DNA of 34,208 nt from Melioribacter roseus. GTDB taxonomy: Bacteria; Bacteroidota; Ignavibacteria; Ignavibacteriales; Melioribacteraceae. Each line of letters opens with the position of its first letter. Positions within the stretch are counted from its first letter, which is position 1. Location of the stretch: positions 1 through 34,208 of the forward strand of contig DYSW01000007.1 of NCBI GenBank assembly GCA_020726285.1, read 5' to 3'. Below, piece after piece: positions 1-34,208 of the stretch. Below the pieces are notes generated by a model. That model was not told the origin of the DNA. It ran no database searches and was given only the letters and a program-made list of their open reading frames with translations. The position numbers were made by a program, and so were the translations under genes.

Positions 1-111
1 TTATCAAAAACTGTTTCCATCAAATAAAAACACTAAATATATTTAATCATTTTCCGAATCTTTAAGTACAGCGATTAAAAATTATAATTCCCGCTTTTGG
101 CGGGAATTTTT
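1..111. other. intergenic edge segment, no gene seen
   Basis: I see no supported reading frame between the window edge and the stop codon of the M3 peptidase relic. The only structure is the hairpin at 86-108, listed separately. The rest is A+T-rich spacer. Confidence 0.5.
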
Positions 112-113
112 TT
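86..113. terminator. hairpin terminator, probably bidirectional
   Basis: A 9-bp perfect stem (AATTCCCGC at 86-94 with GCGGGAATT at 100-108) has a 5-nt loop. It is followed by a T run on the + strand and by ATAATTTTT on the - strand. It lies directly after the stop codon of the M3 peptidase relic, so it probably ended that gene. The longer T run on the + strand suggests it can also stop a rightward transcript from outside the window. Confidence 0.7.
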
Positions 114-621
114 AATTCAAACCTCGTTTTTTTAACAAAGCTTCAATTCCTGGTTCTTTTCCACGAAATTTTTTATATAATTCCATCGAATTTTCTGTTC
201 CACCTTTGGAAATGATGAAATCGCGATATTTCTTTGCTATTTCTTTATTTAGGATATTCCCACTTTGTTCGAAATATGCAAAAGCATCGGCATCAAGCAA
301 TTCTGCCCAAATATAACTATAGTAACCTGCAGAATAACCGCCTCCGAAAATATGATTAAAATATGTTGTACGATAACGTGGAATAATTTCGTCTATTAAT
401 CCAATTCTCTTCATCGAAGCATTTTCAAAATCTGTTACTATAAAATTTTTTTCATCAGTAATTGTGTGCCAATCCATATCTAAGAATGAAGCAGCAAGAT
501 ATTCAACCGTTGCAAAGCCTTGATTGAACAATTCTGCTTTTTTTAATTTGGCAATAAGTTCATCTGGAATTACTTCGCCCAAATTGGAAATGTTTCTTTC
601 TATTTTACCTAAAGGTTGCTA
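112..621 (-). pseudogene. C-terminal relic of M3-family metallopeptidase (Dcp/oligopeptidase-like)
   Basis: The reading frame encodes about 156-168 residues that match only the C-terminal end of peptidyl-dipeptidase Dcp/oligopeptidase A-type M3 peptidases, which are normally about 680 residues. The family segment with GFATVEYLAAS, the Tyr-rich NHIFGGGYSAGYYSYIWAE stretch and the closing FRGKEPGIEALLKKRG are clearly present. The zinc-binding HExxH helix, which lies upstream of this segment in the family, is absent. An in-frame TAG at 619-621 closes the frame upstream, and no good start codon is seen (first candidate TTG at 582). The upstream DNA is the promoter region of the divergent icd gene, so the front three quarters of the gene has been lost. 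A peptidase with no metal site should be inactive. A short expressed fragment cannot be excluded. Confidence 0.75.
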
Positions 622-627
622 ACTTTG
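597..627 (+). promoter_or_regulatory. Bacteroidota-type promoter candidate for icd
   Basis: TAACTTTG at 620-627 matches the Bacteroidota primary-sigma -7 element (TAnnTTTG). Exactly 19 nt upstream lies TTTC (597-600), one base from the -33 element TTTG. The position, 70-100 bp before the icd start, suits it. This is a match to a published consensus made by eye, not a measured start site. Confidence 0.45.
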
Positions 628-663
628 AAACTCAAATTTTGAAAGTAAAAATTTAATAATTTC

Positions 664-678
664 AGAACAAAATGTTCT
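664..678. promoter_or_regulatory. inverted repeat AGAACA-N3-TGTTCT in icd leader
   Basis: A perfect 6-bp inverted repeat with a 3-nt spacer (AGAACAAAATGTTCT) lies between the candidate icd promoter and the ribosome-binding site (AAGGTG, just before ATG 698). It could be an operator for a dimeric repressor or a small leader hairpin that affects translation. I do not recognise the regulator. Confidence 0.4.
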
Positions 679-697
679 AAAACAAAAAGGTGAACAA

Positions 698-2923
698 ATG
701 ACAAATAAAATTATTTGGACAAAAATTGACGAAGCTCCCGCTTTAGCAACTTACGCACTATTTCCTGTTGTAAATGCTTTTACAAAAGGGAGTGGAATTG
801 AAATTGAATTGAAAGATATTTCCTTAGCCGGAAGAATTTTAGCAAACTTCCCAGAAAATTTAACTGAAGACCAAAAGATTGGTGATTATCTTACTGAACT
901 TGGTGAGCTTGCTAAAAATCCAGAAGCCAACATTATCAAATTACCAAACATCAGTGCTTCGGTTCCTCAACTTCAAGCTGCAATAAAAGAATTGCAAGAA
1001 AAAGGTTACAATATTCCAAATTATCCCGAAGAACCAAAAAATGATGAAGAAAAAGCTCTTCAACTTAGATTTGCAAAAGTTCTCGGTTCAGCCGTAAATC
1101 CTGTTTTGCGTGAAGGTAATTCCGACAGACGACCAGCGGCATCAGTAAAAAAATTCGCCCAGGAATTCCCACATAAAATGATGAAACTCTGGCCCGAAAA
1201 TGGTTCTAAAACTCGAGTATCTTTTATGCAAGAAGGAGATTTTTACGGTTCGGAAAAATCGATGACAATGTCAAAAGCCGACAATGTGAAAATTCAATTT
1301 GTAGATGAAACCGGAAATGTTACTATTCTAAAAGAAAAACTTCCTTTATTGCAAGGCGAAGTTATTGATTCAGCAAGAATGAACGTGAATTCTTTACGAA
1401 AATTCTATATAGAACAAATTGAAGAAGCAAGAAAAGATGGTGTTTTACTTTCTCTTCATCTAAAAGCAACAATGATGAAAGTTTCTGACCCAATTATGTT
1501 TGGTCACGCAGTTTCGGTTTATTTCAAAGAAGCACTTGATAAACACGCTAATTCATTAAAAGAAATTGGAGCTAATGTTAATTTTGGTTTAGCTGATGTA
1601 ATTTCAAAACTTGATAAACTTCCAACCGAAAAGAAAGAAGAAATTCTTGCAGATATTGCAAAAGTTTACGAAAATCAACCAGACTTAGCAATTGTTGATT
1701 CACGCAAAGGCAAAACAAATCTTCACGTTCCAAATGATGTTATTATTGATGCTTCAATGCCAAATATTGTGCGCGACGGCGGAAAAATGTGGAATATGAA
1801 AGACGAATTGCAAGACACAATCGCAATGGTTCCAGATAGAAGCTACGCAACAATGTATGCCGAAATTGTTGAAGATGCAAAACGCAATGGACAATTCAAT
1901 CCATCAACAATGGGAAATGTTGCAAACGTAGGATTAATGGCTCAAAAAGCTGAAGAATACGGCTCGCACGATAAAACTTTTGAAGTAAAAGGAAATGGAA
2001 AAGTTCAAATTGTTGATTCCGAAGGAAATATTCATCTCGAACAAATTGTAGAAAAAGGCGATATTTTCCGTGCTTGCCAAACAAAAGATGCCGCAATTAA
2101 AGATTGGGTAAAACTTGCAGTAAGCAGAGCAAAAGCAAGCGGTTCACCAGCCATTTTCTGGCTCGATGAAAACAGAGAACACGACGCTGAAATTATCAAA
2201 AAAATTAATCAATATTTACCAGAACACGACACTACTGGCTTGGAAATGAAAATCTTAAAACCAGTTGATGCAATGAAATTCTCGCTTGAAAGAGTTCGCA
2301 AAGGTTTAGATACAATTTCTGTTACAGGAAATGTTCTTCGTGATTTCCTTACAGATTTATTCCCAATTTTAGAACTTGGAACAAGTGCAAGAATGCTCTC
2401 AATCGTTCCTTTGTTAAATGGTGGTGGTTTGTTTGAAACTGGCGCTGGTGGTTCTGCTCCAAAACACGTTGAACAATTAATTAAAGAAGGACATTTGCGT
2501 TGGGATTCACTTGGCGAATATTGTGCGTTAGTTCCGTCTTTTGAAATGATTGCAGACAAATTCAATAATCCAAAAGCAAAATTACTTGCTGAAACTTTAG
2601 ATGTTGCAATAGGGAAATACCTTAAAAATGGGAAAATGCCATCACGAAAAGTTGGTGAACTTGACAATCGCGGAGCTTCGTTCTACTTATCATTATATTG
2701 GGCTGAAGCATTAGCAAACCAAAATCAAGATGCTGATTACAAAGAACGTTTCGCGAATGTAGTAAAATCACTTGCTGAAAACGAAGATACAATTGTCGCA
2801 GAATTACTTGCGGCACAAGGTGAAACTAAAAAACTTGGTGGTTACTATTATTTTACTGAAGAATTAACAACCAAAGTAATGCGTCCAAGTGCGACTTACA
2901 ATGCAATAATCGATGCAATTTAA
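698..2923 (+). CDS. icd: monomeric NADP-dependent isocitrate dehydrogenase
   Basis: At 741 residues this has the usual length of the monomeric (about 80 kDa) isocitrate dehydrogenase, which oxidises isocitrate to 2-oxoglutarate and CO2 with NADP+ in the TCA cycle. It is unrelated in size to the 415-residue dimeric enzyme. Family signatures are visible: [19 protein letters not shown] near residue 170, the [10 protein letters not shown] segment, and [14 protein letters not shown] near residue 490. The ATG at 698 is preceded by AAAAAGGTGAACAA, a good ribosome-binding site. The gene stands alone, divergent from a peptidase relic and convergent with clpB. A Bacteroidota-style promoter and an inverted repeat lie upstream. 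Reading frame and length show no sign of damage. Confidence 0.96.
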
Positions 2924-2941
2924 GAATCAATAAATTATTTA

Positions 2942-2984
2942 TTCCAAAACCTTCAGAGGAATAATCTTTTGAAGGTTTTTGGAA
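2942..2984. terminator. bidirectional terminator between icd and clpB
   Basis: The arms TTCCAAAACCTTCA (2942-2955) and TGAAGGTTTTTGGAA (2970-2984) form a long stem with one extra T in the second arm and a loop of about 14 nt. It sits between two convergent genes and carries T-rich/A-rich flanks, so it probably serves both. Confidence 0.75.
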
Positions 2985-3029
2985 AATTTTCTGTAGCAAT
3001 TCCGAATTCATAAACTCATTAGAAATTTA

Positions 3030-5648
3030 TCACTTTCGAAACACCAAATTATCTTTCCCTTCAGAAATATCAACTAAAATTTCATCACCATTTCCAATTC
3101 TTCCTAATAATATTTCAGTTGCTAACTTGTTGGAAATATAATTCTGAATTACTCGTTTTAATGGTCTTGCACCAAAAGAGACATCGTAACCAAGTTCCAA
3201 AATAAAATTCTTAGCCGCTTCTGTCAATTCAATCTGAATTTCCTTTTCAGCCAATTGTTTTTTCAATTTCTTTAATTGAATATCAATAATTTTATAGATT
3301 TCGTGTTTCAGCAGTGGTTTGAAAAGAATTATTTCATCAACTCTATTCAAAAATTCGGGACGAATAGTTTGTTTTAGCAACTCGCTGATTTCTTGTTCGA
3401 GTTCAAAATAATGCTTATCCGCATTTTCTTCTGTAAAATTGCGTAATCTATTTTGTATTAGCTGTGAGCCCAAATTTGATGTCATAATTATTATTGTATT
3501 CTTAAAATCAACAGTGCGCCCTTGGTTATCGGTTAGTCTTCCTTCATCAAGCACTTGGAGAAGAATATTAAAAACATCTGGATGCGCCTTTTCTATTTCA
3601 TCCAAAAGCAAAACAGAAAATGGATGGCGGCGAACTGCTTCGGTTAATTGTCCGCCTTCTTCGTAACCAACATAACCCGGAGGCGCTCCTATTAATCTTG
3701 AAACAGAATGCTTTTCCATATATTCCGACATATCAATTCTTATCATTGCTTTTTCGTCGTCAAACAGAAAATCCGCCAAAGTTCGTGCAAGTTCAGTTTT
3801 TCCGACTCCGGTTGTTCCTATAAAAATGAATGAGCCAATCGGACGATTTTCATCTTGCAAGCCTGCACGCGAGCGGCGAACTGCATTTGCAACTGCCGAA
3901 ACCGCCAAATCTTGTCCGATTATTCGTGTATGAAGTTCATCTTCCAAGCGAACTAATTTATCGCGTTCAGTTTCCAACATTTTGCTTAATGGAATTCCCG
4001 TCCATTTTGCAACAATTTCGGCAATATCTTCTGAATCAACTTCTTCCTTCAGTAATTTTTTTGACTGCTGAATTTCAGATAAATATTTTGTTTCGATTTC
4101 TAAATTTCTTTGAAGCTCATTTATTATTCCATATCTAATTTCTGCAACTTTCCCAAAATCGCCATTTCGCTCAAAATTTTCAGCTTCCATTTTAGCCTTT
4201 TCTATTTCAGATTTAATTATTCTAATTTTCTGAATTTGGGATTTTTCAACTTCCCATTGTGCTTTCAAGGAATTTCTCTTTTCACCGAATTCAGATAATT
4301 CAATTTGAATTTCTACTAATCTTTCAACAGATTTTTCATCAGTTTCCCGTTTCAATGCTTCACGTTCAATTTCCAATTGTTTGACTTTTCGTTCGATATT
4401 ATCCAATTCTTCGGGCATCGAGTTTATTTGAATTCTCAATCTCGAAGCGGCTTCGTCCACCAAATCGATTGCTTTATCTGGCAAAAATCTATCGGCAATA
4501 TATCTTGTGGAAAGTTGCACAGCGGAAATTATTGCAGAATCTGTAATTCGAACTCCGTGGTGAATTTCGTACTTTTCTTTTAATCCGCGTAAAATTGAAA
4601 TTGCGTCCTCATGATTTGGTTCATTTACCAAAACCGGCTGAAATCGGCGTTCCAAAGCAGAATCTTTTTCGATATATTTTTTGTATTCCTTTAGCGTTGT
4701 TGCGCCAATTGCGTGTAGTTCACCACGCGCAAGTGCTGGTTTTAGGATATTTGCAGCGTCCATTGCTCCATCTGTTTTGCCAGCTCCAACAAGCTGATGA
4801 ATTTCGTCAATGAATAGAATTACTTCGCCATCTTTTGCCTGAACTTCCTTTATTACAGCTTTAATTCTTTCTTCAAACTGTCCGCGAAACTGCGTACCAG
4901 CCACAAGCGAACCCAAATCAAGTGAAATTATAGATTTAGTTTTCAGATTTTCTGGAACATCTCCATCAACAATTCGATGTGCAATTCCTTCGGCAATTGC
5001 CGTTTTACCAACTCCAGGTTCTCCGATTAAAACGGGATTATTTTTGGTTCTTCGTGATAAAACTTGCAAAACTCTGCGAATTTCTTCATCTCGACCAATT
5101 ACTGGGTCAAGTTTTCCTTTTCTAACAAGATCGTTTAGATTTTTACCATATTTTTCCAATGCTTGGTAAGTATCTTCAGCGTTTGCATTTGTGATTCGCT
5201 GATTGCCGCGAATCTCTTGCAGAACTTTTAGAATCGAGTTTGTGTTTATCCCAAATTGATTAAGTAACTTTCCTGTTGAATCGGTTTGTTCGTTCAAAGC
5301 TAAAAAAATATGTTCCGAAGCTATGAACTCGTCTTTCAGATTATCAGCATATTTCAGGGAATTGTCGAGCAATTTTGCCGTTGCGTGCGACATTCGTTGG
5401 TTCCCGATTTTTGCTCCGTCAACTTTAGGAAAACGCTCCAATTCTTCCGCCAATTTTAATTGAATTGACTTTAAGTCAGCACCGATTTTGTGAATTACAG
5501 AAACCGCAATATTCTCTTTATCTTGAACTAAAGCCGCAAGAATATGAATTGGTTCAACCATTTGATTTGAATAACTTTGTGCAATTTCCACAGCATCTTG
5601 AATTGCATCTTGTGCTTTTATTGTCATTTTATCATAATTAAAACTCAT
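3030..5648 (-). CDS. clpB: ATP-dependent disaggregase ClpB
   Basis: This is an 872-residue Hsp100 chaperone that extracts polypeptides from aggregates together with DnaK. The order is Clp N-terminal repeat domain (about 1-150), first AAA+ module with Walker A GEPGVGKT (209-216) and Walker [11 protein letters not shown], a long charged coiled-coil middle domain (about 400-530), and a second AAA+ module with Walker A GTTGVGKT (near 609) and Walker [14 protein letters not shown]-terminal small domain follows. The middle domain and the absence of a zinc finger or a ClpP-binding loop signature favour ClpB over ClpA/ClpC. The start has AGGAGAAAATT before ATG. No CIRCE-type inverted repeat was seen in the 211-bp upstream gap. 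The gene appears monocistronic. Confidence 0.96.
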
Positions 5649-5859
5649 AATTTTCTCCTAATTTCTTAAATTTAATAAATCGAAAGCTAATTCCAATGTT
5701 TTTTAATTTCTTAGAATAAACAATATTTTTAATGATAATTCTATTCAAAAAGCTAATAGGAGTTTCAAAATTTACTTTTAGTAATTTACAATTAATATTG
5801 AATTAAACTTTTACTAACATTCAACCTATTTATTTGAATACACTTTTTTTTAGGTTGAT
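5649..5859. other. divergent intergenic region clpB / acyltransferase
   Basis: This 211-bp spacer must hold the promoters of clpB (-) and the acyltransferase (+). It is very A+T-rich. I found no exact TAnnTTTG element, no CIRCE and no clear operator, so no promoter is called. Confidence 0.4.
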
Positions 5860-6534
5860 ATGAAAATCGCAACAATGAAAATCGAGAATGAATTTCAGCG
5901 AAAATCCGCAATAAATATAATGAAAACCGTTTTTATGGATGAAAAGAAATGGATTAATTATCCAGATAAACATATTCCAAAAGAAACAATCAACTCGCCG
6001 CAATATTCTTGGTTTATTGCTTATTTTGATGAAATTCCAGTTGGTTTACTTCGTTTGCTTTACGATCCGCCATTAGAATTGCCAAAAAATTATCAAGTTA
6101 CTTTGAACAAAGACATAAATATTGCAGAACTTCAGCGTAGCGGTCGTTTTGTTGAAGTTGGAAGATTTATGATTTTGAAAGAATATCGGAAAAATTTCCG
6201 AATCGCTTTGAGTTTAATGAAATCATCAATAAAAGAAGTAATCGAACGAGATTACACTCACTTAATCACTGATGTCTTTGAAGGCGAAGAAACTTCGCCA
6301 TATAATTTTCACACTCGCGTTTTGGGTTTTAAGGAAATTGGCTCGCATTTGCACGGAGAATTAGAATGCCCAAACAGAAGAATAATTTTAACAATGAATA
6401 TTTATGAAAGTTATTTAAGTCTGAAGAAAAAAGGTGGAAAAATTTACGATTACATAAAAGATGAAATTGAGAATATTATTATTTCAAAAATTAGAAAAAA
6501 GAATAAAAGAATAACCCAAATAGCAACAATTTAG
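5860..6534 (+). CDS. GNAT-fold acyltransferase, FeeM/autoinducer-synthase-like
   Basis: A 224-residue protein with a GNAT-like core. The segment FVEVGRFMILKEYRKN (about 104-119), followed by an amphipathic helix and THLITDVFEGEET, resembles the region in N-acyl amino acid synthases (FeeM) and LuxI-type acyl-homoserine lactone synthases where an acidic-x-x-Arg motif precedes the acyl-carrier binding helix. The C-terminal 40 residues are Lys/Ile-rich and not clearly part of the fold. Substrate and product are unknown. It could equally be an ordinary acetyltransferase. It is a single gene bounded by its own terminator, with no LuxR-like neighbour. The start ATG has a weak AGGT site 7 nt upstream. 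Confidence 0.5.
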   Translation: MKIATMKIENEFQRKSAINIMKTVFMDEKKWINYPDKHIPKETINSPQYSWFIAYFDEIPVGLLRLLYDPPLELPKNYQVTLNKDINIAELQRSGRFVEVGRFMILKEYRKNFRIALSLMKSSIKEVIERDYTHLITDVFEGEETSPYNFHTRVLGFKEIGSHLHGELECPNRRIILTMNIYESYLSLKKKGGKIYDYIKDEIENIIISKIRKKNKRITQIATI

Positions 6535-6556
6535 CCTTAGTAAATAATGATGAATG

Positions 6557-6592
6557 AAAATCACCTTGTGGATTTGCAAGGTGATTTTTTTT
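6557..6592. terminator. terminator between acyltransferase and argF
   Basis: A 12-bp stem (AAAATCACCTTG, 6557-6568, with CAAGGTGATTTT, 6577-6588) with an 8-nt loop is followed by a T run to 6592. The genes on both sides converge on it. The A-rich 5' arm gives U-rich RNA on the - strand as well. Confidence 0.8.
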
Positions 6593-6593
6593 A

Positions 6594-7595
6594 TTAATTC
6601 CCAAGAGTTGCAACCATCACAGCTTTAATTGTGTGCATTCTATTTTCTGCTTCATCAAAAACTATGGAATATTCCGACTCAAAAACTTCTTCAGTTACTT
6701 CAAGTCCATCCATTCCGTACTTTTCAAAAATTTCTTTCCCAACTTTTGTTTCTTTGTTGTGAAAAGCTGGCAAACAATGCATAAACTTCACATTTTCGTT
6801 TTCAGTTGCATTAATTACGCCCATATTAATTTGATAAGGTTTCATCAAATTAATTCGTTCTTCCCAAGCAGAAGCTGGTTCGCCCATCGAAACCCAAACG
6901 TCAGTGTAAAGAAAATCAACGCCTTTTACGCCTTCCTCAACATTTTCAGATAGAGTAATTGTAGCACCAGATTTTTCACCAATTTCGCGAGCTTTTGCAA
7001 CTAATTCTTTGGTTGGCCAAAAAGATTTTGGAGCAACGAGTCGAACATCCATTCCCATTTTTGCACCACCAATTAAAAGCGAATTTCCCATATTATTTCG
7101 AGCATCGCCCAAATATGCAAAAGAAATATTTTTTAGATTTTTACCGCTTGATTCTTCCATTGTCATAAAATCAGCCAGAATTTGTGTCGGATGGAATTCG
7201 TCTGTTAAGCCATTCCAAACTGGAACACCAGCAAATTGAGCTAATTCTTCAACAATTTCTTGTCCAAATCCACGATATTCTATTCCATCATACATTCTGC
7301 CAAGAACTCGAGCTGTATCTTTCATCGATTCCTTGTGTCCGATTTGCGAACCACTTGGTCCAAGATAAGTTACGTGTGCTCCTTGGTCGTGTGCCGCAAC
7401 TTCAAAAGCACATCGAGTTCGAGTTGATGATTTTTCGAAAATTAACGCAATGTTCTTGCCTTTTAGTTTTTGTTCTTCGTATCCGCTATATTTTGCAGCT
7501 TTAAGGTTTTTTGATAAATCAATTAAAAATCTAATTTCTTCTTGTGTAAAATCAAGTAATTTTAAAAAATGTCTGTTTCTTAAATTAAATGCCAT
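6594..7595 (-). CDS. argF: ornithine carbamoyltransferase
   Basis: This 333-residue enzyme transfers the carbamoyl group from carbamoyl phosphate to ornithine, giving citrulline in arginine synthesis. The carbamoyl-phosphate loop STRTR is at residues 57-61. The downstream HPTQ (in [12 protein letters not shown]) and the MHCLPAFHN loop are also present, and VSMGE matches the ornithine-binding SMG loop. The length equals the Escherichia coli-type enzyme. It follows aspS by 35 bp on the same strand and has AGGAAAA before its ATG, so it is probably co-transcribed. No other arg gene is nearby. A catabolic ArcB role cannot be excluded from sequence alone, but no arcA or arcC adjoins. Confidence 0.93.
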
Positions 7596-7630
7596 TTAGT
7601 TTTCCTATTCTATTTTGTAATAATTTCCAA

Positions 7631-9400
7631 TTAATCTCTAATTTTAATGTGCAATTCTTTCAATTGCGATTCATCAGCTGGCGAAGGAGAATTGTCCATC
7701 AACGACATTGCACTCGACGTTTTTGGGAAAGCAATTACATCGCGAATTGAATCTCTGTCGGCAAAAATCATTGCGAGTCTATCAAATCCAAAGGCAATTC
7801 CACCGTGCGGTGGCGCTCCATATTTGAAAGCATTCATCAAAAAGCCAAATTTCATTTGTGCTTCATCATCCGAAATTCCAAGCGCTTTGAACATTTTTGC
7901 TTGCAATTCTGAATTATGAATTCTGATACTTCCGCCTGCAATTTCACTTCCGTTTAAAACCAAATCGTAAGCTCTTGCTTTCACTTCGCTTGGGTTTGAT
8001 TCTAATTTGTCGAAATCTTCAATTTTTGGAGAAGTGAATGGATGATGCATTGCATAAAAACGCTGAGTTTCTTCGTCCCACTCAAAAAGCGGAAAATCAG
8101 TTACCCAAAGTAGCGCCGGTTTTGAATCTGGTTTAATTAAATTTAATTCTTTGGCAAGTTCAAGACGTAAATTCCCGAGAGTTTTAAGCGATTTATCTTT
8201 TTCTGCCGAAACAATCAAAATTAAATCTCCTACATTTGCGTTCATTTCTTGTTGGATGGAAAACATTTCAACTTCGGTTAAGAATTTTGAAATTGGCGAT
8301 GTAAAACCTTCTTCGGTAATTTTTGCCCAAGCAAGTCCACCAACTCCTTGTTTTTTCACAAATTCTGTAAAATTATCAATTTGCTTTCTTGATAAATGTG
8401 CAGCATTTTTCACACGCAATGCACCGATTACACCCTTTTCGTGGAAATCTTGAAAAACCTTAAATTCTGAATTTTTCACAATCTCGTTCAGATGAATAAT
8501 TTCCATATCAAATCGCAAATCTGGTTTATCGCTTCCATATTTTCCCATTGCTTCATCGTATGAAAGACGAGGAAGAGGAAGTTGTAAATCATAATTTTTT
8601 ATTTCAGATAGAAGAATTTTCATCAGATTTTCAACCATTTCAAAAATATCGGCAACATCAACAAACGACATTTCTACGTCAATTTGAGTAAATTCCGGCT
8701 GGCGATCTGCCCGCAAATCTTCATCACGGAAACATTTTGTTATCTGAAAATATCTATCGAAACCAGAAACCATTAGCAATTGTTTGTATGTTTGTGGTGA
8801 TTGCGGAAGTGCGTAAAATCTTCCTTTGTGGATTCTGCTTGGAACAAGATAATCGCGAGCCCCTTCTGGTGTGCTTTTCATTAATATTGGAGTTTCAACT
8901 TCAACAAAATTTTGGGAATCGAAATAACGGCGGACAATTTGATACATTTTGTGGCGGAGTAAGAGATTTTGCTGCATTTCTTTGCGACGCAAATCTAAAT
9001 ATCGATACTGCAAACGCAATTCCTCGCTTGCATCAACTTTATCTGTAATTGGAAAAGGAGGCGTTTCTGCTTCGTTTAGAATTACCAACTTTTCGGCAAC
9101 AACTTCAATTTCGCCTGTTTCCATTTTGGAATTCACCATTTCGGCGGGACGTTTTCTAACTTTTCCTTCGATAGAAATCACATATTCCAATCTAATTTTT
9201 TTAGCGAATTCCATCAAATTTGAATTGTTTTCGGTTGGTTCAAACACAACTTGTGTAATTCCATATCTATCGCGAAGTGTTATAAAAATTAAATTTCCTA
9301 AATCACGGCGGGAATTTACCCAACCATTTAACACTACTTTGTTTGATTCGTTTTGTGTGCGTAGTTCGCCAGCTGTGTGCGAACGTTTATTAAATTTCAT
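7631..9400 (-). CDS. aspS: aspartyl-tRNA synthetase
   Basis: A 589-residue bacterial-type class IIb synthetase: N-terminal OB-fold anticodon-binding domain (about 1-110), catalytic core with motif 2 (FRDEDLRADRQPEFTQ), the bacterial GAD insertion, and motif 3 GGIAFGFDRLAMI near the C terminus. In the OB fold the sequence NSRRDLGNLIF carries Leu where non-discriminating enzymes have His, so it looks specific for tRNA-Asp rather than also charging tRNA-Asn. The ATG at 9400 is chosen over the TTG at 9403 because AAGGAG (complement of 9407-9412) is spaced for it. It leads an operon with argF. Confidence 0.95.
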   Translation of the reverse strand: MKFNKRSHTAGELRTQNESNKVVLNGWVNSRRDLGNLIFITLRDRYGITQVVFEPTENNSNLMEFAKKIRLEYVISIEGKVRKRPAEMVNSKMETGEIEVVAEKLVILNEAETPPFPITDKVDASEELRLQYRYLDLRRKEMQQNLLLRHKMYQIVRRYFDSQNFVEVETPILMKSTPEGARDYLVPSRIHKGRFYALPQSPQTYKQLLMVSGFDRYFQITKCFRDEDLRADRQPEFTQIDVEMSFVDVADIFEMVENLMKILLSEIKNYDLQLPLPRLSYDEAMGKYGSDKPDLRFDMEIIHLNEIVKNSEFKVFQDFHEKGVIGALRVKNAAHLSRKQIDNFTEFVKKQGVGGLAWAKITEEGFTSPISKFLTEVEMFSIQQEMNANVGDLILIVSAEKDKSLKTLGNLRLELAKELNLIKPDSKPALLWVTDFPLFEWDEETQRFYAMHHPFTSPKIEDFDKLESNPSEVKARAYDLVLNGSEIAGGSIRIHNSELQAKMFKALGISDDEAQMKFGFLMNAFKYGAPPHGGIAFGFDRLAMIFADRDSIRDVIAFPKTSSAMSLMDNSPSPADESQLKELHIKIRD

Positions 9401-9539
9401 CAAATTCTCCTTAAAAATGAAAGCAAAAATAAGGAAAGAAACACTAAAATGATGATTTTAAGTTGTCTTTTTATTCTTTATTACCAAAGTTTGATGAACA
9501 TTTTCTTATTTTGTCAGACAAAAAATCAGAAAAAAGAAA

Positions 9540-10991
9540 ATGGATTTAATACAAAGCGTTGTAATTATTCTTGCTTCATATTTAATTAATCGAATTATTA
9601 TTGATTCCGAAACTCACCTTTTCTACATTGATTATCTTTTAAAAAAGCATCATTTCAATTTTTCCACACTTATTTCCTTTATTCTGTTTCTGTCGTATGG
9701 AATGTCGTTATTTTTCCCAAATACGGTAGTTGTTCTTTCGCTTTTGCCAATTGTAAATTATTTGTCAAAAAATGTAGAAGAAGATAACGTAGAACATCTC
9801 AACTTGCTGATGTTGGCTTTAATTTATGGTGCAAATATTGGCGGAATGGGTTCTTTGGTTGGCTCGCCACTTAATTTTGTTTTTATTGGATTAATCGAAG
9901 CAAATCAAATTGCGGGAAAAGAATATGTTAACTTTTTCACTTGGCTGCTTGTTGGAATTCCTAGTTCATTTGCTTTCGTATTAATCTCAAAATACATTTT
10001 GGGAAGTGCAAAAAAATTGTCGAAAGATAGAATTGAAATTCACTTTGACTTGAGTGGAATTACAAAACAAAAAGCTAAGAAATATCTATTTTTTTTTGCT
10101 TTTGCAACAAGTATTTTGATTTTTCTCTCGGCTATCCAGTTTCTCTTTGATTTTAATTCTCCGAGCGAAAGAAATCTACTCGATTTATTTTTTTTCATTT
10201 TTCTACTTGTAGTTATATTTCTGGCTTTTCTTCATCCTCGCAAAAAACGAAATTTCGAAACACTTGTTTTTAATCTGAACTTATTTATTGCGACTCTTTT
10301 TACTTTTCCTTTAATTATTTACAATCAATTTATCAAAGAAAACAATAAATCGGGCAAGTTGAATAATTCAGTTGAAAAAACAGATAATTTTATTGCCAAT
10401 ATTTATGATAGCTTAATTTTTCAACGAGTTGATTTTAAGTTTGTAGATTTTCGCGAAAAAAATCCATATTCGTTTGTTTCGCTTAATAAAATCTTATTCG
10501 ATTTACCATATTCTGGATTTTTATTTGTAATTGTGATTACGGTTGTGTTTATTGTTTCATTAACTTGGGGCGATAATCCTGCAACTAAAGTTATTGATGG
10601 AACTTTAATTCAGTGGCTTGGAAATAATCTGAAGGGAATTATTCCAACAAACGTAAACTTCATTTATCTACTTTTCATTCTAATTTTCTTAACGATATTT
10701 TTAACCGAAATAATGAACAACACAACAATTGTTCTAATCTTTTCAACAATTTTGCTTAGCTTGCCAAATATACAGGAATGGAAATTACTTGTTTCGCTTC
10801 TTGCTGTAACTATTGCAGCTAGCTGTGCTTTTATGACACCAATTGCAACTACGACAAATATGCTTGTTTATGCAAGTAGCGAACATCGCTCACTAAAAAT
10901 GATGTTAAAAAAAGGATTTTGGTTAAATATTATTGGCTCAATTTTTCTTACAGCCTTTCTCTGGTTACTTTCTTTTTTCTTTAGAAACTAA
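9540..10991 (+). CDS. DASS/SLC13-family anion transporter
   Basis: A 483-residue polytopic membrane protein. The two diagnostic hairpin-tip motifs of the divalent anion:sodium symporter family are present in altered form: NIGGMGSLVGSPLN (about 99-112; family NIGGTATLIGTPPN) and TEIMNNTTIV (about 389-398; family T-SNTA). Near the C terminus CAFMTPIATTTN replaces AFMLPVATPPN. These imply a Na+-coupled dicarboxylate, citrate, sulfate or similar anion carrier. The Pro-to-Leu and Ser-to-Asn changes make the substrate uncertain. A polar insertion (about 270-300) lies between the two halves. No strong ribosome-binding site precedes the start (AGAAAAAAGAAA). It is divergent from aspS and followed 69 bp later by an M16 peptidase gene. 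Confidence 0.75.
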   Translation: MDLIQSVVIILASYLINRIIIDSETHLFYIDYLLKKHHFNFSTLISFILFLSYGMSLFFPNTVVVLSLLPIVNYLSKNVEEDNVEHLNLLMLALIYGANIGGMGSLVGSPLNFVFIGLIEANQIAGKEYVNFFTWLLVGIPSSFAFVLISKYILGSAKKLSKDRIEIHFDLSGITKQKAKKYLFFFAFATSILIFLSAIQFLFDFNSPSERNLLDLFFFIFLLVVIFLAFLHPRKKRNFETLVFNLNLFIATLFTFPLIIYNQFIKENNKSGKLNNSVEKTDNFIANIYDSLIFQRVDFKFVDFREKNPYSFVSLNKILFDLPYSGFLFVIVITVVFIVSLTWGDNPATKVIDGTLIQWLGNNLKGIIPTNVNFIYLLFILIFLTIFLTEIMNNTTIVLIFSTILLSLPNIQEWKLLVSLLAVTIAASCAFMTPIATTTNMLVYASSEHRSLKMMLKKGFWLNIIGSIFLTAFLWLLSFFFRN

Positions 10992-11060
10992 TTTTTTTAA
11001 GAACAAAAATCTAAAAACATTGTCAAACTCATCACATTTTAATAAAATAAAAGGAAAAAT

Positions 11061-12389
11061 ATGAATCGATATGGTTTATTGGCGTTTTTGCTGATTAGTA
11101 CTTTTCTTACAATTTCTGCACAGAAAAGTAAAATTGAATTCGAAGAATATGATTTACCAAATGGTTTGCACGTTATTTTACATCAAGATAGCTCAACTCC
11201 AATTGTAGCTGTTTCAGTTCTTTATCACGTTGGCTCTAAAAATGAACGTTCTGATAGAACTGGATTTGCACACTTTTTTGAACATTTGATGTTCGAAGGT
11301 TCAAAAAATATTCCAAGAGGCGATTATTTTCAATTAGTTCAAGGCAATGGTGGAAACTTAAACGCAAATACTTCGTTTGATAGAACATTTTATTACGAAA
11401 TTCTACCTTCAAACCAACTTGGGTTGGCACTTTGGCTTGAATCTGAAAGAATGCTTCATCTTCAAATTGATTCAGTTGGAGTTGAAACACAAAGAAAAGT
11501 AATAAAAGAAGAGAAAAAGCAACGTTTAGATAACCAACCTTATGGCTCAATTTTGGAACAAACGTTCAAACGAGCATATTCAGTTCATCCTTATCAATGG
11601 ACTCCAATTGGTTCAGATCAATATATTGATCAAGCAACAATTGATGAATTTATGGATTTTTATAAAACTTACTACGTTCCTAACAACGCAACTTTATCAA
11701 TTTCAGGCGATATCAAAATTGAAGAAGCCAAATATTTGATAGAAACTTATTTTTCTGAAATTCCAAAAGGTAGCAGAAAAATGAATATTCCAAATGTGGT
11801 TGAACCGCCACTAACAAAAGCAATTCAAGATACAGTTTATGATAATATTCAACTTCCGGCTGTAATTCAATCTTATAGAATTGCACCACAAGGAACTGCG
11901 GATTTTTACGCGCTCGAAATGCTTACAACTTATCTTTCGCAAGGAAAAAGTTCAATTCTAAAAAAAGCATTGGTCGATGATAAGCAATCAGCCGTTTTTA
12001 CTGGAGCATTTCCTTTGCCGATGGAAGATGAAGGACAATTCCTAATGTTTTCAATTGCAAATATGGGAACTTCTGTGCAAGATTTACAACATCAGATGGA
12101 TTCGATTATCAGTTATGTTCAATCTAATACAATGGATGAAAATTCTTTCCAAAAATTGCAAAATCAAGTTGTTTCAAATTTTGTTGAACAAACTTCAACT
12201 CAAGCGGGAATCGCAGAAGCACTTGCCAATTATCATGTTTTTTTTGATGAAGCAAATTTGATAAATACTGAAATCGATAAATATCTTTCAGTAACTCCGC
12301 AACAAATATCAGATGTAGCAAAAAAATATCTCAATCTTAATGGTAGAGTAGTTTTGCATTATTTACCAAAATCTGCACAAAAGAATTAG
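11061..12389 (+). CDS. secreted M16 zinc peptidase, catalytic subunit
   Basis: A 442-residue insulinase/pitrilysin-family (M16B) protein with an N-terminal signal sequence (hydrophobic 5-20 ending near ISAQ). The inverted zinc motif HxxEH is intact as HFFEH (residues 71-75) in GFAHFFEHLMFEG. The distal Glu ligand lies in KVIKEEKKQ (about 150). The C-terminal half is the non-catalytic M16 repeat ending in a YVPNNATLSISGDI-type stretch. It probably degrades peptides in the periplasm. It has AAGGAAAAAT before its ATG and is followed by its partner subunit 8 bp downstream, so the two are almost certainly one operon forming an active/inactive pair. Confidence 0.92.
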   Translation: MNRYGLLAFLLISTFLTISAQKSKIEFEEYDLPNGLHVILHQDSSTPIVAVSVLYHVGSKNERSDRTGFAHFFEHLMFEGSKNIPRGDYFQLVQGNGGNLNANTSFDRTFYYEILPSNQLGLALWLESERMLHLQIDSVGVETQRKVIKEEKKQRLDNQPYGSILEQTFKRAYSVHPYQWTPIGSDQYIDQATIDEFMDFYKTYYVPNNATLSISGDIKIEEAKYLIETYFSEIPKGSRKMNIPNVVEPPLTKAIQDTVYDNIQLPAVIQSYRIAPQGTADFYALEMLTTYLSQGKSSILKKALVDDKQSAVFTGAFPLPMEDEGQFLMFSIANMGTSVQDLQHQMDSIISYVQSNTMDENSFQKLQNQVVSNFVEQTSTQAGIAEALANYHVFFDEANLINTEIDKYLSVTPQQISDVAKKYLNLNGRVVLHYLPKSAQKN

Positions 12390-12397
12390 GAGAAAAA

Positions 12398-14491
12398 ATG
12401 AAAAACATAAAATTTTTATTGTTTAGCGCTTTTGTTTTTATTTCAATGTTTGCACAAGTTGATAGAACATATCCGCCAAAACCTGGAATTGCACCGAAAA
12501 TCAATATCGGAGAAGCTGAATCTTTTACTCTTGAAAATGGACTGAAAGTATTTGTTGTGGAAAATCATAAAATACCAAAAGTTACTTTTTCGTTTGATTT
12601 TGATTACCAATTTGCTACTGAAGGTGAAAAGACTGGATTATCTGAAATTACTGGTGAATTAATTGGAACTGGAACTGAATCAAAATCCAAGTCGGAAATT
12701 GACGAAAGCGTTGATTTTATAGGAGCTAATATAAATTCAACTTCTCGAGGAATTAGCGGAAGCGTTCTTTCAAAATTCACAGAATATTATTTTTCCATTT
12801 TGTCAGATGTTATTCTAAATGCAAAATTCGAACAATCTGAATTGGAAAAATTACAAAAGCAAACTGTTTCGGGATTAAAATCCGAAGAAGCTGAACCAAA
12901 TGCAATAGCTTCGAAAGTTACAAATTCTTTGATATTCGGGAAAAAATCTCCTTATGGCGAAATCAAAACCGAACAAACTGTGAAATCAATAACTTTAGAT
13001 GATGTGAAAACATTCTACAAAAATAACTTCGTCCCAAATGTAACTTATCTTGCAATTGTTGGCGATATCGACAAAAATCAAGCTGAAAAGTTGGTAAATA
13101 AATATCTCGCAAAATGGCAAAAAGGCGAAGTTACAAAATCTGAGTTCGAATTTGCTCGACAACCATTTGTTAGAAAAGTTGCAGTTGTTGATAGACCAAA
13201 CGCCGTTCAGTCTGTAATTCACGTAGCAACACCGCTAAAATTTAAACAAGATTCCAAAGATTTATTTGCTGCAAAAGTTGCAAATTCAATTTTTGGTGGC
13301 GGATTTACTTCCCGATTAAATCTAAATTTGCGTGAAAAACACGGTTTCACTTATGGAGTTCGTTCTTCTTTAATGCAAGATGAATTAATGGGTTCGTTGG
13401 ATATTTCGTGCGAAGTTAGAAATAGCGTTACAGACAGTTCACTTTCCGAAATTCTTTCCGAAATGAAGAAAATGCGAAATGAACTAGTTAGTTCAAAAGA
13501 ACTTGATGCAATTAAAAAATATATGGTTGGAAGTTTTGCTTTATCATTAGAACAACCCGAAACAATTGCAAAATTTGCAATAAATATAGCAAAATACAAT
13601 TTGCCAACTGATTTTTATGAAACGTATCTCGAAAAAATTGAAAAAGTAACAGCAGAAGATGTTCAAGCTGTTTCAAAAAAATATTTAGATCCTGAAAAAA
13701 TTCACTTAATTGTAGTAGGAAGTAACGACCAAGTTGGTGAAAATCTGAAAAAACTTTCCCCAAATGGAAAAATTAATTATTACGACACTTACGGAAACGA
13801 AGTTGATATTTCTGCAAAAAATCTCCCAACTGATATAACTGCTGAACAAGTTGTTGATAAATATTATGAAGCAATTGGCGGAAAAGAAAAAATATCGCAA
13901 GTGAAAGATGAACAAGTGATAATGAAAGGAAATGTTCAAGGTTACGATCTCGAAATTACAATTTCACGAAAATTCCCAAACAAATTTTACTTTTTGCTCG
14001 ATATTGGAATTATGCAACAAATCCAAAAATATGATGGAAAGAATGCAATGGTTTCTGGAATGCAAGGAGAAAAAATTCTTGAAGGCGAAGAATTGGAAAC
14101 GATGAAAATTGAATCTGAAATGAATTCCTTACTTCGTGCTAAAGAATTGGGAATCGAACTAAAACTTGTTGGAATTGAAGACGTAAACGGGAAAAAAGCA
14201 TATAAAATTGATGTTGTTAAACCAAAAAATAACATAACTACCGAATATTATGATATTTCAACTGGACTAAAACTTCAGGAAATTTCAACTCGCAACACTG
14301 AACAAGGACAGTTTACAACAACAATTGTTTATGGCGAATACAAAGATTTTAACGGCTATAAATTTCCTGGAACTATTTCTCAGTCAGTCGCAGGACAATC
14401 ATTTGATTTAACAGTTGAAAGTTATATTGTGAATTCTGGATTAGAAGATGGAATTTTTGTTGTAGAAACACAACAAGAAAGTAGCTTTTAG
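12398..14491 (+). CDS. M16 peptidase-like subunit with extra C-terminal domain
   Basis: A 697-residue protein with a signal peptide (1-19, ending SMFAQ). Residues about 40-455 form two M16 repeats, but where the catalytic subunit has HxxEH this one reads GLSEITGELIG, so zinc ligands are missing and it is the structural partner. Family features such as NFVPNVTYLAIVGDI and GGGFTSRLNLNLREKHGFTYG are clear. Residues about 475-697 are an added domain (from TAEQVVDKYYEAIGG) that resembles the beta-rich LolA-like or DUF4292-type outer-membrane lipid/lipoprotein-binding folds. That assignment is tentative. It sits 8 bp after the catalytic subunit and ends before a strong terminator. Confidence 0.88.
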   Translation: MKNIKFLLFSAFVFISMFAQVDRTYPPKPGIAPKINIGEAESFTLENGLKVFVVENHKIPKVTFSFDFDYQFATEGEKTGLSEITGELIGTGTESKSKSEIDESVDFIGANINSTSRGISGSVLSKFTEYYFSILSDVILNAKFEQSELEKLQKQTVSGLKSEEAEPNAIASKVTNSLIFGKKSPYGEIKTEQTVKSITLDDVKTFYKNNFVPNVTYLAIVGDIDKNQAEKLVNKYLAKWQKGEVTKSEFEFARQPFVRKVAVVDRPNAVQSVIHVATPLKFKQDSKDLFAAKVANSIFGGGFTSRLNLNLREKHGFTYGVRSSLMQDELMGSLDISCEVRNSVTDSSLSEILSEMKKMRNELVSSKELDAIKKYMVGSFALSLEQPETIAKFAINIAKYNLPTDFYETYLEKIEKVTAEDVQAVSKKYLDPEKIHLIVVGSNDQVGENLKKLSPNGKINYYDTYGNEVDISAKNLPTDITAEQVVDKYYEAIGGKEKISQVKDEQVIMKGNVQGYDLEITISRKFPNKFYFLLDIGIMQQIQKYDGKNAMVSGMQGEKILEGEELETMKIESEMNSLLRAKELGIELKLVGIEDVNGKKAYKIDVVKPKNNITTEYYDISTGLKLQEISTRNTEQGQFTTTIVYGEYKDFNGYKFPGTISQSVAGQSFDLTVESYIVNSGLEDGIFVVETQQESSF

Positions 14492-14516
14492 TCAGTATTT
14501 ATAAATTTAAGCAATC

Positions 14517-14546
14517 AAAAAGACGGCTTTTTGCCGTCTTTTTTTT
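14517..14546 (+). terminator. terminator of M16 operon
   Basis: An 11-bp stem (AAAAAGACGGC, 14517-14527, with GCCGTCTTTTT, 14533-14543) with a TTTTT loop is followed by more T residues to 14546. It lies 26 bp after the stop of the second M16 gene. Confidence 0.85.
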
Positions 14547-14591
14547 ATAAAAATTAGAGAATGAAAACAAAACATAAATTCCAGAATAAAC

Positions 14592-14621
14592 AAAAAAACC
14601 TTCGAGGAAATATCCCGAAGG
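14592..14621 (-). terminator. terminator after tRNA-Ala
   Basis: On the - strand CCTTCG (complement of 14616-14621) pairs with CGAAGG (complement of 14599-14604), with an 11-nt loop. Seven U residues follow (complement of 14592-14598). It lies just after the tRNA and ends the ptsN-hisS-rlmB-tRNA transcript. Confidence 0.75.
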
Positions 14622-14632
14622 CTGGATTTTTG

Positions 14633-14705
<73 letters not shown>

Positions 14706-14738
14706 AAAAATAATTCACTTCTCAAACTTTTCTTTAAA

Positions 14739-15470
14739 TCATTTATGTTTTCTTTGTCGAACAACTTCGTAAAGAAGTATACCTGTTGCAACAGAAACAT
14801 TTAACGACTGCAATTTACCGCACATTTCTATTTTAATCAAGTCATCGCAGCTATCTGCAGTTAATTTTCTTATTCCTTTTTCTTCATTTCCAACAACAAT
14901 TGCTGTTGGAAACCGAAAATCATAATCTGTATAATTTTTTTTGGTACTCAGACTTGAGCCGACTACCCAAATATTTCGTTCTTTTAGTTCATCAATTGCA
15001 CGCTTTAGATTGCCAACTTTTGCAATTTTTAAATATGAAATTGCTCCAACCGATGTTTTTTCGACAGTTGCATTTATTGGAGCGGAATTGTTAATTGTCA
15101 TAATGATTCCATGAACTCCAGCGGTTTCGGCTGTGCGGAAAATTGCTCCCAAATTGTGTGTATCTTGAATGGAATCCAAAACAAGTAAAAAAGGAATTTC
15201 ATTTTCAGAAATAGAATCGAGTATTTCATCTATTTCATAGAATTGGAAATCTTGTACGATTGCAACAACACCTTGTGTATTTCCTTCGGATTCATAATTT
15301 TGGAATTTTTGTGGTGATAATTGTGAAATTTTTATGTCATTTTTTCTGGCTGCTACTATTATTGCATCAATTATTGGATTTTTCTGTCCGTATGCAATTT
15401 GTATGTTTTCAATCTTTTCGCCTGAATTTATTGCTTCCAGAACGGGCTTTCGACCAAAAATTATTCTCAT
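14739..15470 (-). CDS. rlmB: 23S rRNA (guanosine-2'-O-)-methyltransferase, TrmH/SpoU family
   Basis: A 243-residue SPOUT enzyme. The N-terminal about 75 residues are the L30e-like RNA-binding domain (starting IIFGRKPVLEAI). The catalytic knotted domain follows with motif 1 (THNLGAIFRTAETAGVHG), motif 2 (VVGNEEKGI) and motif 3 (LNVSVATGILLYE). The length and N-terminal domain fit RlmB, which methylates G2251 of 23S rRNA. A TrmH tRNA target is the main alternative. Its ATG overlaps the hisS stop by ATGA, indicating translational coupling. The last gene product on this transcript is tRNA-Ala. Confidence 0.88.
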   Translation of the reverse strand: MRIIFGRKPVLEAINSGEKIENIQIAYGQKNPIIDAIIVAARKNDIKISQLSPQKFQNYESEGNTQGVVAIVQDFQFYEIDEILDSISENEIPFLLVLDSIQDTHNLGAIFRTAETAGVHGIIMTINNSAPINATVEKTSVGAISYLKIAKVGNLKRAIDELKERNIWVVGSSLSTKKNYTDYDFRFPTAIVVGNEEKGIRKLTADSCDDLIKIEMCGKLQSLNVSVATGILLYEVVRQRKHK

Positions 15471-16756
15471 TCTTCAATCTCATCTTCGTATTCTGATTTG
15501 CTAATTAAATTCAGAATTCCATCAGTATCATCAAGTGAAAATTCTTTTGATTCGCCTGTTGCCATTTTTTTTAGAATTATCTTTTCGTTCTGAAATTCTT
15601 CGCCTCCAACCATCAAAGTAAATTTTGCTCCGAGTCTATTTGCTTCTCGCATTTGTGCTTTTACACTTCTATTCAGGTAATCAATTTCAGTAATAATTCC
15701 GTTCATTCTAAATAAAAGGGCAAGATTGAATGCTTGTGCCGTTACGTCTTCTGAAAGGCGGACAACGTAAAGAGGAATTTTTGGTTGTTCTTCTTCATTA
15801 AATAATTTTTCGTTTGTCATTGCAAGGAGAATTCTTTCCATTCCAGCGGCAAATCCAACTGCATGAATTTCGTCCTCACCAAGTTGTTGCGAAAGTAAAT
15901 TGTATCTTCCGCCGCCAAGTAATGCAGATTGTGCTCCAACACTTTCACTAACTATTTCAAAAGTTGTGTGTGTATAATAATCTAAACCACGAACTAGTTT
16001 TGTGTCAATTTCAAAATCTATTTGTGTTTTTTCAAGAATATTTTTAACCGTTTCAAAATGCTTTAAGTCTTCTTCAGAAAGATAATCTAATAATTTTGGA
16101 GCATTGTTCATTATCTGAATATCTTGCTCAAGTTTGCTGTCAAAAATTCGTAAAATGTTTGTTTCGAATCTTCGTTTACTTTCTTCACTTAATTCTTCGA
16201 ACTTCTGTGCAAGATATTCTTTCAGAATTGTTTTGTATTTTTCTCGGGATTGTGGTGTGCCAAGTGAATTAATTTTTACTTTGAAATTCTCAAGTCCGAG
16301 ATTTGCCAAAATCATATAAGGCATTATTATCATTTCGGCATCTAAATATGGAGAATTACTTCCCAAAACTTCCGCTCCAAATTGATGAAACTGACGCAAA
16401 CGCCCGGCTTGTGGTCGTTCTTGCCTGAACATTGGAGAAATGTAATAATATTTATTTAGTGGTTTATTTCTGTGCATTGAGTGTTCAATTACGGAACGCA
16501 TTACCGAAGCTGTCATTTCTGGTTTTAGTGTTACATTATTTTCGCTTCTATCTGTAAATGAGTACATTTCTTTGCCAACAATGTCAGTATTTTCGCCGAT
16601 TCCACGCGAAAAAAGAGATGTTTCTTCAAATATTGGAGTTCTAATTTCAGTATAATTAAAATTTTCAAGAAGAATTCTAACGTTATCTTCAAGAAAATGC
16701 CATTTTTCAATTTCAGGTGAAAAAGTGTCTTTTGTTCCTTTTATTGCTTTAATCAA
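15467..16756 (-). CDS. hisS: histidyl-tRNA synthetase
   Basis: A 429-residue class II synthetase. Motif 2 is in FRQERPQAGRLRQFHQFG (about 113-130), and the His-specific loop LVRGLDYYTHTTFE lies near residue 260. Motif 3 is GFAAGMERILLAM (about 300-312), and the C-terminal anticodon-binding domain is present (about 330-425). It starts 11 bp after ptsN ends and overlaps rlmB by 4 bp, so the three genes are one unit. Nothing is missing compared with the family. Confidence 0.95.
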   Translation of the reverse strand: MIKAIKGTKDTFSPEIEKWHFLEDNVRILLENFNYTEIRTPIFEETSLFSRGIGENTDIVGKEMYSFTDRSENNVTLKPEMTASVMRSVIEHSMHRNKPLNKYYYISPMFRQERPQAGRLRQFHQFGAEVLGSNSPYLDAEMIIMPYMILANLGLENFKVKINSLGTPQSREKYKTILKEYLAQKFEELSEESKRRFETNILRIFDSKLEQDIQIMNNAPKLLDYLSEEDLKHFETVKNILEKTQIDFEIDTKLVRGLDYYTHTTFEIVSESVGAQSALLGGGRYNLLSQQLGEDEIHAVGFAAGMERILLAMTNEKLFNEEEQPKIPLYVVRLSEDVTAQAFNLALLFRMNGIITEIDYLNRSVKAQMREANRLGAKFTLMVGGEEFQNEKIILKKMATGESKEFSLDDTDGILNLISKSEYEDEIEE

Positions 16757-16767
16757 ATCAATAATCC

Positions 16768-17223
16768 TTAACTTTCTTCTTTTTTAATTATTTCAAATAT
16801 TTCATTGGAATTTGTTGCCAAACCGATTTTCTTTCTGAATTCATCGTTATTCATTAAGCGAGAGATTTTGCTTAACAATTTGATGTGATCTGTTACCATT
16901 GTTTCTTTTCCGAGAAGTAAAAAAATTAAATCAACTGGTTTTCCATCGTGCGATTGAAATTCAATTGGAGTTTTTAATTTAGCAAAAACCAATACGAAAC
17001 CATTAATATGAGCAGATTTTGCATGTGGAATTGCAAAACCGTTTCCAACTCCAGTTGAAAGAATTTTTTCTCTATCAAGAACTTCTTGGGTTATTTTGGT
17101 AATATCACTCAAATATGGATTGGCGTCTAATTTTTTTACGAGTGAAATAATTGCTTCGTCTTTGGTTTTATATTCAAGGTCAGTAAAAATAAAATCGGGT
17201 GTTAAAATTTCTGATAGTTTCAT
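16768..17223 (-). CDS. ptsN: PTS IIA-like nitrogen-regulatory protein
   Basis: With the ATG at 17223 the protein has 151 residues, starts MKLSEILTPDFI like its family, and has GGAAG upstream. An ATG six codons earlier (17241) is less likely. It is a fructose/mannitol-type EIIA domain. His67 in GFAIPHAKS is the phosphorylated residue, and the conserved LIFLLLGKE strand follows. EIIA-Ntr-type proteins work in phosphorelay control of potassium, nitrogen and stress responses rather than sugar uptake, and no EIIB/EIIC is nearby. It is the first gene of the ptsN-hisS-rlmB-tRNA unit, separated from ispF by 104 bp. Confidence 0.82.
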   Translation of the reverse strand: MKLSEILTPDFIFTDLEYKTKDEAIISLVKKLDANPYLSDITKITQEVLDREKILSTGVGNGFAIPHAKSAHINGFVLVFAKLKTPIEFQSHDGKPVDLIFLLLGKETMVTDHIKLLSKISRLMNNDEFRKKIGLATNSNEIFEIIKKEES

Positions 17224-17327
17224 CTCGCTTCCAAATAACATTTTAAGGAATGCAAAATTACGAAATCTTTGACATAATTTATGCTAATCCAAGTAAAAAA
17301 GTACTGCCTAAATGTTTGCAAAATCAA

Positions 17328-17807
17328 TTATTTATAGATCAAAACACTTGCAAAAGCTTCAACACCTTCTTCTCGACCGACAAAGCCAAGTTTTTCGGAT
17401 GTTGTTGCTTTAATGGATATTTGAGAAATATCGCAAGCAAGTACATCGGCTATTTTTGTTCTCATTTCGTCAATATATGGTCGTAATTTTGGTCGCTGCA
17501 TTACAATTGTGGAATCAATATTCCCAAGAATAAATCCATTTTCTTTCACCATTTCATAACATTTTGCCAGAATTATCTTGCTATCAATATCCTTATTTTC
17601 TTGCAAAGTATCTGAAAAATGTAATCCAATATCGCCCAAAGCTAAAGCTCCGAGTAAAGCATCCGAAATTGCGTGAAGCAAAACATCTGCATCCGAATGC
17701 CCAAGCAAGCCTTTTTCAAATGTAATTTCAATTCCACCAATTACCAATTTTCTGTTTTCCGCCCATTGATGAACATCATAACCGTGACCAATTCTAATTT
17801 TATTCAT
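17328..17807 (-). CDS. ispF: 2-C-methyl-D-erythritol 2,4-cyclodiphosphate synthase
   Basis: A 159-residue enzyme of the MEP isoprenoid pathway that closes CDP-methylerythritol 2-phosphate into the cyclodiphosphate, releasing CMP. Zinc ligands are seen as Asp11 and His13 (GHGYDVH) and His45 (VLLHAISDALLGA). The GDIGLHF loop and the C-terminal ATTSEKLGFVGREEG signature are intact. It overlaps the acylphosphatase gene by 8 bp at its 5' end and closes the valS-era-eamA-acyP-ispF chain. The usual partner ispD is not in the window. Confidence 0.95.
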   Translation of the reverse strand: MNKIRIGHGYDVHQWAENRKLVIGGIEITFEKGLLGHSDADVLLHAISDALLGALALGDIGLHFSDTLQENKDIDSKIILAKCYEMVKENGFILGNIDSTIVMQRPKLRPYIDEMRTKIADVLACDISQISIKATTSEKLGFVGREEGVEAFASVLIYK

Positions 17808-18090
17808 AATACTTTATCCTAAAATTTGTGAATTCGTTTTTCAATTCTTTATAAGAAACAAAAACATTTTTTACTATCGACCTCGAACTGCCAATTTTCA
17901 GCTTTTCTACAAAATTTTTCACTAAATATTCTTCAGTTTCAACTACAATATAAACTTCGCCTGTATAAAGATTTTGCACAAAACCATTTATTTTCAATTG
18001 TGTTGCTTCGTTATAAACAAAATATCTAAAACCAACACCTTGAACCAAACCAGATACAACTATTTCGGCTCTAACTTTCTTGCTTTCCAT
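17800..18090 (-). CDS. acyP: acylphosphatase
   Basis: A 96-residue single-domain acylphosphatase, which hydrolyses acyl phosphates such as acetyl or carbamoyl phosphate. The signature GLVQGVGFRYFVYNEA contains the catalytic Arg22. Asn40 in the INGFVQN segment positions the nucleophilic water. The start ATG lies 31 bp inside the end of the upstream transporter gene, and the stop overlaps ispF by 8 bp, so it is tightly embedded in the operon. The C-terminal third is more divergent than the front. Confidence 0.88.
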   Translation of the reverse strand: MESKKVRAEIVVSGLVQGVGFRYFVYNEATQLKINGFVQNLYTGEVYIVVETEEYLVKNFVEKLKIGSSRSIVKNVFVSYKELKNEFTNFRIKYYE

Positions 18091-19007
18091 TTTTCACTAA
18101 TATTTTCGTAAGATTCTGATGTAATTAATCCCATAAAAATCAACGCACTTCCAAAATATCCAAATGTTGAAATTCTTTCATCAGCAAAGATAAATGCAAA
18201 AAGTGCGGCAAAAACCGGCTCGAACGAATAGATTATTCCCGCTTTTGCTGGAGTTACATTTTTTTGGAATTTAGTCATTAAAATTGTGTTAAAAACTGTT
18301 CCAATTACTGATAAATACAAAATTGAAATTACAAATTCCTTTGTGAAACTGATTTTCACGATTTCGTAGTTTGTTTCGTTAAAGATTATCGCAATCAAAA
18401 TACTGAAAAAAGCCACACTTGCAATTTGTATAAAAACAAGCAACCACATATTCACCGATTTTGAATAGCTATCCAGCAAAACAATGAATAAGGCAAATGG
18501 AATCGCACTTAACAGAGTTAGGAAATCGCCAAAATTGAAATTTTTACTAATATCTTCCAAGAAAGTAAAAACGGAATTTCCTCCACTCGAAAGAAGTGAA
18601 ATACCAATTATCACGAAAAATATTCCAAGCAAAGTCCCGTTTGTTGGTCGTCTTTTTTCTATTATCAACTGAAATATTGGGATGAAAATAACCGAAGTGC
18701 TTGTAAAAAAACCAGATTTTGTTGCACTTGTATATTGCAATCCAATTGTTTGAAAGAACATTCCCAACCACAACAAAAATCCAAGAATTAACGATTTGCG
18801 GAAAATCATCGGCGTAATTTGGGTTTTATATTTGATGAAAATTGGAAACAAGACAATGGTTGAAATAGTAAATCGGAGTGCTAAAAATAATGCGGGTGAA
18901 GTTTGAATAAGCGATTTTTTGACAATAATGAATGTTGCTCCCCAAAAAACTGTAATTAAAATTAAGACTAACTCACTTTTATATTTTAGCAAAGTTTCTT
19001 TATTCAC
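18060..19007 (-). CDS. EamA/DMT-superfamily permease
   Basis: A 315-residue inner-membrane protein with about ten hydrophobic helices in two EamA repeats (roughly 10-145 and 160-300). The first repeat has the typical LITVFWGATFIIVKK start and the second FEPVFAALFAFIFADE near the end. Members export metabolites or amino acids, or recycle carriers. The substrate cannot be read from sequence. It overlaps era by 8 bp and acyP by 31 bp. Confidence 0.85.
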   Translation of the reverse strand: MNKETLLKYKSELVLILITVFWGATFIIVKKSLIQTSPALFLALRFTISTIVLFPIFIKYKTQITPMIFRKSLILGFLLWLGMFFQTIGLQYTSATKSGFFTSTSVIFIPIFQLIIEKRRPTNGTLLGIFFVIIGISLLSSGGNSVFTFLEDISKNFNFGDFLTLLSAIPFALFIVLLDSYSKSVNMWLLVFIQIASVAFFSILIAIIFNETNYEIVKISFTKEFVISILYLSVIGTVFNTILMTKFQKNVTPAKAGIIYSFEPVFAALFAFIFADERISTFGYFGSALIFMGLITSESYENISEKWKARKLEPK

Positions 19008-19896
19008 TGATATCGTATCCCAAAGATTTAAGAAGATTTGGGTTACTTCGCCATTTGGTTCGCACCTTTACATTCAGTTCCAAAAATACTGATCGTTCCA
19101 GAAATTCCTCGATAGATTTTCGCGATAATTCTCCTATTTTTTTAATAGCTGTACCATTTTTCCCGATAATTATTGGTTTTTGGGAATCGCGTTCAATAAT
19201 TATTGATGCAAGGATGTAATCCTTTCGGTTTTCTTGTTCACGAAATTCTTCAATTACAACTTCGGTGCTATATGGAATTTCGTCCTGATAATTTTCGAAA
19301 ATCTTTTCGCGAATAATTTCAGAAACAAAAAATCTCTCTGTTTCATCAGAAAGTGGATCTTCTGGAAAAAATTTTGGGTGAATTGGTAATTCAAGTTTGA
19401 TTTGCTCAATTAATTCGGTTGTGCCAAAATTCTTTTTTGCTGAAATTGGAATTATTTTTGCCCGAATTTGCATTTCGGAAATTTGGTTGAAAATTGGCTG
19501 TAATTTTTCTTGATTTATCAAATCAATTTTGTTTAGAACGATAAAAAGTGGGCTTTCGGATTTAATAATTTTTCGAACAACATTATTGGTAAAAACAGAT
19601 GAAATATCTTCTGTAACATCAATTAAAAGGATAAAAATGTCGGCATCTACTACTGAAATGTTGATAAAATCGACTAATTTTTCTTGCAAAAGATAATTCG
19701 GTTCCAAAATTCCAGGTGTATCAAGAAAGATTATTTGTGAGTTTTCGTCTGATAAAATTCCCAAAATCCTTTTTCGTGTTGTTTGTGGTTTTGCCGAAAC
19801 AATGGAAAGTTTTTGTCCTATAATTGAATTTAATAATGTCGATTTTCCAACATTTGGAAATCCAAGAATTGTTACGTAACCAGCTTTTGTTTCCAC
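19000..19896 (-). CDS. era: GTPase Era
   Basis: A 298-residue Ras-like GTPase that helps assemble the 30S subunit and bind 16S rRNA. G1 is GFPNVGKST (12-20), G3 DTPG (59-62) and G4 NKID (122-125), followed by the SAKK G5. The C-terminal KH domain contains PIIIGKNGTAIKKIG. The start is GTG at 19896, sharing one base with the TAG stop of valS. AAGGA, nine bases before it, supports this choice. The next gene downstream is the EamA permease with 8 bp of overlap. Confidence 0.95.
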   Translation of the reverse strand: METKAGYVTILGFPNVGKSTLLNSIIGQKLSIVSAKPQTTRKRILGILSDENSQIIFLDTPGILEPNYLLQEKLVDFINISVVDADIFILLIDVTEDISSVFTNNVVRKIIKSESPLFIVLNKIDLINQEKLQPIFNQISEMQIRAKIIPISAKKNFGTTELIEQIKLELPIHPKFFPEDPLSDETERFFVSEIIREKIFENYQDEIPYSTEVVIEEFREQENRKDYILASIIIERDSQKPIIIGKNGTAIKKIGELSRKSIEEFLERSVFLELNVKVRTKWRSNPNLLKSLGYDISE

Positions 19897-22529
19897 TAAT
19901 TCAATTCCTTTAGAAATTCTTTTAATTTAGTAATTTTTTCTTCCCATTCTGATTTTTTAGCTTTTTCTTTTTCAACAACATCAGATGGAGCATTTGCTAC
20001 AAATTTTTCGTTGGTCAACTTGCTGTTTACACCTTTCAAACCGCCTTCGAGACGTTGAATTTCTTTTTCAATTCTTTCTTTTTCTGCTTCAAGATTTACA
20101 ATTCCTTCGAGCGGAATAAATATTTCAGCAGATTTCACAACTGCCGAAGCCGATTTTGGTGGTTTTTCGGCTGATTTAGAAATTGTAATATTCTCAACTC
20201 GAACAAGCGATTTTATATAATCTGCCACAGAATTTGAAATCGATTCACTTTTGATAACAATACTGATTTTTGTTGAAGGTGGAATATTTAGTTCGCCACG
20301 AATATTCCGAATTGCAGTTACAATTTCTTGCAAAAACTTAACATCGTTTTCTGCTTGCAAATTCTGTTGATATTTCTCAGATTTTGGAAAATCCTGTGTA
20401 GAAATGCTTTCCTTTTCATTTCGTGTTTCAACCAAATGCCAAAGTTCTTCAGATAAAAATGGCATAAATGGATGAATTAGCTTTAGAATATCTTCAAACA
20501 AAACGAGCGAACGAGTTAAAACTGCAGATTTTACTTCGTCTTCAGAATTGTAAAGTCGTTTTTTAGCAATTTCAACATACCAATCGCAGAAATCATTCCA
20601 AACAAAAGAATAGATAATTTTAGTTGAGCCTGTAATATCAAACGAATCGAGAGCAGATTCCAGATTTTCGAGTGTTGATTTAAATCTTGAGTTTATCCAT
20701 TCATCTGCAAAATCGATGTGTTTATCAATAAGATATTTATTGATTGATATGTTTTCAGTGTTCATCAACAAAAATCTTCCTGCATTCCAAATCTTGTTTG
20801 CAAAATTTCTTCCTAATTCGCATTTATCGGTGCTGAAAAGAACATCTTGCCCAAGTGGAGCGATGTAAGTAATTGTAAATCTTAACGCATCGGCACCATA
20901 TTCTTGAATAACATCAATCGGGTCAGGCGAATTTCCGAGCGATTTGCTCATTTTTCTACCAATCGAATCGCGAATTATACTTGTAAAATACACATCTTTG
21001 AATGGAATTTTTTGCTCGGCTGAAGTTCGTTCATCTCGAAAATACATTCCCGCCATTATCATTCTCGCAACCCAAAAAAAGATAATATCAGGACCAGTAA
21101 CCAACAAATCTGTTGGATAATAATAAGCCAATTCTTCATCCGAAGTAAAAACATCTTGAGCCCAAAGCCAACTTGAAGCCCAAGTATCCAAAACATCTGT
21201 TTCCTGAACCCAATTTTCCAAATCTTTTGGTGGTTCAACTTCGCAATAAATTTCTTTTGTTTCCTTGTTGTACCAAACGGGAATTCGGTGTCCCCACCAC
21301 AACTGGCGAGAAATACACCAATCTTTGATATTACCGAGCCAGTGATTATAAGTTTTTACCCAATGATTTGGATGAAAATTGATTAATCCATCGTTCACAA
21401 CTTGCATTGCTGGTTTTGCGAGTTCATCCATTTTCATAAACCACTGTTCAGATAAATATGGCTCGATTGGAACTCCGCCACGCTCCGAAAAGCCAACTTT
21501 GTGTGTGTAATCTTCAGTTTTTAGTAATATTTCCAATTCTTCTAATTTTTTTACAACATTCTTTTGGGCAACATTTCTATCTAAATTTTGGAATTCTTGA
21601 GGAACATTCTCGTTTGTAGTTGCATCTGGATTGAAGATGTTTATAATATCAAGATTGTGTCGTTGATAAATTGCGTAATCATTAACATCGTGTGCGGGAG
21701 TAATTTTCACTGCACCAGTTCCAAATTCCAAATCAACATATTCATCAGCAATAATTGGAATTAATCGATTTGTGATTGGAAGAATTGCGTTTTTGCCAAT
21801 CAAGTGTTTGTATCTTGCATCGTTTGGATTTACGGCAACAGCAGTATCGCCAAGCATTGTTTCGGGTCGGGTTGTGGCAACAACCAAAAACTCGTTACTA
21901 TTTTCAATTGGATATTTGATGTGCCAAAGATGTCCATTTACTTCGCGGAAAATCACTTCTTCGTCTGAAATCGCAGATTTTGACGCTGGATCCCAATTCA
22001 CCATTCTGTAACCTTTGTAAATCAAACCTTCTTTGTAAAGTCGAACAAAAGCTTCAATTACGCGTGGATAATAATGTTCATCCATCGTAAACCGTTTTCT
22101 ATCCCAATCCAAACTAACACCAAGTTTCCGCAATTGTTTGAAGATAATTCCACCATATTTTTCAGTCCATTCCATACAATATTCAAGGAATTTTTCTCGT
22201 CCAATTTCGTATTTATCAATATTCATAGTTTTTAAATATTGTATAACTTTGGTTTCGGTTGCAATTGATGCGTGGTCAACACCAGGAACCCAACAAGCAT
22301 TAAATCCTTTCATTCGTTTGTAGCGAATGTAAACATCTTGCAAAGTATTGTTTAAAATGTGACCCAAATGCAACATTCCAGTTACGTTTGGTGGTGGAAT
22401 CACGATTGTGTATGATTCCTTTTCAGAATCAACTTCTGAATGGAATAATTGATTTTCTTCCCAATATTTGTACCATTTATCTTCAATTAATGAAGGTTCA
22501 AAAGTTTTATTAATTTCGTTCATAGCCAT
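19896..22529 (-). CDS. valS: valyl-tRNA synthetase
   Basis: An 877-residue class Ia synthetase. The HIGH motif is HLGH (54-57, in PNVTGMLHLGH) and KMSKS is at 526-530. The CP1 editing domain with its TTRPETMLGDTAVAVNP stretch lies near residue 218. The alpha-helical anticodon domain follows, and a C-terminal coiled coil (about 810-877, rich in Glu and Lys) ends the protein, as in bacterial ValRS. Start: ATG 22529 or, two codons later, ATG 22523, with no strong ribosome-binding site before either. It heads the five-gene valS-era-eamA-acyP-ispF chain and follows a terminator. Confidence 0.96.
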   Translation of the reverse strand: MAMNEINKTFEPSLIEDKWYKYWEENQLFHSEVDSEKESYTIVIPPPNVTGMLHLGHILNNTLQDVYIRYKRMKGFNACWVPGVDHASIATETKVIQYLKTMNIDKYEIGREKFLEYCMEWTEKYGGIIFKQLRKLGVSLDWDRKRFTMDEHYYPRVIEAFVRLYKEGLIYKGYRMVNWDPASKSAISDEEVIFREVNGHLWHIKYPIENSNEFLVVATTRPETMLGDTAVAVNPNDARYKHLIGKNAILPITNRLIPIIADEYVDLEFGTGAVKITPAHDVNDYAIYQRHNLDIINIFNPDATTNENVPQEFQNLDRNVAQKNVVKKLEELEILLKTEDYTHKVGFSERGGVPIEPYLSEQWFMKMDELAKPAMQVVNDGLINFHPNHWVKTYNHWLGNIKDWCISRQLWWGHRIPVWYNKETKEIYCEVEPPKDLENWVQETDVLDTWASSWLWAQDVFTSDEELAYYYPTDLLVTGPDIIFFWVARMIMAGMYFRDERTSAEQKIPFKDVYFTSIIRDSIGRKMSKSLGNSPDPIDVIQEYGADALRFTITYIAPLGQDVLFSTDKCELGRNFANKIWNAGRFLLMNTENISINKYLIDKHIDFADEWINSRFKSTLENLESALDSFDITGSTKIIYSFVWNDFCDWYVEIAKKRLYNSEDEVKSAVLTRSLVLFEDILKLIHPFMPFLSEELWHLVETRNEKESISTQDFPKSEKYQQNLQAENDVKFLQEIVTAIRNIRGELNIPPSTKISIVIKSESISNSVADYIKSLVRVENITISKSAEKPPKSASAVVKSAEIFIPLEGIVNLEAEKERIEKEIQRLEGGLKGVNSKLTNEKFVANAPSDVVEKEKAKKSEWEEKITKLKEFLKELN

Positions 22530-22614
22530 ATAAAATTCGTGTTAAAATGAAGAGCAAATATAAAGAAGTAAGTGATGAGAATGAAAAATGAGTAACAAAA
22601 AGGTGAGAAAAGAA

Positions 22615-22644
22615 TAAAGAGACGAACAAATGCTCGTCTCTTTA
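22615..22644 (-). terminator. terminator after OPT transporter
   Basis: An 11-bp perfect stem (TAAAGAGACGA with TCGTCTCTTTA, 22615-22625 and 22634-22644) with an 8-nt loop. On the - strand it is followed by a U-rich TTCTTTTCTC tail. It lies 24 bp after the OPT gene stop and before valS. Confidence 0.8.
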
Positions 22645-22668
22645 TATTCGTTTAATATTTTATGTGTT

Positions 22669-24642
22669 TTATTCTTCTTTTGCTCGCATCGAATCCCAGA
22701 TCATATAAATTACAATAGCGAGAAACATTACTAAAGCAACAGCTTCGCCGCCGTGTGATTCCGCCCATTCGTATAATCTAAAATCTAATCCTGCAGATTT
22801 CATAATTACGCTAACAACTCCAAGTAATGCTCCGCCAGCAATAAATCCCGAAGCGATTAAAATTCCTCTTTCACTTCTGGCTTTGTTTAATTCTTCATTT
22901 TTACTTCTACTTCCAACAAAGTGAGCAATTATTCCACCAACCAAAATTGGAGTATTTAACTCAAGTGGCAAGTACATTCCTAATGAAAATGCTAACGCTG
23001 GAACTTTTATGGAAGTAAGAATTAAAGCCATAAATGCACCAGCAATGTACATCATCCATGGTGCTGGTTGATCACTCATTAATGGTTTAATAACTGCTGC
23101 CATTGCATTTGCTTGCGGTGCAGGAAGTTCATTCCCAACAAAACCGAAAGTGCTATTTAACAACATAATAACCCAACCGACTGTTGCTGCAGAAACTACC
23201 ATTCCTAAGAATTTCCACTTTTCTTGTTTTTCTGGAGTTGAGCCAAGCCAATATCCAATTTTTAAGTCAGTAATAAAAGCACCAGAAACTGATAAAGCCG
23301 TACAAACAACTCCACCGATTATTAAAGCTGCAATCATTCCGGGGGCACCAGTTAAACCAACTGAAACTAAGATTAATGAAGAAAGAATAAGTGTCATCAA
23401 AGTCATTCCAGAAACTGGGTTTGTTCCAACAATTGCAATTGCATTTGCTGCAACAGTTGTAAATAGGAATGAAATTATCAGTACAATTAATAATCCAACA
23501 AAAGCGTGGAAAATATTATTTACAACTCCAAATAAGAAGAAAATAAATAGAATTGCTGCAACTAACACAACTCCACCAAATATAATTTTCATCGAAATAT
23601 CTTTTTGAGTTCGTAATTCCTTTTCGCCTGTTTGAATTTTCTTTCCAAACAATTCGCTTATTCCAAGTGAAAATGCTTGTTTGATAATTGATGATGATTT
23701 GATAACTCCAACCAAACCAGCCATTGCAATTCCACCAATACCTATATGACGAATATATGATGAAAATATTTTTTCAGCGGGCATATCTTTTATAAGCATT
23801 GTAACATTTGCACCAATTGGAGTTGTAATATAATCGCCAAGAAACGCAAAAATAGGCATAATTACAAACCAAGAAACAAACGAACCTGCGGCAATTATGG
23901 CTGCATATTTTAATCCAACAATATAACCTAAGCCCATAACGGCTGCACCAACATTGATTTTGAAAACCAATTTGAATTTATCGGCAATTTGTTCGCCAAT
24001 TGGCAAAACGCGAGTAGTAAAAACTTCGCTCCACCAACCGAATGATGCGATAATAAAATCGTACAAACCACCAATAATTGCCGAAGTAACGAGAACTTTT
24101 GCTTGATTTCCACCTTTTTCTCCAGCAATCAAAACTTCAGTAGTGGCAGTTGCTTCGGGAAAAGGAAATTTTCCGTGCATTTCGGCAACAAAATATTTTC
24201 GAAATGGAACGAGAAATAGAATTCCGATAAATCCACCTAGTGCAGATGCCATAAATATTTGTAAGAAAGTAACATCTAATTCTAAAATATATAGTGCTGG
24301 AAGTGTAAAAATTGCACCAGCCACAACTGCTCCGGATGAAGCTCCGATTGATTGAATAATAATATTTTCACCAAGTGCATTACTTCTTTTGGTTAAGGTT
24401 GAAAGTCCAACTGCCAAAATTGCGATTGGAATTGCGGCTTCGAATACTTGTCCGATTTTTAAGCCAAGATATGCAGCGGCTGCCGAAAAAAGTACTGCCA
24501 TCAATAAACCTGTAATTACTGAATATACAGTAACTTCGGGATAATTTTTTACAGGCGAAAGAATTGGTTCATATCGTTCATTTTCTTTCAATTCTCGATA
24601 AGCATTTTCTGGTAGACCAATGCCTTTTTTGTTCATTTCCAT
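22669..24642 (-). CDS. OPT-family oligopeptide transporter
   Basis: A 657-residue membrane protein with about 15 hydrophobic segments. The family is recognised from the N-terminal PEVTVYSVITGLLMAVLF followed by AAYLGLKIGQVFEAAIP, the GENIIIQSIGASSGAVVAG stretch near residue 92, and the PFPEATATTEVLIAGEKGG loop near 155. Bacterial OPT proteins import small peptides by proton coupling, and some carry metal chelates. The ATG at 24642 has AGGAGAAATA in front. It starts 8 bp after a secreted tripeptidyl-peptidase-like gene, which suggests uptake of the peptides released by that enzyme. Confidence 0.93.
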   Translation of the reverse strand: MEMNKKGIGLPENAYRELKENERYEPILSPVKNYPEVTVYSVITGLLMAVLFSAAAAYLGLKIGQVFEAAIPIAILAVGLSTLTKRSNALGENIIIQSIGASSGAVVAGAIFTLPALYILELDVTFLQIFMASALGGFIGILFLVPFRKYFVAEMHGKFPFPEATATTEVLIAGEKGGNQAKVLVTSAIIGGLYDFIIASFGWWSEVFTTRVLPIGEQIADKFKLVFKINVGAAVMGLGYIVGLKYAAIIAAGSFVSWFVIMPIFAFLGDYITTPIGANVTMLIKDMPAEKIFSSYIRHIGIGGIAMAGLVGVIKSSSIIKQAFSLGISELFGKKIQTGEKELRTQKDISMKIIFGGVVLVAAILFIFFLFGVVNNIFHAFVGLLIVLIISFLFTTVAANAIAIVGTNPVSGMTLMTLILSSLILVSVGLTGAPGMIAALIIGGVVCTALSVSGAFITDLKIGYWLGSTPEKQEKWKFLGMVVSAATVGWVIMLLNSTFGFVGNELPAPQANAMAAVIKPLMSDQPAPWMMYIAGAFMALILTSIKVPALAFSLGMYLPLELNTPILVGGIIAHFVGSRSKNEELNKARSERGILIASGFIAGGALLGVVSVIMKSAGLDFRLYEWAESHGGEAVALVMFLAIVIYMIWDSMRAKEE

Positions 24643-24650
24643 TATTTCTC

Positions 24651-27449
24651 CTAAAATTTGAATTTAAGTGGAATTTCTAAAACTGTTTTTTCTTGTGATT
24701 TTAGCTTAAAATTGCCAAAAAATTGTTCATCTATTTGAATTTCTGTAGAAGGTTTTTTTACTGATAATTCTACTCGTTTTTGCATTGATGGATAAAGAGT
24801 AATTTGATTTTTTTTTGCAAAAGTTGGGTTTAAGTTTATTTTTTCAATCAAAAATGTTGATTCTGTTACAAATACCTTAATTTTCCCTTCTTTTAAAGCA
24901 AACGCAGGATTTAATTCAAAAAGAAATTCTTCTGCTTCTTTGGAATTATTTGTAATTGCAAGTTCGGAATGTGCATAGGAAAAACCAGCCGATTCTACAT
25001 TTTCGCCATCTTTATTATAAATATTTATTGGAAAATCTGTCAATTTATTAAAATCCGTTTTTTCAATTGTTAATGAAAATGATTTACTTCCCATTCCAGG
25101 GGTTAGTGTAAATGGAATTTTACTGATTTCGCCAGCGTTAATTTCAAGAACATACGTTTTTTGATATCCAGAAATTTCACCTTCTAACGTATAATTTTTA
25201 GGTTTGCTGAAGTTGTTTACTAATTCAATATAATTTTTGTTTTCAGTAATTTCAGTATCTTCAATTCTATTTACTCCGTCAAATTGGATTGACAAATCGT
25301 AAGTAGATTCTCCTTCAGCTTTGAAAAATCCAAGAACATCAACTTCGTAAACTCCAGGATGAAGATTAAAATAATATTCATTTACAGATGCAACTTCTCC
25401 ATTTCCTCGAACAACTTCGCTTTCAATTTGCTGTCCATCTGGTTGGTGAACCAAAAACCAAACAAATCCATATTGATTATCAACAGTATTTAGTTTTACA
25501 TTCATTGAACTTGCGCCAGCTGGAACATTTACAAAATATCTTTTATGCATACTAATATCAACTTTTTCATTTTTCCAAGAATGTTTATAACCATTTTCAG
25601 AGGTAAATTCATAAGGAAGAATAATTGTTGCCATTAGCTCAAATTCTGGAAAGTTTGATTTATCGGCTCTTGTGGCACTAATAGTAGCATTATAAATTCC
25701 TGGATTTTGCATTTTAGATTTATCAAAACGAACATTCACAGTCCCATTTTGGTTATTTCGCAAATGTAGATTTTTTTGAATTGGAATTAACCATTCAGCA
25801 TCACTTTTTACATTATACATTCTATAAAATTTATCATTCTTTTGGAAATTGTTTCTTGTGATTGTAAATGCATAAGAATCTTTATCTGTAACATAATTCC
25901 CATTTCTAATATAAAGTGCTTGCGATTTTTCATCTGGCATTGAACTAGCAAAAGCCGAAGTTGTGTATGTTTCGTAAGATTTTATAACATCATTTTTTAC
26001 CCAACTTTTTAGTAACTCGCACGCATTTTTTACATTTATTAATCCAGAACCTTCATCAATTCTTTGATATCCATCAAGATGCACAGCGCTTTGTCGAACT
26101 GCTTCAAAAAGTAGCGTAGATGGAATTTTAATATCTGGAAATTGCGATTTCATTGCACTTAGCAAAAGCGACATAACTCCAGTTGAATAAGGCGAAGCCA
26201 TACTTGTTCCCCACATAACATCACGAGTCATAAAATTTGGTATTGTAGAAACTGAAGCTCCTGGCGAAACAACATCTGGTTTCATAACTTCACCTCCGCG
26301 TGAACTAAAATATGTTAAAACATCACGTTGTTGGAAAGTGCCGTAAAGATTTTGTCCGACTTCCTCTGCTAAAACTGCACCGCTTGAAAATATTTTTGGC
26401 AAAGCGGCTGGTAATCCCGTAGTTGAAATCCCAGGACCTTCATTTCCGTTTGAAGTACAAACATATAAATATGGATTTTCATCAACAATTTTATTGATAT
26501 ATTTTTCCATTTCAGCTCGTCCTTCAATTTCGGAACCAACGCCAAAACTCATATTTATTATACAAGGTTTTTCTTGTTCTTTAGATATTTTATCCGCATA
26601 ATCAAAACATTTCTTCATACTTTCTGTTACTGTTGCACCGCCAGCATAATTATTGTTACCAAGTTTTAGCCCAATAACATTTGCTCCAGGAGCAACTCCA
26701 TTTAATTCTTGTCCGCCAATTTTGTATCCAGCGGCAATTCCAGCACAATGTGTTCCGTGTCCACCGTCATCAAAAAAGAATGATATTTTGCTTTCTTCTG
26801 GGAAAATATTCACGGCAATCGTAAAATCTGATAATTTATTTCCTTCGCTAATTTTGAAAATATCTTGAGCAACTTTGTAATTTCTCATTGGTTTTTCGTC
26901 TGATAAATCGCCATTTCCGTTTATATCAACAAAAATCACCCATTTTCCTTCAGATTCTTGAAATACTACAAAGTAGAAATTATCTTCTTCAGATTTATTT
27001 TTATTCAAATCTTTTATTCCTGAAGATGAATTTTTCCAGAGTTTTTCTGATAAATTCCCGATGAAATATTTTTCGTCAGAAGCTTTGATTGATAAATTTT
27101 TAGCTCCGAAAACTTTGAATTTCATTTCTTCATTTTGAAAAAAATACTTGTCGTTTTCTTCATCAATTTCTGCTTCATAAAACTTCACATCTCCTTGTCC
27201 TGTAAAATCTTGAACATCAATCACTTTTGTTTCGCCTGTTGAATTTAACGTTAATCCGTCAATTCCCATATCAACGCCAGTATCAAAAATAAAAATAATT
27301 GTTCCTCTTCCATCAAATTCTGGATGTTCAGCCAAAAATTCTGCGACTCTAGTTGATTTTATGGGAAGTAAAAGTTGTGTTGATTCTTGAGTAAAAAACG
27401 TGCTTGTGGCAATAATCAACGCAAATAAAACATACTTAATTTTTTGCAT
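24651..27449 (-). CDS. secreted S8 peptidase, tripeptidyl-peptidase II-like
   Basis: A 932-residue subtilase with a signal sequence (1-20). The catalytic triad is Asp56 (FIFDTGVDMG), His231 (GGHGTHCAGIAAG) and Ser416 (GTSMASPYSTG), with the oxyanion Asn in SNGNEGPG (about 334). The insert of about 175 residues between Asp and His is the hallmark of the tripeptidyl-peptidase II branch rather than ordinary subtilisins. The C-terminal half (about 500-932) is beta-rich, as in TPPII, and may help oligomerise. The usual product would be tripeptides cut from N termini. It lies between a membrane protein (10 bp upstream) and an OPT transporter (8 bp downstream). Confidence 0.92.
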   Translation of the reverse strand: MQKIKYVLFALIIATSTFFTQESTQLLLPIKSTRVAEFLAEHPEFDGRGTIIFIFDTGVDMGIDGLTLNSTGETKVIDVQDFTGQGDVKFYEAEIDEENDKYFFQNEEMKFKVFGAKNLSIKASDEKYFIGNLSEKLWKNSSSGIKDLNKNKSEEDNFYFVVFQESEGKWVIFVDINGNGDLSDEKPMRNYKVAQDIFKISEGNKLSDFTIAVNIFPEESKISFFFDDGGHGTHCAGIAAGYKIGGQELNGVAPGANVIGLKLGNNNYAGGATVTESMKKCFDYADKISKEQEKPCIINMSFGVGSEIEGRAEMEKYINKIVDENPYLYVCTSNGNEGPGISTTGLPAALPKIFSSGAVLAEEVGQNLYGTFQQRDVLTYFSSRGGEVMKPDVVSPGASVSTIPNFMTRDVMWGTSMASPYSTGVMSLLLSAMKSQFPDIKIPSTLLFEAVRQSAVHLDGYQRIDEGSGLINVKNACELLKSWVKNDVIKSYETYTTSAFASSMPDEKSQALYIRNGNYVTDKDSYAFTITRNNFQKNDKFYRMYNVKSDAEWLIPIQKNLHLRNNQNGTVNVRFDKSKMQNPGIYNATISATRADKSNFPEFELMATIILPYEFTSENGYKHSWKNEKVDISMHKRYFVNVPAGASSMNVKLNTVDNQYGFVWFLVHQPDGQQIESEVVRGNGEVASVNEYYFNLHPGVYEVDVLGFFKAEGESTYDLSIQFDGVNRIEDTEITENKNYIELVNNFSKPKNYTLEGEISGYQKTYVLEINAGEISKIPFTLTPGMGSKSFSLTIEKTDFNKLTDFPINIYNKDGENVESAGFSYAHSELAITNNSKEAEEFLFELNPAFALKEGKIKVFVTESTFLIEKINLNPTFAKKNQITLYPSMQKRVELSVKKPSTEIQIDEQFFGNFKLKSQEKTVLEIPLKFKF

Positions 27450-27459
27450 AATTAACCTC

Positions 27460-28296
27460 TTAATTAATCGATTTTTCTATTATTTGTTTAGATTTTTCTT
27501 TATCTAATTTGTTATAATCAAGCTCGGAACCGAGCAAGCTATGTGGAATCATAAATATTATAAAAGTTACAACTGAAGCAAAAATTGCCCATTTTTGTGG
27601 AACTCGCGTTTTTCGGAATGCCCAAAGTGTAATTACCCAAGCTATTCCAGCAATTAATGTTTTGTTGTCTGTCAAGTCAAAACCGTAAGGAAAACCAGTC
27701 CAAAATTCACCAAAAGCATATTTTTGCATAATTGGTCCCATCACAAATCCGCCAAAAAATATGAAACCAACTGTCCAATAAGTAAGTTTTTTTACATTTT
27801 TCCCGTTCTTAAAGTATTCCAATGCAGTTCTATTGGAAAGTAACATTCCAAAAAACATTGCAAAAACGTGAATAATAAGCACTGTTTCTGGAACTTCGCC
27901 TTTGAAACGAATAACTACATTTTGTTCTGTTGGAATTTTTGTTGCGGATTTTTCAGTAATATTTTCAAGAAAATATTCCAATTTTCCCGCAGGTGGTTGT
28001 CCTGGAAGATTTGCAACGTACTTTCCATTTTTATATTCCATTTGGATTTTTGTCCATTCATCTTGAGTTTTAAACCTTTTCCAATTCAATATAAGTTGCA
28101 AATTTGATTGATTTGTGGTGATTTCAAGAATTTCATCAGTTGAGCCTGAATGGCTTCTCTGTAATTTATATTCAATTTTTTCGTTTTTCGAATGAAATTC
28201 GCCTTTTAGCGGGTAAGTTGGACCTGTTGTCCGTTGGTAAATTGCTGAACCGATTGTAATCAATAAGGCAATTACCCAAAGCAATATTGTTTTCAT
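27460..28296 (-). CDS. conserved-looking membrane protein of unknown function
   Basis: A 278-residue protein I do not recognise. An N-terminal hydrophobic helix (about 3-19) is followed by a soluble domain (about 20-130) with beta-type alternation, including YKNGKYVANLPGQPPAGKLEYF, which resembles an Ig-like or fibronectin fold. Four or so membrane helices follow (about 137-155, 172-192, 212-228, 236-252) and a charged tail. Conserved-looking features in the membrane part are GGFVMGPIMQKYAFGEFWTG and an aromatic WTGFPYGFDLTDNK loop. It is the first gene of a unit with the TPPII-like peptidase and OPT transporter, so a role in peptide use or in anchoring the peptidase is a guess from context only. 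Confidence 0.7.
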   Translation of the reverse strand: MKTILLWVIALLITIGSAIYQRTTGPTYPLKGEFHSKNEKIEYKLQRSHSGSTDEILEITTNQSNLQLILNWKRFKTQDEWTKIQMEYKNGKYVANLPGQPPAGKLEYFLENITEKSATKIPTEQNVVIRFKGEVPETVLIIHVFAMFFGMLLSNRTALEYFKNGKNVKKLTYWTVGFIFFGGFVMGPIMQKYAFGEFWTGFPYGFDLTDNKTLIAGIAWVITLWAFRKTRVPQKWAIFASVVTFIIFMIPHSLLGSELDYNKLDKEKSKQIIEKSIN

Positions 28297-28306
28297 ATTA
28301 AGATAC

Positions 28307-28327
28307 TTTCAAATTTGTGATTTGAAA
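28307..28327. repeat. inverted repeat upstream of the peptide-use operon
   Basis: TTTCAAAT (28307-28314) and ATTTGAAA (28320-28327) form a perfect 8-bp inverted repeat with a 5-nt spacer, 11-31 bp before the ATG of the membrane protein. This could be an operator or a leader hairpin. It could also be chance in A+T-rich DNA. Confidence 0.35.
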
Positions 28328-28355
28328 TATAAAGAAGAGAGTTGAGTTGAAGAAA

Positions 28356-29267
28356 TTAGTTTTTGTTAGATTGTGTTTCTGGGAAAGTTAATTCGATAGT
28401 TGTTCCATCTTCAATTTTTGAATGTATTTCTAAATCACCGCCCAGCATTTTTGTAAGTTTGCTTGCTAAAGTTAAACCAAGTCCCGCACCTTCATGTCGG
28501 CGGCGATAACCATCAATTTCCTGTTGTGAAAACGGACGAAGAACTTCTTCAAGCATTTCGTTACTAATTCCGTTTCTGGTATCGACAATTTCAATTCTAA
28601 AATCCTTATTTATTGGATAAGTTTTGATAAATACTTTTCCCTTCTCAACATTGTATTTAATTGCATTTTAAATTAATGCAAAAAGAATCTTTTTAAGATG
28701 AATTTCATCCGTTTCAATGAATTTATTTTCGTCATCAAGATGCAAATCGATTCGAATTGAATTTAGCTCGGCTGATTGCTTTAATTCCTCAACAACATAT
28801 TCAAGTATTCTATTTACGTTATAAAGATGAATTTCTGTTTGCATTTCGCCAGAATTAATTTGTGAAACATCAACAATATTATCCACAAGTCGCAAAAGTA
28901 GTTCAACACCTTCTTTATAAAACCTATTTACCGATTTGTAAAGTGTATAATCAAATTCTTCAATTAACGATTTCAGTTCCGACTTGTTTTCATCAAAAAA
29001 GAATAAATCTGAAGATTTTAGCGGAATAATTCGTTTCAGATTTTTCTTGAGAACATCAAGAATTTTTTCAATCTTTTGCAAACCATTAACTTCTTTTTCA
29101 AAAGAAATTAAACTTTGAATTATGTATGAATATTTTTCCACTTAAATTGCAGGATCTTTTTTAAGTCTGTGCAACAACTTTAACGAATTTTCGGGAACAT
29201 ATCCTTCTTAGCCTAAAGAATCAATTAAAGTTGGAAAATCTTCAGTATTTATCTTATGAACTTTCAT
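28356..29267 (-). pseudogene. degraded sensor histidine kinase
   Basis: A continuous 303-codon frame from ATG 29267 is broken by TAA at 29208-29210, 29142-29144 and 28668-28670. It lies five bases after the HDOD gene stop. The first 115 codons look like a small sensor or GAF remnant (KIEKILDVLKKNLKRIIP). Codons about 118-140 (LLLRLVDNIVDVSQINSG) are the dimerisation helix that follows the H-box, but the H-box His itself is missing, implying an in-frame deletion. The ATPase part has an N-box (NAIKYN) directly after the third stop, a damaged G1 box (DTRNGI instead of DTGxGI), an F-box (RPFSQQ), a G2 box (GAGLGLTLASK) and a DGTTIELTFP end. With no phosphorylated His and three stops it should be inactive. 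Confidence 0.82.
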
Positions 29268-29272
29268 TTACT

Positions 29273-30142
29273 TTAGAGTTGCAAAGTTTCAATTTCTTTT
29301 TGGAATAAATTTTTGTAACCTAAAATAAATTTATCAACCGCTTCAATACTTTTAAATTTTAATATTTCAAGCACGGATTCATCAAGCTGTAAACCGTTAT
29401 CCCAATAGAATTTACCGATATTCAATTTTTGTGTAGCATAATCTGCTAAATGTACAACTGAAGCCATAACTTTGCTTTCTTCAGCTAAATGTGGTTGATG
29501 GTGATTTGCAATTGTGTTGCAATGTGCCAATGGTAAATTCCATTTTTCGGCAAGGAATTTCCCAATTGTTTGGTGATTGTATCCAAGTTGGTTAGTTTCA
29601 ATTTGTAGATAATTTCCTTCTTCAACTGCTTTATTTACTATTTCAATAAAATCTGTATGGAAATATTTGTGTACAACTAGAATTCCCAAATCGTGCAATA
29701 ATCCAGAAACAAAAGCTTCGCTTCCAATTCTGAATCCCAAATCTTCTGCAATTCTTTTTGAAGCATTTCCTGTAATTAAAGAATGCATCCAAAATTCTTT
29801 TTGATCAAGATATTTATCTGTTTTATTCTTGAAGGATTCAATCATTGATAGAGCAATTACGATGTTTTTAATGTCTTGATAACCAACAATCAAAATCGCG
29901 AAATCAATTGTTATAACTTTTCTTGGTAAACCATAAAGCGGGGAATTTGCAATTGATAAGATTTTTGTTGCAAGTCCTTGGTCTTTTCCAATCATTTGTC
30001 CTAATTTTGCCGCGTTTGTTGTTGGATTATCAAGCATATTGGAAACTTCCATCATCACTTGCGACATAGACGGTAAATTGTAAACGTTTGAAAGGATTAA
30101 TTTAGTTTTTTTCTGTTTTTGTTCTAAAATTTGATCGCTCAT
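29273..30142 (-). CDS. HDOD-domain signalling protein (copy A)
   Basis: A 289-residue protein whose core (about 15-215) is an HDOD domain. Typical segments are LPSMSQVMMEVSNMLDNP, KDQGLATKILSIANSPLYG and an HD-like SGLLHDLGILV. HDOD proteins are non-enzymatic or regulatory relatives of HD phosphohydrolases, often found beside chemotaxis, flagellar or two-component genes. No GGDEF or EAL domain is attached. It has AGGAGAAAGGA before its ATG, follows its paralogue by 21 bp and precedes the broken histidine kinase by 5 bp. The frame is intact although both flanks are decaying. Confidence 0.88.
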   Translation of the reverse strand: MSDQILEQKQKKTKLILSNVYNLPSMSQVMMEVSNMLDNPTTNAAKLGQMIGKDQGLATKILSIANSPLYGLPRKVITIDFAILIVGYQDIKNIVIALSMIESFKNKTDKYLDQKEFWMHSLITGNASKRIAEDLGFRIGSEAFVSGLLHDLGILVVHKYFHTDFIEIVNKAVEEGNYLQIETNQLGYNHQTIGKFLAEKWNLPLAHCNTIANHHQPHLAEESKVMASVVHLADYATQKLNIGKFYWDNGLQLDESVLEILKFKSIEAVDKFILGYKNLFQKEIETLQL

Positions 30143-30163
30143 TCTTCCTTTCTCCTATAGATT

Positions 30164-31039
30164 TTATAAAATTGTTGCTTCTGCTTGTTCTTGAATAATT
30201 ATTTTATATTTAGTACATATTTCTTCAAGATATTTTTCGTTGCTTAATTTTAGTGTATCAATAACTTTTCGCTCAAATTTGAAGTTTTTGTCCCAAATAA
30301 AACTGCCGATTTGCTTTTTGTCTAGCATAAAATCTGCAAGATGAACAACTGCCGCAAGTTCGTGGAATTCTTCATATTTCATTGGGGAATGGTGTGTTTC
30401 AACCACGGCGGAAAGTGATGTTGGCAAATTCCATCTTTCAATTAAATATTTTCCAACATCTTCGTGAGTTGCACCCAAAATTTCCATTTCAATAACTTCA
30501 ACTGGAGTTGTTGAGGTCTCGAGTAAATCCAAAATTTTAATGTATTCATCTTTAAAAAAGTTAAAAATTAGTGGAATTCCCAAATCGTGTAAGAATCCAG
30601 CAGTAAACGCTTCGCCGCTAAAATGATAACCCAAATCGTCTGCTAATCTTTTGGAAATTATTCCCGTTAAAAGGGAATGTTGCCAATATTGTTTTTGGTT
30701 GAAACATTTTCCGTCAATTCCATTGAATGCTTCAATCATGGAAAGTGCAATAACAATATTTTTAATATGATTAAACCCAAGTATCACAATTGCAAAATCG
30801 ATAGTTGAAACTTGACGTGGAATTCCATACAAAGGAGAATTTGCAATTTTAAGAATTTTGGTTGTTAAACCTTGATCTTTACTTATAATCTCCCCCAAAT
30901 CAGATGCCGAGGCATTCGAATCAGCAAGCATTCTATTCACTTCTGTTAAAACAATTGGAATAGAAGGTAGATTGTGGACATTATCTAAAATTGAAAATAT
31001 ATTCTTCTTTTTACTAAAATTTTCCAAATTAATTTCCAT
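30164..31039 (-). CDS. HDOD-domain signalling protein (copy B)
   Basis: A 291-residue paralogue of the neighbouring downstream HDOD gene and alignable with it over nearly its whole length: LPSIPIVLTEVNRMLADS, KDQGLTTKILKIANSPLYGIPRQ and AGFLHDLGIPL correspond segment by segment. This is a tandem duplication that has since diverged. Its ATG overlaps the last 11 bases of the readable fliA frame (which ends at 31029), suggesting it was translated as part of the flagellar operon. It is intact. The function is likely regulatory, and no catalytic residues can be asserted. Confidence 0.88.
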   Translation of the reverse strand: MEINLENFSKKKNIFSILDNVHNLPSIPIVLTEVNRMLADSNASASDLGEIISKDQGLTTKILKIANSPLYGIPRQVSTIDFAIVILGFNHIKNIVIALSMIEAFNGIDGKCFNQKQYWQHSLLTGIISKRLADDLGYHFSGEAFTAGFLHDLGIPLIFNFFKDEYIKILDLLETSTTPVEVIEMEILGATHEDVGKYLIERWNLPTSLSAVVETHHSPMKYEEFHELAAVVHLADFMLDKKQIGSFIWDKNFKFERKVIDTLKLSNEKYLEEICTKYKIIIQEQAEATIL

Positions 31040-31664
31040 ATTTGTGGGTTAACATTTCTTTAAGTCTTTCTACTACTTTTGTGTGTATTTGCGAAATTCG
31101 CGAAACTGTAATATCCAACACGTCAGATATTTCTTTATAATTTAAATTTTAGTAATAATACAAAGTCAAAATTAATCTTTCTCTTTCTGAAAGTTCATTT
31201 ATTGCATTAACAAGTAATTCTTTTTTTTTATTGAATTCATGTGTTTCTTCTGGACTTGCAGTTTCGGCTGGAATTACTTCGTAGAAGGAATAACCTTCTC
31301 TATCATCGTTTGTTTTATCTAACGAAATATTTGTATATCTCAAATTTCCTTGTTCATCAAAATTGCTGCGTGGTTTTATCTGAAGTTTCCGTAATTCATC
31401 AATAATTTTTCCTCGAATTCGTTGAATTGCATATGTTTCAAACTTGGTTCCATAATCTGGGTCAAATCTATCTATAGCCTCGCTAAGTCCTTCAATTCCG
31501 AATTGAAAGAAATCCTTTTCATCTACAACATTAAGATTTGCAAACTTACTATTGTTAATAACGTAATGCACCAAATTCGAGTAATTAACAATTATTTTCT
31601 GTTTTATCTTCGAATTTGGCTGCTCTTTGTATAATCGCCAATGAGTTTCATTCTCATTATTCAT
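31029..31664 (-). pseudogene. fliA: flagellar sigma-28 factor, broken
   Basis: The first 171 codons encode sigma regions 2.1-2.4 (FFQFGIEGLSEAIDRFDP, then TKFETYAIQRIRGKIIDELR) and the start of region 4 (LSERERLILTLYYY). A TAA at 31149-31151 then interrupts. The same frame continues in perfect family register: NLNYKEISDVLDITVSRISQIHTK, the region 4.2 helix-turn-helix, ending at 31029. Relatives read YYYENLTxKEI, so the stop replaces Glu. Between KPRS and the ISLD segment about 50-60 residues of region 3 also seem to be missing, compared with the usual 240-260-residue FliA. The ribosome would release a protein lacking the -35-binding helix, so it should not direct transcription. The start overlaps the preceding small gene by ATGA. 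Confidence 0.85.
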
Positions 31665-31888
31665 TTTCTTGGCTTACCATTATATTCTTTATTCATTGCT
31701 TTTTTATACAACATTTTACTAACAGATCTAAAAAATACTAAAACCAAAATACCACTCATTAACGTAATAACAATAAAAATTGCAAAAGATTTGATCAAAA
31801 CATTTTGAATGGGAATATTTTGCTGACTAAAAAATAGAAGCGAAAGAAAAATTACTAAAAGTCCAAAGTGTAAAATTATTTTATTCAT
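31661..31888 (-). CDS. small membrane protein in the flagellar remnant
   Basis: A 75-residue protein with two hydrophobic helices (about 4-22 and 31-53) and a basic tail (LYKKAMNKEYNGKPRK). The start has a clear AAGGAG 5 nt before ATG, and its TGA overlaps the fliA start (ATGA). It lies where small conserved flagellar-operon membrane proteins sit between flhG and fliA, but I do not recognise a family. The frame is intact. Confidence 0.6.
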   Translation of the reverse strand: MNKIILHFGLLVIFLSLLFFSQQNIPIQNVLIKSFAIFIVITLMSGILVLVFFRSVSKMLYKKAMNKEYNGKPRK

Positions 31889-31998
31889 AAAATCTCCTTA
31901 GTTTTAAAACACAAAGACTATACCAAAAAATAATTTTTGAAAGTGTGTTTTTTTATAGATTTGGCTATTATTAAGCGATGAAAATATTTTGGGAAAAC

Positions 31999-32503
31999 CT
32001 ATTTTTGTTTAATATTAGCCATTTGCACATATTTGCGTATTTTTTGACTAATATTACCAATTTCAGTTTGAGCTTTACTGCTATTATTTTTCACAAAAAA
32101 CAGAGTTTGGTTTGAACTCGATTTTCGAAAGATTCCTGAAAAATAAATCTAACGCAGTTTCGGTTATTTTGTTTCGACTGCCAGATTCTCCAAAAATGAT
32201 ATCCGCAAATTCTTCTTTTTGTACAATTTTTTCAAGCGAAGTGTTATTTTGAAAATAATCTTTGATTGATGAATCTGGAAAAATATTTAGCAAAATATGC
32301 AGATTAGAAAAATTCAAATCCATGTCGATTACTAAAACTCGCAAATTGTTTTCAAATAACGCTTTAGCAAGATTTAATATGAACATTGATTTTCCAGTTC
32401 CACCTTTTCCGGAGGTTATTCCAATAATTGGAATTTCTGGATAATTCATATTTTCGGTAAAGTACAAACTAAGTTGCGATATTCTTTCTGCTTGACCTAT
32501 CAT
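31999..32503 (-). pseudogene. flhG: FlhG/MinD-like flagellar number ATPase, deleted and frameshifted
   Basis: The frame from ATG 32503 gives 139 residues and stops at 32084. It starts with the FlhG-type QAERISQL helix and has the deviant Walker A GITSGKGGTGKS (about 28-39), then VLVIDMDLNFSNLHILL. The second Asp motif (DTGAG) and most of the C-terminal half are missing: the text jumps from IIFGESGS to a segment resembling the distal part. Removing one T from the T6 run (complement of 32095-32100) restores a frame that continues to TAG at 31999-32001 with FVKNNSSKAQTEIGNISQKI, which resembles the usual FlhG C terminus. Together this suggests an in-frame internal deletion plus a one-base insertion. 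The start overlaps the upstream flhF end by ATGA. Confidence 0.78.
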
Positions 32504-33036
32504 CTGTTCAATTTTCCAGAAATAACTAAATTTGCTACAAAATCCGAGTCGGCTGCAATAATATCATCTGGAATTGTTTGTCCATTTGTTAAAAACTTAA
32601 TTGGAACTTCAATTGTTGATGATAAATTGAGCAAATTTCCGAAACTTACTGACTCATCAAGTTTGGTGAAAATTAGTCCATTGTAATTAAAAAGTTCAAA
32701 TTTTTCTGCAATATCAAGCATTGTTTTTAAGCTACTTGTTGAATTTAACACTAGGAATGTTTCATCTACTTTTACGGAGGAAATAAATTGTTTAATATCT
32801 TTTAGCAGCTCAAGGTTATTCTGACTTCTTCCAACAGTATCGATAAAAATTAAATCTTTTGTTTTGAATTTACGAACATGCGGCACAAGTACTCCATATT
32901 CCAAAGCGATAAATTTTCGTGTTGAAGCAATTTTTTGGAATAAATTCCCTCCAAGTTTTTCATCAACAAGCGAAATTAATCCGTAACCAATTTCAATTTC
33001 AATTGGGTCAACCTGAATGAATTCCTCAACTTTTAC
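32500..33036 (-). pseudogene. chimera of internal FlhA and C-terminal FlhF
   Basis: This continues the reading frame of the upstream fliR-flhA chimera after its TAA stop. The first about 55 codons are FlhA cytoplasmic domain ([18 protein letters not shown], then [14 protein letters not shown] and [11 protein letters not shown]). Near 32865-32875 it switches without loss of frame to the end of the SRP-like GTPase Flh[12 protein letters not shown] (G3), FTKLDES (G4), then FGNLLN and [15 protein letters not shown]. The FlhA C terminus and the FlhF N-terminal and P-loop parts are gone, so neither activity can remain. A start at 32904 is possible only as a non-canonical TTG. The end overlaps flhG by ATGA. 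Confidence 0.82.
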
Positions 33037-33945
33037 TTATTTTGGCTCGGTATCAACAGTTTCCTCAATTTCTTGAATCTTCAATTCTTCTTCCTTTTTC
33101 TTTTTACTTAAAAAGAAGGTTGCAAAACCAGAAATGCTTCCAAGAAATAAAAAGGGTATTGTCGGCATTCCAGGAATGATTGCAACAAGTAAAATTGAAC
33201 TAGTTACAACTCCTAGTACGCGGGCATTGCCCATTAATTGCATTTTTATTTGTTTATCGAGAGCATTTCCTTCGGCATTTTTTGTAACAATAATACCCGA
33301 AGCAACAGAAATTAGCAAAGCTGGAATTTGTGAAACCAACCCGTCGCCAATTGTTAAAATTGTGTAAGTTTGTAAAGCACTAATTATATCCATTCCATCT
33401 TGCCAAACTCCGATAATAAAACCGCCAAAAATATTGATTGATGTTATTATCAACCATGCAACAGCATCTCCTTTTACAATAACTACGAACTCAATAATTA
33501 CAAGAATGAAGAAAATTATAAATCTGTGTCCACCTATTATTACAAAAATTACACTGCCCATAAAAACAAGTAAAACACCTAAAATATTTTCTGATGTTTG
33601 TGAATTTGGATCGAACATATCTGCCATCATTAATCCAATTTCGTGACTGAGCAAAAATCCCGCAAATGAAATTCCGTAAAAGATTAATTCCAAAGTAAAG
33701 CCCATAATTACTCCAGTTAGAACTTCTTTCAATCCCATAAAAAATAGCCAGATAAATGAAATATTCGAAGGAACATCAACTCTGGGAATAATCATAAAAA
33801 TGATATAAGTAATTGCTAATGCAGTAATTGCTTTGATAAATGTGGGAAAACTTTCATTATTGAAAAAAGGAGCAACCAAGAATAATGATAGAATCCGAAC
33901 AAAAATTAGTATTCCAGTTATAAAATCTGATATAAGAATGTTCAT
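33037..33945 (-). pseudogene. chimera of N-terminal FliR and FlhA fragments
   Basis: The 302-residue frame starts as FliR, the membrane subunit of the flagellar export gate: residues 1 to about 140 include FVRILSLFLVAPFF, GFLLSHEIGLMMADMFDP and the FliR GGH. From about 143 it is FlhA: FFILVIIEFVVI, then from about 157 KGDAVAWLIITSINIFGG and TIGDGLVSQIPALLIS. FlhA normally has about 100 residues between those two pieces, so two deletions are present: FliR end plus all of FlhB plus FlhA start, and an internal FlhA piece. Both junctions are in frame. TAA at 33037-33039 then interrupts the FlhA linker. The start ATG overlaps the fliQ stop (ATGA). It should not function as either protein. Confidence 0.85.
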
Positions 33946-34208
33946 TGCAAGGAATTTATCATAATGTTAAAAACATCTTTTGTAAACGAAATCATTTTAT
34001 CTGCCAAAAATGGAAGTAGAACAATTATTACGATTGCAGTTACTATCAGTTTTGGAACAAAAGTTAAAGTCATTTCCTGAATTGAAGTTGCTGCTTGAAA
34101 AATTGAGATTATTATTCCAACTATCAAACCAGCTCCCAAAACTGGTAAAAGAATTATCAAAACAGTATAAAATGCGTCTGTAAGCAAGCTAATTACTACA
34201 TCAATTGT
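33942..34208 (-). CDS. fliQ: flagellar export protein FliQ, 5' end beyond the window
   Basis: At least 88 residues of FliQ, a two-helix subunit of the flagellar type III export gate. Family signatures are present: ISIFQAATSIQEMTLTFVPKL between the two membrane helices. The frame stays open to the window edge (TIDVVISLLTDAF...), so the true start probably lies only a few codons outside. The TTG at 34187 is an internal alternative that would cut off the expected N terminus. It is the only flagellar gene here that looks whole. fliP would be expected just outside. Confidence 0.9.
   Translation of the reverse strand, partial: TIDVVISLLTDAFYTVLIILLPVLGAGLIVGIIISIFQAATSIQEMTLTFVPKLIVTAIVIIVLLPFLADKMISFTKDVFNIMINSLQ

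Follow-up and report, generated by a model that had tools for sequence, protein, structure and literature searches.

Remnants of a flagellar operon indicate probable recent loss of the flagellum by short-repeat deletion in a Melioribacter-like bacterium

A fused fliR-flhA-flhF frame

The window, meaning the whole stretch of 34,208 nucleotides that was analysed, comprises bases 1-34208 of contig C2 (61,885 bp) in a draft genome (G000) of 2.06 Mb and 140 contigs, with estimated completeness of 100% and contamination of 1.73%. The features given below with window coordinates are all on the minus strand. The window ends at a scaffold gap of 100 N (contig C2 34209-34308) that falls between fliQ and the rest of fliP. 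The sequence of fliQ (33942-34208) is retained (Bac_export_3, E 3.5e-26), and beyond it, at 32500-33945, FliR residues 1-144 are followed by two pieces of FlhA and then by the C-terminus of FlhF, in one frame interrupted by a single TAA. The original prediction had described this arrangement from the letters, and the open reading frames, the Pfam matches and the alignment to an intact relative confirm it. The open reading frame at 33037-33945 matches Bac_export_1 (FliR) at residues 10-156 and FHIPEP (FlhA) at residues 157-294, and the one at 32500-33036 matches FHIPEP and then SRP54 (the FlhF GTPase). The fliR'-flhA' part is open over 302 codons, and its stop/start overlap with fliQ is kept.

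The reference for these comparisons is G001, the nearest relative compared, which belongs to the same genus and has a genome of 2.4 Mb with an intact flagellar operon; its contig C3 corresponds to DYLK01000006.1, a Melioribacter roseus MAG record (isolate SulCav_AS07-7_31_329; 19,202 bases identical). DNA identity to G001 is 92.7% over 7,480 aligned bases of the flagellar cluster and 92.4% in 28,290 bases of neighbouring DNA. In G001, the whole genes encode 257 (fliR), 362 (flhB), 680 (flhA), 380 (flhF) and 273 (flhG) amino acids. The order fliQ-fliR-flhB-flhA-flhF-flhG, which the original prediction gave as the usual one, is intact in G001 and the same in G003, a farther member of the genus with a genome of 3.1 Mb. 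The remnants follow the order of these intact Melioribacteraceae operons (fliQ-fliR-flhB-flhA-flhF-flhG-fliA); unlike them, the cluster carries six deletions and seven stops and has no flhB. Because the operon is intact and colinear in G001 and the gene order is the same in G003, the broken arrangement is taken as the derived state. Of two candidate nearer outgroups, G004 is close to G003 and G002 is about equally distant from all, and G003 was therefore chosen for polarising changes. Many of the G001 gene names, and the names of the control genes, are readings of translations.

Within the fused frame, the N-terminal part of FliR (33514-33945; Pfam and alignment to G001) retains 144 codons, and the C-terminal part is lost. 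It meets FlhA at 33514-33524, where 1779 bp, including all of flhB, have been lost relative to G001 at an 11-nt direct repeat, AATTATAAATC (position 33514, read against G001). The first FlhA piece, of ~18 codons (33470-33524), is known from the G001 alignment (blastn, 55 bp at 94.5%) and has no Pfam call. A second junction, inside flhA at 33470-33479, marks the loss of 189 bp at a 7-nt exact repeat, CCTTTTA (33470), which covers the shared KG codons; the break had been placed in a short KG segment common to both sides, and the repeat is that segment. The second FlhA piece (32872-33479) has FHIPEP matches and aligns to G001 at 92.8% over 608 bp (blastn). It contains the nonsense TAA (33037-33039), which lies between the two open reading frames and stands where G001 has GAA. 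At the third junction (32872-32879), between flhA and flhF, 1649 bp have been lost, and the repeat, ACGAACAG, is 8 nt long in G001, with 7 nt kept here (32872). What remains of FlhF is approximately the last third, the C-terminal GTPase part (32500-32878; SRP54, E 3.2e-23; 125 of 381 codons aligned). At least three large deletions totalling several kilobases, with direct repeats at the breakpoints, had been anticipated; against intact G001 there are three, of ~3.6 kb in total, with repeats of 11, 7 and 8 nt. The further claim that every junction kept frame stands for these three and does not extend to the whole cluster, in which five of six do.

The Bac_export_1 match to FliR covers only positions 3-145 of 230 in the profile. 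The FHIPEP pieces fall within positions 172-377 of 657 and are broken by the TAA, whereas the span in most relatives is 1-656 or 2-656. A complete FlhF GTPase with its P-loop is likewise lacking, as the SRP54 match runs from 79 to 189 of 196 and approximately the first two thirds of the gene are deleted. Nor is the export gate (FliP, FliQ, FliR, FlhA and FlhB) complete, with FlhB absent and FliR and FlhA truncated; fliP itself is interrupted by the N gap. Any product of the fused frame would be unlikely to function, because it lacks the whole of FlhB, the FliR C-terminus and roughly two thirds each of FlhA and FlhF.

Other scars in the cluster

Next to the fused frame, flhG (32084-32503; CbiA and AAA_31 matches) consists of an N-terminal part with an out-of-frame tail, 139 aa versus 273 aa in G001; its junction (32117-32126) marks the loss of 317 bp at a 10-nt repeat and is the one in the cluster that is out of frame. 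The gene for the flagellar sigma factor, fliA (31149-31664; alignment to G001), is cut by a TAA at codon 172, and the product lacks region 4, with a Pfam match to Sigma70_r2 only versus r2 and r4 in the G001 protein. Two genes are intact and free of internal stops: HDOD-domain gene 1 (30164-31039; 291 aa; HDOD in the G001 copy) and HDOD-like gene 2 (29273-30142; 289 aa), a paralogue of gene 1 that is named by reading.

At 28668-29141, comparison with G001 reveals an in-frame fusion of the N-terminal part of HK2, an operon gene of 427 aa in G001 that is kinase-like by reading only and has no Pfam match, with the C-terminal part of HK1, a histidine kinase by Pfam (638 aa in G001). The junction (28905-28916) lies at a 12-nt repeat, AACACCTTCTTT, and 17,904 bp have been lost, which by reading of G001 took flgFGAHIJNKL, two motAB-like pairs, fliW, csrA and response regulators. 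Two stops (29210 and 29144) precede the fusion and another at 28670 stands at its end; a leftover frame of 66 aa from the HK1 C-terminus (28356-28556) appears in the list of open reading frames and aligns to G001. Just outside the window, a deletion of 677 bp joins fliM to fliN in frame at a 6-nt exact repeat, which is longer if two mismatches are allowed.

The seven nonsense codons relative to G001 are in flhA, fliA, HK2 (two) and HK1 within the window and in fliO and fliM beyond it, and fliM also has a frameshift from a 1-nt deletion. These frame-breaking lesions are absent from the intact close relative, as in a cluster of pseudogenes. All seven nonsense codons (C2 28670-35496) are TAA, and four of them are GAA to TAA changes.

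Flagellar and chemotaxis genes elsewhere in the genome

A full flagellar operon elsewhere in the genome, which would have told against the original prediction, was sought by profile search of the whole genome. The sole FHIPEP match is the scarred copy in the cluster. There is no match to FlhB (Bac_export_2), of which G001 and G003 have one each, so that flhB, claimed to be gone, is absent both from the locus and from the genome-wide search; there is also none to FliF (one each in G001 and G003) or to the flagellin N family (two in G001, three in G003). The search that had been proposed for fliC, flgE and motA thus returned no flagellin N match. From the rod/hook C-terminal family it returned one flgE scrap on contig C13, where G001 and G003 have five matches apiece, and this scrap is all that was found of the set expected for a functional flagellum (FliF, flagellin, rod/hook). 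It also returned one MotA_ExbB match, versus five in G001 and four in G003, which is read as ExbB-like from its resemblance in score and frame length, unaligned, to a protein on G001 contig C29. The CheW family is represented by two pieces of one frameshifted gene on contig C85, and no counterpart of the CheA copy of G001 and G003 was matched. The cheW lesion (C85 30192-30604) is a 2-nt frameshift relative to G001.

Searches with DNA gave a similar picture. No match in the genome was obtained with 14,843 of the 17,904 lost bases as query; positions 46,207-55,999 of G001 contig C33 were not among the queries. Positions 56,000-68,601 of C33, which by reading hold chemotaxis genes, flgB and flgC, gave five matches only, at 63-73% identity and all over one regulator-gene stretch. 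Other G001 stretches gave true matches in the same kind of search, which serves as a control for the empty ones. Translocated full copies are therefore rejected, as none was found for FlhA, FlhB, FliF, flagellin or the 14,843 queried bases. All flagellar gene families searched are missing, scarred or present as scraps; FliG, FliI, FlgD and FliK were outside the individual searches.

The second flagellar locus, on C13, is reduced to part of flgE, joined directly to sequence whose counterpart in G001 is on contig C18, near the flagellin gene. Homology at this junction is 0-1 nt, and a single large deletion could account for the arrangement provided that C33 and C18 adjoin each other in G001. Contig C13 also has a 1.76-kb stretch (4307-6069), within a long open frame, that is not at the matching place in G001. 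Beside flagellin on G001 C18 (L061 5248-9969) is a gene whose 1573-aa product is rich in TPRs and matches Glyco_transf_9, perhaps a candidate flagellin-modifying enzyme, and a DNA search with this C18 stretch gave no match to the gene in G000.

Short repeats at the junctions

When deletions of equal length are placed at random in the G001 region, homology at their junctions averages 0.83-0.90 nt. The probability of homology at least as long as that observed is 0.0004 at the fliR/flhA junction, 0.0019 inside flhA and 0.0004 at flhA/flhF. All six deletions in the cluster are at repeats of 6-12 nt (each P 0.0003-0.006), which is beyond chance, and short-repeat deletions are best read as having done most of the cutting here.

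The adjoining DNA is quieter: an alignment of 28,358 bp has 21 gap openings and 56 gap nt in total, the largest gap being 14 nt. No internal stop occurs in 13 control genes; pepM16b has lost one nucleotide at its end, and in two of the genes the end positions differ by one codon. A fourteenth gene, which was taken out of the dN/dS comparison, ends with a 4-nt insertion, and the gene opt was removed from the controls because its end failed to map. Farther along contig C2, in its inverted right part, there are two non-flagellar losses, of 909 and 395 bp, with homology of ~4 nt or less. It would therefore be too strong to say that deletions occurred only in flagellar genes; they are not confined to these, and short repeats are not universal at deletions, since the flgE junction is without them and the non-flagellar losses do not clearly have them.

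The right part of C2 differs from G001 in other respects. At least 19 kb (42377-61554) is inverted relative to G001 contig C3, and the ~6 kb between the end of fliL and the inverted block has no match on that contig; by reading, its genes encode a HAD phosphatase, a TonB-type receptor, a UbiA-like protein and an aminotransferase. At 48540-49034, a sensor kinase of 542 aa in G001, where it has PAS, HisKA, HATPase and receiver domains, is now 165 aa through the 909-bp deletion, which is in frame.

Age and pace of decay

Pairwise dN/dS is 0.121 for 13 cluster genes (a set that includes genes without a stop, such as fliL, fliN and fliQ), 0.087 for the 13 controls and 0.170 for the two intact HDOD genes. 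The value for the remnants is only slightly above that of the controls, and because it is barely raised the decay looks recent. When missense changes in the cluster are polarised with G003, 35 are assigned to the G000 branch and 28 to that of G001, with 70 unresolved over 1,883 codons. The corresponding figures are 20 versus 15 for the controls (56 unresolved, 1,209 codons, with G003 orthologues for two of the 13 genes) and 15 versus 7 for the HDOD genes (21 unresolved, 571 codons). Under a joint neutral model, in which the neutral ratio of nonsense to missense changes is about 0.085, relaxation is estimated to have lasted for 0.051-0.066 of the branch with the 13 genes and for 0.044-0.055 once HK1 and HK2 are omitted, given resolved fractions of 0.55, 0.65 and 0.75, a branch taken as half of dS and a fourfold-site spectrum. 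On this model the decay appears to occupy ~4-7% of the branch. Two points sit awkwardly with such a decay: the dN/dS values do not demonstrate relaxed constraint, as the intact HDOD genes exceed the remnants, and the nonsense codons seem rather numerous beside the small excess of missense changes, which simple neutral decay would not predict.

It may be, then, that inactivation was favoured by selection as a cost saving, so that stops and deletions accumulated faster than under neutral drift. Seven nonsense codons were seen in the 13 genes where the model expects 2.5-3.3 (p 0.004-0.018 over the resolved fractions tried), and missense on the G000 branch is hardly raised in the cluster (35 versus 28, with 20 versus 15 in the controls). 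However, when HK1 and HK2 are left out there are four stops versus 1.8-2.3 expected (p 0.08-0.18), the model depends on the assumed resolved fraction, the half-dS branch and the fourfold-site spectrum, and there would be little gain from extra stops after a first hit. The nonsense excess is suggestive only, and selected inactivation seems unlikely.

Assembly and reading frame

An alternative explanation supposes an intact genome and places the fault in the assembly, where contig ends would have been fused at short overlaps arising by chance or as amplification chimeras. The assembly is a draft of 140 contigs with N gaps, and a gap-closing step might accept overlaps of 6-12 nt such as those at the joins. 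On the other side, the searched part of the skipped DNA, FliF and flagellin are nowhere in an assembly rated 100% complete, the system also carries stops and frameshifts that owe nothing to the joins, and the adjoining 28.3 kb has no such joins. Of the six skipped spans, moreover, three (1.6, 1.8 and 17.9 kb) are too long for read pairs from ordinary short inserts, and the other three (189-677 bp) are not. An artefact of this sort is improbable.

Five of the six cluster junctions are in frame (P = 0.018 under random frames), and it could be proposed that frame retention was selected, for example against polar effects on the downstream intact HDOD genes. Short repeats within genes do not meet at random, however. 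Among maximal direct repeats within the region's genes, the proportion sharing codon phase rises from 48% (at least 6 nt) to 65% (at least 11 nt); it is alike in the G003 flagellar genes and in G000 housekeeping genes, and similar after codon shuffling within genes, with shuffled values mostly slightly higher in G000 and G001. A length-specific null built on these proportions expects 3.44 of six junctions in frame, and the probability of at least five is 0.19. With codon phase shared by 48-65% of such repeats, there is no need to invoke selection on the frame, and the idea was rejected on that ground; the frames are in any case already interrupted by stops, and we give this proposal a very slender chance. 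Among the titles and abstract openings listed for literature on codon phase, none raises the codon phase of short repeats; one paper (PMC12871928) reportedly touches on frameshifts in repeats.

It is scarcely credible that the fused frame encodes a functional chimera or is an export remnant put to a new use: 302 codons are open with the fliQ overlap kept, the cluster dN/dS is low (0.121) and relict export genes are reported to have a role in non-flagellated Lysobacter (PMC7277350), but there is an internal TAA and no FlhB, FliR is cut mid-protein, fliM, fliO, fliA and flhG are broken too, a low dN/dS is expected from constraint before a recent loss, and the new role in Lysobacter, as described in that report, needs each of flhA, flhB, fliI and fliR.

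Mechanism and comparison with known systems

Genuine and recent loss of the flagellum by short-repeat deletion, in a Melioribacter-like bacterium, is very probably the explanation for what the sequence contains. Once the flagellar genes were no longer needed, deletions between direct repeats of 6-12 nt would have cut pieces out of the operon, perhaps by slipped-strand mispairing or single-strand annealing, and point mutations would have supplied the stop codons, although the order of these events is a reconstruction. The cells would presumably not swim. The fliR-flhA-flhF frame would be a by-product of the deletions, as direct repeats in coding DNA often consist of shared codons and cut ends therefore tend to meet in frame. 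One point against this account is that the junctions are known from a single genome, and no second genome carries the same ones. A stronger version, in which selection against a costly, useless operon drove stops and deletions into many cluster genes within ~4-7% of the branch, faster than missense changes allow under drift, and in which phase-shared repeats routinely make in-frame chimeras that might on rare occasions be kept as new proteins, is speculative and rather unlikely.

The process is known in kind. In Haloquadratum walsbyi, deletions at short direct repeats of 4-20 bp and many pseudogenes are reported (PMC3119063), and the losses described here similarly lie between short direct repeats; that organism, however, is an archaeon with genome-wide strain differences, while the present case concerns mainly one pathway and repeats of 6-12 nt. 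Repeated flagellar loss with degeneration within a lineage is reported for Actinobacteria (PMC10746217), in what is described as a phylogenomic survey across species; the present case shows a single recent loss through the scars at its junctions. Lysobacter enzymogenes (PMC7277350) is alike in keeping flagellar export genes while being non-flagellated, although those genes are reported to be functional and repurposed and the ones here are broken. For M. roseus itself, flagellar motility and flagellar genes are reported (PMC3534657).

Distribution and significance

An FlhA match is present in 65 of 79 family genomes, with G000 counted as a match, and there is none in the other 14; among genomes with completeness of 90% or more and contamination of 5% or less, it is present in 48 of 56. 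Ten other matches are partial, seven of them at contig ends by coordinates, and the rest are in G048 (C331), G043 (C257) and G092 (C345). Among the matching family genomes, only G000 has an internal stop in the FlhA match. Since FlhA is without a match in 14 of the 79 genomes, loss is recurrent in the family.

G000 is a new and unusually clear example of this kind of loss, as it offers a junction-level view beside an intact sister whose DNA differs by only 7-8%. The sharing of codon phase (48-65% versus 33%) gives a simple numerical reason for long in-frame fusions after such deletions, and automatic annotation may call these fusions genes. The remnants also suggest that most genes of an operon can be lost or truncated through short-repeat deletions while missense decay is still hardly visible.
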